Assembly (NCBI GenBank): GCA_009841145.1
Contig: VXMJ01000076.1
Coordinates: 1-64,000, forward strand
Source: Caldilineaceae bacterium SB0661_bin_34
GTDB lineage: Bacteria; Chloroflexota; Anaerolineae; Caldilineales; Caldilineaceae
Length of the DNA stretch: 64,000 bases
Direction of reading: 5' to 3'
Part shown: one piece after another, positions 1 to 64,000 of the stretch
Numbering within the stretch: position 1 is the first letter of the stretch
Layout of the letters: every line of letters begins with the position of its first letter
The notes under the pieces: generated by a model
Databases searched by the model: none
What the model was told of the DNA's origin: nothing
What the model saw: the letters and a program-made list of their open reading frames with translations, nothing else
Program-made: the position numbers and the translations under genes

Positions 1-29
1 TCGTCGGCTGCGTCTTATTTTTTTAATAG

Positions 30-470
30 ACCCCCACGCCTCTGCCGCCCGTCGTTGTCGATCCTGAATCGCTCACGATCGCCGAGTACATCAATCAGGA
101 TTTCCGACTGGAAATCTATGCCTACGCGCTAACCCTGAGTCCGGTACGGGCAACGTTGGGGCAGGATGGACCCTATACGCTGCTGGCGCCAAGCGACGCG
201 GCCTGGGTTGCCGCCGACACCGCCACGATCAAGTCCATTTTCAGTTCACTGGACTCGTTGGCCGCATTCAACCGGTCCCATGTGCTCAGCGGCGACCTGA
301 GTCTTGCCGAATTGGCGGATGCAGGGACCGCAACGTCCATCGGCGGCCGGGTGTGGACGGTCACCCAAACCGACCAGGGACAGACGCTGATTGGCAACGC
401 CAGGGTGGTTGCCACGGTGTCCACACCATGGAACGGAACGATCCACATTCTGGACACACTCATTCGCTAA
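30..470 (+). pseudogene. FAS1 (fasciclin) domain protein, 5' part missing or broken
   Basis: The frame open from base 30 to the stop at 468-470 encodes a nearly complete FAS1 domain, an extracellular adhesion-type fold: the segments TIAEYINQD, YTLLAPSDAAW, RSHVLSGDLSLAEL and GTIHILDTLIR match its usual blocks. No signal peptide and no ATG/GTG start precede the domain. The only in-frame near-start is a TTG at 156, which would cut away the first third of the fold. Two stops (TAA, TAG at 24-29) directly follow a run of seven T in the same frame, so the gene is either truncated by a frameshift at this tract or simply runs off the window in another frame. FAS1 proteins of this size are normally exported. 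Domain call good, gene status uncertain. Confidence 0.6.
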
Positions 471-591
471 GCCGTCCAGACAACACTTCGGGCCGGGTGT
501 TTGCCCAACCTCGGTCCGGCCGGCGGGCTCCGTGCCGGCACCTGCAGTTTCCTCCGCTCCCGCGCCGTCCCCGCACGCAACAATCCACCCC

Positions 592-2568
592 ATGGACCTC
601 GTAGCCGAAACGACTTCGGTTTTCGGCGCCACCGGTCCGCTTGCCGCCAAGCTACAGGACTTCACAACTCGCCTGCCACAGGTCCGCATGGCGGCGGAGG
701 TTGCACGGACCATCGGCGAGGGCGGCATTTCGATAATCGAAGCGCCCACTGGTGTGGGCAAGTCCTTTGCCTATCTCGTGCCGGCAATCCTGAGCGGCCG
801 CAAGGTGGTGGTATCCACCGCGTACCGCACCCTCCAGGATCAGTTGATGGACAAGGACATACCATTCCTGCGGGATGCCTTGGCCCTGGACACGTCGGTC
901 GAAGTGGCCAAGGGCCGCAGCAACTATGTATGCCACTACAAGTGGCACATGCTCCGCGACCAGGATTCCCTGTTGGAACCGGCGGACAACGAGGACGCAC
1001 AGGCCTTTGACGAAATCGAACTGAAGCTGTCCGATCGCACGTTCACGGGAGACGTCGCCTACCTGGAACACCGGCCATCCGGCCCGGTCCTGCGCGACAT
1101 CGTCTCGCTGCCGGTGGACTGTCTCGGGTATGCCTGCACCTACGCTCAGGAACCATGCTACGTTGATTCCATGCGACGGAGGGCCCAGGAGGCCAATCTG
1201 GTGATTACGAACCATGATCTCCTCCTCTACAGCCTCAAGGAATCCGTTGCCACCGGTCTGCACGAGCTTGTGCCCGAAGCCGACATCTACATCCTGGACG
1301 AGGCCCATCACCTGGAGGACATTGCCACACGGGTGCTGGCCACCGAATTGACCGCCGGCGAGATTAACGCACTGTTGAACTCCCGCATGTTCCGTCGCAC
1401 CTACCAGCGGCTCGGCGACCAGCGAAGACGACTGGAAGACATCTGCGGGTTGCTGCTGCGCGAGGCGGGAGGCGCCGCCGACGGCGACGGCGTCGTGCAC
1501 GGCCCCTTGGAACAAGCGTTGAATCTGGCCGAAGAGCTTGAAGCCGCCGCCCAGGAACTGACAGACAAGGTCCCCGTGTCGGAGGCCGCAAACGACTCCC
1601 AGCGGGAAGCGTCGGCCCGCAAGGACATGGCCGTTGCGGCCCTGGAACTGCTGGCCAAGACCGCCAAGGACATGGCGGAACCCGATCCGCTGTATGTTCG
1701 CTACATCACCGGCAACCGGCAGCAGGAGAAGCGTCAGGCCGCCCTTGTCCGGGCGCCGCTGGATCCTGCGTCGGCTTTGGACGAACTGCTGTTCGCGCTG
1801 GGCAAGACCATCGTCTGCACCAGTGCCACACTGACCGTCGACCAGTCGTTCGACAACTTTCGGTTGCGCTCCGGACTGCTTGAACACCCGGTGGCGGAGA
1901 CCAAACTGCCCCATGTCTTCGACTACCGCAACCAGGCCCTGCTGTTTCTGCCCAAGGTGGATGCATTCGATTTCCGACAGCGGGATCCTTGGTACGACAG
2001 CATCAAACGCATTATCTACGCGCTGGTCGACATCACCGACGGCGACACACTCTGCCTGTTCACCAGCTATGCCGCGCTGCGCGAAGTGCATGACGAACTC
2101 CGGGACAAGGCACGGCACGGAACCTGGCAGGTGCGCTCCCAGGAAGACGGGAATCCCGGGGAACTGATCCAGTGGCTGCGGGAAACGCCGCACAGCGTGC
2201 TGTGCGCAACCCGCAGCTTCTGGGAGGGCATCGACATTCCAGGCGATGCCGTGGTGTCGGTCATCATCGACAAACTTCCCTTCGTGCCCCCCAACGACCC
2301 CGTATACAAGTACCGAACCGAACTGTTGAACGACCGGTACGGCGAAGGCAACGAATGGTGGGCCTGGAACAACTACGCTCTGCCGGCGGTAAGCCTGTCC
2401 CTGAAGCAGGGCTTCGGGCGCCTGATACGGCGCACTTCGGATCGGGGGGTCGTAACCATCCTGGACTCGCGCCTGACCACCAAGGGCTATCGCTTTCGCA
2501 TATTGAAAGACCTCCCGCCAGCCAGAACGGTTCGCTACGTCAACCAGGTCCGGGCATTTTTCGAATAG
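592..2568 (+). CDS. dinG: DinG/XPD-type ATP-dependent DNA helicase
   Basis: A 658-residue superfamily 2 helicase of the DinG/XPD type, expected to unwind DNA 5'-3' in repair of damaged or structured DNA. Walker A is EAPTGVGKS near residues 50-58 and the DEAH box is ILDEAHH near 234-240. Four cysteines (114, 177, 182, 189) lie between them in the spacing that binds the 4Fe-4S cluster of XPD-like helicases. Motif VI near the C terminus reads QGFGRLIRRTSDRG. The ATG at 592 was chosen because upstream codons in the same frame (open to 391) overlap the fasciclin gene and have no homologous character. No exonuclease domain is fused, unlike the long Gram-positive DinG. DinG versus a YoaA-like paralogue cannot be settled from sequence alone. 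Confidence 0.88.
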   Translation: MDLVAETTSVFGATGPLAAKLQDFTTRLPQVRMAAEVARTIGEGGISIIEAPTGVGKSFAYLVPAILSGRKVVVSTAYRTLQDQLMDKDIPFLRDALALDTSVEVAKGRSNYVCHYKWHMLRDQDSLLEPADNEDAQAFDEIELKLSDRTFTGDVAYLEHRPSGPVLRDIVSLPVDCLGYACTYAQEPCYVDSMRRRAQEANLVITNHDLLLYSLKESVATGLHELVPEADIYILDEAHHLEDIATRVLATELTAGEINALLNSRMFRRTYQRLGDQRRRLEDICGLLLREAGGAADGDGVVHGPLEQALNLAEELEAAAQELTDKVPVSEAANDSQREASARKDMAVAALELLAKTAKDMAEPDPLYVRYITGNRQQEKRQAALVRAPLDPASALDELLFALGKTIVCTSATLTVDQSFDNFRLRSGLLEHPVAETKLPHVFDYRNQALLFLPKVDAFDFRQRDPWYDSIKRIIYALVDITDGDTLCLFTSYAALREVHDELRDKARHGTWQVRSQEDGNPGELIQWLRETPHSVLCATRSFWEGIDIPGDAVVSVIIDKLPFVPPNDPVYKYRTELLNDRYGEGNEWWAWNNYALPAVSLSLKQGFGRLIRRTSDRGVVTILDSRLTTKGYRFRILKDLPPARTVRYVNQVRAFFE

Positions 2569-3109
2569 GTTAATCTTTGCGATGCGACGGTGGCCCAATG
2601 CCAAGAAACCTTGGGAAACCCCTGCGCCACCGCTCCCTTTGGTTCAGGTTTGGGTCGGTGTGGACCAGGCCATCAAGGAAGCCATCGCGGTGCCATCGTC
2701 CGAGTTCCCATGATCGTCGCCTCCCAATGACACACCAGCCACCATCACAAGAAGACGGGCCGCTACCGAACCCTGAAGGCGGAGGGAACCTGCCCCATGT
2801 ACCGGAAACCGATGGTCCGGAGCAAGAGCAGGCGCATCGGCACCTGCAAGCCGAGTTTCATCAAGACCGGTTGCCCACGCCGGCCGATCTACGCGAACTG
2901 GATGACATTCTCCCGGGTGCCGCGGATCGGATCCTGGCCTTGGCCGAAGAACGGTTGCGCCAGGCAGGCCGCGCGCAGGACCAAAATCACACGGAGGCAA
3001 TGGCACTCTTGCAATCCCGGCAACAGCTCGTGCGGCGCGTTCAGTGAATGGCATTCGTGGTCGCGTTGTTGCTTGTCATTGTCTTGTTGATCCTTGCTAC
3101 GGTAGGTCT

Positions 3110-3117
3110 CTTGGAAT
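3110..3117. repeat. 8-bp target duplication, left side of TnpB element copy 1
   Basis: CTTGGAAT here is repeated exactly at 5716-5723. Deleting the material between plus one copy restores the DUF2335 reading frame, so this is a target-site duplication rather than chance. Confidence 0.9.
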
Positions 3118-3135
3118 GGGACTTATACCAATCCA

Positions 3136-3687
3136 TCATGATTGGATTACTTGAGAGTCGGCGGGCAGGGCCTTCAGGGCCTCCCGGATCCAGCGCCAGC
3201 CGCACAGTTGCCGCACCCGCTTCGGGTCTGCCTGCCACGCCTCCAGGATGGGCTCCAGCGCGTCCTGCTTGGCCTGCAGGTCCGGATAGACGCGTCCCTC
3301 GACGGCCCGGCGCAACTCCCGGAAGAAGCGCTCGACCGGATTCAGTTCGGGGGCATAGGGTGGCTGCACCACCCGGGGCGCGTCCACGGCCTGCATCTCC
3401 TTCCCCGTGTGGCCGCCGGCCCCGTCCCAGACCCAGCCGTCGATGCCCGGCTCCTGTGCCCAGTCTCTCCAGATGCGGGCCATCTCCTCGCCCTTCATGT
3501 TCTTTTGCCACGCCCACCACAGCCGCCCCGTCCGCGGATCGAGGGCCACCGCCACATAGATGTACTTCCAGCCGATTTGCACGGTCTGGGCCACCGCCAC
3601 CCCGCGCGGCGCCCACACCTTGCACACCCGGCCGAGCAACCCCAGCCGCATCTCGTCGCCCCACACGATCCCCTGCCCCGCCTTCAA
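3136..3687 (-). CDS. IS630 transposase, catalytic (DDE) part, orfB
   Basis: This 183-residue frame holds the DDE domain of an IS630-type transposase. Visible acidic residues are the aspartate of VWGDEMRLGL, that of VWDGAGGHTG and the glutamate of PELNPVERFFRELR. The stop TGA lies inside the terminal inverted repeat. The apparent start is a TTG overlapping the end of orfA, but the frame is open upstream and its translation there (GGLGACLAAAGLKAGQG) resembles the normal family sequence, so the domain is most likely made as an orfA-orfB fusion by -1 frameshifting at the A5G6 run (3715-3725, read on the minus strand). Initiation at the TTG would yield only the catalytic half. Confidence 0.85.
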   Translation of the reverse strand: MKAGQGIVWGDEMRLGLLGRVCKVWAPRGVAVAQTVQIGWKYIYVAVALDPRTGRLWWAWQKNMKGEEMARIWRDWAQEPGIDGWVWDGAGGHTGKEMQAVDAPRVVQPPYAPELNPVERFFRELRRAVEGRVYPDLQAKQDALEPILEAWQADPKRVRQLCGWRWIREALKALPADSQVIQS

Positions 3688-4199
3688 CCCGGCTGCGGCC
3701 AGGCAGGCCCCGAGCCCCCCTTTTTCCAGGCCGCCTGGGCCTGGGGATCGGCCTTCGTGTGGCGGGGCCGCGGCACCTTGAGCCGGATCCCCAGCCGCGG
3801 CAATAGCGTGTACATGCTGTCACGGGTGTAAACCACCCCGAACTGTGCCTCAATCCAGTCCCGCACCGCCTGCGCCGTCCCGAACACGCCCGTGGCCGCC
3901 TCTGCCACCAGCTGCCGCTCCTGGTCCGCCGTCAGGTAGGAAGGCTTGCCCGGACCGCCCCGCCGATGGGCCCGGACCGCGGCCAATCCCCCGGACCGGT
4001 ACCAGCGCAGCCACTGCTGCACGGCATTGCGGCTGACCCCCACCACGGCCGCCACCGCCGTCGGCCCCTCGCCCCGGCGCAAGAGCCACAGCGCATGCAG
4101 CCGCGTGCGCACTTCGGCCACGGCTTCGGACCGGTACCGGGCATGCAGCGCCTCCGCCGTGTCCTCGGCGGCCCAGACGACCGCCGTCTTGCGAGCCAT
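3684..4199 (-). CDS. IS630 transposase, helix-turn-helix part, orfA
   Basis: About 171 residues with the DNA-binding half of an IS630 transposase: a first helix-turn-helix (TAVAAVVGVSRNAVQQWLRW), a basic linker, then a winged-helix-like segment (AVRDWIEAQFGVVYTRDSMY). The ATG at 4199 begins MARKTAV; a TTG/ATG further upstream at 4229 would add ten residues. Reading on the minus strand it reaches the sequence AAA AAG GGG GGC, where a -1 slip joins the catalytic frame; without slippage it ends shortly after at the TGA near 3684. Confidence 0.82.
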   Translation of the reverse strand: MARKTAVVWAAEDTAEALHARYRSEAVAEVRTRLHALWLLRRGEGPTAVAAVVGVSRNAVQQWLRWYRSGGLAAVRAHRRGGPGKPSYLTADQERQLVAEAATGVFGTAQAVRDWIEAQFGVVYTRDSMYTLLPRLGIRLKVPRPRHTKADPQAQAAWKKGGSGPAWPQPG

Positions 4200-4259
4200 G
4201 GCCGTTCCTCCCGGCACCACCCTCAACATGTCAAGTAATGAAATTATACTGGATTGGTA

Positions 4260-5606
4260 TTATATACAATGGTTGACACCACGCATATCCGGTTCACGGG
4301 TCGCGGGAGTCCCTTTGGCTGGCCTTGCGACCGACCAGGGAGGGAGCGCTCCTCGCCGTGCAGCAGCCCCAGTCCCGCGGGCCGAAACGGGTGCGGGCGG
4401 AAGTCCCGCCCGCACCAGGATGTTGATCGCCGCATTGTGGTCGGCGTTCGCCCGGAACCCGCAGGCTCCGCACGCGAACACCGCCTGCGACGGTCGGTTT
4501 GACTTGGCGGTGTGCCCGCACTGGCTGCAGGCCTGCGAAGTGTAGGCAGGATCGACGAACCACAACTCGCCGGCCTTGTACTCGAGCTTGCGCTCCAGCT
4601 GTCCCCAGCCGGAGGCTAGGATGGCACGGTTGAGGCCCGCTTTCTGCTTCACGTTCTTGCCGGGGTTCTCGACCGTGCCCTTCGCACTCTTGGTCATGGC
4701 CTTGGTGTTCAGGTCCTCAAGCACGACGGTGTGGGCCGTGTCCGCCACCTTGCGGCTGATTTGGTGTGTGGCGTTGTCCCGGCGTCGGGCGCGCTTGCGC
4801 TGGAGTTTGCGCAGTTTCCCGCCAGTCCCGCGGCGGCGTTGGGAGCCCTTCTGCTGCCGGGCCATCCTGCGCTGGTACCGCTTGATCTTCGCGTCCTCGA
4901 CGGTCGTGTCGGGGAGGGCATGGACTTCGCCCGTGCTGTCCGTGGCCTGCCCCACGTTGCGGTCAACGCCGACCGCTCCGGTCTTCGCGGGCCGGTACAC
5001 ATCGGGGTGGTCTTCCGGCACCTCGAACACGATGTAGGCGTACCACTTCGGTTGCTTGCCCTCCGACTCCTGCTTGACCCGCACCGTCAGCGGCTGGCCG
5101 TCGGCATACCGGTGGATGGGACCGAGACGCGTCCAGCCCATCTTGGGGACGTACAGCCTCCCGTCCTCGATGCGCACGCGGGACGGAATGGTGAAGGCGG
5201 GCTTGGTGTAGTACTTGGCCTTGTACCGGGGATGCCCGTGGTCCGGACGGTCCGGGTCGAAGAATGCGGCATAGGCGTCACCCAGGTACTTGCAGGTGTA
5301 CCGGACGATTTCGTAGCTGTAGTCCTTCAGCCACTCGTGGCCGGGCGCGTTCCGCAACTGCGTGAACCGCCGGCCCAGCGTGAAGAAGGTCGGATCGCCC
5401 GGACCCTCCCCCGGCTTGCCGCACGCCTTCCATGTGCGGTAGTCCGTCTCGTGCTCGGCCAGCACGTGGTTCCAGGCGAACCGGCAGGCACCGGCCAGTT
5501 GTTCGAGGTACTGTCCGTTTGCGGCTGTGCCGGGATACAGGCGCACGCGCAGGGTCCGTATGACGGTCGGGGACTCCTGCGTTGTAGACTTGGGGGTGCT
5601 GGTCAT
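4260..5606 (-). CDS. tnpB: TnpB-type RNA-guided endonuclease, copy 1
   Basis: A 448-residue TnpB of the OrfB/IS1341 type, a family of omega-RNA-guided DNA endonucleases related to Cas12. All RuvC catalytic positions are visible: D215 (AVGVDRNVG), E297 (VVLEDLN), D389 (NADHNAA). The zinc ribbon is CSQC at 360-363 with CGAC around 379-382. Residues ~400-448 are a low-complexity tail in the region where such genes overlap the omega-RNA scaffold. The TAA stop lies at the IS630 junction, yet the restored pre-insertion sequence gives the same stop. No tnpA accompanies it. It differs from copy 2 at scattered residues only. Function is inferred from the family; neither guide nor activity is shown. 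Confidence 0.88.
   Translation of the reverse strand: MTSTPKSTTQESPTVIRTLRVRLYPGTAANGQYLEQLAGACRFAWNHVLAEHETDYRTWKACGKPGEGPGDPTFFTLGRRFTQLRNAPGHEWLKDYSYEIVRYTCKYLGDAYAAFFDPDRPDHGHPRYKAKYYTKPAFTIPSRVRIEDGRLYVPKMGWTRLGPIHRYADGQPLTVRVKQESEGKQPKWYAYIVFEVPEDHPDVYRPAKTGAVGVDRNVGQATDSTGEVHALPDTTVEDAKIKRYQRRMARQQKGSQRRRGTGGKLRKLQRKRARRRDNATHQISRKVADTAHTVVLEDLNTKAMTKSAKGTVENPGKNVKQKAGLNRAILASGWGQLERKLEYKAGELWFVDPAYTSQACSQCGHTAKSNRPSQAVFACGACGFRANADHNAAINILVRAGLPPAPVSARGTGAAARRGALPPWSVARPAKGTPATREPDMRGVNHCI
4263..4420 (-). ncRNA. candidate omega-RNA (reRNA) scaffold region of TnpB copy 1
   Basis: In characterised TnpB loci the guide RNA scaffold overlaps the 3' end of tnpB and runs out across the element end into the flank that serves as guide. 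Here tnpB ends within the terminal repeat, so the scaffold would have to lie in the G+C-rich last ~150 bases of the gene. In this copy the sequence beyond the end is now IS630, not the original flank. Extent is a guess based on the family layout; no RNA evidence. Confidence 0.3.
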
Positions 5607-5670
5607 GGTGTCATCTTCACCGTGTCCGGTCGAGGGTCCGGTTCACAGTCGGATCCTTTCTTTCGCATTA

Positions 5671-5697
5671 ATTATAGCACAAGAGTTCTACTGCCAA
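5671..5697 (-). promoter_or_regulatory. predicted tnpB promoter, copy 1
   Basis: On the minus strand TTGGCA (5697-5692) and a perfect TATAAT (5676-5671) are 15 bases apart, pointing into tnpB 65 bases downstream. The -35 element lies within the terminal inverted repeat. Copy 2 has the same arrangement with a perfect TTGACA. The spacing is a little short of 16-18. Confidence 0.55.
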
Positions 5698-5715
5698 CTA
5701 TTGGATATAAGCCCC

Positions 5716-5723
5716 CTTGGAAT
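5716..5723. repeat. 8-bp target duplication, right side of TnpB element copy 1
   Basis: CTTGGAAT, identical to 3110-3117. The DUF2335 reading frame resumes directly after it. Confidence 0.9.
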
Positions 5724-5863
5724 CGACCACGAGTTGGGGCTTTGCCGTAGCCATGGGAGTCTTGGCTGCGGTGGTTGGTCGATTTGTTTGGAACTTCGGC
5801 AAGCGCTACGCTCGATCACATCGCATGGAGGACCGCCAAACCGACGCGACGCAACCCCCATAG

Positions 5864-6291
5864 GCATCAACATGGATTGCACAACTGTGCCGCAATCATG
5901 TTGAATGTCATACCGTGCTGGTCGTTGGCACAGAGCCGTTCCTCCCGGGAACTGGTCGCTGATCCCGCGCTGGCTGATTATTCCTTGGTTACGGGCCAGT
6001 TGAAAGTCGGGAACGGGTTGCTACGTGGAGGTACGTCCGAAAATATCGTGCCAGGGAATGCGCGAAATGGAACTGATTGGCATTTGCAAGAAACCTCCCA
6101 TGGGTCCACATGGATTGTGTGGTCAAGACACACCGAACCAATCCATGCCGGACAAGCCACTGGCCCGAACCGACTGCCGGACCAGGAGCCCGCAGCTTCA
6201 GGCCGCGGCCCGACACACGGTGGCGAATGGACTGCGCGTCGGTGGCCAAGCACCAGTCCGGAAGTACCTGTAGGCCGCATCCACCGCAACC
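5864..6291. other. 428 bases without a recognisable gene
   Basis: Small frames exist on both strands but none gives recognisable protein sequence or a convincing ribosome site, and this is the stretch between the broken DUF2335 gene and the GH13 gene. It presumably holds the promoter of the latter, though no good -35/-10 pair was seen. Confidence 0.5.
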
Positions 6292-7827
6292 ATGGAGAAA
6301 GCGATGCTTGTCACGGACGATGTTTCGACCAGTTTGGCCTCCAGTTCTCAGCAGCCACCCAACTGGGTCCAGGACGCAGTCTTTTACCAGATTTTTCCCG
6401 ACCGGTTCCGCCGTAGCGAGGGCAGCCTTGCTCGGAAGGAGCATGCCTTTCAACCTTGGGGCTCGCCACCTTCACGCACGGGCTTCCAGGGCGGCGACCT
6501 GGACGGAATCCGCGAGAAGCTGGACTATCTCCAGGAGCTGGGTGTTACGGCTCTGTACCTGAACCCCGTCTTTGCCTCCGCCGCCAACCATCGGTACCAC
6601 ACATACGACTACTACGCGGTCGATCCTCTGCTGGGCGGCAACGATGCCCTGCGACGACTCCTGGACGATGTCCATGCCCGGGGCATGCGGATTGTCCTGG
6701 ACGCTGTCTTCAACCATGTCGGAAGAGGCTTCTGGGCATTTCACCACGTCTGTGAATCCATGGAACAGTCCCCATACCGCGACTGGTTCCGGATCCGCGG
6801 GTATCCCCTGCGGCCCTACACCACGCCCGAGGCCGGAAACTGCAACTACGAGGCATGGTGGGGGTTGCCGGAACTGCCCAAGCTGAACGTGGACAATCCG
6901 GTTGTCCAGGACTACCTGCTGGACGTGGCCCGCCACTGGATTGACTTCGGCATCGACGGCTGGCGGCTGGACGTGCCGGAGGAAATCGGCACTCCAGGGT
7001 TTTGGGAACGATTCCGCACGGTGGTGAAGGGTGCCTCGAACGACGCCTACATTGTGGGTGAACTGTGGGGCACGGGACGCGGATGGCTGGATGGCGACCG
7101 CTGCGACGGGATCACCAACTATGAACTGGGTCGCCTGGCCCTGGGGTTTTTCGCCCGGGATTCCCTGCCGGCCGAGGGCATCTCGATTTCCGGATACGCA
7201 GTGCCGGGTTTGGAGGCGGCGGCCTTTGCCGGACGCGTGGAGAAAATGCTGAAGACCCACGCTTGGGAATACGCGCTGGCCAGCCTCAACTACCTCGACA
7301 GCCATGACATGCCCCGCATCCACCATCTGGCCGGAGGCGATGCCGGCGCGGTGCGGCTGATGCTGGCCTTCCAAATGACCATGCCCGGCGCCCCGATCAT
7401 CTACTACGGCACCGAAGTGGGCATTACCGGCGCCGGAGACCCGGCGTGCCGCAAGGCGTTTCCCTGGCACCAGCCCGAAACGTGGGATCACGACCTCTTG
7501 TCGCATATTCGATGGCTGGTGCAACTGCGCCGCGAACATGAGGTTTTGCGACGCGGATACTGTATCCAGTTGCGCGCTCGGGATGCTGTGTTCGCATTCA
7601 AGCGGACGTGGCACGGGAGGATCGCGCTCGTTGTATTCAATGCCGGCCGCAGCGACACCCGCGTTCAATTGACCAACGTGGGCGGCACCGTCGAACATTT
7701 CACCCTGACGGATGCCCGGGACAGTTCGGCCCTGCGCTGCATCGACGGACAGTTCGAACCGGTGCATGTGCCGGGCCGGGATGTGCGTATCTTTACCGGC
7801 CGCGAGGACCGACCGCCAAGCACCTGA
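6292..7827 (+). CDS. GH13 alpha-amylase-family glycoside hydrolase (neopullulanase/cyclomaltodextrinase-like)
   Basis: A 511-residue GH13 enzyme that should hydrolyse alpha-1,4 (possibly also alpha-1,6) bonds in maltodextrins. The N-terminal WVQDAVFYQIFPDRF is the entry to the TIM barrel. Conserved regions follow in order: DAVFNH (region I), GWRLDVPEEI with the nucleophile aspartate near residue 226 (II), VGELWG with the acid/base glutamate near 256 (III) and LDSHDMPR with the transition-state aspartate near 341 (IV). A C-terminal beta domain closes the protein. There is no signal peptide, so it probably acts in the cytoplasm on imported or stored oligosaccharides. The large N-terminal domain of classic neopullulanases is absent. 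ATG 6292 was taken; the ATG at 6304 is equally possible. Confidence 0.85.
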   Translation: MEKAMLVTDDVSTSLASSSQQPPNWVQDAVFYQIFPDRFRRSEGSLARKEHAFQPWGSPPSRTGFQGGDLDGIREKLDYLQELGVTALYLNPVFASAANHRYHTYDYYAVDPLLGGNDALRRLLDDVHARGMRIVLDAVFNHVGRGFWAFHHVCESMEQSPYRDWFRIRGYPLRPYTTPEAGNCNYEAWWGLPELPKLNVDNPVVQDYLLDVARHWIDFGIDGWRLDVPEEIGTPGFWERFRTVVKGASNDAYIVGELWGTGRGWLDGDRCDGITNYELGRLALGFFARDSLPAEGISISGYAVPGLEAAAFAGRVEKMLKTHAWEYALASLNYLDSHDMPRIHHLAGGDAGAVRLMLAFQMTMPGAPIIYYGTEVGITGAGDPACRKAFPWHQPETWDHDLLSHIRWLVQLRREHEVLRRGYCIQLRARDAVFAFKRTWHGRIALVVFNAGRSDTRVQLTNVGGTVEHFTLTDARDSSALRCIDGQFEPVHVPGRDVRIFTGREDRPPST

Positions 7828-8005
7828 CCCAATTCAACGTCGTTCCCGGAGGGCTGGTCGGAAACCAGCGACCGGCCGGCGAATCCAGTGATATATTTAT
7901 TGTTTAGCCGTTGCAGAATCGACCGGCCGCACCGTTTTCAGGTTCGCATCGCAGGCGTATCGGCAAGATCCCGCAAAGGCTGCCACACACTCCCCCTCAG
8001 GCGCC

Positions 8006-8926
8006 ATGAAGCACTTTACGGACATTTCCTGTCTGTCTCAACAGAAGTTCAGAGGTCTTCTGCAGCTGGCCCGCAACCTCCAGGACGAATGGGTTCGCGA
8101 AGGACGCAACGAGCCGGTGCTGGATGGACGCAGTCTAGCCATGGTGTTCATGAAGGCCAGCCTGCGGACACGCGTGTCCTTTGAAGTCGGCATGCGTCAT
8201 CTGGGCGGCGGAGCGCTCTACCTAAGTCCCGCGGAAGTCGGCCTGGGCGAGCGCGAGACTGCGGCGGATGTTGCGCGGGTCCTCTCGGGCATGGCCGACG
8301 GGATCATGGCGCGGGTGTTCGAACACGAGGCGATCGACGATCTGGCACGTCATGCAACGGTACCGGTCATCAACGGGCTCAGCGACCACTCCCATCCGTG
8401 TCAGGCCCTGGCCGACATCTACACGATCGAGCAGATTGCCGGCGCCTGCCATGGACTGACCATTGCCTTCGTGGGGGACGGCGACAACAACACGGCCCGC
8501 AGCTTGATCGAGGCCGCCGGCCTGGCCAACATGGAGATTCGGGTGATTGCCCCCAAGGGCTACCAGCCTCGTCCCGAGGAATGGGACACCGCATGCGAAC
8601 CCGATCTCGTCACGGATTCGCTGGATGCGGTTGAAGGCGTCGACGTCCTGTACACCGACGTGTGGACCAGCATGGGCCAGGAGGCCGAATCCGCGCAGCG
8701 CACGGCGGACCTGCGCGACTACCAGGTAAACACCGGCCTGTTGGACCGGACCGGCAACCCGGACGTGATTGTGATGCACTGCCTGCCCGCACACCGGAAC
8801 GAAGAGATCACCGACGCGGTGATGGACGGCCGCCGCAGCCGGGTCTTTCAGCAGGCCCACAATCGCCTGCATGCGCAAAAAGCGCTGTTGGCCCACCTCC
8901 TGGGCCGGGTACCGTTGCCGGACTAG
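8006..8926 (+). CDS. argF: ornithine carbamoyltransferase
   Basis: A 306-residue carbamoyltransferase converting ornithine and carbamoyl phosphate to citrulline in arginine biosynthesis. The carbamoyl-phosphate loop reads [13 protein letters not shown], close to the SMRTR/STRTR motif. HPCQALAD, the SMG loop ([10 protein letters not shown]) and [10 protein letters not shown] carrying the catalytic cysteine are all present, and the length matches the family. The SLRTR variant is also seen in acetyl- and succinyl-ornithine enzymes, but HPCQ and HCLPAHR fit true ornithine carbamoyltransferases. No other arg gene is adjacent. It is followed after 5 bases by the c-di-AMP cyclase gene and may share its transcript. 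Confidence 0.9.
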
Positions 8927-8931
8927 CCTTC

Positions 8932-9834
8932 ATGGAGCGACTGGGGTTCCTGTTCCAACTCTTCCGTGAGGACTCTGCAGCGGGCAACGTGGTTGCCCAC
9001 CTCCCGCGGCTGCTGGAACCGCTCAACCTGCTTGATGTGGCGGCCCTGTGCGCGTTCCTTTACATCCTGCTGAGCCAGCTGGCGCGTTCGCCGCTGCGCA
9101 GACTCCTCAACGGCCTGTTGTTTCTCCTGGTGCTGTTTTCCGCCGTCACCGCATTCGAGGGACTGACCGCCCTCAACCTCATCATCCGCAACAGCTACCT
9201 TGTCGTCCTGGTCTCAATCCCCATCATCTTCCAGTCCGAAATCCGCAATATGCTGTCCCAGGCCGGACGCGGAGTCGGCTTCTGGGATCGCATCCGACAG
9301 GCCGGCAGCCAAGGCCGCCTCAACGAACAGTGGATACAGGAGATTGCGGAAAGTGTCCGCTATCTGCACCGCAACCGTCTGGGAGCCCTGATCGTGCTGA
9401 CCGGCCGGGACCTGTTGGCCAACACCGCCAGCGACGGCATCCGCCTCGACGCGATTCTTTCCCGGCAGTTGCTCAACTCCGTCTTCGAGAAGCAGTCCAG
9501 TCTGCACGACGGCGCGGTGATCATTGCGCAGGGCCGGATTCAACGGGCCAACGTCCTCTTCTCCATCGGCGATCAGGCGGGCCGTACGCTGAGCGCCCGC
9601 GCGGAGACCGGCACCCGCCATCTGGCGGCACAGAACATCACCGCCCACAACGACGCACTGTGCCTGGTCGTGTCCGAAGAGACGGGCGGGATAGCCTATT
9701 CGATCGACGGCCAGCTCACGGAGACGTCGCCGGAGAATGTCCTGTCCGAACTGTACGAACTGGGCGCACTGAGGTTCCTGAGTGAGCCGGGTATCCGGCC
9801 CGGACCTTCCCCGGCAGTGGAGGATCGGCCTTGA
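8932..9834 (+). CDS. cdaA: diadenylate cyclase CdaA (DisA_N domain), altered RHR motif
   Basis: A 300-residue membrane-bound diadenylate cyclase making c-di-AMP from two ATP. Three hydrophobic helices span about residues 37-50, 58-72 and 80-100, followed by the DisA_N catalytic domain. The DGA motif is intact (LHDGAVII, residues 193-195). The second motif, normally RHR, reads RHL (GTRHLAA, 229-231), replacing an arginine that contacts ATP in characterised enzymes; GLSE-like sequence is otherwise replaced by an unusual linker before VSEETGGI. ATG 8932 is 5 bases after argF and gives the standard CdaA length; the longer open frame upstream overlaps argF. The following YbbR-domain gene overlaps it, as in cdaA-cdaR operons. 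Activity with RHL is uncertain. Confidence 0.85.
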   Translation: MERLGFLFQLFREDSAAGNVVAHLPRLLEPLNLLDVAALCAFLYILLSQLARSPLRRLLNGLLFLLVLFSAVTAFEGLTALNLIIRNSYLVVLVSIPIIFQSEIRNMLSQAGRGVGFWDRIRQAGSQGRLNEQWIQEIAESVRYLHRNRLGALIVLTGRDLLANTASDGIRLDAILSRQLLNSVFEKQSSLHDGAVIIAQGRIQRANVLFSIGDQAGRTLSARAETGTRHLAAQNITAHNDALCLVVSEETGGIAYSIDGQLTETSPENVLSELYELGALRFLSEPGIRPGPSPAVEDRP

Positions 9835-11192
9835 GACCGATTGCTTCCCGGTGGGTCCTGCGGCTGCTCCGGATGCTGGTGGCCCTGCTGGCTTCCGTGT
9901 TCGTCTGGCTGATCATTATCAGTCAGCAGGATCCGATGATCGTGCGCACCATCGCCAACGTGCCGGTGCCCTGCCCGGATCTGCAGGACACCGACCTGCA
10001 GTGCGCCGATGTGAATGCCACACTCACGATCCGCGTGCGTTCACCGCAAAGCCGCTGGGCCGATCTGCAACCTCCCTATGCCCAGTACCTGGAGGTTCAA
10101 TTGCGGCCCGCGGACGAGGAACACGAACTGACCAGCGGCGTTCCCCGCTTCCTCTGCGATGCCGTGTCCCGCGAATCGAGTCTCCAGGTTCTCTCGGTGC
10201 GGGCGTCGTCTGCGCCGGCCGGCGCGGCCTGCGCCGTGGACATCGCGCTGCAGTCCTCTCCCGAAGTGTTGGCCGAGGCCCTGGCCCTGCAGGAACAAAG
10301 TTCGCTCGTCCCAGTGACCCTGATCCGGGTGGGGGATCTGCCGGACGGCTATGTGTTGGAAGGGACGACGCTTAACACAACCCACACGATGATCACAGGA
10401 CCCCAGGAAGACCTGACGCGATTGGATCGTGCGGTAGCCTATTTGCCGTTCTACTCCACGGCCTTCACCATCAACGCGGGTGCGTTCGAATTGCCCTTGT
10501 CGGTGCAGGCTGTGGATAGCAGCGGCAACGCGCTGACGGCGCTGACCGCCGATCCGGGCATCGTGTCGGCAACGGTGCGCTATTCGTCCTTGCCCAATAC
10601 CCGACGCGTACGGGTTGTCTTGGAGCCGTCGGCGACTGTAGCCGCTGGCTACAGTCTGGAGGAGGTGCGTACCGATCCGGAATTTTTGCTGTTGCGCGGT
10701 CCGCGGGACGTGTTGGAATCCGTGCCGGACCCGCTGCCGCTGAATCCGGAGGAACCCGTCAAACCCCTCACGCGCACCACCACGGTGGTCGCGTCCGTGG
10801 ACGTGCCGGAGGGTGCGACCACCAACACGGCGGAAGTCGCCTTCGTAATTGCAGTGGATCACGTCATCCTGGACAATACGCAAAAGGCCCGAGCGGTCTG
10901 TCAAGTGGAACACCCGGACTTGGTCTACGAGTTCACACCCCTGTTCATGCACCTGCGCGGTCCGTTTGAAGCCTTCGAACAGTTGTACGCCATGGAAGCC
11001 GCAGGCGAATTTGCCTGGCTGGCCCTCTTTGACTGTCCGGCCGAACAGGGCACATGGGAACTTGCCCCTGTCCGGTTTGTCTTTACGGACCCGGCCGTTG
11101 AATCATCCAGCCTCATCACGCTGGTGAGCCACGATCCCGCACAGGCAGAGGTCGTCGCGAGCCTGAGGTCCGCCTTGGTTCCATCATCCTGA
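9831..11192 (+). CDS. YbbR/CdaR-like domain protein, membrane anchored
   Basis: A 453-residue protein with a single N-terminal membrane helix (LVALLASVFVWLIIISQ) followed by repeated YbbR-type beta domains; recognisable pieces are FVWLIIISQQDP right after the helix and the recurring pattern of a V-rich strand, LPDGYVLEG, and ITGPQEDL or LRGPRDVL. CdaR, the partner of CdaA, has the same topology and modulates diadenylate cyclase activity from outside the membrane. It starts with TTG at 9831, overlapping the CdaA stop by four bases, so translation is coupled. It is longer and more divergent than Firmicute CdaR; regulatory role is inferred from context. Confidence 0.75.
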   Translation: MRPIASRWVLRLLRMLVALLASVFVWLIIISQQDPMIVRTIANVPVPCPDLQDTDLQCADVNATLTIRVRSPQSRWADLQPPYAQYLEVQLRPADEEHELTSGVPRFLCDAVSRESSLQVLSVRASSAPAGAACAVDIALQSSPEVLAEALALQEQSSLVPVTLIRVGDLPDGYVLEGTTLNTTHTMITGPQEDLTRLDRAVAYLPFYSTAFTINAGAFELPLSVQAVDSSGNALTALTADPGIVSATVRYSSLPNTRRVRVVLEPSATVAAGYSLEEVRTDPEFLLLRGPRDVLESVPDPLPLNPEEPVKPLTRTTTVVASVDVPEGATTNTAEVAFVIAVDHVILDNTQKARAVCQVEHPDLVYEFTPLFMHLRGPFEAFEQLYAMEAAGEFAWLALFDCPAEQGTWELAPVRFVFTDPAVESSSLITLVSHDPAQAEVVASLRSALVPSS

Positions 11193-11213
11193 ATCCCCGG
11201 GACCACCTGCAGC

Positions 11214-12566
<1,353 letters not shown>

Positions 12567-12586
12567 AACATGATCTCCAAGTTGCC

Positions 12587-13537
12587 GTGAAGGAATTTCT
12601 TGAACGATGGCGGGTTCGCCGCTCCGAACTGCTGCTCGGGATTCTGGTCCTGGGTTGCTTCGGCTACGGGGGACATCTGGGATGGGGGTACTTCTCCCAT
12701 GCCGTGTACGGACCACCGCCTTTCGATGGCGAACGGGCCTTGGCACACGTGCAGGCCCAGGTTGACCTGGGGCCGCGCCCGACGGGCTCCCTGGCCAACC
12801 GCCGTACCAGGGTCTTGATCAGGCAGCACCTGGAGGCCCTGGACTGGCAGGTGTACGCCCACCCATTTGCCTTGCCAAACGGTGAGCGCGGCGAAAACCT
12901 GCTCGCCTGGAAAGGATCCGGACCCGATTTGCTGCTGGGCGCCCACTTCGATACCCGCTTGTTTGCGGATGAAGATCCGGATCCGGACCTCAGGACGCGC
13001 CCGGTAGTCGGGGCCAATGACGGAGCATCGGGTGTGGCGGTGCTGATGGAACTGGCGCGGGCCCTGGAGACCGAAAAGACGGGCCACCGGATTTGCCTAG
13101 CCTTCTTTGACGCCGAGGACAACGGCAACATCCCCGGCTGGCACTGGATCCTGGGATCCTCGGCGTTCGCGGCGGACCTCGATCTGTTGCCGGCCTGCAA
13201 CGACCCCACGGCGGTTGTCATCGTGGACATGGTTGGAGACAGCCGGCAGGAACTGCCCCTTGAGCGCACCAGTACCCCGGAGCTGCAGGCCGCCATTTGG
13301 CAACAGGCGGCCAACCTGGGTCTGGACGCCTGGTTCCAGCCGGTACAGGGCTACTCCATCCTCGATGACCACCACCCATTCCTGAATGCCGGGATTCCGG
13401 CGGTGGACATCATCGACTTCGACTACCCATGGTGGCATACCGTCGGCGACACGATGGACAAGGTCAGCGCGGACAGCCTCTGGCGGGTCGGAACCGTCCT
13501 GGAAACCTGGCTGGAATCGGGTGCCGCATGGCGGTGA
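12587..13537 (+). CDS. M28-family zinc enzyme, glutaminyl-cyclase-like, membrane anchored
   Basis: About 316 residues: a short basic N terminus, one membrane helix near residues 12-32, then an M28/glutaminyl-cyclase fold facing outside. Zinc-ligand segments are GAHFDTR, GANDGASGVA, FFDAEDNG, IVDMVGD and PWWHTVGD. The pattern DPDPDLRTRPVVGANDGASG and the late IDFDYPWWHT resemble glutaminyl-peptide cyclotransferases more than aminopeptidases, so the product may cyclise N-terminal glutamine on exported proteins. The GTG at 12587 was chosen because it precedes the membrane helix and lies 20 bases after der; the open frame upstream merely overlaps der. Aminopeptidase activity cannot be excluded. 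Confidence 0.72.
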   Translation: MKEFLERWRVRRSELLLGILVLGCFGYGGHLGWGYFSHAVYGPPPFDGERALAHVQAQVDLGPRPTGSLANRRTRVLIRQHLEALDWQVYAHPFALPNGERGENLLAWKGSGPDLLLGAHFDTRLFADEDPDPDLRTRPVVGANDGASGVAVLMELARALETEKTGHRICLAFFDAEDNGNIPGWHWILGSSAFAADLDLLPACNDPTAVVIVDMVGDSRQELPLERTSTPELQAAIWQQAANLGLDAWFQPVQGYSILDDHHPFLNAGIPAVDIIDFDYPWWHTVGDTMDKVSADSLWRVGTVLETWLESGAAWR

Positions 13538-13635
13538 CATTGCCACTTTCCGGTGTGGCTGTCCTGTGGCCACCAAGGCCGCGACCTCCCTGGGGCCCTG
13601 CCGAATCTTCCGACCGACAGCATCCACCTAACCTA

Positions 13636-13643
13636 TACTGATT
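13636..13643. repeat. 8-bp target duplication, left side of TnpB element copy 2
   Basis: TACTGATT, repeated exactly at 15105-15112, immediately outside the terminal inverted repeats. Confidence 0.88.
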
Positions 13644-13800
13644 GGGGCTCATATACGATGGTGGACACCACGCATATCCGGTTCACGGGTCGCGGGAGTC
13701 CCTGTGGCTGGCCTTGCGACCGACCAGGGAGGGAGCGCTCCTCGCCGTGCAGCAGCCCCAGTCCCGCGGGCCGAAACGGGTACGGGCGGCAGTCCCGCCC
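13644..13800 (-). ncRNA. candidate omega-RNA scaffold region of TnpB copy 2
   Basis: Placed by analogy with other TnpB loci at the 3' end of tnpB. Transcription would run out leftwards through the duplication TACTGATT, so the guide would match the sequence just left of 13644. Unlike copy 1, this exit is uninterrupted. Extent is a guess. Confidence 0.3.
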
Positions 13801-14995
13801 GCACCAGGATGTTGATCGCCGCATTGTGGTCGGCGTTCGCTTGGAACCCGCAGGCTCCGCATCGGAACACCGCCTGCGACGGTCGGTTTGACTTGGCCGT
13901 GTGCCCGCACCGGCTGCAGGCTTGCGAAGTGTAGGCAGGATCGACGAACCGCAACTCGCCGGCCTTGTACGCGAGCTTGCGCTCCAGCTGTCCCCAGCCG
14001 GACGCCAGGATGGCACGGTTGAGGCCGGCCTTCTGCTTCACGTTCCTGCCGGGCTTCTCGACCGTGCCCTTCGCACTCTTCGTCATGGCCTTGGTGTTCA
14101 GGTCCTCCAGCACGACGGTGTGGGCGGTGTCCGCCACCTTGCGACTGATTTGGTGTGTGGCGTTGTCCCGGCGTCGGGCGCGCTTGCGCTGGAGTTTGCG
14201 CAGTTTCCCGCCAGTCCCGCGGCGGCGTTGGGAGCCCTTCTGCTGCCGGGCCATCCTGCGCTGGTACCGCTTGATCTTCGCGTCCTCGACGGTCGTGTCG
14301 GGGAGGGCATGGACTTCGCCCGTGCTGTCCGTGGCCTGCCCCACGTTGCGGTCGATGCCGACCGCTCCGGTCTCCGCGGGCCGGCACACGTCCGGATGGT
14401 CTTCCGGCACCTCGAACACGATGTAGGCGTACCACTTCGGCTGCTTGCTCTCCGACTCCTGCTTGATGCGCACTGTCAGAGGCTTGCCGTCGGCATACCG
14501 GTGGATGGGACCGAGACGCGTCCAACCTAACTTCGGAATGGGCAGGCAACCGTCCCTGATCTGGACTTTCGACGGGATGGTGAAGGCGGGTTTGGTGTAG
14601 TACTTGGCCTTGTACTGCGGACGCCCGTGGTCCGGACGGTCCGGGTCGAAGAATGCGGCGTAGGCGTCCCCCAGATACTTGCAGGCGTACCGGACGATTT
14701 CGTAGCTGTAGCCCTTCAGCCACTCGTTGCCGGGTGCGTTCCGCAACTGTGTGAACCGCTGGCCCAGCGTGAAGAAGGTCGGATCACCCGGACCATCCCC
14801 CGACTTGCCGGACGCCTTCCATGTGCGGTAGTCCGTCTCGTGCCCGGCCAGCACATGGTTCCATGCGAACCGGCAGGCTCCCGCCAGTTGTTCGAGGTAC
14901 CGGCCATTGGCCGCGGTGCCGGGATACAGACGCACGTGGAGTGTCCGTATGGCGGTCGGGGGCTCCTGCGTTGTAGACTTGGGGGTGCTGGCCAC
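13649..14995 (-). CDS. tnpB: TnpB-type RNA-guided endonuclease, copy 2
   Basis: 448 residues, near-identical to copy 1 with scattered substitutions such as LHVRLYPG for LRVRLYPG and CSRCGHTA for CSQCGHTA. The RuvC triad (VGIDRNVG, VVLEDLN, ADHNAAIN) and both CxxC pairs are intact. The TGA stop ends six bases from the element terminus, inside the inverted repeat, so the gene fills the whole element. No tnpA gene is present. As with copy 1, any omega-RNA scaffold must overlap the 3' coding region; here the flank beyond the end is original chromosomal sequence next to the M28 gene. Confidence 0.88.
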   Translation of the reverse strand: MASTPKSTTQEPPTAIRTLHVRLYPGTAANGRYLEQLAGACRFAWNHVLAGHETDYRTWKASGKSGDGPGDPTFFTLGQRFTQLRNAPGNEWLKGYSYEIVRYACKYLGDAYAAFFDPDRPDHGRPQYKAKYYTKPAFTIPSKVQIRDGCLPIPKLGWTRLGPIHRYADGKPLTVRIKQESESKQPKWYAYIVFEVPEDHPDVCRPAETGAVGIDRNVGQATDSTGEVHALPDTTVEDAKIKRYQRRMARQQKGSQRRRGTGGKLRKLQRKRARRRDNATHQISRKVADTAHTVVLEDLNTKAMTKSAKGTVEKPGRNVKQKAGLNRAILASGWGQLERKLAYKAGELRFVDPAYTSQACSRCGHTAKSNRPSQAVFRCGACGFQANADHNAAINILVRAGLPPVPVSARGTGAAARRGALPPWSVARPATGTPATREPDMRGVHHRI

Positions 14996-15059
14996 AGTGT
15001 TCCTATCACTGTATCCGGTCGGGGGTCCGGTTCACAGTCGGATCCTCTCTTTCGCAGCA

Positions 15060-15086
15060 ATTATAGCACAAGTATTCGACTGTCAA
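15060..15086 (-). promoter_or_regulatory. predicted tnpB promoter, copy 2
   Basis: On the minus strand a perfect TTGACA (15086-15081) and a perfect TATAAT (15065-15060) with a 15-base spacer, directed at tnpB. The -35 hexamer is part of the terminal inverted repeat. Confidence 0.6.
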
Positions 15087-15104
15087 CTATTGGATATAAG
15101 CCCC

Positions 15105-15112
15105 TACTGATT
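15105..15112. repeat. 8-bp target duplication, right side of TnpB element copy 2
   Basis: TACTGATT, identical to 13636-13643. Confidence 0.88.
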
Positions 15113-15196
15113 CGCCAACCGCTGCGTGTTGGCCTGCGATGCGACCGCCAATCCGGTCTCCCGCACCCTTTGTCCTCCCTTTAGGATCCCCGTCCC

Positions 15197-16117
15197 ATGA
15201 ATCCCATCCTGTTGGAAGTCGGTAATTTTTCCCTGCACTGGTACGGGTTGCTGATTGTTGGAGGCGCCGTCCTGAGCGCATTTTCAAGCACCCTGTGGGC
15301 CAAGCGTTCGGGCGGGGATCCGGACCACATCTGGAACCTGCTGGCCTGGTGCCTGATCGTCGGCATCCTGGGCGCGCGGGTCTATCACGTGCTTAGCTCG
15401 CCGGCGGACGGCGGCGGCTGGTCCCACTACCGCGAAAATCCAATGGACATCATCAACTTCTGGTCCGGGGGATTCAGGGGGCTGGGCATCTACGGCGGAC
15501 TGATTGGCGGGGTCCTGGCCGTCATCGTCTATGCTTGGATCTCAAAAATCAACGTGCTGCAGTACCTGGACTACATCGCAGTCAACGTCCCGCTGGCCCA
15601 AGCCGTCGGCCGGTTCGGGAACTTCGTCAACCAGGAGTTGTACGGGCCGGCCACGGACCTGCCCTGGGCCTTCCACATCAACCCGGACTACCCCTGTCAG
15701 GTACCGGCGGACGCCTTGGGGGTGTGCGGCGATCCGAACATCACACAGCAAGCCATCGACTGGTACGCCACGAACGGCTTCCATCCCACCTTCTTCTACG
15801 AGATGCTTTGGAACCTGATGGCGGTACTTGTCATCAACCTGCTGTTCCTCCGATTCGGCAGCCGCCTGCGCTTCGGGGACGGGGTTCTAATGCTGTTCTT
15901 CTTCTACCCGGTGGGTCGCTTCCTGGTCGAGTTCCTGCGCCCCGATGCCTGGATGATTGGCACTTCCCTGGCAGCCGCCCAATGGTTCGCGCTGATTTCG
16001 GTGGTGGTCACGGTGGCCGCCTTCCTGTACCGGCATGTGGACTGGCCCGGATATCCGGAGGCCAAGGACTCATGGATTGGCATGAGCAATCCGAAGGCGG
16101 TGGCTACATCCTCATAG
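15197..16117 (+). CDS. lgt: prolipoprotein diacylglyceryl transferase
   Basis: A 306-residue polytopic membrane enzyme that transfers diacylglycerol from phosphatidylglycerol to the lipobox cysteine of prolipoproteins. Family marks are the N-terminal LHWYGLLIVGG, GARVYHVL, GGFRGLGIYGGLIGG, and the signature QAVGRFGNFVNQELYG, followed by HPTFFYEMLWNL. About seven hydrophobic segments are visible. The ATG at 15197 follows an AGGAT ribosome site. TnpB element copy 2 ends 93 bases upstream. Its substrates in this window include the sugar-binding lipoprotein at 35139. Confidence 0.93.
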   Translation: MNPILLEVGNFSLHWYGLLIVGGAVLSAFSSTLWAKRSGGDPDHIWNLLAWCLIVGILGARVYHVLSSPADGGGWSHYRENPMDIINFWSGGFRGLGIYGGLIGGVLAVIVYAWISKINVLQYLDYIAVNVPLAQAVGRFGNFVNQELYGPATDLPWAFHINPDYPCQVPADALGVCGDPNITQQAIDWYATNGFHPTFFYEMLWNLMAVLVINLLFLRFGSRLRFGDGVLMLFFFYPVGRFLVEFLRPDAWMIGTSLAAAQWFALISVVVTVAAFLYRHVDWPGYPEAKDSWIGMSNPKAVATSS

Positions 16118-16118
16118 G

Positions 16119-16151
16119 GTGCCCTATCTCGGCCCGGCCGATCCCGGGCAC
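16119..16151. terminator. hairpin between convergent lgt and DUF503 genes
   Basis: Nested inverted repeat: GTGCCC (16119-16124) pairs with GGGCAC (16146-16151) around TCGGCC (16129-16134) and GGCCGA (16136-16141). It lies directly after the lgt stop, before the convergent gene. No T-tract follows, so a bidirectional terminator is likely but not certain. Confidence 0.45.
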
Positions 16152-16204
16152 GTGAATTCCGACCGGCAAGGTTCGAGCGGTGGCGGACGCGCAGCCTTGG
16201 TCGT

Positions 16205-16492
16205 TCAGGCAATCAGTTCGACGTGACTGTCCAGCACCTCGACATCCAGCCGGGCATCCAGAACCCAGTTGAGAACAGCCTGTAATTGGCTGTGGACATG
16301 GCTGTCGTTGGTACTCACGACCACCACGGAGAGCTCCGCACGCGTCAGCACATCCTGGGCATCCGATTCGCAGACCGAAGCGTTGAACTTGGTCCGAATG
16401 CGTCGGACGACGGGAGCGACTCGGCTTCGCTTCTCTTTGAGGGAGGTGGTGCCTCCCAAATAGAGTTCGAGCGTCAGCAACCCAACCGACAC
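16205..16492 (-). CDS. DUF503 (YlxP-like) small protein
   Basis: A 95-residue protein matching DUF503: VGLLTLELYLGGTTSLKEKR, where the SLKEKR block is the family hallmark, then IRTKFNASVCE and a C terminus ending VEVLDSHVEL. The family has a ferredoxin-like fold; the Bacillus member YlxP lies in the infB-rbfA region and is linked to ribosome maturation, but its role is not established. The GTG at 16492 was chosen because the fold begins there; the open frame further upstream overlaps the lipoate ligase gene. Last gene of a four-gene minus-strand cluster. Confidence 0.85.
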   Translation of the reverse strand: MSVGLLTLELYLGGTTSLKEKRSRVAPVVRRIRTKFNASVCESDAQDVLTRAELSVVVVSTNDSHVHSQLQAVLNWVLDARLDVEVLDSHVELIA

Positions 16493-16574
16493 GGTATTCT
16501 CGTCATCTGTTGCGCATCCGGCGCCAAAGCAATGCGGTTTACTCAGAGGGTGCGGCAGAGGCTCGACGTGCAGC

Positions 16575-17408
16575 TCACCGCAAATTGAGCCAAGCACCGG
16601 CCGCATAACGAACCCTCGCCAGCCGGGCCGCAGCTTCCAGTTCCGCCGGCTGGCTGCCGTCTTCGGCCCAGTCCACTTGGGCGTGATTGCCAAACCCACA
16701 GGCAAACGCGCGCGCCAGGGGTTGCCAATCCGGCAATTCGCCTTCGACACCCGGCATGTCCATTTCATGTGCCAGGGTAGTTGCCGTTGCCCTCAGGTTG
16801 TCGCGCAGCCGCTCCCGGCCACCGGTATCCAGGCACAACACTTCGGCCAAGGCAGCCGGATCCCCGTCCAATGGCAGACTGCCATGCTGGAGAACGTAAC
16901 CGTGTCGTCGGCACTGGGCACTGCCCACCAGCTTGCGGCCCGCGACGGCAAGCTCCCACGAACTGACCTGCTCGAGACAGGCAGCCGAAGCAGCCGCCAT
17001 TCTGCGCGCACGGGCCTTCAGAGGATCCGCGTTGACACCCAGAGCCGCGAGAGCGGCCCGCAAGGATCCGGCTAGGGCACGGTAGGAATCCAGGATGCCC
17101 AGTTGTGCAACGGGGTGTGCCAGAGGCAGCAGGAGAGCGTAGGTAAGTTCGTTCCCGTGCAGGAGCGCCCGGCCGCCGCTGAGCCGACGCACCCAGTCCA
17201 AGCCCCTAACGTCAAGTCGCTCCAAGTCCAGGTCGGCAACGGACTGAAATCGACCGATGCTGACCGCGGCCGGAGACCACCGATACAGGCGCAGGGTTGG
17301 CAGTGCACAACCGGATGCCACGGATTCGGCCAGGGCTTCGTCCATTGCCATGTTGACGCTGGCCCGCCGCGGCTGCGGCTCGATGATCAAGCGCCAGGTT
17401 TCAGCCAC
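16575..17408 (-). CDS. lipoate--protein ligase / octanoyltransferase family protein
   Basis: About 277 residues of the LplA/LipM fold, which attaches lipoate or octanoate to lipoyl domains. Visible are NMAMDEAL at the N terminus, RRLSGGRALLHGNELTYALL (the RRxxGG...H substrate loop) and AGRKLVGSAQCRRHG with the conserved catalytic-site lysine. The GTG at 17408 opens directly onto VAETWRLI, the usual first strand; the long open frame upstream overlaps the next gene and is not homologous. It lies 56 bases after the YgfZ-like gene. The lipoyl E2 protein at 27611-28942 is an obvious client. Ligase versus octanoyltransferase cannot be told apart here. Confidence 0.85.
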   Translation of the reverse strand: MAETWRLIIEPQPRRASVNMAMDEALAESVASGCALPTLRLYRWSPAAVSIGRFQSVADLDLERLDVRGLDWVRRLSGGRALLHGNELTYALLLPLAHPVAQLGILDSYRALAGSLRAALAALGVNADPLKARARRMAAASAACLEQVSSWELAVAGRKLVGSAQCRRHGYVLQHGSLPLDGDPAALAEVLCLDTGGRERLRDNLRATATTLAHEMDMPGVEGELPDWQPLARAFACGFGNHAQVDWAEDGSQPAELEAAARLARVRYAAGAWLNLR

Positions 17409-17464
17409 GGACAACCTGCAACGAACTCTCCGCCGATGCCACCGTACGCGTCCACAAGCGCGCC

Positions 17465-18427
17465 CTAGACCAAACTCGCTTGGCGCATGGCTGCCACGAC
17501 GGCAGGCCGGTCTCCGGCCGTTACTTTCTGTCCTGGCGCGAGTTGCCGGGAACGAACAACCGCCAGCGACGGCCATGTGGGATCTGCCGACACCGAACTG
17601 ACGGAGGTAACCTCCCCCAACGGGCGCCCCTCCAATTTGACAGGATCCCCCGTGGACAGCGGTTGATCGGACTCCAGCAGCGCCAGCGCCCGGGCCACGC
17701 GATCGTAGTTGACCTGCCGTGCGATCACCTCCTGTCCGGGATAGCACCCCTTGTTGTCCGAGCAGATTGCATCCAGACCTACTTCCAGGGGATTGAAGGC
17801 CCCCGTGTACTCGTATCCGTAGCCACCCCGCACGGACCGGATGCGCAAATGGTCGTATTCGCCCAAGTCGGACCACAGAGTACCGTGACCCTGTTGCACG
17901 GCCCGGCGGACACCATCCGTCTCGGCCGTGGGGATCAACAGCCCAAATCCGGGAAGCTCAAGCAGGTTCTCGTACAGGCACAACCGATTGCCAGAACGGA
18001 CGACCGTAGCCGGTTCCGCCGCGGCGAACCCCAACAGCTCGACAACATTGGACGCCCCATGACCCACCAAGTACAGGAAGTCCCATTGGTCACTCACATC
18101 CTCCACAGTGACCTGATCCATGAAGAAGATGTTGCCCTGCAACACAGTACGCAGAGCCTCCGACCCGTGTGGCGGTGCGATCAGCCAATAACCTTCACCA
18201 TCTCGAATCACAGTGAACACAGCCTGAATACGGCCCGTGCCCGTCAGAAGAGCCGTTGGCCGATATCCCCCAACCGACAGACGCATGTCGTTCGTCGTCA
18301 TGCGCTGGAGAAAATCCTCACTGTCATCGCCGCTCATCCATAGAACCCTCGGTCCGCGATCCGGAAGCAGGCAGGCTCCCTGCGGCAAGCGAGTCACGAC
18401 TTCGTGAAGTCCTTCGGTTTGGGTCAT
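17465..18427 (-). CDS. ygfZ: YgfZ/GcvT-fold folate-binding protein
   Basis: 320 residues with the aminomethyltransferase (GcvT) fold. The signature KGCYPGQEVIAR is the YgfZ hallmark and distinguishes it from true GcvT; the N-terminal SGDDSEDFLQRMTTND also fits. YgfZ/IBA57 proteins use folate to help build or repair certain Fe-S clusters, notably in radical-SAM enzymes such as lipoyl synthase. Its place immediately before a lipoate ligase gene suits that link. The ATG at 18427 starts MTQTEGL and is preceded by an AAAGGGAACAG stretch that can serve as ribosome site. Confidence 0.87.
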   Translation of the reverse strand: MTQTEGLHEVVTRLPQGACLLPDRGPRVLWMSGDDSEDFLQRMTTNDMRLSVGGYRPTALLTGTGRIQAVFTVIRDGEGYWLIAPPHGSEALRTVLQGNIFFMDQVTVEDVSDQWDFLYLVGHGASNVVELLGFAAAEPATVVRSGNRLCLYENLLELPGFGLLIPTAETDGVRRAVQQGHGTLWSDLGEYDHLRIRSVRGGYGYEYTGAFNPLEVGLDAICSDNKGCYPGQEVIARQVNYDRVARALALLESDQPLSTGDPVKLEGRPLGEVTSVSSVSADPTWPSLAVVRSRQLAPGQKVTAGDRPAVVAAMRQASLV

Positions 18428-18471
18428 GGCTGTTCCCTTTGCATAGAGAGGACAACTTGATTGCCAAGGGA

Positions 18472-19881
18472 TTATGCGTCAGACGGCTGTTCCAGCCATC
18501 CGTGGAGGAACTCGAGCACACTGGCAAACAGATAGCGCGTGGTGTCTGAAGTTCGGGCACCCAACTTCAGGTAGTGGCTCTCGTCTTCGAAGTAAATGGT
18601 CTCCACCGGCACTCCGGCTTCACGCAGGGCCAATTCGTATTCAAGCGATTGGGACAACGGCACCATTTCGTCCTTCAGTGTGTGAATCAACAAAATGGGT
18701 GGCATCTCGGACGCCGAATACACCGGTGCGTATTGCATGTAGCCGTCTGGCCGCTCGTTGGCCGTACCCAGCATGGCCAAAGCGTAGCGCAAGACCAGCG
18801 GCCACTCCAGTTCACCCGAATAAAACGCCGCCGCGCCCGTAAATGCGTTGCTGATTCCGCCCAGGGTCACCACCGCGGCAAACTCCCGATCCGAGATCCG
18901 GATCAGTTTATTGAGAATGGCGGCGCCATAGCTGCCGCTGATGGCCAGAAGCCTTGAACTGTCCAACCGGGGATCCAGGAGGCCTTGCGAGGCAAACTGG
19001 AGGATCAGGCGTGCATCCAGGGCATGTTCGGTGACATTGCGCCCCCGGGCACCGATGGGGGACATGGCCACAACTCCGAAACCCTGACTGGCAAACCCAA
19101 CACTGATATCCTCCCAGTTCCTGGTTGCATTGGGATAGAGTGCCAGTAGCATCGGGATTTGGTCTTCCGGCCCGGCGTCGAGCGGCAGGTATAGATACAG
19201 CGAATCATTGACCGCCTCCGCCCGTTCAAAGGTCCATCGGTGCACTTGGGCTCGGGCCCCCTTGGGGAACGGGGTCTCTGCAACGTAGCTGCCCATCGGT
19301 TGAAGACTGTAGGCCTCTGCGGCAACCGGGCCCAACACATCCCAAAGCTCCAACTCCAGTTCAATCACGGGCGCCACCGCAGTCACATTGTCCTGGACGG
19401 TGCTTGAGACCGGCAATCCCAGAATCGACCTCGGCATCCCGTACTCGAAACCCGGAGCTCCGGCGATGGGCACGTAGGAGCCTTGTGGCAAACCCGTCAG
19501 CAGATAGTGCCCCTCCGCGTCCGTGTGCGTGACATGCGGTGTTCCCGCAGGCTGGGCTACCAAGACCACAGCATCGGCAACGGGCTTGCCCTCGTGCACC
19601 ACCTGACCAGCCAACATGCCTTGGCCAGGCGGCAGGGGAGGACCAAGATGCGGCTCTCCCCCGGCCATTGCCATCTCAATTGGATTGGTGATCACCGACA
19701 TGCAACCGGTTGTCGCCCAAACCGTTCCAACCAGGATCCAAAACAGGCTGACGCGCCACTCCCAACATGAGCGGGATCGCGTGTTCCCGCAGGCCGAAGC
19801 CGTGTTCGGGCGCGAACCGACGCGGCCTTCCTCGCATCCGGCTTGGGCATGCAACTTGCGGGGGTGGAGGGAGGATTGCAT
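18472..19881 (-). CDS. alpha/beta hydrolase lipoprotein with carboxypeptidase-regulatory-like domain
   Basis: Up to 469 residues. A hydrophobic stretch ending in WATTGC resembles a lipoprotein signal, but about 40 polar residues precede it from the only available ATG (19881), so the true start is unclear. After it comes a beta-sandwich like the carboxypeptidase regulatory domain (VVHEGKPVADAVVLV...GHYLLTGLPQGSY), then an alpha/beta hydrolase: nucleophile elbow SGSYGAA, LIHTLKDEMVP with the acid residue, and ESHYLK with the histidine. It is probably a surface esterase or peptidase acting outside the membrane; substrate unknown. It heads the minus-strand cluster that continues with the YgfZ-like gene. 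Confidence 0.68.
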   Translation of the reverse strand: MQSSLHPRKLHAQAGCEEGRVGSRPNTASACGNTRSRSCWEWRVSLFWILVGTVWATTGCMSVITNPIEMAMAGGEPHLGPPLPPGQGMLAGQVVHEGKPVADAVVLVAQPAGTPHVTHTDAEGHYLLTGLPQGSYVPIAGAPGFEYGMPRSILGLPVSSTVQDNVTAVAPVIELELELWDVLGPVAAEAYSLQPMGSYVAETPFPKGARAQVHRWTFERAEAVNDSLYLYLPLDAGPEDQIPMLLALYPNATRNWEDISVGFASQGFGVVAMSPIGARGRNVTEHALDARLILQFASQGLLDPRLDSSRLLAISGSYGAAILNKLIRISDREFAAVVTLGGISNAFTGAAAFYSGELEWPLVLRYALAMLGTANERPDGYMQYAPVYSASEMPPILLIHTLKDEMVPLSQSLEYELALREAGVPVETIYFEDESHYLKLGARTSDTTRYLFASVLEFLHGWLEQPSDA

Positions 19882-20314
19882 GGCAGAGGTTTGGCGGGAG
19901 GTTCCGTGGACTTGCAGAAGGCCTGAAATACCGGGAACTCAAGCAGCAGCCATGGCAACCGCCCGGAACCCACCGTGCCTTCCTATCCAAAGCGTAGCAA
20001 GCCGGAACGGGAATTGGCGGCAGAATTTTGGCCCTGTCGAAGCGAACCGCTGACGAACCATGTTCCGTTGTACAGCCGTCTCGATCGGACGCTGCATGTA
20101 CTTCGGAGATCCGGGCGCATTCTCGGACAATCCCGGATTTGCACCGGCTTCAGATCCGGATTTTGCTCTGTCTTTGCGACAATGGTCCGGTTCCGGTTTG
20201 CAACCGGGCCTTGTGCCGGAGTCGGACACGGGCAGTGGAATTACCTGGCCCCACCTCTCCGCATCCGGTCTGCGCAGACCGGCGCGCGCGTATCCCCACC
20301 TTTGGAACACACAC

Positions 20315-23300
20315 ATGCAGGGCTACTACCGACATCCGACTGTCCAGGGAGACCGCATTGTCTTCGTCAGCGAGGACGACTTGTGGTCCATTGATCTTCA
20401 GGGCGGAGTACCCCTGCGTCTCACCAGCAATCTTGGCGAAATCGAGTTTCCCCTGCTGTCTCCCAATGGATCCCGGATTGCGTTCGTGGCCCGCGATGAA
20501 GGCGTCCCCGACATTTATGTAATGGATGCCGGCGGCGGCCCCGCCCAGCGCCTGACGTGGCAGGGAGATGCCATGCAAACGGCCGCGTGGAGCCCCGACG
20601 GTGAATGGATTTACTTCGTGACAACAGCCCGCCAGCCCGTGCGCGGCTCGACGGTTCTCAATCGGGTTCGAAGTTCACCCTCCCGGTTTGTTGTCGAGGA
20701 GGTGCCACTGGGGCGGGCCTCAGCAATCGGGTTCGGACCCAACGGCGCGATGGTTCTGGGCCGCAACACCGGCGATCCGGCCCGTTGGAAGCGATATCGG
20801 GGCGGCACGGCCGGTCGGCTGTGGGTATCCCCCGGGGAAGGCGAGCAGTTCAACCGCATTCTTCCCGATCTGGACGGCAACCTGGCCTCGCCCATGTGGA
20901 TTGGGGCTGGCCAAGGCCTGGCCGACGAACGCATATTCCTGGTCAGCGACCATGAAGGCTGCGGGAACATCTACAGTTGCCTGCCTTCCGGCGAAGATCT
21001 CACCAGGCACACCAACCATGCCGACTTCTACGCGCGTTATCCAGCCTGGGGTTTGGTTGGCGATGGCCGGCCCATCATTGCCTACCATGCAGGAGCCGAC
21101 CTCCACCTGCTGGACATCCTGAACGACACCGCCGTTCGGATAGACGTGACCTGGTCCTCGCCGAGGGTGCAACGCAACCGCAAGTTCGCAGAGACGTCCG
21201 GGCATCTCGAGTCGGCCGATTTGCATCCGGAGGGCCATTCGGTCGCGCTGTCGGCGCGCGGCAAGGCTTTTGCATTCGGAAACCATGCCGGCGGGGTCCT
21301 GCAGTTGGGGACATCCCAAGGCGTGCGCTATCGCCTGCCTTCCTGGCTGCGGGACGGCAAGCGCATCGTGACCGTAACCGATGCCATGGGCGAAGAGCGT
21401 CTCCAGGTGTTCACACCGGGCCGCGAGCCGGCCAAGTCGGACTTGCACGAGGGGTTCGCCTTCGGCCGGGCCATGAATCTGTACGTCAACCCGGCGGTGG
21501 ACATGGTAGCGATCACAAACCACCGCTACGAACTCTGGCTGTACAACCTGGAGGACCGGACACACCTGCTGGTCGACCGATCGCCGCACGGCCACATCGA
21601 ACATGCCGACTGGAGCCCGGACGGCCGCTGGCTGGCCTGGGACAGGGCTCCCACCCTCCACAGCCATGCCATCCGTCTATACCGCAGGGAAGTGTCGGTA
21701 CCCGACGGCAAAGAACCCGATGGTTCGGAACCGCCCCTGACCGTGGACCTTGGGACACCCGTACTGCAGGACCACTGTCCGGTATTCGACCCCAAGGGCC
21801 GCTATCTCTACTTTCTGAGCAGCCGGATCCTCAACCCGGTCTATGACACTGTTCAGTTCAACCTGTCGTTTCCCGCCCCCATGCGCCCCTATCTGGTTAC
21901 GCTGCAGCAGGATATGCCCAATCCGTTCGTGCCGCGCACCGGTGAGGATGCGAATGAGGAAGACGAAGAGGAAAAACAGGAACAGACCAAACCCGACGAA
22001 GACGGCACGTCCGCGGCAAACGGCGATTCGACTGCGGAAACCACCGACGGATCCGACAATGCGAAGCCAACCAAGGCGGAGGACTCCGTTCCTGAACCCG
22101 TACGGATTGACGTTGACGGCATCGCGGACCGGGTTCTCCCCTTTCCGGTGCCTGCAGGTTTGTTCATTGGCCTGGCGGCGGCCGAGGATCGGGTGTTCTG
22201 GCTGGCTTCGGAAACCAGGCAGACCATGAAGGATCCGTGGTTGGACGATGAAACGCCGCACGGAGCCGTACTCCAGGCTTGGGTGTTCAAGGACCACAAA
22301 CCGAGTGAGGTGGCCGCGGACGTGTCGGACTTCAGTCTGTCCGCCAACCGCAAACACCTGCTGTACCGGGCCGATCAGCGCCTTCGGGTCATCAAGGCCA
22401 GCGAAAACGCCGACAGCCTGACCAATGAAGGCGCGCCCCGCGTCACCGGGTGGTTGGATCTCGGCCGCATTCACCTGTCGATCGAGCCTCCGGCCGAATG
22501 GCAACAGATGCTCGCGGAGGCCTGGCGACTGCAAAGGGATCAATTCTGGACACCCGAAATGTCGGGTGTGGACTGGCAAGAAGTTCACGACCGGTACGCA
22601 CCCTTGGTGCAACGACTCGCAAGCCGGCGCGAATTCAGCGATCTGTGCTGGGAAATGCAGGGCGAACTGGGCACGAGCCACTGCTACGAGTTCGGAGGCG
22701 ACTACCGACCGGGCCCCAATTGGCCGATCGGCACCCTGGCCGCGGAGTTCGAGTGGCAGGCGGATCCGCCGGGATGGCGGCTCGACGACTGGATCGAAGG
22801 TGACGTGTGGGAGCCCGAAGTCCATTCCCCGTTTGCCGAGGCCGGGGTCGACGTGGCCAAGGGAGACCTGCTGGTGTCCGTCAACGGACAGCCGGTTTCG
22901 GAAAGCGTTCCCCCCGCCAGATTGTTGGTCAACCTGGCCGGTCAGGAAGTTCAGCTTGGTTTCCGGCCCGGCGCCCAAGTCGAGTCTGTCGACAATGAGT
23001 CATCAGCCGAAACCGACATGCTGAAGGAAGTCACGGTCCGCACCATGACCGGTGACAAACGTGCGCTGTACCGTGCCTGGGTGAACACCAACCGAGCGAA
23101 TGTGCATGCAGCGTCGGACGGCCGTCTCGGCTACCTGCACATTCCCGACATGGGACCGTGGGGCTATGCGGAGTTTCACCGCGGCTTTCTGGGTGAACTC
23201 CATCGGCAAGGCTTGATTGTGGATTTGCGCTTCAACGGCGGCGGCCATGTGAGTGCCCTGCTGCTCGAAAAGCTGGCGCGCCGCCAGATTGGGTTCGACC

Positions 23301-23770
23301 AAACCAGGTGGGGTGGAGTCGCACCCTATCCGGAGGAGTCGGTGTCCGGCCCCATCGTGGCCTTGACCAACGATGCCGCCGGCAGCGACGGTGACATATT
23401 CAGTCACGCCTTTAAGCTGATGGGACTGGGAACGCTCATCGGCACGCGGACCTGGGGCGGCGTGATCGGGATCTGGCCGCGCCACGCCTTGGTGGACGGC
23501 ACGGTCACTACGCAGCCGGAGTACAGCTTCTGGTTCAAGGACGTGGGCTGGACAGTCGAGAACTACGGTACCGACCCGGACATTGAAGTCGAGATTTCCC
23601 CCGACGACTTCCGCGAAAAGCGCGATTCCCAACTCGACACCGCGGTGGCCGAAGCACTTCGCCTGCTGCAGGAACAACCGCCTCTCCAATTCGAACCCGG
23701 AGATCTGCCGAATCTGGCCGGCGCGCCCCAATTGATACCGGGAACAACAGCGGAGGGCAACGACCAGTGA
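20315..23770 (+). CDS. tricorn-like protease (S41 family)
   Basis: 1151 residues with the tricorn order: six- and seven-bladed propellers (repeated WSPDG motifs such as AAWSPDGEWIYF and ADWSPDGRWLAW), a charged linker rich in D and E near residues 545-600, a helical cap, a PDZ segment and a C-terminal S41 domain. The catalytic set is visible: the SH pair in LGTSHCYEFGG, the nucleophile in NDAAGSDGDIF near 1022, and the late glutamate in TVENYGTDPD. Tricorn degrades 6-12-residue peptides released by larger proteases in the cytoplasm. The ATG at 20315 (MQGYYRHP) is the family start; 85 upstream codons were discarded. The next gene overlaps it by four bases. Confidence 0.9.
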   Translation: MQGYYRHPTVQGDRIVFVSEDDLWSIDLQGGVPLRLTSNLGEIEFPLLSPNGSRIAFVARDEGVPDIYVMDAGGGPAQRLTWQGDAMQTAAWSPDGEWIYFVTTARQPVRGSTVLNRVRSSPSRFVVEEVPLGRASAIGFGPNGAMVLGRNTGDPARWKRYRGGTAGRLWVSPGEGEQFNRILPDLDGNLASPMWIGAGQGLADERIFLVSDHEGCGNIYSCLPSGEDLTRHTNHADFYARYPAWGLVGDGRPIIAYHAGADLHLLDILNDTAVRIDVTWSSPRVQRNRKFAETSGHLESADLHPEGHSVALSARGKAFAFGNHAGGVLQLGTSQGVRYRLPSWLRDGKRIVTVTDAMGEERLQVFTPGREPAKSDLHEGFAFGRAMNLYVNPAVDMVAITNHRYELWLYNLEDRTHLLVDRSPHGHIEHADWSPDGRWLAWDRAPTLHSHAIRLYRREVSVPDGKEPDGSEPPLTVDLGTPVLQDHCPVFDPKGRYLYFLSSRILNPVYDTVQFNLSFPAPMRPYLVTLQQDMPNPFVPRTGEDANEEDEEEKQEQTKPDEDGTSAANGDSTAETTDGSDNAKPTKAEDSVPEPVRIDVDGIADRVLPFPVPAGLFIGLAAAEDRVFWLASETRQTMKDPWLDDETPHGAVLQAWVFKDHKPSEVAADVSDFSLSANRKHLLYRADQRLRVIKASENADSLTNEGAPRVTGWLDLGRIHLSIEPPAEWQQMLAEAWRLQRDQFWTPEMSGVDWQEVHDRYAPLVQRLASRREFSDLCWEMQGELGTSHCYEFGGDYRPGPNWPIGTLAAEFEWQADPPGWRLDDWIEGDVWEPEVHSPFAEAGVDVAKGDLLVSVNGQPVSESVPPARLLVNLAGQEVQLGFRPGAQVESVDNESSAETDMLKEVTVRTMTGDKRALYRAWVNTNRANVHAASDGRLGYLHIPDMGPWGYAEFHRGFLGELHRQGLIVDLRFNGGGHVSALLLEKLARRQIGFDQTRWGGVAPYPEESVSGPIVALTNDAAGSDGDIFSHAFKLMGLGTLIGTRTWGGVIGIWPRHALVDGTVTTQPEYSFWFKDVGWTVENYGTDPDIEVEISPDDFREKRDSQLDTAVAEALRLLQEQPPLQFEPGDLPNLAGAPQLIPGTTAEGNDQ

Positions 23771-25143
23771 CCGGCTCCGGCGGCAGCCGCTTCGACCTGC
23801 GCGTCCAGGACGCGGACCCGGAACGCAGACACACCGTACTCCAAGTGCTGGAGGCGGCACTGGAGGCTGTGGACCCGGCCCGTGCGGTTCTGCACCACGT
23901 GTCGCTGGACGGCGACCAACTGCGACTGGCGGATCAAACCATTGACCTGTCCGCCGTGGACCGTATCCTGGTGACCGGAGCGGGCAAGGCCGGAGCATTA
24001 ATGAGCCAAGCGTTGGAGGCCATCCTGGGGGACCGGATAACCGCGGGCCTGGTGGTGGTCAAGGACGACCATCGGGCACCAACGGAAATAATCGAAATTT
24101 GCGAAGCCCGCCATCCCGTACCCAACGAGGCCGGCGTGACGGCGGGCCGCCGCATTCTTGAACTGCTAGCGGACACCACGGAACGGGACCTGGTGATTAA
24201 CCTCCTGTCCGGCGGTGGTTCCGCGTTGCTGGTGGCCCCGGCCGAAGGCCTGACCCTGGCCGATCTGCAGGCCATGACAGCCAGCCTGCTTGGGGCCGGG
24301 GCGACGATCAACGAGATCAATTGCCTGCGCAAGCACTGCAGCCTGGTCAAGGGCGGGCAGCTGGCCCGTTCCATCCACCCGGCTCGCTTCGCAACCCTCG
24401 CCGTGAGCGACGTCATCGGCAGTCCATTGGACGTGATTGCCAGCGGACCCACGGTCCCCGACAGCGGTGACTGGCAGGAAACCCGGAGCATCGTGGAGAA
24501 ATTTCAGTTGATGCCGTCATTGCCGCCGCCAATCCGCGTCCGCCTGGAAGCAGGTTGGCGCGGCGACCTTCCCGATACTCCGAACGCCGACGATCCTCTC
24601 TTCGAGGGCAATCCCACGCTTGTGGTGGCGGACAACCGCACGGCCATGGCCGCGGCCGAAATCCGGGCGCGCGAGTTGGGATTCAACACGGTGTGGATGT
24701 CCTCGTATGTGGAAGGGGAAGCATCCGAGGTCGCGAAGGTGCTGTGCGGCTTCGGACGCGAGGTTGCCGGATACGGCCTGCCCGTGTCCGCTCCGGCCTG
24801 TCTTCTGTTCGGGGGGGAAACAACGGTAACCCTTGGCGATGACAGCGGCGAGGGCGGCCGCAATCAGGAACTCGCGCTCGCGGCCGCCTTCGAATTGGCG
24901 GACCAGCCCAGCACGGTCCTGGCCTCGCTGGCCACGGATGGAACAGATGGCCCCACAGACAGCGCAGGCGCGCTGGCGGATGCGGGATCCCTGCGGCGAG
25001 GCATGGCGGCCGGTTTGAATCCCCGTCGGCACCTCGCCAGGCACAATGCCTACCCGTGGCTAATCGCGGCCGGTGACATGCTGGTCACCGGGCCCACAAT
25101 GACCAATGTCAACGATTTGATGGCCCTGTTCGTTTTCGAATAG
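23767..25143 (+). CDS. glycerate 2-kinase (MOFRL / DUF4147 family)
   Basis: A 458-residue type II glycerate kinase, phosphorylating glycerate to 2-phosphoglycerate. The N-terminal DUF4147 domain contains VTGAGKAGALM, LLSGGGSALL, NCLRKHCSLVKGGQLA and DVIGSPLDVIASGPT; the C-terminal MOFRL domain has GGETTVTL, GGRNQELAL and DGTDGPTDSAGA. It starts with GTG inside the tricorn gene (GTGA overlap), indicating translational coupling, although no functional link between the two is obvious. Length and all motifs are normal. Confidence 0.9.
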   Translation: MTGSGGSRFDLRVQDADPERRHTVLQVLEAALEAVDPARAVLHHVSLDGDQLRLADQTIDLSAVDRILVTGAGKAGALMSQALEAILGDRITAGLVVVKDDHRAPTEIIEICEARHPVPNEAGVTAGRRILELLADTTERDLVINLLSGGGSALLVAPAEGLTLADLQAMTASLLGAGATINEINCLRKHCSLVKGGQLARSIHPARFATLAVSDVIGSPLDVIASGPTVPDSGDWQETRSIVEKFQLMPSLPPPIRVRLEAGWRGDLPDTPNADDPLFEGNPTLVVADNRTAMAAAEIRARELGFNTVWMSSYVEGEASEVAKVLCGFGREVAGYGLPVSAPACLLFGGETTVTLGDDSGEGGRNQELALAAAFELADQPSTVLASLATDGTDGPTDSAGALADAGSLRRGMAAGLNPRRHLARHNAYPWLIAAGDMLVTGPTMTNVNDLMALFVFE

Positions 25144-25224
25144 GCGGTCGGGCCCGTAAGATTCGGGTTCGCGCAGATCCGCCGACCCGCTCGGCAACAT
25201 CGCCCACCAAAAGGAGTACTGCAC

Positions 25225-25587
25225 ATGAGCACTGTTAACATCACTGTCCAGGGGGAAGGCACCTTCTCCGTCCCGGAAGGCAAGCGCCTGGTGCTCGCGC
25301 TGGTAGACGAGTGCGGCATTGACCAAATGCACGCCTGCGGTGGCAACTGCATGTGCACCACCTGTGCCGTCAGTTTTGTGGAGGGCGAGCCCACCGTCAC
25401 CACGGCCGCCGAACAGGCCAAGCTTGCGGAGCGGGGGTTGAGCGGTGTCCGCCTATCGTGCCAGATTCAGGCGGCGGACGGCATGCAGGTCGAGATTTTG
25501 AATCGCCTGGAGGGTTCCGGCCGGCCTGATCCGGGCAGTCGTCCCAATGATGACATCACACCTGATCCGGAGTGGGTGAACCTTTAA
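25225..25587 (+). CDS. 2Fe-2S ferredoxin (plant/adrenodoxin fold)
   Basis: A 120-residue ferredoxin with the cysteine pattern HACGGNCMCTTCAV and a fourth cysteine in RLSCQIQ, typical for 2Fe-2S proteins of the adrenodoxin class. A 25-residue acidic, proline-rich tail after the domain is unusual. A good ribosome site (AAAGGAGTACTGCAC) precedes the ATG. It stands alone after the glycerate kinase gene (81-base gap), so its electron partner is unknown. Confidence 0.9.
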   Translation: MSTVNITVQGEGTFSVPEGKRLVLALVDECGIDQMHACGGNCMCTTCAVSFVEGEPTVTTAAEQAKLAERGLSGVRLSCQIQAADGMQVEILNRLEGSGRPDPGSRPNDDITPDPEWVNL

Positions 25588-25966
25588 TAGCAGTACATGC
25601 CGGAGCACGCGGCCGTTCGATCGCCGCGTGCCCTGCCCTTCCGATGGGTCCTGCGCAGGATGGCGCGAGCCGACAGCAGGGCCTGATCAAAGTTGGTGGC
25701 AGTTCAACACCGTCCCAGCACGGCCATCAGCACAACCTTGATCATCCGGCACCGTTCCCGGGCTTGCCTTGCAAGGGCGCATTCCATGGATGTTTCCGTG
25801 GCTCGGACCGCAGAATGAGCCTGCAGGCTGATGGTGCCGCAGGATCAACGCCACAACACACGGAGAGCGTGGACTTGATCCACGCTCTCCGCGTTCAAAC
25901 CGGACTCCGACCCTGGGACTCCGCGATGGGAATCAACCTTGCATCTTCAGTCCGGGGTTTCAGGAT
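25588..25966. other. 379-base convergent intergenic region
   Basis: Apart from the hairpin at 25862-25890 no gene or repeat is recognised here. Confidence 0.5.
25862..25890. terminator. strong hairpin between convergent ferredoxin and secreted-protein genes
   Basis: A perfect 12-bp stem, GGAGAGCGTGGA (25862-25873) with TCCACGCTCTCC (25879-25890), loop CTTGA. It lies between convergent genes, 275 bases after the ferredoxin stop and 77 before the opposing stop. No poly-T run follows. It may terminate the leftward-reading gene or both. Confidence 0.55.
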
Positions 25967-27151
25967 CTAGCCGAGGGTCAGCAACCTGGCCAGCGCCAAA
26001 GCCAGCGACGCAGGCTGAATCTGACCGACGAGCTCACCTGTCAACGCGTTCATGTCGCCCATGCCGGTAGCGACCGCGATTACGAGTTCCTGCAGCGTGT
26101 CAGGGTTGATGTCCTGGAGCAAAATTCCGCCCCAGACCTGTTCGATGGCTGCGTCGGAGAAGAGACGCTCGGCCAGTTGCCCAGGCAGCATGTCGCCCAT
26201 GCCGGCCGCGACCGTTTCCTGGACAAACGGCGCGCGCAAGGCCTCCTGCACGATTCCGCGCCACGTCTCATCGGCCAGGTCGTCGGCGACCATGGTGATG
26301 TAGTCAGCGGTAGACATCATCTGGCCCATCAGGACGCCGTTCACGATGCCGGCGACTGTCCCGGGGCTGAGATCACCCAGGATCAGTGCTGCCACGCCTG
26401 TGCCTGCCACAAGGTCGCGCATGGAGTCGTCAAGCACGACACAAGCCGACATGGCCTGGAGGTTGCCACTGGCATTGATGCCGACCGAAACCCGACCGCT
26501 GCTACTGAACGACACAGGGCTGATGGACGCATCGGCCGTAGCCAGGCAGCCAGTCTGGTAGAGCGCTGCCACCTGACGCAGCCACGCGGTCACGGGCGTA
26601 ACGTTGGCATCTGCAATCTGGTTGAGCCGGGCCGCGGACATGGTGGAATCCTCACCCAGGCCGGAGATGGAGTTGACGACCAGGGACACGCCCAGATCGT
26701 CGATGCCACCCTCGGTTACCGTAACCGTGTAGTCCACGTTGTGCACACTGCTGGTGTAGAGCGACATGTTTGGCTCGCACGTGCGTTGGGACAACTGCAT
26801 GCGGGAGCGGAGGTTCATGACATTGTCGGCACCGCTCGTAATGACGGTGGAGGCGGGGACCCAGCGCATGCGAACTTCGCAAGACTCCTCGACAGAGCCG
26901 CCGTACGCCAACTGATCGTCGATCAACTTGACCACATCGTTGAGATCGACGGTCCCGTTGATCCGCATGCTGAGAACGCCGTCGTCCATGCTCACCGGAT
27001 CGATGCCGTCGAAGGACACCGTCACTGTGCGGTAGCCAGCCGGAATTTCGATTTCGCCAGCCATATGGCCATCGGCCAAGGCAGCCGAAGGAGCCAGGAG
27101 CAGGATCAAGGCTGCCAACGCCAAGGCGGATAGCAAAGTGAGTTTGCGCAT
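25967..27151 (-). CDS. secreted protein of unknown function
   Basis: 394 residues from the ATG at 27151 (MRKLTLLSAL). A clear Sec signal peptide (RKLTLLSALALAALILLLAP..AALA) is followed by a mature part with about five cysteines: SCEVRMRW, RTCEPNM, TGCLATAD, SACVVLDD. The N-terminal half is rich in beta strands, the C-terminal half in small alanine/leucine helices with repeated pieces such as GMGDMLPGQL and GMGDMNALTG. No known domain was recognised. An upstream ATG (27187) would spoil the signal peptide. It is followed by the E2 gene's end on the same strand but 459 bases separate them, so it is probably an independent unit. Confidence 0.6.
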   Translation of the reverse strand: MRKLTLLSALALAALILLLAPSAALADGHMAGEIEIPAGYRTVTVSFDGIDPVSMDDGVLSMRINGTVDLNDVVKLIDDQLAYGGSVEESCEVRMRWVPASTVITSGADNVMNLRSRMQLSQRTCEPNMSLYTSSVHNVDYTVTVTEGGIDDLGVSLVVNSISGLGEDSTMSAARLNQIADANVTPVTAWLRQVAALYQTGCLATADASISPVSFSSSGRVSVGINASGNLQAMSACVVLDDSMRDLVAGTGVAALILGDLSPGTVAGIVNGVLMGQMMSTADYITMVADDLADETWRGIVQEALRAPFVQETVAAGMGDMLPGQLAERLFSDAAIEQVWGGILLQDINPDTLQELVIAVATGMGDMNALTGELVGQIQPASLALALARLLTLG

Positions 27152-27610
27152 TGCGCTCTCCCAAGTTTGGAAATGGAATGGAGGCACTCGATGTCTGCCG
27201 ACACGAATAACGTGCCGCGTCGATTGTACACCGGAATACTAGTGATGGATTTTAACGTTTCACGGTCGAACTACCCCACTAGGTTGGTACACGACAACAC
27301 ATCCCGGTGCTGTCTGACAGAAGTGCGGAAGCATTGTTGTCCCCGCGTAGGCAAATCGTCAGATTCAGACTGTACGAACCAATCGTCTTCAAAATTGGCC
27401 ATCGTCACGGCTCGTCAGGGAGGCGGCACGGTGCCGGGCCTTGCCAATGGACGACGGCCCGGGCTCGAACCGTACATCGCGTTCCCGTCTGAAATGCGGC
27501 GGGACTTCAATGCGGAAAGGAGGAGGGTTTCAGTCCATGTCCGCCGACAAGCCCACCTTCTCGGCCTACGCCCGCGGCGAGGGGTTCCTCGCCAAATCGC
27601 CACCGCCAAG
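27152..27610. other. 459 bases without a confirmed gene; one small ORF
   Basis: Holds the promoter region of the minus-strand secreted-protein gene. On the plus strand a strong Shine-Dalgarno (GGAAAGGAGG) precedes an ATG at 27537 that opens a 31-codon frame (MSADKPTFSAYARGEG...) running to 27632, over the end of the E2 gene. It looks like the first residues of a protein gene cut off; not recognised. Confidence 0.4.
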
Positions 27611-28942
27611 TCAAAGCGTCAGCCAAAGGTAGGGGCGTTCCGCGAACTGTCTGATGCGTTGCAGGAATTCGGCGGCCGGTGCACCGTCCACCGCCTTGTG
27701 GTCGAACACCAGACTCAAGGCCATGGCATGTCCCACACCGATGTCCTGCCGTGCCTCGTCCAACACCATCGGCTTGACAGTGATGCGGCCCAAACCCAGG
27801 ATGGCCGTGTGCCCCACCGGAAGAATCGGGGTGAAGTGGTCCACACCCATGGCTCCCAGATTTGTCAGGGTGAAGGTGCTCCCCTGCATATCCAGACCCT
27901 TCAGGCGGCCAGTTTGGGCCCGAGCGATCAGGTCGGTGGTGTCCGCATGGATCTGGCCAAGATTCTTTTGGTGGACATGCCGAACCACCGGCACCAACAG
28001 CCCCCGGTCGGTGTGGACCGCCAACCCGATGTCCACCTGTTCGTTCATGCGCACGCCGTCTTCCAGCACGGTGGCATTCATCACGGGGTGGTCCAACAGG
28101 GCATGCGCCGAGATTTTGAGAAACAGATCGTTGTAGGTGGGAACATCGGCGCGATCATCCGCCTTCAAATGATCTCGCAGCCGCACCAGCTCGGTGGCGT
28201 TCAATTCCGTCGTCAGGGTCACCGGTGCGGACCGGGCCAGGCTTTGGGTCAAATTGGCGGCGATGGTCCGACGGGTGGGAGTAAACGGTATCGCGTCCTC
28301 TTGAGGCTTGGCGGCGGCACCAAGCTGCTGCACCATGTCCACGGTGATGCGAACATTGGGGAAAGCCTTGGCCAATACATCCATGCCCACGCCCAGTTCC
28401 CGGGCCAACCTTCGGGCCACGGGCGAAATGGACAAGATGCCGGACGTATGGGCAGCCGCGGCCGCCCGTATGTCGCGTTCCACGATGCGGCCAGTGCGGC
28501 CGCTGCCCTGCAGGCCGGTCCAGTCAACCCCCAATTCCAACGCCGTCTTGCGGGCTCGGGGACTGATTGCCGGCCGCACGTGGTCGGCGGAACTGCGATC
28601 GGCTACGGTGGAAACGGCCCCCAGGGCGGGAATGTCGGCCTGGATGACGACCTGTTGGGTGGAAGCGCGGTCCGATGGGCCTGTAGGCGGTTCTTCCCCG
28701 TCTTCCAGAATGTAGGCCAGCAGTTGGCCCACCGGCACGGTGTCACCCGGTTGCGGCGCGTCCGGCGGGATATGCAGGATGCCTCCGTCCAGCGACTCGA
28801 TCTCCTCGACGGCCTTGTCCCCCTCCACCGCGAACAATACATCCCCAGGCTTAACCGACGCACCGCTGGGCATCAGCCATTCCTTCAGCACCCCTTCGGT
28901 GGCGGTCCAGCCCAGACGAGGCATCACCACTTCTACTGCCAT
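27611..28942 (-). CDS. dihydrolipoamide acyltransferase, E2 of a 2-oxoacid dehydrogenase complex
   Basis: 443 residues. An N-terminal lipoyl domain carries the modified lysine in EGDKAVEE (near residue 43). Two peripheral-subunit-binding segments follow: AISPRARKTALELGV with GSGRTGRIVERDI, and a more degenerate ISPVARRLARELGV with the GxGxxGRIxxxD part replaced by NVRITVDMV. The catalytic acyltransferase domain ends with SLVFDHKAVDGAPAAEFL, the HxxxDG active site. It forms the core that passes acyl groups from E1 to CoA. It ends a minus-strand operon after E1-alpha and E1-beta. No E3 gene is present in this window. Substrate (pyruvate, branched-chain oxoacid or acetoin) cannot be decided. Confidence 0.88.
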   Translation of the reverse strand: MAVEVVMPRLGWTATEGVLKEWLMPSGASVKPGDVLFAVEGDKAVEEIESLDGGILHIPPDAPQPGDTVPVGQLLAYILEDGEEPPTGPSDRASTQQVVIQADIPALGAVSTVADRSSADHVRPAISPRARKTALELGVDWTGLQGSGRTGRIVERDIRAAAAAHTSGILSISPVARRLARELGVGMDVLAKAFPNVRITVDMVQQLGAAAKPQEDAIPFTPTRRTIAANLTQSLARSAPVTLTTELNATELVRLRDHLKADDRADVPTYNDLFLKISAHALLDHPVMNATVLEDGVRMNEQVDIGLAVHTDRGLLVPVVRHVHQKNLGQIHADTTDLIARAQTGRLKGLDMQGSTFTLTNLGAMGVDHFTPILPVGHTAILGLGRITVKPMVLDEARQDIGVGHAMALSLVFDHKAVDGAPAAEFLQRIRQFAERPYLWLTL

Positions 28943-28989
28943 TGATGCCCACCGCCCGCCATGAATCGTCCTGCATCACCTGTGGCAGG

Positions 28990-29979
28990 TCATTCGGCCA
29001 GCAGGTCGCGGAGAGCCTTGACGACCGCATCCTGGGAAGGGACCACCGCCTGCTCCAAGGGAGGACTGTAGGGAATGGGTACGTAGGCGCCGTTCAGCCG
29101 GGCGACAGGCGCATCCAACAGGTCAAAGCCGTCTGCACAAACCCTGGCGCTGATTTCCGCCCCCACACCGCATGGCTGGTAGTCCTCGTCGGCGATCAGC
29201 AGCCGACCGGTCTTGGCCACCGATTCCAGAATGGTGGCCGTGTCCAACGGCGCGATGCTCACCAGGTCAATCACTTCGATGTCGTGACCGGACTCGGCCA
29301 GGCTGTCGGCTGCCGCGACGGCCTTGGGGGTCATCACGCCGACAGCCACGACAGTGGCGTCCCGGCCGGAACGCCTGACTCGGGCCCTGCCCAAGGGTTC
29401 CAGATACGGCTCGGACGGCACTTCGCCCCGGGTTGCCAGCAGCAGCTTGTGTTCCAGGAACAGCACGGGGTCGTCGCTGCGAATGGCCGTCTTGAGCAGA
29501 CCCTTGGCGTCGTGTGGAGTTGAAGGCACGACGACCTTGAACCCGGGTTGGTGCAGGAAGAATGGGTAGTAGTTGCCCGAATGGTGGGTGGCTGCGGAGC
29601 CGCCCACCCCGATGCACCCTCTCAGTACCATGGGCATGCGCAGCCTCCCACTGCTCATGTACTGGATTTTGGCCACCTGGTTGACCAATTCCCCGAAGGC
29701 GTCCAGGATGAAATCCAGGAACATGAAGTCCACTACCGGTCGCGCCCCTGCCATGGCGGCGCCGGTGCACATGCCCACAAATCCTCTTTCGGTGATGGGG
29801 GTGTCGCGAATCCGACTGGGGCCGAATCGGTCGAACAGGCCCAAGGTGGTGTTGAAGTTGCCGCCCCGTTCGCCAATGCCTTCTCCCACCACGAATATGG
29901 AGGAATCGCGCTCCATCTCCTCCGCCAGACCCTCGCGGGCGGCTTCGGTAAACGTCAGTGTCCGCAGGGAGGCATTCAT
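28990..29979 (-). CDS. 2-oxoacid dehydrogenase E1 component, beta subunit
   Basis: 329 residues of the transketolase-like E1-beta family. Recognisable parts are TFTEAAREGLAEEMERD at the start, VVGEGIGERGGNFNTT, RIRDTPITERGFVGMCTGAAM, GGSAATHHSGNYYPFF and the C-terminal LLIADEDYQPCGVGAEI. The ATG at 29979 (MNASLRTLTF) overlaps the E1-alpha stop by four bases, so the two subunits are coupled. It gives the usual family length; the longer open frame upstream lies in E1-alpha. Sequence style is close to acetoin and branched-chain enzymes, but this is not decisive. Confidence 0.88.
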   Translation of the reverse strand: MNASLRTLTFTEAAREGLAEEMERDSSIFVVGEGIGERGGNFNTTLGLFDRFGPSRIRDTPITERGFVGMCTGAAMAGARPVVDFMFLDFILDAFGELVNQVAKIQYMSSGRLRMPMVLRGCIGVGGSAATHHSGNYYPFFLHQPGFKVVVPSTPHDAKGLLKTAIRSDDPVLFLEHKLLLATRGEVPSEPYLEPLGRARVRRSGRDATVVAVGVMTPKAVAAADSLAESGHDIEVIDLVSIAPLDTATILESVAKTGRLLIADEDYQPCGVGAEISARVCADGFDLLDAPVARLNGAYVPIPYSPPLEQAVVPSQDAVVKALRDLLAE

Positions 29980-31001
29980 GAACGCCGCGCCGCTTCGGCG
30001 GAGTCGGAGGAATCCACGAAATCGAAGACGGTGCTGGGATCGGGCCAGGGGCTCGCCTTGGCGAACTTGATGGCTGCCAACGCCTCCTCTCGGGCCTCGT
30101 CTTCCCAAGCCGAGATTTCGTCAGCCGCAACGCGCTCCGTGCCCATGAGATGGCTTCGCAGCAAGGCGATCGGATCCCGTGCCTTCCAGGAGTCGACCTC
30201 CTCCTGCGTGCGGTAGCCGACCTCCGGCATGCCCTCGGCATGGGCCCGCGTGCGATAGGTCTTGCATTCCAGCAGGGTGGGGCCGTCCCCCCGGCGGGCC
30301 CGTGTCACCGCCTCCCCGGCCACGGTGTCCACTTCCATCACATCGTTGCCGTCCACCACCCGGCCCGGACAACCGTACCCCTCGGCCCGCATGGCAACTT
30401 CCGGGTTGCCGGCGGAGTAGGCGAACGGCACCTCAGTGGCATACAGGTTGTTCTCGCAGACGAAGACAACCGGCAGATCCCAGATGGAAGCCAGGTTGAG
30501 GCCTTCGTGAAAGGCACCGTTGTTGACGGCACCATCCCCAAAGAAGGCCACGGCGACCCGATCCTCGCCATTCAACTGAAAGGCATAGCCTGCACCCACG
30601 GCCTGGAGGATGTTGGGGCCCACGATGCCGGTGGTACCCATCATGCCCACTTCCGGGGAGAAGAGATGCATGCTGCCGCCCCTGCCTCCCGAACAACCGG
30701 TGGCCCGTCCGAACAGTTCCGCCGCGACCTCCGTAGCCGCCACACCCTTGGCTAGGGCGTGGCCATGTCCCCGGTGTGTCGAAAAGACAGCATCCTCGAC
30801 CTGGAGATGGGCGCAGACTCCCACCGCGACGGCTTCCTGACCGACATAGGTGTGACAGGCTCCCATGACGTGGCCGTCCCGGTACGCGCGGGCAAGCTGC
30901 AGTTCCGTTTCCCGAATTTTGAGCATCTCCTTATAGAGATGCGCCTCCCTCAACGCTTGCTCCGGATGGGCAGCGGTGTGGACTGTCTGTGCAGCAGACA
31001 T
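29976..31001 (-). CDS. 2-oxoacid dehydrogenase E1 component, alpha subunit
   Basis: 341 residues. The thiamine-diphosphate motif is FFGDGAVNNGAFHEGLNLAS...VFVCENN; RGHGHALAKG and GRGGSMHLF are further family blocks, and the phosphorylation-loop-like region reads YRTRAHAEG. E1-alpha and E1-beta decarboxylate the oxoacid and load the lipoyl arm of E2. The ATG at 31001 (MSAAQTVHT) gives the family length. The SDR gene starts upstream and ends 11 bases before it, so the four genes probably form one operon. Confidence 0.88.
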   Translation of the reverse strand: MSAAQTVHTAAHPEQALREAHLYKEMLKIRETELQLARAYRDGHVMGACHTYVGQEAVAVGVCAHLQVEDAVFSTHRGHGHALAKGVAATEVAAELFGRATGCSGGRGGSMHLFSPEVGMMGTTGIVGPNILQAVGAGYAFQLNGEDRVAVAFFGDGAVNNGAFHEGLNLASIWDLPVVFVCENNLYATEVPFAYSAGNPEVAMRAEGYGCPGRVVDGNDVMEVDTVAGEAVTRARRGDGPTLLECKTYRTRAHAEGMPEVGYRTQEEVDSWKARDPIALLRSHLMGTERVAADEISAWEDEAREEALAAIKFAKASPWPDPSTVFDFVDSSDSAEAARRS

Positions 31002-31012
31002 GGTTCCGTGCC

Positions 31013-31816
31013 TCAAAACACGCCGGTCCCCGGCGTGCCTCCGGCATTCATGGCCAGATTGCCGCCGTCCATGGGAATCAGGGTCCCGGTGATCCATGAA
31101 CTGGCGGGGGACGCCAGCAACACGGCCAATCCCTTGATGTCCCGCGGATGACCCAGTCTGCCCCTGGGTATCCCGGAGAGGTATTGCACCTCCAGACCGG
31201 GATCGGAAGCGATACGCTCCCGCAGGCCGGGATTGAGCACCTGGGCGGGCAGAATGGCATTCACCCGCACGCCCCGACCACTCCAGGCCGTACTGAGTTC
31301 ACGGGTCATCTGCACCACTGCTCCCATGGCCATGCTGTAGGCGATGTGTCCCCTGCCCAGGGCCGTGATGCTGGCCAGGGATCCGATATTGACGATGCTG
31401 CCCGACTGCCGGGCCAGCATGCGCCGTCCGGCCTGCTGGCACATGGCGAAACGGCCCACCACCAGGTTCTGTAGAACCTGTTTCACATCGTCGATTGCCA
31501 TGTCTTCCGGCTGGGCCAACAGGCCGTCTCCCGCCACGTTTCCCAGGAAATCCACATGACCCAACTCACGGTCATGAAGCTGAAACAGGGCTTCGATCTG
31601 TTCCGGCTCCGATACGTCGCAGACGTGAGGAACAACGGTGCAGCCCAGCGCGGAGATGGCGTGGGCGGTTTCATCCATGCCTTCCCCGTTGCGATCCGCC
31701 AATGTCACATCGGCACCGGCTTCGGCCACGGCCATGGCGATGGCCTTGCCCAAACCGCTGGCGGCACCCGACACCACGGCTGCCATGCCGCTGAGGTCGA
31801 ACTGGTCAAGGATCAT
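31013..31816 (-). CDS. SDR-family oxidoreductase with the catalytic lysine replaced
   Basis: A 267-residue short-chain dehydrogenase/reductase. The cofactor loop SGAASGLGKA (residues 16-25) and an acidic D41 after the second strand point to NAD. Serine 146 (NIGSLAS) and tyrosine 160 of the active site are present, but the lysine of YxxxK is methionine 164 (YSMAM, codon ATG at 31325-31327), and NNAG is GNVAG. A single base change (AAG to ATG) would explain the first. In normal SDRs that lysine lowers the tyrosine pKa, so activity is doubtful or altered. First gene of the E1/E2 operon; role probably linked to making or using the oxoacid substrate, but not known. Confidence 0.8.
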   Translation of the reverse strand: MILDQFDLSGMAAVVSGAASGLGKAIAMAVAEAGADVTLADRNGEGMDETAHAISALGCTVVPHVCDVSEPEQIEALFQLHDRELGHVDFLGNVAGDGLLAQPEDMAIDDVKQVLQNLVVGRFAMCQQAGRRMLARQSGSIVNIGSLASITALGRGHIAYSMAMGAVVQMTRELSTAWSGRGVRVNAILPAQVLNPGLRERIASDPGLEVQYLSGIPRGRLGHPRDIKGLAVLLASPASSWITGTLIPMDGGNLAMNAGGTPGTGVF

Positions 31817-32265
31817 GGAGCATCACGGTTCTCAAAAGCCGGTAGCAATTTCCACCGGGCAAGGGCAGGACACCGCATTGTAGCGGAAGGGATCGCCCAC
31901 TGTTGACCGACGTCATTCAAGACAGGCTCCGGTCCTTCGGCCGGGTCCAGGCATGACCACACCAAAACATCGTCACCGAACCTGGGCACGTTGTTGAAAC
32001 CCGGCCCATCCCAACAACAGCATCCGGAAAGGCCAAGTGGCCCGCAACCCGTTGGGCCCGTCGACAGCGTGAAATCCGAGTGGAATGCAACAGCGGCATC
32101 GGCCACCCCGGTCACTGTCGGGCCGGGCGGTACCCACTCGCAAGACACAGACCGGTTGGTGATAACCTGCCCTGCACCAGGACGGGCTCGACATTGGCGC
32201 TTCAGGTGCGCTCGTGAATGCCTCGCCTGATCATTACCCATCGGCGTTAAACGAGGATCGATGAT
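31817..32265. other. 449 bases, divergent intergenic region
   Basis: Separates the SDR/E1/E2 operon (minus) from the GH36 gene (plus), so it should hold both promoters. A 142-residue minus-strand frame (31813-32241) has no recognisable protein character. A GAGG ribosome site lies eight bases before the GH36 ATG. No clear -35/-10 pair or operator was picked out. Confidence 0.5.
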
Positions 32266-34389
32266 ATGAGGCCTGAGCCTTCACCCATGTTCACCGACGT
32301 GGACAGACAGGATGATCCGCACCCGACATGGACATTCCGCACGGGCCTGGTGGCCTATCAGGAATCGTTGATTGGTGGCCAACTGGTCGGCCGGGGTTGG
32401 AACGGTGCAGGTTTCATGGCACCGGAGAGCCAGCGCATCGACACGAGTCAGCATGCCGAACCTCAGGCCTTCACGCTGGAAGTCGACGGACAGTCCCTGC
32501 GTTCCCACTGGTCCCTGGTGTCTGAAGAGGTTGTATCCGTCGAAACCGGGATCGAGTTCGTCATGGCGCTGGCGCACGCCCACCGTCCTGTTTCGGTCGA
32601 AGTGCACACGCAGTTGGACGGAACCAGCTTCATGAAGAGGTGGTTGGAGGTCACCAATCATTCGGAAGCGGCCGTGCCGCTGTCGGCCGCCGGTTCCTGG
32701 TCCGGGGTGTTCCAATCCATCACGGAGAGGGCCTTTGGCGCACCCGGCCCATATCGGCTCGGTTACTTCCAGGATTCCCACTGGGGCAACTGCGGCGATT
32801 TCGATTGGCAGGAGATGCCGTACGCGGGGTACAGGATCGACGGATACTTCCGCCGTGACCGCCACCGCCACCCCATGTTCATCCTGAACAACCGAGAGAC
32901 CGGAGAGAACCTGATTGGATCCCTGGCCTTTTCGGGGGGATACAGCTTCGAGTTTGATCTGGATGACGGACCCGCCCGAGGCACATCCCGGATATCGTTC
33001 AAGGCGGGACCCGCCGGCCCGGCTCCCTTGCGGGTGCTGGATCCCGGGGAGACGATCGTCACGCCGGCGCTGCATCTCGGCTTGGTGATTGGGGATCTCG
33101 ATGAATGCATCAACGCCTTGCACGACCACACCCGCCGCAGTGTGTTCCGGCCCTTGATGCCGGGCAAGAGCGGACTGATCACCAGCGGCATCGGCCCCGA
33201 GATGGAGGTTACGGAAGAGGCCGTAATGCATGAAATCGAGATGGCTGCCCAAATGGGGGTTGAACTGTTCATTCTCGACGCGTCATGGTATGCGGAACCT
33301 TACGGCGACTGGTTTGCCACGGCGGGCGACTGGGAAGTCAATCGCAGGCGGTTTCCCAAGGGCATTGAATATTTTGTGGAAAGCGCCCATGAGCGGGGCC
33401 TGCTCTTTGGTCTTTGGATGGAGCCCGAAAGATTGGGCACCGCGAGTCAAATCCGCAAGGAACATCCTGAATGGGTTGCCCACCGTTACGACGACACTCC
33501 CTACGAAACCGGCCTGATCGATCTCACCAATCCGGAGGCAGTGGCCTGGGTCGAGGCCAACATCTCACGCCTTATCGAGACCTATGGCCTGGACTGCTTT
33601 CGGCTCGACTACAACGTCGGTTTCCTGGAGGCGGCGGGTTACTCCGAGCGGCACGGGTGGCAGGAAAACCGGTATTGGCGGCAGTGCGAGAACCTGTACG
33701 GCCTTTTCGATCGTCTCACCCGCAAGTTTCCCGATGTCATATTTCAGAATTGCGCCAGTGGCGGAGCCCGTACCGATTTGGGTTTCCTGCGCTATTTCGA
33801 CCATACCTGGGTCACGGATCACCAGATCGCGCCCCGGTCGTTTTCCATCACCAGCGGCATGTCCATGGCCCTGCCGCCCGAACGCATGGACAGGTTGATC
33901 GGATACGGCCAGTACTGCGGACGCACCGCGGACATCGACTTTCAGGGCCGGCTGGCCCTGTTCACCCATGCCACCATGGGGTGGTACCACCTGATCGGCG
34001 CCAAACCCAACCTGGCGCAGCGACCCCATGTCGAACGGTTCGTGAGACTGTACAAGGAGGTGGCGCGGCCCATGCACGGGCAGAGTCGCATCTATCACCA
34101 CACTCCGACGCACGATGGGCTGGAACCCTCGGGCTGGGGTGCCCTGGAGTTGGCGCATCGGTCCCGATCCCGCTCCATGGCCGGTGTGTTTCGGCTCCAG
34201 GATCCTGCGGAACCGGTGTACCACATGCGATTCAAGGGTGTGGATCCGGGTGTGCGCTACTCCGTGAGGTTCGACAATGAGGACTCCGAGACGGTCATGG
34301 ACGGCTACCACCTGAAGTATGTCGGGATACCCGTCCGGCTTGACAACCCCTTGACTTCGCAGCTGTTCGTGGCTGAAGCCGTGACGTAG
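32266..34389 (+). CDS. GH36 alpha-galactosidase-family glycoside hydrolase
   Basis: A 707-residue GH36 enzyme: an N-terminal beta-supersandwich (to about residue 290), the catalytic TIM barrel and a C-terminal beta domain. Barrel marks are FILDASWYAEPYGDW, GLLFGLWMEPER, the nucleophile segment DCFRLDYNVGF (aspartate near 448), FQNCASGGARTDLGF and the acid/base aspartate in WVTDHQ near 519. Classic members read CSGGGGRxD and WxSDxTD, so this is a divergent branch whose exact glycoside is uncertain. No signal peptide: it works in the cytoplasm on sugars brought in by the ABC importer encoded next. Confidence 0.82.
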   Translation: MRPEPSPMFTDVDRQDDPHPTWTFRTGLVAYQESLIGGQLVGRGWNGAGFMAPESQRIDTSQHAEPQAFTLEVDGQSLRSHWSLVSEEVVSVETGIEFVMALAHAHRPVSVEVHTQLDGTSFMKRWLEVTNHSEAAVPLSAAGSWSGVFQSITERAFGAPGPYRLGYFQDSHWGNCGDFDWQEMPYAGYRIDGYFRRDRHRHPMFILNNRETGENLIGSLAFSGGYSFEFDLDDGPARGTSRISFKAGPAGPAPLRVLDPGETIVTPALHLGLVIGDLDECINALHDHTRRSVFRPLMPGKSGLITSGIGPEMEVTEEAVMHEIEMAAQMGVELFILDASWYAEPYGDWFATAGDWEVNRRRFPKGIEYFVESAHERGLLFGLWMEPERLGTASQIRKEHPEWVAHRYDDTPYETGLIDLTNPEAVAWVEANISRLIETYGLDCFRLDYNVGFLEAAGYSERHGWQENRYWRQCENLYGLFDRLTRKFPDVIFQNCASGGARTDLGFLRYFDHTWVTDHQIAPRSFSITSGMSMALPPERMDRLIGYGQYCGRTADIDFQGRLALFTHATMGWYHLIGAKPNLAQRPHVERFVRLYKEVARPMHGQSRIYHHTPTHDGLEPSGWGALELAHRSRSRSMAGVFRLQDPAEPVYHMRFKGVDPGVRYSVRFDNEDSETVMDGYHLKYVGIPVRLDNPLTSQLFVAEAVT

Positions 34390-34466
34390 GGCCGACTGGG
34401 CATCTGGGGCCGGCCAAGCCCATAGCCACGGCCTCTCGCATGCAGCACCGATGCGACAATCTCAAG

Positions 34467-34860
34467 CCAGTTACACGAATACACTCTCAAACATGTACGT
34501 GGTCGGTCGACCACACACTTTCAAACAGTCGGCCAGGGATTTCTTCATCAAGGCGCAACAGAGCCCAATTTACTTTGTACTTCAGCGGAAGTTCTCCATG
34601 AATTGGCACACGCATACTTGGCTGCTGGGAGACCGCGCATATTCGATGTGGCACTGGCACTGGTTTCCAGCTTCGGTGTCGAAGTTTGGCCCTTGGAAGA
34701 GGTTGATGTGGCACTGGCCCGCCGGCTCCATGAGCTTCACCCCACACTTCAAACCTGGGATCTTTGTCACATGGCAAGTTGCAGACGCCGTGGGGTCAGG
34801 GACATGAAGACCTTCGATCAGGCTCTCGCAGGGGTATTCTCCAACTCGTCGAGCCGGTAG
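34467..34860 (+). pseudogene. PIN-domain (VapC-like) nuclease remnant with a frameshift
   Basis: Two frames together give a PIN domain. The first, from about 34467, reads YTNTLSNMYVVGRPH (compare the usual LDTNxxMYxxGxxH) and FKQSARDFF. The second, one frame away, from about 34575 reads TSAEVLHELAHAYLAAGR, DVALALVSSFGVEVWPL and TWDLCHMASCRRRGV...TFDQAL, the C-terminal PIN segments, to the TAG at 34860. The switch lies around 34560-34575. The very first residues (the first catalytic aspartate) are also missing. PIN proteins are ribonucleases, often VapC toxins; no antitoxin gene is next to it. Clearly broken. Confidence 0.6.
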
Positions 34861-35138
34861 GGGCAGGAGCAAGGCCTGGCGGATACCCGCACATCACGCC
34901 GGCCTTGCCGCGGGCAGCCGCACGCATTGCAACCGGCCCCCCAATAATTGCCGTTTCCGATGCTCTGCGGGTTTTGCTAGAATCCGGCCATTCCCGGTTG
35001 CTTCCCAAGCACAGCTTCGGTGTCCGAATGGCATCGTGGCCGGGTTCCGCCAAAGTCTGTTTCCTCTTGGCGACGGCCGGGATGCGGTGCCGCGTGGAGA
35101 GTTGGCACCGCGAACGCAATCCAACAGGAGTCTGTGAG

Positions 35139-36527
35139 ATGCAGAACCGGACCGTGAATCGCCGCGTGTTTCTCAAGGGATCGGCCATGGCCCTAGGGGT
35201 TTCAGCCCTGGCAGCCTGTACCGTCGTCGCTCCCACCACCGACGGTGGAGCCCCCATGCCCACGGCGGGCGTGTTGTGGGGACTACAGTACGACCACCAC
35301 ATCGGAGCCTACGAGCGCCTGTCGGACCTCTACCTGGAACAGTCCGGAGTGGAGTTGACCGTGGCTCCGCAACCATGGCCCATCGAGACCAAGCTCATCG
35401 CTGCGCTGTCCGCGGGTACCCAGCCCGAGGCGGCCTGCATCATGGGAAAGGTGCTGGTACCTCTGCACATCCAAAACGCGCTGATGCCGTTGCGGGAGTC
35501 GGTCTACAACCACAACGGCCTTGATGTCGACGAGGACTTCAATGGCGATTCAGTGGAAGCCTACTCGTGGGGCGACGACATCTGGGGTGTGCCCACCGAA
35601 ATGAACGGCGTCGGCAGTATGGTCAACGTACCCGTGGACGAAGTTGAGGCCATGGGTATGGCCGATGCATTCCCGCCCACGAACGGCGAACCCTATTTCG
35701 ACTCCTACACCTCCATGTGGGAACTCGCCAAGTCCCTGCAGGTGGAAGAGGACGGTACGGTCGTCCGTTGGGGACTCAGCAGCAAGGGTTGGGACGCCCA
35801 AAGCTATCTCGGCATCGTCCGCAGTTTGTTGGCTGCGGAAGGCACCGACTGGTGGGACAACGACAACAAAAACTTCAACGTCGACACCGATGCCGGCGTG
35901 CAGGCCATGGAGTTGTTCGTGGCCACGCCGGTGGAGATGGGCATTGAAACCGAACTGGACCAGAACCATGTGGATGCGGCGTTGGCGGGCAAGGTGGCAC
36001 TGGCCCGAGGCAACGGCACGCCGATGATCGAGGGCCACAAGCATGGCTACTCCTACGAACTCACAGGCGCACCGCGGGTAACGCCGCCCGACGCACCACT
36101 GTTCGTGGGCGAAGGCGGCTGGGGCTTTGTGGCTCCGCGCCAGTCCAAGCAGCCGGATGTGTCCATCGACTTCCTGCGTATGGTGGGCACGCTGGAAGGT
36201 CAGACCGAGTATGCCCGGATCTATGGCGGTGCCGCCCACACCGCCTGGAGGGGCCTCGTGGGGGTCTACGACCACTTTGAGGACTCGTCGGACGCCAGCT
36301 CGGCCGTCAAGGCGCACAAGCTGCTCCAGGCTCTGGCGTCCACCACCGGATACTACGGGCAGGGCTTCGGCAGTCCGTCCTCCGTGGACGGAGCCGTGGC
36401 TCAGGTCTGCTCGGAAGTCCGGCAGCAGAAACTGACGGCGGTGGAAGGCGCCGCGGCCTTGCAGGGACGCCTGGACGCGATTTACGCCCAGTTCCAGAGC
36501 GACATGTCCACCTACACTCCCGCCTGA
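35139..36527 (+). CDS. ABC sugar-importer substrate-binding lipoprotein (Tat signal)
   Basis: 462 residues. The start carries a twin-arginine signal with a lipobox: RRVFLKGSAMALG...LAAC, so the protein is exported folded and lipidated, presumably by Lgt. The mature part is a type 1 (cluster B) carbohydrate-binding protein: ALSAGTQPEAACIMG, DDIWGVPTEMNGVGSMVNV, and FLRMVGTLEGQTEYARIYGGAA near the end. ATG 35139 has a CAGGAG ribosome site; the open frame further upstream is not homologous. It is the first gene of the importer operon, followed by an intercistronic hairpin and two permease genes; the ATPase is not encoded here. Confidence 0.88.
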   Translation: MQNRTVNRRVFLKGSAMALGVSALAACTVVAPTTDGGAPMPTAGVLWGLQYDHHIGAYERLSDLYLEQSGVELTVAPQPWPIETKLIAALSAGTQPEAACIMGKVLVPLHIQNALMPLRESVYNHNGLDVDEDFNGDSVEAYSWGDDIWGVPTEMNGVGSMVNVPVDEVEAMGMADAFPPTNGEPYFDSYTSMWELAKSLQVEEDGTVVRWGLSSKGWDAQSYLGIVRSLLAAEGTDWWDNDNKNFNVDTDAGVQAMELFVATPVEMGIETELDQNHVDAALAGKVALARGNGTPMIEGHKHGYSYELTGAPRVTPPDAPLFVGEGGWGFVAPRQSKQPDVSIDFLRMVGTLEGQTEYARIYGGAAHTAWRGLVGVYDHFEDSSDASSAVKAHKLLQALASTTGYYGQGFGSPSSVDGAVAQVCSEVRQQKLTAVEGAAALQGRLDAIYAQFQSDMSTYTPA

Positions 36528-36556
36528 ACCCGCAGGCAGGGAACTGAATGGGATGT

Positions 36557-36587
36557 GCCGGGACCTGTCAGACGGACAGGTCCCGGC
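36557..36587 (+). promoter_or_regulatory. intercistronic hairpin between binding-protein and permease genes
   Basis: A perfect 13-bp inverted repeat (36557-36569 with 36575-36587), stem GCCGGGACCTGTC, loop AGACG, 30 bases after the binding-protein stop and 94 before the first permease ATG. Such structures commonly end or stabilise part of the transcript so that the binding protein is made in excess over the permeases. No T-tract follows. Confidence 0.6.
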
Positions 36588-36680
36588 GTATCCCCCACAG
36601 GTTTATCGGTTTGGGCCGATTGCGGCCAATCTCCATCCTCGTCCTCGAATACCCTCCTTCGAGGACGCAGTCTTGACACC

Positions 36681-37625
36681 ATGACCACGGCACGTTTGGC
36701 CAGCGGCTCCCGCCGGGGTCCAGCATGGGACTGGGTCCGCATTCGTCGGGTGTTGCGAAAGTCCCAGTTCCACTTCGGCGTGGCGGTCATCGTCCCCACG
36801 CTGATTTGGTACTTCGTGTTCATGTTCCATCCAATCTTCCAGGCGTTTCGCATCGCCATGGTGGATTACAAGATCCTGGACCCCCAGAACAGTCCCTTCA
36901 TCGGTCTGGGCAACTACCAGAAACTGCTGCTGAACCCCCTGTTTCTGGTGTCCATCAAGAACACGTTCACCTGGACCCTGTATATCTTCCTCTTCATGCT
37001 GCCGATTTCGATGCTGGTGGCCACCACCCTGTCGAATGTGCGGCGGCTGCGGAATCTGTATCAGGCCGTGATCTTCATCCCGGTGGTAGTGTCCCTGGTG
37101 GCCGTGTCCCTGCTGTTTCGCATGGTGATGGATCCCGAAGTGGGCCAGCTGAACCGCATGCTGGACTTCCTGGGCATTCCCCCCTTCAAGTGGATGTCCT
37201 CCAGCCGTTCCGCCCTCGCGGCCATCTCGGGCATTGCGGTATGGAAAAGCATGGGGTTCTACATCGTGCTGCTCACGGCCGGCATGCTGAACATCTCGGA
37301 GGAGGTCATCGACGCCTCCCGGGTGGACGGCGCCAACGAGTGGCAGCGTTTCTGGCGCGTGACCATGCCGCTGCTGTCCCACACCATCATTCTGGTCGTG
37401 GTCCTGCTCACGGTCGGTTCGCTGCAGGAATTCACGTTGCCCTACGTCATGACCGAAGGGGGACCCGGAACCGCCACCTACCTGTACAACCTGCTCATCT
37501 ATGAGGAAGCCTTCACACACATCCGGTTCGGCACGGCCACGGTGGCCGCCCTGTTCCAGTTCGTGTTCATCCTGATTGCCAGCCTGATCCAGATCCGCGT
37601 GCTGCGGCCCAACTGGTCCTATTGA
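36681..37625 (+). CDS. ABC sugar-importer permease, MalF/UgpA-type
   Basis: 314 residues with six hydrophobic helices and the binding-protein-dependent transport signature EVIDASRVDGANEWQRFWRV, the EAA loop that docks on the ATPase. The N-terminal IVPTLIWYFVFMFHPIFQAF is typical of the first permease of CUT1 sugar importers. ATG 36681 (MTTARLA) is preceded by a GAGGACGC stretch; an upstream ATG at 36555 falls in the hairpin region. Its stop overlaps or abuts the start of the second permease. Confidence 0.88.
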   Translation: MTTARLASGSRRGPAWDWVRIRRVLRKSQFHFGVAVIVPTLIWYFVFMFHPIFQAFRIAMVDYKILDPQNSPFIGLGNYQKLLLNPLFLVSIKNTFTWTLYIFLFMLPISMLVATTLSNVRRLRNLYQAVIFIPVVVSLVAVSLLFRMVMDPEVGQLNRMLDFLGIPPFKWMSSSRSALAAISGIAVWKSMGFYIVLLTAGMLNISEEVIDASRVDGANEWQRFWRVTMPLLSHTIILVVVLLTVGSLQEFTLPYVMTEGGPGTATYLYNLLIYEEAFTHIRFGTATVAALFQFVFILIASLIQIRVLRPNWSY

Positions 37626-37636
37626 GAATCCGGGCT

Positions 37637-38503
37637 ATGACCGGCTCCGCTCCCGCCCTCAAACCCGCGCCCCACATAACGTCTCCTTGGCGCAATCTGC
37701 GACAGGGCGTTCTCCATGTGTTTCTGGGATTCATGGCGATCGTGGCCCTGTTTCCCTTCGTGTGGATGGTGTTCGCTTCCTTCAAGCCCTTCAAGGAGCT
37801 GGTGCAATCCAAGGCGCTGTTGCCCATCAACTGGACTACGGAGAACTACACCGAGATCCTCACGCGGGTCAACTTTGAGGTGGCGGTCGCCAACAGCATC
37901 TATTCGGCCGTGACCGTCACCGTGATAACCCTCCTGACCTCGTCGGCTCTGGGCTTTATCTTCGCCAAGTATCGGTTCTGGGGGAAGGAGTACCTCTTCA
38001 TCCTGTTGCTGTCCACCATGATGGTGCCGTTCGCAGTGGTGCTGGTACCGCTTTACATCACGATCGGCGACCTGAACCTGGTCAACAAGCTGTGGGGCTT
38101 CATCATCACCGGGTTGTGGTCCACCTTCGGCGTGTTCCTAATGCGCCAGTTCATGGAGGTCATCCCGTACGAATACCTGGATGCGGCACGGATCGACGGA
38201 GCGTCGGAATGGCGCATCTTCTTCACCATCATCATTCCCCTGTCCACATCGCCCATGGCGGCCCTGGGCATCTTCGCGTTCCTGGCCAACTGGGACAGTT
38301 TCCTGTGGCCCCTGGTGGTCCTCAACACTCCCGACAAGCAGACCCTGCCCCTGTTGCTGGCAGGTTTGCGCAGCATCTACTGGGCCCGGTATGACATGTG
38401 GTCGGCCGGGTCCGTCATGACCACCGTGCCAATCATTTTGGTCTACGCCTTTGCCTCCAAGTATTTCATCCGCGGCATGGCGTTGACCGGCATCAAGGGT
38501 TGA
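37637..38503 (+). CDS. ABC sugar-importer permease, MalG/UgpE-type
   Basis: About 288 residues, six hydrophobic helices, with the EAA loop EYLDAARIDGASEWRIFFTI and the CUT1 permease features FPFVWMVFASFKP at the start and FLANWDSFLWPLVVL late. It pairs with the preceding permease to form the membrane channel. The start may be ATG 37637 or the TTG at 37622, which overlaps the previous stop; the shorter form was chosen because nothing conserved precedes it. The ATP-binding subunit is missing from the operon, as is common when one MsiK-like ATPase serves several importers. Confidence 0.87.
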   Translation: MTGSAPALKPAPHITSPWRNLRQGVLHVFLGFMAIVALFPFVWMVFASFKPFKELVQSKALLPINWTTENYTEILTRVNFEVAVANSIYSAVTVTVITLLTSSALGFIFAKYRFWGKEYLFILLLSTMMVPFAVVLVPLYITIGDLNLVNKLWGFIITGLWSTFGVFLMRQFMEVIPYEYLDAARIDGASEWRIFFTIIIPLSTSPMAALGIFAFLANWDSFLWPLVVLNTPDKQTLPLLLAGLRSIYWARYDMWSAGSVMTTVPIILVYAFASKYFIRGMALTGIKG

Positions 38504-38515
38504 CACCGACTGCCA

Positions 38516-40150
38516 TTGTCCATTGGAAACATCGTAGTGCCCCAACCTCGGGTGGTGCAGGCTCCGGACGCGTCCCGCGTGTTACGGGACGGCATTGACG
38601 TCATCGCAGACCTGCTGGGCGGCATGTTGGGTCCCATGCCGGCAGTGACCATGGATCAGGCCCATGCCGGCTACGGACTGGATGCGCTGGATGACGCCCC
38701 CACCGTGGCGCGGCGCATCATCAGCCTGGGGGATCCGCAGGTGGACGTCTCCGCGATGCTGCTCCGCAATCTGGTCTGGCAGATGGAGGAAAACCTGGGA
38801 GACGGTGGGGCCATGGTTGCCGTGCTCACCCAGGCCTTGGTGCACGACACGCTGCGGCTTGTGGAAGGCGGAGTGTCGCCGACGCGCCTGGCTACCGGAC
38901 TGCGTCGCGCCGTGGATTTGGTGGAGGCAGCGCTCACCTCCCTCGTCCAGCCCGTATGCGACGAAGACCAATTGGCACTGACTGCCAAGACCGTGACTGG
39001 ACACGACGCAGCCGCCTTGCTGATTGGCGAAATGCTCTATGTGATGGGTCCCGATGCCATCATCGACGTTGAAGAGCACTTTGGCCGAGTGCTGGAGAGT
39101 CGCTACACGGTTGGTGCCGCCTTCAAGGCGTCGCCGGCGCATTGGAGCCACCCGGAAGGCAAGGCGGACCGTCTGCAAATGAACGACTGCCTTGTGGCAG
39201 CGGTCGACGGTGAACTGGCCGACGACGACGATATGCTCGCCCTGATGACCGCCGCGTTGTATGCCCGAAAAGGCAACCTGCTGATTTTAGCGCGGGGTTT
39301 CAGTGAGACCATGGTGGCTTGGCTGGCCCTGAACGACCGAAACTCCAACAGTCCCGTGGCGGTATCCGGGGTTGTGTTCGACCCCACACCTTCGGCCGCG
39401 GATTGTCCCTATGAGGACCTGACCTTCCTCACGGGTGCCACCATCCTGAGTTTGCCCTTCACGAAACCCGTGGGCCAGGTGCAACCCGACGACTTGGGGC
39501 ACGCGGTCACCGTGGATGTATCCCGGGAAGGGATTCGGATCGTGCCCGAACCCCACCGCGCAGCAAGGATCCATGAATGCGCGCGCCAACTGCGGGCCAA
39601 GCGCGATCTTCTGGATGCCGAAGATCCGTCAGCCGATTGGTTGCGGCGACGCATTGCCGCCATGGACCTGGGATCGGGTCAGGTCCGCGTGGGAGCCGAT
39701 ACGGATGTGGAACGCGAGTGGCTGAAACGGATATTGGAACGGGGGATCCGCTCGGTGGGCCATGCCTTGAGGGAAGGGGTGGTGCCAGGAGGTGGATTCG
39801 GTTACGTGCACGCAGCCAAGGAATTCCGCGAAGTGACCGGCCTCCATCCAGAGGAGCAGATGGGACTCGACTGCGCTTGCAGGGCGCTGGACACACCGGC
39901 CCTGCGCATCATGGCGAATGCAGGTGTTCAGGCACCCGGCGTGAAGCTGGAGGCAATCCGCGAAGCGGGCAGTCCCTTTGCCTGCGATGTCCTGACCGGT
40001 GCCGCGGTTGACTCCTTTGTCGAAGGATTGATGGACCCCCTTCCGGTGGTGCGGGAGGCGTTCAGGCTGGCAGTGGCCGGAGCCGTCACCACCCTCACGA
40101 TCGACACCCTGGTATTACGACGCAATCCTCCCAAGATGGCCAAGCCATAA
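38516..40150 (+). CDS. divergent GroEL-like (group I chaperonin fold) protein
   Basis: 544 residues with the outline of GroEL: GDGGAMVAVLTQAL near residue 95 in place of GDGTTTATVLAQ, an apical-domain-like middle (LLILARGFSETMVAWLALN), and REGVVPGGGFGYVHAA near 418-433 matching EGVVPGGG. The conserved aspartate that precedes this block in GroEL (the ATP-hydrolysis residue of the VDDALxAT segment) is replaced, since the sequence reads RGIRSVGHAL, and the GGM tail is absent. It starts with TTG 13 bases after the second permease, so it belongs to the sugar-uptake operon. It is unlikely to be the housekeeping chaperonin (no groES adjacent); an assembly or scaffold role is conceivable but unproven. 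Confidence 0.72.
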   Translation: MSIGNIVVPQPRVVQAPDASRVLRDGIDVIADLLGGMLGPMPAVTMDQAHAGYGLDALDDAPTVARRIISLGDPQVDVSAMLLRNLVWQMEENLGDGGAMVAVLTQALVHDTLRLVEGGVSPTRLATGLRRAVDLVEAALTSLVQPVCDEDQLALTAKTVTGHDAAALLIGEMLYVMGPDAIIDVEEHFGRVLESRYTVGAAFKASPAHWSHPEGKADRLQMNDCLVAAVDGELADDDDMLALMTAALYARKGNLLILARGFSETMVAWLALNDRNSNSPVAVSGVVFDPTPSAADCPYEDLTFLTGATILSLPFTKPVGQVQPDDLGHAVTVDVSREGIRIVPEPHRAARIHECARQLRAKRDLLDAEDPSADWLRRRIAAMDLGSGQVRVGADTDVEREWLKRILERGIRSVGHALREGVVPGGGFGYVHAAKEFREVTGLHPEEQMGLDCACRALDTPALRIMANAGVQAPGVKLEAIREAGSPFACDVLTGAAVDSFVEGLMDPLPVVREAFRLAVAGAVTTLTIDTLVLRRNPPKMAKP

Positions 40151-40452
40151 CCTTGGGACTGGTGAAGTCGGCATGACATACCGGCTTGGCAGTAGTCCGA
40201 TTTTGTTGAACGGTAGATACCCCGCACACTGCCTGAATTAGAATCGCGTTCCGATGGTGGGCACCATCGACACTCCCGGGAAGGGTTGGAGGCAATCCGA
40301 TGGTTGGCTGACCAACCACAGTCAAAGCTGCGGGGTTCCGTGGCGTGGCGGGAGAAGCATCCGAGTGTGTCAAGGTGTATGTCCCTCCTTCACCTTGTCT
40401 TCTGTGACAACGCGTTGACAGGCGTTGTCGCAAAACGCGTCTCACCGCCGTC
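40151..40452. other. about 300 bases without a recognisable gene
   Basis: Left border of the accessory island. Nothing recognisable on either strand. Confidence 0.45.
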
Positions 40453-40578
40453 TTGAAACTGAAACAGTACACCCTTGGCAATGTGTGGAAACCCTGGATG
40501 TACGAGAACGCCGCCAAGTTCCTGCGTGACGACGAGGATTACTTCCGGTTCATTTGGACCGAAATCATGGAGCGTTGA
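40453..40578 (+). pseudogene. C-terminal fragment of a phage tail-region gene
   Basis: A 41-residue open stretch (LKLKQYTLGNVWKPWMYENA...) without its own start, in frame to a TGA at 40576. Its position directly before a small ORF and a tape-measure-like fragment matches the order tail-assembly gene, small gene, tape-measure gene in siphophages. The earlier part of the gene is lost. Identity is inferred from context only. Confidence 0.4.
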
Positions 40579-40579
40579 C

Positions 40580-40870
40580 ATGGCCCGCTACCGCCTACGA
40601 CTGCACCTGCCGGACGGTGACCAATGGGACGTGTCCGTGGACGAGTCCAACCGCTGGGAACTGCCCGCCGACGCATTCGAAACCGAAGAGGATCGGGCTG
40701 ACGCCGCCGAGGCCGTGGCAGGCAAGGTGGCCGACAGCCTGTTGACCGACCCGCCCGGCTACCTGCCCATGTTCGCCATGCGCTACGCTATCCAGGCATT
40801 GACGGCGTATCCGGGTTCCGAACCCCTGTTCGAAGTGCCGTTCACCGACGATCCACTGGTGCACTACTGA
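40580..40870 (+). CDS. small acidic protein, probable phage tail-region ORF
   Basis: 96 residues (MARYRLRLHLPDGDQWDVSVDE...), rich in aspartate and glutamate, no membrane segment. Its ATG is one base after the preceding stop and its TGA overlaps the ATG of the next ORF (TGATGA), the tight packing of phage genes. No domain recognised. It may be intact but sits in a remnant. Confidence 0.5.
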   Translation: MARYRLRLHLPDGDQWDVSVDESNRWELPADAFETEEDRADAAEAVAGKVADSLLTDPPGYLPMFAMRYAIQALTAYPGSEPLFEVPFTDDPLVHY

Positions 40871-41103
40871 TGACGACCTCACTCGGTGCCGCCGAAGGCC
40901 GCATAGAGGTCAACACCGGTCCGGCCAAGGCGTCGTTACGCGACTTGGACCGCACCATGAAACAGACTGCGGAACGCAGTCATGCAGGGTTCCAGTCGGT
41001 GATACGCACCGCCAAGATCATGGGTGCGGCCATCACGGCCGTTGACACCACCGCTGCCAAGGAAGATGCGGCGTGGGTGATTCAGACACTGCCAAGGCAG
41101 TGA
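40870..41103 (+). pseudogene. N-terminal fragment resembling a phage tail tape-measure protein
   Basis: 77 codons. The start (AAEGRIEVNTGPAKASLRDL..TMKQTAERSHAGFQSV..MGAAITAV) resembles the first residues of tail tape-measure proteins (xGRIxIDTSxAxxxLRxLDxxM). A full protein would be 600 residues or more, whereas this one stops after about 60 homologous residues where the next gene begins, so it was cut by insertion or deletion at about 41060-41103. Confidence 0.5.
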
Positions 41104-41105
41104 CG

Positions 41106-42858
41106 ATGGACGAGAGTCATAACCTCAAGTGGAAGTCGTCCTGGCGAGACGAGTACCTGAAGTGGATCTGCGGGTTTGCAAACGCTCAGGGCGGCCTGTT
41201 GGTCATCGGCAAGAACGACCGTGGTGAGGCCGTTGGCGTGAAGGACCCATTGCGGTTGTTGGAGGAGATACCCAACAAGACACAGTCCCTTTTGGGTATC
41301 GTCGTCAACGTGGACCTCCAATCGGAGGAGCGTGGCGAGTACCTGGAAATCAGGACCTGGAAATCAGGGTCGAGCCTCATCCCAATCCAATCAGCTACAA
41401 GGGCGAGTACCACTACCGCAGCGGCAGTACCAAGCAGGTCCTGAGAGGCGCAGCGCTGAACCGATTCCTGCTCGGCAAGCATGGCCGCAACTGGGACGAC
41501 ACGCCGATGCCGGGTATTGGACTTCGCGATCTGGACGGCCGAACGTTGGACGAGTTTCGGCAGCGAGGTGTCGCCAGCGACCACATGCCAGCCACGATCG
41601 TCGGCGAGTCCGACGGTAATCTGATCGAACTGCTGCATCTGCGCGAAGGCGAGCATCTGCGGCGCGCCGCGGTGCTGCTGTTCCATCCCAACCCGATGCG
41701 CTTCTTCGCGGGTGCGTTTGTGAAGATCGGCTACTTCAGATCGGAAACGGAGCTCGCGTACCAAGACGTTGTTGAAGGCAGTTTGTTCGTCCAGGTTGAC
41801 CGTACCGTTGACCTGCTGCGCACGAAGTACTCAAAGGCGGAGGTCTCCTACGAGGGCATCTTCCGCCGGGAGACCCCGCCGGCTCCTGGCGAAGCACTGC
41901 GCGAAGCAGTGCTGAACGCAGTCGCCCATCGGGACTACAGCAACCCGGCACCGATTCAGATCCGCGTGTACGACGACCGTATTTCGTTGTGGAACCCGGG
42001 GACCTTGCCTTTCGACTGGACCCTGGACAAGCTCTTGGGAACACATCCTGCGGCACCGCACAATCCGGGTATCGCGAATGCGTTTTTCCGCGCCGGCATG
42101 ATCGAGGCATGGGGACGCGGCATCAGCCATATAGTCGAGACCTGCCAAGTGACCGGCACGGCCCAACCAAAGTGGTTCGTGGAACCCGACGGGTGGCGAC
42201 TGGAATTCGTATTCACGGAATCGGCAGAACTGTCCACCGACGATGAGGGGCGGGGAACCGGCACCTTAACCTTCACGGCTGCACAAGGTACATCGAAACA
42301 GCCAGAGTCACGGCCAGAGTTGAAGCCAGAGTCGCAGCCAGAGTCGCTGGCGGCCAGAGTGCTCCGGCAACTGGCGAATGGACCGATGTCCAAGGCGGAC
42401 CTGTCCCGCAACCTGGGACAGAAGCACGTTTCCGGCCAACTCAACAAGGTACTCCGCAGCCTCCTGGCCCATGGCACCGTTGAATACACAATCCCTGAAA
42501 GGCCCCAGAGCCCACTACAGAAGTACCGCCTGGCGGACGCGGGAGCGGTAGATAAACCATCCTCCAACGATGAGGACCGAGGAACCGGTACCTCAACTCT
42601 CGCAGCTGCACAAGGCACATCAAAACAGTCAGAGTCACGGCTAGATCCGCAGCTAGAGTCACAGTCAGAGTCACTGACGGCCAGAGTGCTCCGGCAACTG
42701 GCGGATGGGCCGATGTCCAAGGTGGACCTGTCCCGCAATCTGGGACAGAAGCGCGTTTCCGGTCAGCTCAACAAGGTGATCCGCAACCTCCTGGCCCATA
42801 CACAATCTCCGAGAAGCCCCAAAGCCGACAACAAAAGTATCGCCTGTCGGGGGTGTGA
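41106..42858 (+). pseudogene. AlbA/Schlafen-type DNA-binding protein (COG2865) with frameshifts
   Basis: The first frame reads WRDEYLKWICGFANAQGGLLVIG, the start of an AlbA_2 (divergent AAA-4) domain. At 41341-41368 a 14-base unit (ACCTGGAAATCAGG) is tandemly duplicated, shifting the frame. Removing one copy restores EYLEIRVEPHPNPISYKGEY with the following frame, which continues to YHYRSGSTKQVLRGAALNRF, REAVLNAVAHRDYSNP and FRAGMIEAWGRGI, all family marks. A C-terminal winged-helix unit (RVLRQLANGPMSKADLSRNL) with its linker is present twice; the second copy lost 13 bases, changing its end. Family members are transcriptional regulators or helicase-like proteins often found in defence and phage regions. 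Not functional as written unless the 14-base repeat contracts. Confidence 0.75.
41341..41368 (+). repeat. 14-base tandem duplication causing a frameshift
   Basis: ACCTGGAAATCAGG occurs twice without interruption. One copy less puts the two halves of the AlbA-type gene into a single reading frame. Confidence 0.9.
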
Positions 42859-43136
42859 CTCCAGAAAATGATGTTTGGGTCATGAGAGGAGCTTCCTGCA
42901 CGGAACGAAGCACCCAATCCTACCCATGGCCGGTGCCGTCCAATTGGAATGTGATTACCTTGGGCCTCTTCATCTTTTCTGCTCCTAGGCCACCGTTAAC
43001 GAAACTCAAACATTGTCAGTGCCTCCACAATCCACAGGACGAGGAGAGCAGTGCTATACTCAAAACACTGCTCTGCATCACCGAATCAGAAAACCACCAT
43101 TACCAACTACACCTTGACAAAGAGGAGGTAGCAACA

Positions 43137-44018
43137 ATGGCCAGACGCATTAATGTCTCACGGTTACGGAACCAACTGCGCCAGGCAGATAACCAACGCC
43201 GACGGGCTGTGCAGAAAGTCAATTCTGAGATTCGAAAATACAACAATCAAGCTCGAGCCCACAACGCGCGTGTCAACACCGCAATCAACACCTACAACCG
43301 TCAAGTTCGACAATACAATGCAAGGGTAAGAGCTAATCAGTCTCGTCTACAATCAGCATTTCAACATTTGTCTCGGCAGACTGTTACGGTCCGTTACACC
43401 ATAGTCTATCGCTCTACACTGGAACTTGCCGCTGCATACGAAACACTAAATACAAGCAACGCGGATCCCTTCCTTTCAGATCTTGCTGAACGGGAAACAG
43501 CGAATAGCGCTCAAGTGCTGAATAGTCTCCTTGAGGAGAATGATGATCCATCAGGCATCACGACAGACTCGACAGATTCCAAGATCACTCATGTATTAGC
43601 CACTATCTCTCCTGACCTCAATAACCGTTGGGATGGCGCGCTGTTTGCCCTTGATCCAAACAATCCTGATGCAGCACGGCATTTCTGCGCAAGTTCAAGA
43701 GAAATCATTACGGCTATTCTTGATATCGAAGCACCTAATGCAGATGTGATCCAGCTTTTGCCAAATTGCCAACTTACACCGCAAGGAATGCCAACAAGGA
43801 GATCCAAAATGAAATTTCTGCTTTGTCGGCAAGGTAGTGCACATGAAACTCTTGAGGAATTTGCAGATGCCAATATCTCTGATGTGGTGAATCTATTCCA
43901 GGTACTTAACACTGGAACCCATGGTGCTGCTGGAGCATACTCAACAACCCAATTGACGGCGATCAAAGATCGTGTTGAAGGTGCTATTGAATTCATTTGC
44001 GCAGTTGCGCGCCCTTAA
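43137..44018 (+). CDS. coiled-coil protein with putative pPIWI-associated-nuclease-like C-terminal domain
   Basis: 293 residues from ATG 43137, preceded by a strong ribosome site (AGAGGAGG). Residues 5-80 are a charged, N/Q/R-rich probable coiled coil with repeats such as YNNQARAHNARVN and YNRQVRQYNARVRA. The C-terminal part (about 155-293) has RWDGALFALDPNNPDAARH, ASSREIITAIL and LNTGTHGAAGAYSTTQL, which resembles the predicted nuclease domain found beside prokaryotic Argonaute-like (pPIWI) genes. The gene is clearly poorer in G+C than its neighbours (sampled lines 40-55%), a sign of transfer. It lies between the AlbA-type pseudogene and transposase debris, near a type III R-M system, so a defence role is plausible. 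The domain call is from memory of the family pattern and moderate at best. Confidence 0.5.
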   Translation: MARRINVSRLRNQLRQADNQRRRAVQKVNSEIRKYNNQARAHNARVNTAINTYNRQVRQYNARVRANQSRLQSAFQHLSRQTVTVRYTIVYRSTLELAAAYETLNTSNADPFLSDLAERETANSAQVLNSLLEENDDPSGITTDSTDSKITHVLATISPDLNNRWDGALFALDPNNPDAARHFCASSREIITAILDIEAPNADVIQLLPNCQLTPQGMPTRRSKMKFLLCRQGSAHETLEEFADANISDVVNLFQVLNTGTHGAAGAYSTTQLTAIKDRVEGAIEFICAVARP

Positions 44019-44138
44019 GCTGGGCTTTGTGCAAAGTAGGGGTATGTATCGATAGCGAAAGGCAGGATGGCATGATGCACCGAAGTATCACCAAAGGTTC
44101 CTCATGCCCAATCTGCCACTCCCGTTATACCATTGCTG

Positions 44139-44510
44139 GAGCCCTTCGCGCCTCTCTTTGCCCCCCGTACCTGGCGCAAGGTATGGATCCTGCTGACGGG
44201 GGTCATTCCGGCCCCCGGCCGGCACACGGTGTCCACGGCCTTGTATGCCGCCGCTGGCTGCCCGACCGCGAGCAGGTAATCGGGGACCGAACCTACGCGA
44301 CCCTGCGGTTACTGGCCGCCTGTCAGGACATGACCCCACTCGTCACCGTCCTGTTCCGGCTGCGCCTGGATGCGGTCTCCTCCATGATCCACGCCCGCCA
44401 CAAGCCGCATGGTATGTCAAGACCGTCCCCACGTTCTCCGACATCCTGGCCTGCGTCCACCATGTCCTCTGGACCCGGATCCCGCCTTTTTCCATGTCCC
44501 CAGCAGGGCA
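44139..44510 (+). pseudogene. DDE transposase remnant (IS701/IS4-superfamily-like)
   Basis: One frame begins EPFAPLFAPRTWRKVWILLT then GVIPAPGRHTVSTALYAAAG, the N terminus of DDE transposases of this group, and stops after about 45 codons. Another frame further on has TFSDILACVHHVLWTRIPPF, like their C terminus. The central catalytic part is deleted and frames are broken. No ends were identified. Confidence 0.5.
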
Positions 44511-44525
44511 AACGCAAAGTCGGTT

Positions 44526-45600
44526 TCAGGGCAGTGCGGCGGCCAGGATCCAGGGTTGTCGTCCGATGCGATCGCGCAGCAGGCCGATGGACACGTCCAT
44601 TTCAAGTTTCCGTTGGATCGTGCGCACCATGTTCAGGGCGGCCCGGCGCAGGACGCCCATGACGTCAGACGCGTTCCCCTTGCGCATGCGACAGTCGTCC
44701 TCCCGGAACTGCACGTCCAGGGTGCGGTGCAGGCCATTCCTGCCCCTCCAGTGGCCGCGCATGAGCTCTTGCAGGGCCTCCGCGTGCGGGGGGCGGCTGG
44801 CGATGTAGTAGCGCACCGAACGCTGCCGACGGCCGCCGGGTCCCCGGCGCTCCGCCTGAACGCGGACCAAGCTGCGGATGCCGGGCCACTGTTCGGGGTC
44901 GGCCACCCGTTCGCAGAGGCCGGGGCCGCCCAGCACCATGCAGAGGCGCCGCTCGCGGCGGCCGCCGTTGCGCTCGACGGTCTCGCAAGCGGTCCCCGGC
45001 CTCCGGCTTGAAGGTTCCCCGGTCGGCATCGGCCGCCCGCAGGGCCTGCACGATGGCCCGCTGGCAGCCGGCGGCATCGATCGTGACCACGGCCCTCTCC
45101 AGGTGAATGCGGTCGAGCAGGCGGGGAATGGCCGTGATCTCGTTGCTCTTGGCGTCGCACGCCTCCTGGGCCAGGGTCAGCCCCTCCCGCACCAGGAAGG
45201 CGCCAGCCATGTGCAGGGGGCGGAGGCCGTCGGCCCGGTCGCCCGAACGGCGCGCCAGCTTGCCCCGTCCAAGGCCAGGATCAGTTCCTTGAGTCCGGGC
45301 AGGCTGGTGCCGTCCAACAGCCACAGGGCCGCCTTCATGGTCGTCTCCGGATCCAGCCGCTGGACCCGGCGCAGGCAGGTGTCGCGGGACGGGGTGGTCT
45401 CGCCTAGGGGCAGCCACAGTCAGAACCAGGCCCGGTGGTCGTGCGTGAAGGCGGCCACGGCCGCCATGCTATCGGCGTCCCCGGCCAGGGCTACGAGCAG
45501 CGTGACCAGGAGCAGGGGCAGGGGATGGCGCACGTCCCGCGGGTCGCTCGGATCGGACAGCGTGGCCAGGAGGGCGGGGTCGAGACATGCGACAATATAG
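44526..45600 (-). pseudogene. ISAs1-family transposase, decayed
   Basis: On the minus strand three frames together cover an ISAs1 (H-repeat) transposase: N-terminal PSDPRDVRHPLPLLLVTLLV from about 45570, middle CDAKSNEITAIPRLLDRIHL..AVVTIDAAGCQRAIV near 45050-45190, and C-terminal LDVQFREDDCRMRKGNASDV near 44700. At least two frameshifts separate them. In the conserved HWxxEN segment the glutamate is arginine (HWRGRNGLH), so even the restored protein would probably be inactive. Confidence 0.75.
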
Positions 45601-46010
45601 GTGATGGAGGTTGCCGTGGGGCCTGTAAGGATAAGCAACACCCCACAGGATGCACGGCGGCCCTCTTTTTTGCTGCTTTCGGCGGCCCGGAACCAACTGC
45701 CGGCATGGATGATCCGTACCGGCTTAACTCCAATCAACGGTGGATTTGTTCCGTGTCCGGGGACCGCGGCCAATGTCCCGAACCGACCCTTCACCGCTCC
45801 GTTTCACCCCCGACCCGCGACTTTGCGCTTGCCCTGGCTGAAGACCGAAACCGGCACCCTCAACTTCGGACACCTGATGGCCCAGGGCATGGCCTGAACC
45901 ACGCACGGAGCGGAACCCCGCTGGCAAGGAGGCTACCGATGACGGCCTGCCACCAATATCAACGAGATTGAAACAGTGCCATATTAGGAATATCCTTCCA
46001 GAGCATCGCG
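45601..46010. other. about 410 bases of transposon debris or spacer
   Basis: Lies between the ISAs1 remnant and the end of the type III restriction gene. Short frames only; none recognised. Confidence 0.4.
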
Positions 46011-48617
46011 TCAGTCCGCGCCAGCGAGTAGGAGATGTGGTAGCTTCACCTTCCATTCGCTCATGAGAATGAGCGCGCACTCTATAGTCTGGCCGTCGTC
46101 CGCGACCAATTCGAGCTGTCCGGCGGGAATACTGTCGTCCCACACGAAGGTGCTGGAAAGGAACTCGAGCACGTCGCGCTTGTAGGCGGTGTCCAGATTA
46201 TCGAGGTGATCGCCCTTGGTCTCAAGGACGACGATCCGGCTGGCGGCATCATCTTCCCGTACAGCAAAGATGAAGTCGGGGTAGATCTTCTGCTTCCTCC
46301 AACCTTGGATGCCGTACTGCGTTCGGGCGACATTGCGGTGCCACCACGTCACCGCTGCCTCACCGTCCAGGTAAACGGCGACATCCTGTTCGTCGTTGTT
46401 CAAATCGCTCCGGTACACGGGGTCGAACAGGCTCCTCTGCAAGGGACCGCCGCTCTGCGTCAGAAACTGGTGGCTCCCAGATGGCTCGTTCGTGTCAAGC
46501 TGGGACGGCATTTGCCAGTCGCGACCGTCTAGACGCAGGCGGAACTGGATTCGCCCATCCTCCACCCCCGCTTTGAACAGTGCTTCGGCCCGCCTGTCGC
46601 GTTCCTTGTCCAACCCCTTCCGCGTCGCCTCAATGACGAGCTGGGCAAGCCCTCCCAACTTCCGGTCGTCGAAACCGCGATCATGAAGCGCATCGAGCAG
46701 CCTTGCCACGATCTCACGGCCTACGAAAGGATTCGGTACGATATCCAGCATCATGCGAACTGTGTGTACGGGATCGAACGTGGCGACCTCTGCGGGCCCA
46801 GCTATCGTCTCGCTCACATCACCTCCCTCCGTCAGTTCTATGCGCCGCAACTGCGCATCGGCGGCCCGCGCGTTCTCGGGAATGCCAGCCGCGATGGGCT
46901 CCGGGTCGAAACCTCGCCAGTCAATCCGGGACAGGACATCCACTTCGTAATCAAGTTCACGCACCCGGTCATCATCTGCGACCATGACCTTAGGTAGGTA
47001 GATCGCCGTGGATGCGAGTGTGGAGCGACGGTGGATCTTGCGGTGTCCGCTTTGGGTTTCGGTCGCGTCGTGCTGGGAGACCAGAGGGTGGAGATCACCG
47101 AGCCCGTCCCGCTCCAATCCTTTCTTGATCGCCTCGACCACTTGCTTCGTCTCCGCATGATGCGTGATGACATGGCATTGGTCGAGTGCCTTGACGCCGG
47201 TCCTCTCTGCACCAGGCTGGCGGAGGACACGACCCACAAGCTGGGTCATGGCGGTCATGCCCGAGCTTGCGGCCAAGGCGCAGAGCACATAGGCGAACGG
47301 GCAGTCCCAACCTTCTTGGAGCGCCTGTTTGGTGATGATCGCGCGCACCCGGTTCGTCGGTGATAAGAGGTCTTGGTTCTCCGGCTGGTTCAGGTCATTC
47401 TGCTCAGCCGTCTTGATGGCGACCTCGGCCTTGTTGAAGCCCATCGTAAGTAGCCAGTCCCGCACATCTTCCGCGTGGATGTGGCCGCTCTCTCGCTGAT
47501 CCGTCCCGGTACGCTCGACCTGCACCAGCATGATCGGGCGGATGTAGCGGTTGGTGTCGGCGCGGAAGTTGTCGGCCTCGGCGTGGAGCGTGTTCAGCTT
47601 GGTCAGTGCCGCGCTAAGCGTTGCCCGCCAGTCGGTGCCTTGGCGGGGCTCAAGATTGAGGGGGATCTTGATCATGCCCTCGCGGTCCAGTTCCCGGCCC
47701 GTCACCTCGACCAGCAGGTTGGCATGGCGCCCCGACCTCGGGTTCTTGCCTCCGCGCGCCTTCACGTCCTTGGGTGTTGCCGTCAATTCCAAGACAAAGC
47801 ATGGGTTGAACCCGTACAGGGTGTCGAAGGCGAGGTCGGAGATCGCCCGGTGCCCCTCGTCTAGGACGATGACCGGTCGGATAATCCGCAGGGCGTTGCC
47901 AAGCGAATCCTTCACCATCGTGACCAGCCCGCCTTCATAGGCATCGAGGTTTCGCGTTTGTTTCAGCGCGCGCCGGTGCGCGTGCTGCTCGCCCTCGGGC
48001 GGGAAGAAGCCGTGAACGTCGCCCCGGTCCCGGAAGATCTTCAGCCTTTCCTTGGTTTCCCGGTTTGCCGATTGCAACATTAGGAGCATAACGCACAAAT
48101 GGCTTTCCACATCACGTGCGTCGAGCCGGTCCATCTTCTCCATGATCCGCACGCGCCCGGCGGCGGCGCGGTCGATTGCCTGCCGGTAGGGATGCTCGCG
48201 GTCCTTGAGATGTTTCAGCGTTTGCCGGTAGATCGCCTCGTTCGGCACGATCCACAGCACGAAGCCCGTGTTCCGCTCCAGGTAGCGGCCCATGATGCGG
48301 GATACGCTGGACACGGCAAGCCATGTCTTGCCGCCCCCGGTCGGGACCTTGAGGACCGCGTTGGGTACCGGACCGCCACACCCATCCTTGCGCGGCGAGA
48401 ACGGAATCGCGGCGCGTGATGCCGGCAATCTGCCCTCGTCCCGCATTGCCTGCCATGCCTCCCGGGTGAAGTCGGGAATCGTCAGGTCCAGATCCGTCCT
48501 CTCGGCTGCCAATTCCGCGATACCGTCGGACCGTTGCTTTTTCGTCCTCAGGTGCTCGATGTAGGCATCGAGCGTGGCAAGTGCCCGATCCTGATAATCC
48601 AGTTGACGGAACTTCAT
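46011..48617 (-). CDS. res: type III restriction endonuclease, Res subunit
   Basis: 868 residues: a superfamily 2 helicase/translocase with a C-terminal nuclease. The Walker A motif is VPTGGGKTW near residue 91, the Walker B is VLDEGHRAIS, then ELTATP, and motif VI is QLVGRVLRQP. The nuclease core near residues 780-800 reads YPDFIF...RIVVLETKGDH, a PD-(D/E)xK site. It cleaves DNA after ATP-driven communication between two inversely oriented unmethylated sites, in complex with Mod. The ATG at 48617 (MKFRQLDY) is five bases after the mod stop, an operon. All motifs are intact, so the system is probably functional. Confidence 0.9.
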   Translation of the reverse strand: MKFRQLDYQDRALATLDAYIEHLRTKKQRSDGIAELAAERTDLDLTIPDFTREAWQAMRDEGRLPASRAAIPFSPRKDGCGGPVPNAVLKVPTGGGKTWLAVSSVSRIMGRYLERNTGFVLWIVPNEAIYRQTLKHLKDREHPYRQAIDRAAAGRVRIMEKMDRLDARDVESHLCVMLLMLQSANRETKERLKIFRDRGDVHGFFPPEGEQHAHRRALKQTRNLDAYEGGLVTMVKDSLGNALRIIRPVIVLDEGHRAISDLAFDTLYGFNPCFVLELTATPKDVKARGGKNPRSGRHANLLVEVTGRELDREGMIKIPLNLEPRQGTDWRATLSAALTKLNTLHAEADNFRADTNRYIRPIMLVQVERTGTDQRESGHIHAEDVRDWLLTMGFNKAEVAIKTAEQNDLNQPENQDLLSPTNRVRAIITKQALQEGWDCPFAYVLCALAASSGMTAMTQLVGRVLRQPGAERTGVKALDQCHVITHHAETKQVVEAIKKGLERDGLGDLHPLVSQHDATETQSGHRKIHRRSTLASTAIYLPKVMVADDDRVRELDYEVDVLSRIDWRGFDPEPIAAGIPENARAADAQLRRIELTEGGDVSETIAGPAEVATFDPVHTVRMMLDIVPNPFVGREIVARLLDALHDRGFDDRKLGGLAQLVIEATRKGLDKERDRRAEALFKAGVEDGRIQFRLRLDGRDWQMPSQLDTNEPSGSHQFLTQSGGPLQRSLFDPVYRSDLNNDEQDVAVYLDGEAAVTWWHRNVARTQYGIQGWRKQKIYPDFIFAVREDDAASRIVVLETKGDHLDNLDTAYKRDVLEFLSSTFVWDDSIPAGQLELVADDGQTIECALILMSEWKVKLPHLLLAGAD

Positions 48618-48622
48618 CCGTA

Positions 48623-50443
48623 TCAATGCCGGTCGATGCGGTAGAGCGCAAAGGGCAGCGGCACGAACTCGACAGGGATGTCCTCCTGGGCAAGCATTTT
48701 CTGGCTGACGTATCGAGCTGGAGCGAATACCAGGTGACGCTTCTCCGGGTCTCTTGCTGCAAAGCCCTTGGCTCGGGTCAGCGTCAACGCGGCCTCTGGA
48801 GACTTCAGCCAGTCCAGATCGGGTTTGTAGATCAGCCAGACATGCTGGCCATCGGCTTCGCCGAGGTACCAATCGGGATCCTGGATCGACTTCGGGTCCA
48901 AGGGGCGATTCGTGGCCATGTGAAAGAGTGCCGCCCCGAGCCCGTCCCAAGGGGGCAACGTCTCCCCGGTCAGTAACCGGTCGAGTTCCACGGGTTCGCC
49001 GAGGGTGCAGTAAGTGAAGGAGCCACCAAGCCCGTCCGCCCGCTCCGCAACCGCCGTCTCACCCGTGACGATGAGTTCACCGTCCTTGACTTGCCGTCTG
49101 ATCCGGTCGTACTTGTGGCCGTGCAGATTTCCGATCGCCTCGACCTCCTCCGTGAGCTTGCGGCAGTTCCTTAGCTTCGACCATGTGATCTTCTCGCGGA
49201 GCAACTCCTCCTTCTGAGTGCCGGTAAATGCGTATCCTTCGATTACCCTTCGAACTCGCTCCGCCGTCAAGGCGTCGGCGTAGTCTTCCATCTCGACGAG
49301 CACGAACTTGCGGTTGCCGTCGTCACGCCTGTTGGCTTCGAGCACCGCGTGAGCCGTTGTTCCCGATCCCGCGAACGAGTCCAATACAATGGAATCCCGC
49401 TCGGTTGCGATCTCCAGGACGCGGCGAACCAGCTCAACTGGCTTGGGGGTATCGAATGCGGTGCTCCCAAATATTCGCTTGATCTGCGCTTTCGCGCGGC
49501 GAGAACTGCCGATATCTCTGTGATACCAGATCGTTTCCGGAGGTCGGCCTGATGAGGTATCGGCGTAGATGCGGTAGTACGGTACCCAACCATTCGCCCC
49601 TTGGCGCCACTCGATCCGTTCGGACTCTCGTGCGCATTTTTCCGAATTCCACCGCCACCGTCCATCGGAACCGTCTTGCCGCTTGGGATAGACCTCGTTG
49701 CCGTCCGGGGCGACAAGCGCGAAGTAAAGATTGGGACGTGCTTCACGGGTTTCCTCATGACCGCCCATCATCGCGCGCAGGGGCTTCAGGTAGTAGCTGC
49801 GGCCTTGTTCGTTTCTCAGGTTGTAGTGGTCGGGAGCAGACTCGTCTTCTGGAGAGATCCGCTGAATGATCATTTCGTCCAAATTCTTGGCGAAGACCAG
49901 AATGAAATCGTGGCTTGACGAAAAGGTGTCGGCATCCATTCGAGGGCTGTCGGACTTCTCCCATACGAGGATGCCCAGATTCAACTCATCCCCGAACACC
50001 TCGGAAAGAATCAGCTTGGCATGGTGAACCTCGTTGGCGTCCAAGGTGATCCAGATGGTGCCCTTGTCTGACAGCAACTCGTGAAGGAGCCGCAGCCTCG
50101 GCCACATCATGGCACACCACTTGTCGTGGCGGAGACCGTCCTCGACTCCGACCGGGTTGGAGTTAAGCCACTCGCGTATCATCGGAGCGTTTACGTTGTC
50201 GTTGTAGCACCAACCTTCGTTGCCGGTGTTGTAGGGCGGGTCGATGAAGATGCAGTCCACCTTGCCGGCGTAGAGCGGAAGGAGAGCCTTGAGGGCGTGG
50301 AGATTGTCCCCGTGGACGATCAGGTTGCCGTCGAGCGTTGGCTCGCAGATTCCCTTCTCGGCATCCATGACCAAGGGCCGGAACGGAATCGACAGGTGGT
50401 GGTTGTAGACGAATTCCTTGCCCTTGAAGCTCAGTTCACTCAT
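48623..50443 (-). CDS. mod: type III DNA adenine methyltransferase, Mod subunit
   Basis: 606 residues of a beta-class N6-adenine methyltransferase. The catalytic motif is CIFIDPPYNTGNEG near residues 64-77 and the AdoMet motif, later in the sequence as in beta-class enzymes, is LDSFAGSGTTAHA. The region between and after holds the target-recognition part. Mod alone methylates the site; with Res it forms the restriction complex. The ATG at 50443 (MSELSFKGKEF) fits the family start. No simple repeat tract suggesting phase variation was seen in the gene. Confidence 0.9.
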   Translation of the reverse strand: MSELSFKGKEFVYNHHLSIPFRPLVMDAEKGICEPTLDGNLIVHGDNLHALKALLPLYAGKVDCIFIDPPYNTGNEGWCYNDNVNAPMIREWLNSNPVGVEDGLRHDKWCAMMWPRLRLLHELLSDKGTIWITLDANEVHHAKLILSEVFGDELNLGILVWEKSDSPRMDADTFSSSHDFILVFAKNLDEMIIQRISPEDESAPDHYNLRNEQGRSYYLKPLRAMMGGHEETREARPNLYFALVAPDGNEVYPKRQDGSDGRWRWNSEKCARESERIEWRQGANGWVPYYRIYADTSSGRPPETIWYHRDIGSSRRAKAQIKRIFGSTAFDTPKPVELVRRVLEIATERDSIVLDSFAGSGTTAHAVLEANRRDDGNRKFVLVEMEDYADALTAERVRRVIEGYAFTGTQKEELLREKITWSKLRNCRKLTEEVEAIGNLHGHKYDRIRRQVKDGELIVTGETAVAERADGLGGSFTYCTLGEPVELDRLLTGETLPPWDGLGAALFHMATNRPLDPKSIQDPDWYLGEADGQHVWLIYKPDLDWLKSPEAALTLTRAKGFAARDPEKRHLVFAPARYVSQKMLAQEDIPVEFVPLPFALYRIDRH

Positions 50444-50994
50444 TGACTGATCTTCTTGCCTCCGTGATTCATCGCCGTGGCTCTCCTTTTCCAGCGGTTC
50501 TACGCTCGTGCCTTGGCTCGGCCTGCTCTCGTGAACACCCTCCAATCTACGCCAGACAGGGCGTAGCGTACTACAGGTTCGTTCACCCGCAGAAGGTCAT
50601 TGGGGTTTTACGCTTCGGCGATGGAGCGGGGTTCGAGATCCTGACGACTTGGCGTTCCATGCTTCGGTGAGCGATCTTGGGATGGTGGGCAAGCCAGCCT
50701 ACGAGTGCAACGAACCTGTGAGAAGTGGACGCGCACAGTGTTGGAATTCCCTCAACGTAGGTTTCGCTATGCCCTTTGACATCCGCCGCCGGTACCGTGA
50801 GCGGCTGTTCCAATGCCATGAAGGTTCGTTGCACTACTAACCCTTGTGCTGGTTATCCTATGGGCCGGTGCCCCCTTTTTCACAGTCCCGGCCGTCCCCC
50901 GACATGGACAATGCCCACAGCTGTCCCCAGCCTGGCTCTGGGAGTTTGTCTGCTACACCGGCTGAGCACGACCGGGCCCCCAACAACACACCGC
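50444..50994. other. 551 bases upstream of mod: inverted repeats, no gene
   Basis: Contains a short hairpin CTACGCC/GGCGTAG (50547-50553, 50560-50566), possibly a regulatory site for mod, and a pair of 14-base inverted repeats (50704-50717, 50822-50835). No protein-coding frame is convincing. Confidence 0.5.
50704..50835. repeat. 132-bp unit bounded by perfect 14-bp inverted repeats
   Basis: AGTGCAACGAACCT at 50704-50717 is the exact reverse complement of AGGTTCGTTGCACT at 50822-50835. A related ACAGGTTCGTTCAC lies at about 50572. The size and structure suggest a small non-autonomous element (MITE-like) or an extended hairpin. No target duplication was identified. Confidence 0.45.
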
Positions 50995-51252
50995 TCAAAG
51001 TTGTACAAAGTTCAGGTAGGGGATCATCATCAAAACAGAACCTGCGGCGAGGTACTCGGCTACTTCCTCGCGGACTGCCTTGATGCCACGCGCCGGGACG
51101 ATTCCCCCGTCCTCAAAAAACAGGGACAGTGCTTCGACCGCATTCGGGACGATCTCATCGAATGTGTCGGCTGCCGAAAAGCAGCCGGGCACGTCCAGAA
51201 AGCGAATCCCGTAGGCACTTCCCTCATCCTTGTCAATCACCGCAACATACAT
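50995..51252 (-). CDS. HicB-like antitoxin domain protein, short
   Basis: 85 residues matching the partial RNase H fold of HicB antitoxins: MYVAVIDKDEGSAYGIRFLD and VPGCFSAADTFDEIVPNAVEAL. A usual HicB continues with a ribbon-helix-helix or helix-turn-helix DNA-binding part, but this one ends after MMIPYLNFVQL, so it is truncated or one of the short forms. No HicA toxin frame was found on either side. Probably an orphan. Confidence 0.7.
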   Translation of the reverse strand: MYVAVIDKDEGSAYGIRFLDVPGCFSAADTFDEIVPNAVEALSLFFEDGGIVPARGIKAVREEVAEYLAAGSVLMMIPYLNFVQL

Positions 51253-51843
51253 GTCAAACCCACCTCACATCCTGCCTGCCAACTTGGCAATGATGCAGAC
51301 CATTCCCCGGTTGGAAGATCCTACCTCGGTACGCCACGATCAACCATGATTGGCCCTTGGCGAAACTTACGGCTCGGTCCCGATAGGTTCACGAACTCGA
51401 AGTCTTCAGCCAGCAGACGCGTCGAAGGCAAATTGGACCATCTATCTTGAAACGCGAAGCGGCAACAAGATCGTCGTTGCAGTACCGCAGCCAGCGAGGT
51501 ACTTCAAGACAAGGCCCCTCGTTCCGGAGCCCAGTCAAAAGGCAAACTGATTGGACCGGAGTAGATGCACCTTTGCCCATGTCCGACTTCCGGAGCCTTC
51601 AACCATGCCAAATTCACTGTGCGCTTGGCCCTGGAGAACGTCCGGACCGGACCATCACCGCCTTCGACACAACCTAATCCAAGCCACCCCACGGCTAGCA
51701 TCGGCGTCGGCATCGAATGTAGCCAGGAGATGCGGTACAGATGTTTCCGGTCCGGCAGTACAGCCCGGCTGAACGACTCCGGCCATACTCTCGAAGGGCG
51801 GAATACGTCTGCTTTCAACCCAGGATCGGAAACCCAACCCGCC
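51253..51843. other. 591 bases without a confirmed gene
   Basis: Right border of the accessory island. A plus-strand frame ending at 51550 (KANWTIYLETRSGNKIVVAV...) has protein-like composition but no start or known relative. Nothing else recognised. Confidence 0.4.
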
Positions 51844-52428
51844 ATGTCTGAGCCCATCCAAACTCCACCTTGGTCAACCAACCGGCAGTTGTGGCTGTCA
51901 AGGATGCTGGCCACCGCCATAGTCCTATCCGTAGTTTCGACTGCCATTGGCTGCACCATGATTGTCCCCCTACGAGAGACCGCGGTGTCGGCCGAAACAG
52001 GTACCGAGCCAGCCGCGCCAACCCCTGGATCCGAGGTTTCGGTCGGTGCCCCCATCCCCGCACACGTTCTCCGGGTCCTCAGCGGAGACACCATCGAGGT
52101 CGCATTGAACGGTCATCCCGTACTGGTCCGCTACCTGTTCACGGACAGCCCTGATCTCGGCGAGGAGTTGTACAACGAAGCGGCCAAGCTCAATCAGCTG
52201 CTGGTGGGCAATGCCGACGTGTTGCTGGTCGCCGGAGACATCGACCAGGACGAAGACGGCCGGCTGCTCCGCTATGTTCTGACCGACGACGGTCTGCTGG
52301 TCAACGAGCACATGATCGCTGAAGGCATGGCCCGGTACGAGCCAAAGTCGGATACGTCCCTACATCACGCAGCAATGGCAGAGGCCGAGGCGGCAGCCAT
52401 GGAGCTGGGGATTGGGGTGTGGCGCTGA
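51844..52428 (+). CDS. thermonuclease-like (SNase domain) lipoprotein
   Basis: 194 residues. A hydrophobic signal ends in TAIGC, a plausible lipobox, followed by a proline/threonine linker and a staphylococcal-nuclease-like domain: RVLSGDTIEV, VRYLFTDSPD, NEAAKLNQLLVG and DEDGRLLRYVLTDDGLLVNE. Two arginines and an acidic residue of the nuclease site seem present, but the calcium-site aspartates are only partly matched. It would act at the outer face of the membrane, degrading nucleic acid or binding ligands. ATG 51844 begins the signal sequence; it ends 10 bases before the convergent SURF1 gene. Confidence 0.72.
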   Translation: MSEPIQTPPWSTNRQLWLSRMLATAIVLSVVSTAIGCTMIVPLRETAVSAETGTEPAAPTPGSEVSVGAPIPAHVLRVLSGDTIEVALNGHPVLVRYLFTDSPDLGEELYNEAAKLNQLLVGNADVLLVAGDIDQDEDGRLLRYVLTDDGLLVNEHMIAEGMARYEPKSDTSLHHAAMAEAEAAAMELGIGVWR

Positions 52429-52438
52429 AACCCGGAGG

Positions 52439-53242
52439 TCAGTCGGTCTGTACCGTCTCTACGGACTGCCGGGCGCGCTTCCTGACCATGAGGACATAGC
52501 CCACACCCAGAATGAGCGAGAACAAAAACCATTGGATGGCATAGCTCAGGTGGTTGCCCTCGCTGAGATGCAGATCCTTGGACTGGCGGCGGGGCCAACC
52601 GGGTGCGCCTCCCTCGACAGGCTGCGCCAGCAGAAACATGGGAGCCACCTCCATGTCCAGGGTACGGCCCAGCAACTCCAAGTCCTCCCGGTGATACAAA
52701 CGGTCCGGAGATGAACCGATGTCCGCGCCGGAAGGATAGGGGTCGGCATCCTGCAGGAGACCCCGCACCTCCACCAATCCTTCGCCCTCGTCGTACTGTG
52801 ACCAGTCGCCCAATACCCAAGCCTGCGGAATCCAGCCCCGGTCGACCATCAGAATCAGGTCCGAACCCTCCAGCCGCATTGGTGTCAGGAGATGAATTCC
52901 GGCCTCCTCCTTGTAGAAGCGGTTCTTGATGCCAATCTGGTTGCGATAGTCAAAGACACCTCGAGCCGTCGCTTGCCGGTCATGCCAATCGCCCTCCCAA
53001 ACCGTGTCGCCGTTGACGGCAACCGGGGGTGCATTCAGCCGGGCCATGGTCTGCGTGTTCATGCCGCGCCGCCACTCCAGACGGTCCAGTTGCCAAAACC
53101 CGAGCTGGGCCAGGCCTGCCATGCCCAGCAGGATGAGAATCGTTGCCGGCCACCAGCGTCGCGACACCAGTACGCGCAGCAGATTCGGGGATGCCTGCAG
53201 TTCCGAGGGGGTCCCGGAGGACGGGGTCGCGCGGGCGGTCAT
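52439..53242 (-). CDS. SURF1-family cytochrome oxidase assembly protein
   Basis: 267 residues with the SURF1 topology: membrane helices at about residues 32-50 (ATILILLGMAGLAQLGFWQL) and at the C terminus (AIQWFLFSLILGVGYVLMV). Conserved parts are GFWQLDRLEWR, MVDRGWIP and NHLSYAIQWF. SURF1 helps insert heme a into subunit I. It is the last gene of the oxidase cluster, one base from the preceding gene. Confidence 0.88.
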   Translation of the reverse strand: MTARATPSSGTPSELQASPNLLRVLVSRRWWPATILILLGMAGLAQLGFWQLDRLEWRRGMNTQTMARLNAPPVAVNGDTVWEGDWHDRQATARGVFDYRNQIGIKNRFYKEEAGIHLLTPMRLEGSDLILMVDRGWIPQAWVLGDWSQYDEGEGLVEVRGLLQDADPYPSGADIGSSPDRLYHREDLELLGRTLDMEVAPMFLLAQPVEGGAPGWPRRQSKDLHLSEGNHLSYAIQWFLFSLILGVGYVLMVRKRARQSVETVQTD

Positions 53243-53243
53243 G

Positions 53244-53762
53244 TCAGTTTCGATTGAACAGGGCCCTGAACCAGTTCAGGAATGCCTGCCAGGCACCCGG
53301 TTGGGCCGCGACATCCACTTCAATGGCATGGACAACCTGTTCCGAAGCATCGCCCATCAGGAGGTCGATGGTCCAGGTTCCGGCCTGCGGCAAGTCCAAT
53401 CGTCCCTCGTAGAACAGCTTGTTGAGCGCGTTCTCGTGGGTGGCCGGCGCTTCGACTTCCCATCCGTCGGGATGGCGGGCGCGCATCAGTACGGGCAAGC
53501 CGGTCACCGGCTCGGATGCGCCATCGTCAGCCGTGTTGACCGACACCGTAACGTGTAGCTCTCCGGTTCGGGCCGGCAGCGGATCCAGCCACACGTACAG
53601 GTTGTAGGGACCGGCCGCCACATCCGATAGGAACGGCTCGCCACCTCCGTGTCCCCAAACCACCGACGCCGACAACAGCAGCGACAAGGTCAGTACGGCC
53701 GCGAGCGACAGTCGCAGGGGGTTGCCCCAACGGTGTCCGGCACAGACAGGACGAATCATCAT
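53244..53762 (-). CDS. exported FixH/CopC-like protein of the oxidase cluster
   Basis: 172 residues: a signal peptide or anchor (LSLAAVLTLSLLLSASVVWGHGG), then a single beta-sandwich domain with YNLYVWLDPLPARTGELHVTV and LFYEGRLDLPQAGTWTIDLLM, ending in a basic aromatic tail. The sandwich resembles FixH, CopC or similar copper/oxidase-assembly proteins, though histidine and methionine copper ligands are few (HGGGEP after the signal). It overlaps ctaG by four bases (ATGA) and abuts SURF1, so an assembly role is likely. Confidence 0.65.
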   Translation of the reverse strand: MMIRPVCAGHRWGNPLRLSLAAVLTLSLLLSASVVWGHGGGEPFLSDVAAGPYNLYVWLDPLPARTGELHVTVSVNTADDGASEPVTGLPVLMRARHPDGWEVEAPATHENALNKLFYEGRLDLPQAGTWTIDLLMGDASEQVVHAIEVDVAAQPGAWQAFLNWFRALFNRN

Positions 53763-54628
53763 GTTGCTTCAACTCCGTTTCGGTCCAAACCCGAACCCAA
53801 GCGGCGTGCAGCCTGGTTCAGGTGACGCGCCAGCAGAATGACCACGCCTGCGATGTACATCATTCCGGTCGGGATCCACATGATGATGCCGGCCAGCCGC
53901 TGGTCCTGCATCACATCCATGCCCCAAAGCCGCGGCACCGTCAGATAGTGTTCGTACACCGGATTTTCAACAAAGCTGAGCAGAGCTCCAATCACCACGT
54001 GCGGGGGCACACACAGCAACAGCACCGCCATCCGGCCGGCCAGCGAGGTGGGATGGTGAATCCGCGGCGCGGCACCCATGACCGGCCACCAGAACAGCAT
54101 GCCGGCCACGAAGAACGTGATGTGCTCCAGATCGTGGATCAGCCCGTTGCCTTGGGCCAGGTTGTACAGGCCGGTATCGTGCCACAGGACGATGGCACCA
54201 ATGTACAGCGCATACAAAGCCCCCGGATGGGTCAGACGTCGCGTCTCCCGCCGGAAGCGCGCCTCGGGACGCAGGAAGCGGATCACTGCGCGCCGGGCCG
54301 CAACCGGGAGCCCGTACAACAACACGGGGAACGGATTGGCCCACAGCAGCAGGACCGGCACCAGCATCAACAACAGAACGTGCTGCACCATGTGCATGAA
54401 CAGCAACAGGGCACCATAGACATCGATGAAGGACAGCAGGGCGGCCAGCAGCAGAGCCAAACCCAGCAGATAGGCGGCCAATCGCCACCAGGCTGCCAGA
54501 CGAATCCGGCCCTGACGACGGAGTCCGATCCATCCCGCGGCATAAATCGCGGCGGCAAGAAAGGTGACGGCCAACACCGAAGGCCGCCATTCCCAGGTTG
54601 CGAGGGCCGCCTGCAATACCGGATTCAC
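53759..54628 (-). CDS. ctaG: CtaG-type (caa3) cytochrome oxidase assembly membrane protein
   Basis: 289 residues with about seven hydrophobic helices. LLLFMHMVQHVLLLMLVPVLLL with its histidines, IVLWHDTGLYNLA, HDLEHITFFVAGMLFWW and WIPTGMMYIAGVVILL match the caa3-type CtaG family, needed for copper insertion or assembly of caa3 oxidases and unrelated to Cox11. It lies 63 bases after coxC and overlaps the next gene. Confidence 0.87.
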   Translation of the reverse strand: MNPVLQAALATWEWRPSVLAVTFLAAAIYAAGWIGLRRQGRIRLAAWWRLAAYLLGLALLLAALLSFIDVYGALLLFMHMVQHVLLLMLVPVLLLWANPFPVLLYGLPVAARRAVIRFLRPEARFRRETRRLTHPGALYALYIGAIVLWHDTGLYNLAQGNGLIHDLEHITFFVAGMLFWWPVMGAAPRIHHPTSLAGRMAVLLLCVPPHVVIGALLSFVENPVYEHYLTVPRLWGMDVMQDQRLAGIIMWIPTGMMYIAGVVILLARHLNQAARRLGSGLDRNGVEAT

Positions 54629-54691
54629 TGGCGGGGTGGATACCGGTCCCCGACCGGGAGTGCGGTGGACCGATACCCGAAAGGAGTCGGA

Positions 54692-55306
54692 TTAGTGGAC
54701 GGCGTGCCCGATCAGGTAGATGGCCGGATAGAAGAAAATCCAGACCAGATCCACGTAGTGCCAGTAGATGGCACAGGCCTCGACACCCCAGTGCCGTTCC
54801 TCGGTGTACACGTCGCGTTTGCCGTTGCGCCAGACCACCACGATGAACGCGACCCCGGTAATCACGTGGATGGCATGCATGCCCGTCATGCCGAAGATCA
54901 CGGCCCCAAAGACGCCGTCCGTGGGTCCAATGTGATGTTCAATGAAGGGAAGGTGAATCAGGCCCCACTCGAAGATGACCACGCCCACCAGGAACACGAC
55001 ACCGAGAAATCCGGTAATCCACAGGCTGACCAGGAAGTCGCGCTTGCGGCCGTTGGCAATGGCCACCTCGGACCGGTTCATGAAGTAGCTGGAAGCCAGC
55101 AGGACCACCGTCACGATGAGCCCGACGTTCTGGTCGAGTTCGGGCCGGATGATGTGGCCGTCCTCGTCCACCCACAGGGCGAACCGGGTTATCAACAGAC
55201 CCCCGAAGAGGAATAGTTCGGAAAAGAAGAACAACCACATGCCCATCCGGTTGTTCCGGGTGGCAGTGCGGTAGACCTCGATGGCATCGGCCGCCAGAGC
55301 ACTCAT
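54692..55306 (-). CDS. coxC: cytochrome c oxidase subunit III
   Basis: 204 residues, five hydrophobic helices, short caa3 form. NNRMGMWLFFFSELFLFGGLL at the start, GMTGMHAIHVITGVAFIVV with the HxxHVxxG pattern, and YWHYVDLVWIFFYPAIYLIG at the end are the family marks. It stabilises subunit I at the membrane. It starts three bases after the subunit IV gene. Confidence 0.92.
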   Translation of the reverse strand: MSALAADAIEVYRTATRNNRMGMWLFFFSELFLFGGLLITRFALWVDEDGHIIRPELDQNVGLIVTVVLLASSYFMNRSEVAIANGRKRDFLVSLWITGFLGVVFLVGVVIFEWGLIHLPFIEHHIGPTDGVFGAVIFGMTGMHAIHVITGVAFIVVVWRNGKRDVYTEERHWGVEACAIYWHYVDLVWIFFYPAIYLIGHAVH

Positions 55307-55309
55307 TGC

Positions 55310-55507
55310 CTAATGTTCCTCGTCTTCCCGCCAGAGGCTGGTGATGTGCATGAAGTAATAGACCACGAGCACGCCCTTGGCCGCCCCGAGCAGCAGCAGA
55401 ATCGTCGCGCTGCCGGTCTGCAACGCGACCAGGTACTCGATCACCGTCAGGATGAACAGCGCAATTCCAACCAGAATGCCTTGCCGGAACGGGGATGACT
55501 TGCTCAT
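55310..55507 (-). CDS. cytochrome c oxidase subunit IV, small caa3-type
   Basis: 65 residues with two hydrophobic helices (GILVGIALFILTVIEYLVAL, and GAAKGVLVVYYFMHI). The second contains the AKxxLVxxYFMH motif of prokaryotic subunit IV. Encoded between coxA and coxC. Confidence 0.88.
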   Translation of the reverse strand: MSKSSPFRQGILVGIALFILTVIEYLVALQTGSATILLLLGAAKGVLVVYYFMHITSLWREDEEH

Positions 55508-55557
55508 GAACGCTTCAGGGGTGGGATCGGTTCAGGTGGTGCGGAACGCGCGCAGAC

Positions 55558-57420
55558 TCAGTGTGCCTGCGCGTGGCCGGCCTGGGATTCGTCCATGACG
55601 ACATACTCCTCCTCCAGGCCGTAGTCGTACGGCTCGCCCACCACCTGCAGCGGGGCGGCGTAGCTGTGCTCCGGCACCGGCGAGGGAATTTGCCATTCCG
55701 GCGAACGGGAGCGCCACGGATTGGCCGGGGCCCGGACACCGATTTCGGCGCTGGTCACCAGGTTGTAGATCATGATCAGGATGGAGAGGCCGATCAGGAA
55801 GGCGGCAATCGTGGTCTCCAGGTGCCGCGCCTCAACCAATCCTCCGCCCAGCGTCGGATCGTAGTCCACGATGCGGCGCCGCATGCCCATCGTGCCGACC
55901 GTCATCTGGCCAATGCTCATCAACCAGAAGGCCGGCGTCATGATGTAGAAGTGAAGCTTGCCCAGGGCCTCGTTGTACATCCTGCCGGTGATCTTGGGGA
56001 ACCAGAAGTAGATCGCGGCGCAGAACGGGAACACGAAGCCGCCGAACAGCGTGGCGTGGAAGTGGCCGACCACGAAGTAGGTGTCGTGGAGGTACAGGTC
56101 GGAGGCGACCGTGGCCAGAATGGGTCCGGTCAGGCCACCCAGCAAAAAGACCGAAATGGCACCCAGGGTGAAGAGCATGGGCGTCGGGAAGCGGAGGCGG
56201 CCACCCCACATGGTTGCAACCCAGCTGAAGAACTTGACCCCGGTGGGGACCGCCACCAGGAGGGTCGCAACCATGAAAGGGACCCGCAGATAGGGCGAAT
56301 AGCCCGAGGTGAACATGTGGTGGCCCCAGACCAAGAATCCGACCAGGGCGATCGCGAGACTGGACAGGGCAATCCACCGGTAACCGAACAGGGGTTTGCG
56401 CGAGAACACCGGCAGCAGTTCACTGATGATACCCAGGCCCGGCAACACGAATACATAGACCGCCGGATGGGAGTAGAACCAGAAGATGTGCTGGAAGAGG
56501 ATGGGGTTGCCGCCGCCCTCCGGGTCGAAGAATCCCATGCCCAGGGCCCGCTCCGACAATCCCATGAGGAAGGCGGTACCGATGGCCTGCGTGGCCGTCA
56601 GCTGAATCAGGCTTGTGGCCAGCACGGCCCAGCAGAAGATCGGGATGCGGAAGAGGTCCATGCCCTTGGGCCGCATCGTCAGGATGGTCACAAGCAGGTT
56701 GAGCGAGCCCAGGATGGAGGACAGGCCCACGAAGTAGATGGCCAGGAACAGGAACTGATAGCCGACAGCCCCCTGAGTGCTGAGCGGCGGGTAGGCGGTC
56801 CAGCCGGCATCGAAGCCGCCCAGGAAGGCGCTGGCCAGCAAGAGCAGGCCTCCGGGGATGTTAATCCAGAAGGCAAAGGCGTTGAGCCGGGGAAAGGCCA
56901 TGTCCTCGGCCCCGATCATCAGCGGCACCAGATAGTTGGCCATGCCACCCACCCCCAGCAGGATGGCGGCGATCACGGCCCAGCCGTGGAGGCCGATCAG
57001 CTTGTTGTACATGCCCATGCCGAGGAACTGCAGATCGGCCTGTGCCAGTTCCGCCCGAAAGATCAGGGCGAAGGAACCGCCGATCATCAGCATCAGCAAC
57101 GAGGTCACGGAATACTGGATGCCAATGACCTTGTGGTTGTAGTCGGTGGAGAAATACCGGGTCCACGCCGGCTTGTCCCGGGGCGGACCATGCACAAGGG
57201 GCGTTGCCTTGCCGCGGCACCACTCCAGCCAGTCGTCGATGGCCCCCACGCCCCACATGAATGCAAAGCCGCCGACCAGGCCTCCGACCACAAAGACCAC
57301 TTCCTGGTCCCACAGGTCCATCCCGGCCAGGAGGCGCCAAACCATCGTCACCACCATACCCAGGACAGTGCCGGCCGCCTGGTAGATGAGGCCACGGGTC
57401 AGACCCAATTGCATCAACAT
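55558..57420 (-). CDS. coxA: cytochrome c oxidase subunit I, A2-type heme-copper oxidase
   Basis: 620 residues. An extra helical N-terminal segment (about 100 residues, two helices) precedes the usual core. Heme and copper ligands are visible: IGLHGWAV (heme a), FYSHPAVYVF with the CuB histidine and the cross-linked tyrosine, WGHHMFTSG (CuB), and VGHFHATLFGG (hemes a3 and a). The glutamate of the common HPEVY is alanine and is preceded by YS; this YSHPAVY form defines A2-type oxidases, where the tyrosine/serine pair takes the role of the glutamate in the D proton channel. Reduces oxygen to water and pumps protons. Follows coxB after 47 bases. Confidence 0.93.
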   Translation of the reverse strand: MLMQLGLTRGLIYQAAGTVLGMVVTMVWRLLAGMDLWDQEVVFVVGGLVGGFAFMWGVGAIDDWLEWCRGKATPLVHGPPRDKPAWTRYFSTDYNHKVIGIQYSVTSLLMLMIGGSFALIFRAELAQADLQFLGMGMYNKLIGLHGWAVIAAILLGVGGMANYLVPLMIGAEDMAFPRLNAFAFWINIPGGLLLLASAFLGGFDAGWTAYPPLSTQGAVGYQFLFLAIYFVGLSSILGSLNLLVTILTMRPKGMDLFRIPIFCWAVLATSLIQLTATQAIGTAFLMGLSERALGMGFFDPEGGGNPILFQHIFWFYSHPAVYVFVLPGLGIISELLPVFSRKPLFGYRWIALSSLAIALVGFLVWGHHMFTSGYSPYLRVPFMVATLLVAVPTGVKFFSWVATMWGGRLRFPTPMLFTLGAISVFLLGGLTGPILATVASDLYLHDTYFVVGHFHATLFGGFVFPFCAAIYFWFPKITGRMYNEALGKLHFYIMTPAFWLMSIGQMTVGTMGMRRRIVDYDPTLGGGLVEARHLETTIAAFLIGLSILIMIYNLVTSAEIGVRAPANPWRSRSPEWQIPSPVPEHSYAAPLQVVGEPYDYGLEEEYVVMDESQAGHAQAH

Positions 57421-57467
57421 AGTTTTCTCCGCAATAACCGAACCGCCTTCGCGGCCCTGTTGCCGAC

Positions 57468-58190
57468 CTACTCCAGCTGCTCTTCAATCCAAGCGTCGAA
57501 TTCGTCCTCCGAAACCACCCGCACATCCGCCAGCATATAGGCATGGCGCAGACCGCACAATTCGGCGCAGCGCAGCTGGAACTCACCCTCCTCAGTGGGG
57601 GTGACCCTCAACTCCGTGGTGATGCCGGGTACGAGGTCCTGCTTGACGCGCCACTCCACAACCCAGAAGGAATGAAGAACATCCACGGCCGACATCGAAA
57701 GCAGGAGCGGTTGGTTGACTGGAACCACCATTTCCACAGTCTGGAATTCCCCGTGTTCGGGATAGGCGAACCGCCAGCTCCACTGCAGACCCTCCACTTC
57801 CACCGTCATTTCGTTGTCCTGCGGAGCGGTCACCTGTGCCAGAACCTGAACTCCGATAACCCCGTAAATCGTCACGACAATGAGCGGGATAACGGTCCAG
57901 GCAATCTCGAGACCGGAGTGGCCGTGGAAGTAGTCGCCTTCCTCGTCCTCCTCGCCCGGCCGTGCCCGGAAGGCGACGATCGAGTAGCCCATGATCACCA
58001 GCACAAGCGCGCCGGCACCAGCGATGAGCCAGACATGCTGGCCGATCAGGTTGTCGATGGCGGCCGATTGGGCACTGCCCTGGATATCGGGCAGCGGCAG
58101 CGACAAGTCCAAAATCCACTGGATGACCAGCGTGAAGACGACTACAAGGATCCCCGCGTACAGGAAATGTCTTCGATAGTTGCTGCGCAT
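57468..58190 (-). CDS. coxB: cytochrome c oxidase subunit II (CuA)
   Basis: 240 residues from ATG 58190 (MRSNYRRHF). Two membrane helices (about 11-30 and 55-75, then HSGLEIAWTVIPLIVV as part of the family signature) are followed by the exported CuA domain with VDVLHSFWV and CAELCGLRHAYM, giving both cysteines, the bridging glutamate region, histidine and methionine of the CuA site. Unlike true caa3 subunit II it has no fused cytochrome c. First gene of the oxidase operon. The open frame upstream of 58190 is not homologous. Confidence 0.92.
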   Translation of the reverse strand: MRSNYRRHFLYAGILVVVFTLVIQWILDLSLPLPDIQGSAQSAAIDNLIGQHVWLIAGAGALVLVIMGYSIVAFRARPGEEDEEGDYFHGHSGLEIAWTVIPLIVVTIYGVIGVQVLAQVTAPQDNEMTVEVEGLQWSWRFAYPEHGEFQTVEMVVPVNQPLLLSMSAVDVLHSFWVVEWRVKQDLVPGITTELRVTPTEEGEFQLRCAELCGLRHAYMLADVRVVSEDEFDAWIEEQLE

Positions 58191-58530
58191 CCTTGCAGGG
58201 GCCTTAGTACGGGAACTTCGCGAGGCATCGTCACCCTCGCGCCGACCGGCGGGATTGTAGCACCAGAAAGGCCCTGAAACGGCATGGACAACCGCCAGTC
58301 CGCGACGTGCCGACCTGCTGACCACATGCCACAGAAGGCTTCTTCACGCGGTTGCGTGGACGCCAACTCTCCGTGGCAGACACCGTCCACGCGGACCCGA
58401 TCCCCGAACCACGGACCGGAAGGATCGCATGCTGCTCGGATGTGACCACGATTCGCGCTTGATCTACAGTGGAGGGGAACGGAGCCTTGCGGGGTCCGTT
58501 CCACACCAGTTCCATTCGACTTTCCACCTT
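58191..58530. other. 340-base divergent intergenic region
   Basis: Must carry the promoters of the oxidase operon (minus) and the cupin gene (plus). No clear operator or -35/-10 pair was recognised. Confidence 0.45.
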
Positions 58531-59154
58531 ATGAACACTGAAGCAAACCAAGAGCAATGGATCCTTGACTGCCCGGAACTGAGGCGGTTTATTGAGGCCG
58601 TGCAGAAGGCAAGATCCTCGACTGGTTCCCTGCCCGACCTGCTGGACCGCTTGGAGCCGTCCTTTGAGGAACTGCTGGCGAATCATGCCTGGCTGCCTGA
58701 ACGGTTCATGCACCCTTCGGAGAACAGCGGGATGGGCGGAGGCATCGGCATGTGGCTTCTGTACCGTTCGGCGGATGGCGATCTGGCCTTTTCGTCGCTG
58801 GTGGTGCCGGCCGGCAGTGAAACGCCGGTCCACGATCACCTGACCTGGGGTCTGGTAGGGATCTACAGGGGCACTCAGGAGGAAACGGTGTACCGAGCCG
58901 CGGGGCCCCTCACGGACAGCAGCGCGCCCCTGGCCCTTGCGGAGGTGCTGCATCTGGCGCCCGGAGACCACTATCGGTTGACACCCGACAACGATATTCA
59001 CAAGGTGCGGACCACATCGGCCGAAACATCCGTGTCGCTGCACCTCCTGGGCAACGACAACGGCTGCACCTGGCGCCATCGGTACGACCCCGATGCCGAT
59101 TCGGTTGCGGATTTCAGGTCGGGTTGGCTAAATGCCAAGTGCCGCGAATATTAA
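58531..59154 (+). CDS. cysteine-dioxygenase-type cupin protein
   Basis: 207 residues of the cysteine dioxygenase / thiol dioxygenase cupin family. The iron site is VHDHLTWGLVGIYRG (two histidines) with a third histidine in NDIHKVRT; the strand RGTQEETVY and the late SLHLLG also fit. It should add oxygen to a small thiol such as cysteine or 3-mercaptopropionate; which one is unclear. ATG 58531 (MNTEANQEQW) was taken because upstream codons are not conserved. It is followed by a hairpin and stands alone. Confidence 0.82.
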   Translation: MNTEANQEQWILDCPELRRFIEAVQKARSSTGSLPDLLDRLEPSFEELLANHAWLPERFMHPSENSGMGGGIGMWLLYRSADGDLAFSSLVVPAGSETPVHDHLTWGLVGIYRGTQEETVYRAAGPLTDSSAPLALAEVLHLAPGDHYRLTPDNDIHKVRTTSAETSVSLHLLGNDNGCTWRHRYDPDADSVADFRSGWLNAKCREY

Positions 59155-59158
59155 TGTC

Positions 59159-59177
59159 CGTTCCGCGCGGCGGAACG
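59159..59177 (+). terminator. short hairpin after the cupin gene
   Basis: CGTTCCGC (59159-59166) pairs with GCGGAACG (59170-59177), loop GCG, five bases after the stop. G+C-rich 8-bp stem; no T-run follows. Confidence 0.45.
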
Positions 59178-59388
59178 ACCGTCCCTGCTGCACCTCACAC
59201 CCTTTCCCTACGCGCAATCAACTTGGGCTCGATCGGTTATAACGGTATACTCATGGATGTTCGACCGCATGTCCTCCCGTCGGCACGGGGGACTGTCGGC
59301 CCCCAACAAGAGAACGCTGCACCTGCGGCCCAGTGGTCCGAGCTCCTCCCCTTCGGGGGAATTCCGGTGCATCAGTACACGAACCGCA

Positions 59389-60366
59389 ATGACAGGCAAA
59401 GACGCTGACCTGATCGAAATTGACGTTAACGACAATCGAACGCGGCGGGTGCGAAACGACAGCCGTCCTGCTGCCGTTCCGCCTGCGCCTCCCGAAGGCC
59501 AACCGGACTCGCTGGGCGAACAGTTGGTCCGGTACGGCACCCACTTGGCCGCCTCCAACCTTGCGGAGAACACCAAACGAGCCTTTGCCAGCGACATCCA
59601 AATCCTGACCGAGTACTTCCCGGAGCACCTGAGTGTCGGCAGTTTGACGCTCGGGAAACTGGAGGCCTACTTCGACTGGATGCAGAAGGAGCGCAAGGCG
59701 CCTTGCAACAACAAGACCCTGTCCCGCCGTATCACGTCGACACGGTCCTTTTTCGGCTGGCTGATCCAGGAGGGACACCTGCAGGAGGATCCGACCCAGG
59801 GCCTCAAACGGGTCACAGCAGATCCGCACGTGCCATCCATCCTCAATACGGGCGACATCAAGCGGCTGAACCAGAAGGCCAGCGATATCTTCTGGCAAAG
59901 CCAGAATCCGGATGCCAGGCCGCTGTTGCTGCTTCAGCTTCTGCTGCAAACGGGCATGAAGAAGAAGGAGGTCACCAGCCTCCGCTTTTCGGATTTCACG
60001 TTCGGCAACCGTGCCCTGGTCCATGTCCGGAGCGGAGATGGCCAACCGGCCTACCGGGACCGGCATCTGCCCCTTAGTCGCAACTTCGGCTCAATCCTGG
60101 AGGCCTACCGCAGCCAGTACGCCGCCGACAAGGACGACGACGCGCCGGTGTTCGACTGCACGGCGCGCAACCTGGAATACCAGCTGGAGGACTTGGGCAG
60201 ACAGGCCGGCCCGGTCAGTTGCAAGGTCGGCTTCGAGGTGCTGCGTTGGACCGCGGCGGTGGGCGATCTGCGCGTAGGAGTTCCTCCGGAAGCCCTGCGC
60301 CGCAAGCTGGGTCTGTCTCCGGTGGCCTGGCGCAATACCCGCGTCCGGCTGCACACGCTCATTTAG
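59389..60366 (+). CDS. tyrosine-recombinase-like protein lacking catalytic residues
   Basis: 325 residues with the layout of a XerC/D-type recombinase. The N-terminal core-binding domain (LAENTKRAFASDIQILTEYF; LSRRITSTRSFFGWL) and the C-terminal fold (LLLLQLLLQTGMKKKEVTSL; GFEVLRWTAAVGDL) are recognisable. The first catalytic arginine (TGxRxSE) is replaced by lysine (TGMKKKE), the HxxR histidine is not visible before the LRW arginine, and the terminal part SPVAWRNTRVRLHTLI has no nucleophile tyrosine. It could bind DNA but not recombine it. ATG 59389 (MTGKDADL) was chosen; an ATG at 59257 would add a proline/arginine-rich leader. It overlaps the convergent rsmA by eight bases. Confidence 0.7.
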   Translation: MTGKDADLIEIDVNDNRTRRVRNDSRPAAVPPAPPEGQPDSLGEQLVRYGTHLAASNLAENTKRAFASDIQILTEYFPEHLSVGSLTLGKLEAYFDWMQKERKAPCNNKTLSRRITSTRSFFGWLIQEGHLQEDPTQGLKRVTADPHVPSILNTGDIKRLNQKASDIFWQSQNPDARPLLLLQLLLQTGMKKKEVTSLRFSDFTFGNRALVHVRSGDGQPAYRDRHLPLSRNFGSILEAYRSQYAADKDDDAPVFDCTARNLEYQLEDLGRQAGPVSCKVGFEVLRWTAAVGDLRVGVPPEALRRKLGLSPVAWRNTRVRLHTLI

Positions 60367-61204
60367 AGCAGCGCACCGCGGCTGCAGCCGCCTTCCACTC
60401 GTCTACCGACAGGGTTTCGGGCCTGCGCGTCGGGTCAATCCCGGACCCGCGCAGATTCTCCGCCAACCGCTGCCTGGGCACGGCCAAGGCGGCGGCCAAG
60501 GTCTTGGCCAATTGCTTGCGCCGCTGCCCGAACGCGGCGCGGGCCACTCGCATCACGTCCTCGACGTCGGACAGACATGGCAAGTCCGGACAGGTCGTCA
60601 ACTCCAACAGGGTGCTCCTTACCCTGGGCCGCGGGAGAAACGCCCCCGCCGGCAAACGCAGCAGGGGCTTGACATCCGCATGCAGCTGGCAACTAACAGA
60701 CAGTAGGGACATATCGCCCGGCCGGGCACAGATACGGTCGGCCACATCGGACTGGACCAGGGCCACAACACGCTTCGGACGGAGGACCGATCCGGTATAC
60801 AGGTGACGAAGAATGCGGTTTCCGGCGTGGTAGGGCAGATTGCCCACGGCCACAAACCCCAAGGTCTGCACATCCCCGTCCCAGGCCAGGACGGATGGGT
60901 CCACAGCGGTGGCGTCCGCGTGCAGGATCCGCACATTGGGGCGATCGGCGAACTCGCCTTCAAGAATTCCGGCGAGGACATCATCCAGTTCGACGGCGAT
61001 TACCTGTCGGGCCGCTTCGGCCAAGTAATGCGTCAGGCCACCGAGGCCAGCCCCAATCTCCAAGACCAGCACATCCCGATCCAGCCGGGCAGCGTCGGCA
61101 ATGCGCCCGAGCCAGGACTCGTCGACGAGAAAGTTCTGCGAAAGCGACCGCTTCGGTCGAATCCGGTGCCTGCGCAGCAGAGCCAGTTGACGGCTCTCAG
61201 TCAT
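60359..61204 (-). CDS. rsmA: 16S rRNA dimethyladenosine transferase
   Basis: 281 residues of RsmA (KsgA), which dimethylates two adjacent adenines in helix 45 of 16S rRNA late in 30S assembly. SLSQNFLVDESWL opens the domain; LEIGAGLGGLTHYLAEAA binds AdoMet; VGNLPYHAGNRILRHL is the NLPY catalytic motif; FLPRPRVRSTLL and FGQRRKQLAKTL complete the set. Its ATG overlaps the lepA stop region by eight bases, so the two are coupled. Confidence 0.93.
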   Translation of the reverse strand: MTESRQLALLRRHRIRPKRSLSQNFLVDESWLGRIADAARLDRDVLVLEIGAGLGGLTHYLAEAARQVIAVELDDVLAGILEGEFADRPNVRILHADATAVDPSVLAWDGDVQTLGFVAVGNLPYHAGNRILRHLYTGSVLRPKRVVALVQSDVADRICARPGDMSLLSVSCQLHADVKPLLRLPAGAFLPRPRVRSTLLELTTCPDLPCLSDVEDVMRVARAAFGQRRKQLAKTLAAALAVPRQRLAENLRGSGIDPTRRPETLSVDEWKAAAAAVRCSK

Positions 61205-62996
61205 CCGCCAGGCTGAAGATCGACATGAAGGCCTCCTGGGGGATTTCCACCTGCCCCACCATCTTCATGCGCTTCTTCCCTTCCTTCTGGCGTTCCAGCA
61301 GCTTGCGCTTGCGTGTGACATCGCCTCCATAGCACTTGGCCAACACATCCTTGCGCAGGGCCCGCACATTGGCCCGGGCGATCACCTTGTTGCCCAAAGC
61401 CGCCTGAATCGGAACCTGGAACATCTGCCGCGGGATCAGTTCCTTCATCTTGCTGACCAGTTTCTGGCCCCAGGGATGGGCCTTGTCCCGATGGACAATC
61501 ACACTCATGGCATCCACCGGCTGCTGGTTGACGAGAATATCCATCCGCACCATGTCCGAAGGGCGATAGCTGTCGAACTGGTAGTCCAGGCTGGCAAACC
61601 CGCGGGTGGCCGACTTTAGTTCGTTGTAGAAGTCGACGATGATTTCGGACAGCGGCATGCGATAGGTGAGCTCCACGCGTTCCGTGTCCAACCACTCCTG
61701 CGACTTCACTTCAGCGCGGCGGCCGGTGGTGATGTTCATCACGGCGCCAATGAACTCCGACGGCGTGTAGATGCTGACATCGCACCACGGTTCCGCGATG
61801 TAGTCGATGCGGGTCGGCTCCGGCATGTCCACCGGGCTGTCAATGAACAGACACGTGCCGTCCGTCAGTCCCACCTCGTACTGCACGGAGGGAGAGGTGA
61901 AGATCACGTCCATTTCGTATTCGCGTTCCAGGCGTTCCTGGATGATCTCCATGTGGAAGAGGCCCAGGTAGCCCACCCGGAACCCGAACCCCAGGGCGTG
62001 GCTGACTTCCTGTTGGATGGACAGGGCCGCGTCGTTGAGCTGTAGCTTCTCCAGGGAGTCCCGCAGGTCGTCGTAGTCCTCGGCCCGCACCGGATACAGG
62101 CCGGAAAAGACCATCGGCTTCATCGCCTGATAGCCCGGCAGGGATTCCACCGCGGCGGCCTGGCCCAGCGTCAGGGTTTCCCCGACCTCCAGGTCCCTGA
62201 CGCTCTTGAGGCCGGTGGCCACATACCCCACTTCGCCCGTTGCCAGCGTGGATCTCGGAGTCGGGGCGGGGGTTAGGCACCCAATCTCGACCGGTTCCAC
62301 CTTGACCTCGGTATTGACCGCGCGCAGGGGCTGCCGGGCCTGCAACACGCCGTCCACCACGCGGACATGGGCAATCACACCCTTGTAGGAGTCGTAATGG
62401 CAGTCGAAGACCAGGCTGCGCAAGGGGGCGTCCGAATCGCCCGCCGGAGGCGGCACGTCCCTGATGATGGCATGCAGGACGCTATCGATGTTGACGTGGT
62501 TCTTGGCACTAATACGGGGAATGGCATCCGCCTCGACACCCAGGAGACTTTCGAGCTCCTCGGCAACCCGGTCGGGCCAAGCTGAGGGCAAGTCAATTTT
62601 GTTGATGACCGGCACAATCTCTAGATCGAGATCGATCGCGGTGTACAGATGTGCCAAGGTCTGCGCCTGAATGCCCTGGGTTGCATCGACCACCAGCACC
62701 GCCCCCTCGCAAGCAGTCAAGGCACGGGTCACCTCATAGGAGAAGTCCACATGGCCCGGAGTGTCGATCAGGTTCAGTTGCCAGGTTCGCTCCCCGTCCG
62801 ACCAGGGCATGCGCACGGCACTGGCCTTGATGGTAACGCCCTTTTCGCGTTCCAGATCCATGGAGTCGAGATGCTGGGCCTGCATCTCCCGGTTGGCAAC
62901 CGCACCGGTGTATTCGAGCAGGCAGTCGGCCAGGGTGCTCTTGCCATGGTCAATGTGGGCAATGATGCAGAAGTTGCGGATGTCAGACTGGTTCAT
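61197..62996 (-). CDS. lepA: elongation factor 4 (LepA)
   Basis: 599 residues. NFCIIAHIDHGKSTLADCLL (G1), EREKGVTIKA (G2), DTPGHVDFSYEV (G3) and NKIDLP (G4) form the GTPase; the C-terminal unique domain of LepA ends in GQVEIPQEAFMSIFSL. It acts on ribosomes during initiation or under ionic stress. The ATG at 62996 (MNQSDIRNF) overlaps the end of the upstream epimerase gene by 14 bases. Confidence 0.95.
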   Translation of the reverse strand: MNQSDIRNFCIIAHIDHGKSTLADCLLEYTGAVANREMQAQHLDSMDLEREKGVTIKASAVRMPWSDGERTWQLNLIDTPGHVDFSYEVTRALTACEGAVLVVDATQGIQAQTLAHLYTAIDLDLEIVPVINKIDLPSAWPDRVAEELESLLGVEADAIPRISAKNHVNIDSVLHAIIRDVPPPAGDSDAPLRSLVFDCHYDSYKGVIAHVRVVDGVLQARQPLRAVNTEVKVEPVEIGCLTPAPTPRSTLATGEVGYVATGLKSVRDLEVGETLTLGQAAAVESLPGYQAMKPMVFSGLYPVRAEDYDDLRDSLEKLQLNDAALSIQQEVSHALGFGFRVGYLGLFHMEIIQERLEREYEMDVIFTSPSVQYEVGLTDGTCLFIDSPVDMPEPTRIDYIAEPWCDVSIYTPSEFIGAVMNITTGRRAEVKSQEWLDTERVELTYRMPLSEIIVDFYNELKSATRGFASLDYQFDSYRPSDMVRMDILVNQQPVDAMSVIVHRDKAHPWGQKLVSKMKELIPRQMFQVPIQAALGNKVIARANVRALRKDVLAKCYGGDVTRKRKLLERQKEGKKRMKMVGQVEIPQEAFMSIFSLADD

Positions 62997-63942
62997 TGAG
63001 CCCCTTGTCCAATACCTGCCTGAACCAGCCAACCGTCTGGTCCAGTCCATCCAGCAGCGAAACCCGAGGTTCCCAGCCCAAGTGACGACGGGCCCTGGTT
63101 ATGTCGGGTTGTCGGCGTTTTGGGTCGTCGGCATGCGGCAGTTCGTGGAACACGCAATCCGCCTCGTTGCCGGCCAAGTCATTGATAATCTCCGCCAACT
63201 CCAGAATGGTGCGTTCGTCCGGGTTGCCCAGGTTGACAGGCTCCCGCAGGTCGCTGTTCAGAAGCCGGCACAGGCCCTCGATGGTGTCCTCAACGTAGCA
63301 GAAGCTGCGGGTCTGCGTACCGTCGCCGAAGATGCAGGCCGGTTCGCCACGCAGCGCGGACGACACGAAACTGGGGATGACGCGCCCGTCGTCCGGCCGC
63401 ATGTGAGGTCCGTAAGTATTGAAGAGGCGGGCGATCGACGTCTGCAGGCCGTGTCGCCGATGGTACGCCATGACCAAGGCCTCGCCGAACCGCTTGCCTT
63501 CGTCGTAGCAGGAACGGGTGCCAATCGGATCTACATGGCCCACATAGTCCTCGCGCTGCGGGTGAACTTCCGGATCACCGTACACCTCCGAAGAACTGGT
63601 GTACAGGAATCGCGCGCCTCTGGCCCTAGCCAGTTCCAACAGATTCCACATGCCGTGGCTGTGAACCCGGAGGATTTCCAACTGCAGGGACAAGAAATCG
63701 ACCGGACTGGCCGGACTGGCCAGATGAAAGACTGCATCCAGGGGACCGTCGACCGCCAATGACCGAACAATGTCCGCTTCCAGGAATTCAAACTCGGGCC
63801 TGTCCAGCACCGGACCCAGATTGCGCCTCAGGTTGCCCGTCAGGAAGGAGTCCACACCCAGGACCTGCCAGCCGTCGTCCAACAGGCGTGCCACCAGGTG
63901 GCTGCCCACGAATCCGGCTGCGCCACAAACGAGGGCTCTCAT
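62983..63942 (-). CDS. UDP-glucuronate decarboxylase-like NAD-dependent sugar epimerase/dehydratase
   Basis: 319 residues of the extended SDR family. The NAD loop is CGAAGFVGSHLV; HLASPASPVDF, LYTSSSEVYGDP, the active-site YxxxK in SCYDEGKRFGEAL, and RLFNTYGPHMRPDDGRVI with FGDGTQTRSFCYVEDTIEG are characteristic of UDP-xylose synthase (UXS), although dTDP-glucose dehydratase-like relatives share many of them. Probably makes UDP-xylose for surface polysaccharide. It heads the uxs-lepA-rsmA string on the minus strand, through overlapping genes. Confidence 0.85.
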   Translation of the reverse strand: MRALVCGAAGFVGSHLVARLLDDGWQVLGVDSFLTGNLRRNLGPVLDRPEFEFLEADIVRSLAVDGPLDAVFHLASPASPVDFLSLQLEILRVHSHGMWNLLELARARGARFLYTSSSEVYGDPEVHPQREDYVGHVDPIGTRSCYDEGKRFGEALVMAYHRRHGLQTSIARLFNTYGPHMRPDDGRVIPSFVSSALRGEPACIFGDGTQTRSFCYVEDTIEGLCRLLNSDLREPVNLGNPDERTILELAEIINDLAGNEADCVFHELPHADDPKRRQPDITRARRHLGWEPRVSLLDGLDQTVGWFRQVLDKGLNEPV

Positions 63943-64000
63943 GTCACAGCACCCGGACTTTCCATCACGGTCACTACGCCGGATTCTATGCGGCTTTCGG

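Follow-up and report, generated by a model that had tools for sequence, protein, structure and literature searches.

PADLOC lists an Argonaute-associated nuclease, Aga_Nuclease (PDLC02413), whose profile of 267 positions is related to the protein described here. CoCoNuT coiled-coil nuclease tandems, a form of type IV restriction, join a long coiled coil to a predicted nuclease (PMC11090510), and the anticodon nuclease PrrC, a HEPN RNase, is kept in check by a type I R-M system (PMC3710099). Searching the literature library used for PF18165 or the pP_pnuc names gave no paper. Here we analyze a gene that combines a coiled coil with a pP_pnuc_1 (PF18165) domain, found in the window, by which we mean the whole stretch of 64,000 nucleotides from Caldilineaceae bacterium SB0661_bin_34 that was examined. 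The PADLOC library used has no entry for this combination as a stand-alone system.

An intact gene of low G+C content in a variable island

The gene (43137–44018, + strand), supported by its ORF translation, Pfam match, relatives and AlphaFold model, is an intact open reading frame of 293 amino acids running from an ATG at 43137 to a stop codon ending at 44018. Homologues likewise begin with 'M-[AP]-R-R' at the position of this ATG, making a longer ORF with a GTG start unnecessary. The sequence confirmed two features named in the original prediction: a strong ribosome-binding site (AGGAGG, 43123–43128, + strand, 8 nt 5′ of the ATG) and a low G+C content (46.8% in the gene vs 62.1% across the window). 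The G+C content of the relatives was likewise below that of their surroundings in 64 of 84 cases (median −3 points), which fits the expectation for a mobile gene. A promoter and terminator scan at the gene gave no signal above shuffled sequences.

Comparison with four loci of same-genus genomes (L101, L112, L113, and L114) placed the gene in a variable island (40217–51019) between conserved backbone blocks: the window aligns with these genomes at 77–95% identity from 36894 to 40216 and from about 51020 onwards, whereas most of the sequence between does not. A short repeat inside the island, at about 42234–42796, matches one other genome (G002). The 10.8-kb island is absent from sister genomes and holds, besides the gene, a frameshifted Schlafen/AlbA gene, IS debris and a type III R-M system. 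In the domain scan the upstream Schlafen gene (41106–42871, + strand; frameshifted near 41350) had AlbA_2, HATPase_c_4, and Fic-like_C domains, the Fic-like_C segment at its C-terminus being present as a tandem duplication. Proteins combining Schlafen, a minimal histidine kinase and wHTH are widespread beside BREX-type loci (PMC12839542). Between the gene and the R-M system lies a transposase remnant (a weak DDE_Tnp_1 match, 44665–45417, − strand), and the R-M system itself (46011–50545, − strand) consists of a ResIII restriction gene (46011–48950) and an N6/N4 methylase gene (48623–50545). The predicted AlbA-type neighbor upstream and type III R-M system downstream are therefore present, but the prophage suggested upstream was not confirmed: neither of the two small ORFs in that stretch matched PHROG. 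No Argonaute or Piwi domain was found among the window neighbors scanned, in line with the earlier claim, and the sole Piwi-domain match in the genome lies on another contig (G000:C33:45296-46105; L098), unlinked to the pP_pnuc_1 gene. Elsewhere in the window, at 38516–40150 and downstream of two ABC permease genes, we observed a divergent cpn60/TCP-1-like chaperonin that is 87–92% identical only in same-genus genomes; its full-length relatives elsewhere are below 40%.

A compact family found in many phyla

Residues 156–286 match Pfam pP_pnuc_1, the "predicted pPIWI-associating nuclease" family, with E=5.6e-38 and 130 bits against a gathering cut-off of 26.3 bits, so that the pP_pnuc resemblance first noticed from the sequence alone is a strong family match rather than a vague one. 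All 76 aligned family members match pP_pnuc_1, and the PADLOC Aga_Nuclease profile matches the protein with E=1.3e-7. We found no relative of the protein in NCBIfam and none in a sequence search of the PDB with the protein and profiles; a Pfam scan of the protein found no ATPase domain.

A single-sequence scan of genome contigs found nothing, and a six-sequence alignment gave 101 encoding loci in bacterial genomes, of which 80 were kept. Altogether about 100 full-length relatives were found, with 36–56% identity and always with a coiled coil and a pP_pnuc_1 domain, and nearly all align from residue 1 to the end. An arrangement that the original prediction took as potentially new is thus shared by a whole family and not confined to this genome. 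The relatives are spread patchily over Chloroflexota, Pseudomonadota, Actinomycetota, Bacillota, Bacteroidota, Verrucomicrobiota, Planctomycetota, Acidobacteriota, and others, and seven plasmid records carry them (in six, about 40% identity extends over most of the protein). In a tree of the relatives, which bears 17 phylum labels, the window protein groups with two Chloroflexota copies (support 100/99), and the labels take 23 changes where the minimum is 16; this excess is consistent with horizontal transfer but is not proof of it. Among 100 related genomes any PF18165 match occurred in 4–6 and a close full-length copy in one, which indicates that the gene is not a housekeeping gene.

Searches of phage and viral collections found no copy of the family. 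With PHROG included, they returned weak coiled-coil matches to tail tape-measure proteins and nothing else; we judged these to be compositional and rejected a kinship. It is nevertheless on these matches, and on the IS debris adjoining the gene, that one could base a reading in which the gene has no defence role and is a housekeeping, phage-structural or transposon-cargo gene. Given that the phage and viral collections searched hold no copies and that R-M, BREX, Gabija, and Ago neighbors recur among the relatives, we regard this as very unlikely.

Most relatives stand alone, some beside defence systems

In 52 of the 73 loci for which both neighbors were known, there was no co-directional gene within 50 bp. 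A conserved or obligate partner gene was sought across 84 loci and none was found, so an obligate partner was rejected; the commonest neighbor family, HsdM, occurs in 8 of the 84. Nor did we find an antitoxin or partner able to restrain a toxic RNase. In an uncontrolled survey, in which some 20 neighbors were scanned one by one, defence systems recurred among the neighbors. Type I R-M systems surround or adjoin the gene in five loci (L071, L084, L075, L085, and L089), and in L071 and L084 the gene sits between hsdS and hsdR. It follows the XhoI/PaeR7I gene of a type II R-M system in L009 and L058, BrxL of BREX is immediately upstream in L076, and Gabija GajA is nearby in L019. A HerA-like protein is a neighbor in L037 and a GmrSD/SspE-like protein in L071. 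ThsB-like TIR, DUF4365-APAZ, and short Ago genes accompany the family in L023 and L028, with related copies in L025 and L081, and a short Ago lies beside the gene in L059. The original prediction of a stand-alone gene in a defence setting is thus supported by the neighborhood survey, and from gene context alone we infer a role in defence. Since an Ago was detected nearby in only about 5 of 84 loci, the Argonaute link behind the domain name is real but occasional.

Several gene sets deserve separate mention. Loci L023, L025, L028, and L081, whose hosts are Pleomorphomonas, Acidomonas, Stappia, and Marinicella, carry a near-identical set of DUF2188-like, ThsB-like TIR, pP_pnuc_1, DUF4365-APAZ, and short Ago genes; L023 and L025 look nearly identical, indicating recent transfer or contamination. 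The small DUF2188-like gene recurs beside the family in Bacteroidota, Actinomycetota, and Pseudomonadota (L052, L059, L062, and L023). The closest relative of the window gene, in Caldilineaceae COS1_bin_2 (G045), follows a compact set (L015:584-5074, − strand) of a sigma-factor-like gene, a 309-aa gene of no named family and an SMC-like ATPase gene, next to an E1/JAB-like gene and HsdR; this is possibly an undescribed multi-gene system.

A conserved coiled coil precedes the domain

An AlphaFold model of the protein, built on 76 sequences, had a pLDDT of 92 over its full length and contained helices only (residues 7–80, 85–105, 111–132, 151–157, 159–171, 179–198, 201–207, 221–231, 237–260, and 270–291), with no strand of at least three residues. 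The N-terminus is rich in Asn, Gln, and Arg and is predicted to form a single helix of 74 residues (7–80; 43155–43376, + strand). Asn occurs in it every seven residues (29, 36, 43, then 54 and 61), the other core position being Val, Ile, or Leu, and among the 76 aligned full-length relatives, over which we counted conservation throughout, N54 and N61 are invariant. Up to the last coil motif, lengths differ by multiples of seven in two series that lie four residues apart; this holds for all 49 relatives that begin canonically. These steps and the single four-residue offset point to a true coiled coil with one stutter and not to low complexity, in line with the original prediction. Two linker helices follow (residues 85–132; 43389–43532, + strand), with a conserved E-x-E-x2-N-S motif (E120 and N123) in which E120 is nearly invariant. 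Asn in the core is a typical feature of parallel dimers, and dimerization is at least as likely a role for the coil as the sensing proposed originally.

The C-terminal domain is predicted to be all-alpha and HEPN-like

The pP_pnuc_1 domain (residues 156–286; 43602–43994, + strand) was modeled alone with a pLDDT of 88 and is predicted to be an all-alpha, HEPN-like helical bundle. Twelve residues are invariant in the 76 sequences (W165, N176, D178, R181, H182, C184, S186, R188, R221, H262, R279, and E281) and N258 is nearly so. H262 follows helix 3 (residues 237–260), with N258 four residues before it (N-x3-H). E189, in helix 2 (residues 179–198), is conserved in 75 of the 76 sequences; the residue four positions after it is Ala in the window protein, which lacks the Ex3[KR] form. 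Of the 76 sequences, 41 carry an Arg seven residues before H262 (R-x6-H); the window protein has Gln255 at that position.

A fold search with the whole protein returned nothing, an outcome probably due to the dominance of the long helix, and no fold search, including a PDB search with the C-terminal model, gave a match at E≤0.001. In the latter, the first rank was taken by 2jpu with a match probability of 0.82 but E=0.59 (TM 0.45/0.50), and the HEPN toxins 8yuf and 8xdj and Csx1-Crn2 (8y7g) were within the top 21 matches. 2jpu (NMR) and 2q00 (X-ray) show the same protein (PMC10475850), and a HEPN survey places 2q00 in the HEPN-T/PaREP1 branch, in which R is lost and H conserved (PMC3710099). 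The window protein, without the Arg and with the His, has the same motif state as PaREP1. A Pfam search over the 76 members found no HEPN family match. Profile comparison (hhalign) with HEPN and DUF4145 alignments from related genomes was not significant, in a test that did not link two known HEPN families to each other either; it aligned the motif 'fNdGTHG' with the 'GNxAxH' of those alignments, over 10 columns only. Topology, motif, and nearest structure are three weak signs, and taken together they suggest, as a hypothesis and not a claim of membership, that pP_pnuc_1 is a divergent HEPN-like domain.

The original prediction of a nuclease is supported in so far as PF18165 is matched strongly, but the word is inherited from the Pfam name, and the structure prediction that had been proposed as a check gave a confident model that disfavors a PD-(D/E)XK DNase. 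That fold was rejected, as far as a model allows, for want of an alpha/beta core; from the all-alpha model and the invariant Arg and His, we consider such a DNase unlikely and an HEPN-like RNase the better guess. A DNA nuclease effector, as the Pfam and PADLOC labels have it, would normally work with Argonaute or R-M modules and would act here alone or in trans. Besides the Aga_Nuclease match, the short-Ago genes in L023, L028, and L059, the related copies in L025 and L081, and the Piwi gene elsewhere in the same genome speak for it; with most copies standing alone, Ago near so few of them, and no PD-(D/E)XK-like core in the model, it appears quite unlikely.

The missing Arg raises a different alternative, in which an inactive HEPN-like domain on a coil serves as a non-catalytic scaffold that binds nucleic acid or protein, senses infection and acts by binding, for example by blocking translation or a phage protein. 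Several HEPN families are indeed non-catalytic (PMC3710099), and the canonical Arg is absent from the window copy and from 35 of the 76 sequences. The strict invariance of H262, R221, R188, R181, and R279 across phyla is, however, a pattern typical of an active site, and we hold a scaffold to be unlikely. It is this residue conservation alone that points to catalysis.

A possible single-gene effector of abortive infection

The reading that we tentatively prefer, at a little under an even chance, is that of a horizontally moving single-gene effector against phages or other mobile elements, in which a coiled coil would assemble an HEPN-like RNase that acts by abortive infection. The Asn/Val heptads would hold at least two copies together, the coil serving for assembly and possibly for sensing too; HEPN RNases usually occur as dimers (PMC13092281), and bringing two copies together would be a simple purpose for the coil. 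H262, together with N258, E189, and one invariant arginine, may form a metal-independent RNase site. The dimer would be activated by infection, or when a neighboring first-line system such as R-M is overcome, and would then cut RNA and stop growth, as PrrC backs up type I R-M. Such an effector could work by itself or, as a second line, back up R-M, BREX, or Argonaute systems. We infer HEPN membership, RNase activity, dimerization, and the trigger, as we do defence.

A bolder version of the RNase reading is also conceivable, although we think it rather unlikely. The family would then be a widespread and uncatalogued one-gene defence, in which an Asn-zipper coil serves both to sense infection and to assemble an HEPN-like RNase of a new, Arg-poor kind; this RNase would be what the 'pPIWI-associating nuclease' label really stands for, and Argonaute systems would have recruited a pre-existing stand-alone effector.

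For a domain whose name says no more than predicted nuclease, these results would supply a probable fold, active site, and context. Its family is compact, occurs in many phyla and on plasmids, and can be tested by cloning one gene. Should it encode an RNase effector able to work alone or together with R-M, BREX, or Argonaute systems, it would add a portable abortive-infection module that the defence catalogue searched does not contain.

Comparison with known systems

The Pfam match is far above its cut-off, yet compared with PF18165 and Aga_Nuclease as described, the window gene and most relatives have no Argonaute partner, and the conserved N-terminal coil defines a stand-alone subfamily. The features that the domain, as modeled, would have in common with the PaREP1/HEPN-T and DUF4145 branches of HEPN are an all-alpha bundle, an invariant His where helix 3 ends, an Asn four residues before that His (the 'GNxxxH' of DUF4145) and an acidic residue in helix 2; PaREP1, like the window protein, lacks the Arg. 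It differs from HEPN in having no significant sequence or fold score, the canonical Arg in about half of the family only, and an extra coil and linker helices. Like the PrrC and RloC anticodon nucleases, the protein has a C-terminal domain predicted to be HEPN-like, and the gene can sit in hsdMSR operons (L071 and L084); unlike them, it has no ABC ATPase domain, is about 290 amino acids long and lies mostly outside R-M operons. CoCoNuT resembles it in the long coiled coil and predicted nuclease, but the window has no McrB-type GTPase neighbor and the 84 loci no conserved partner.
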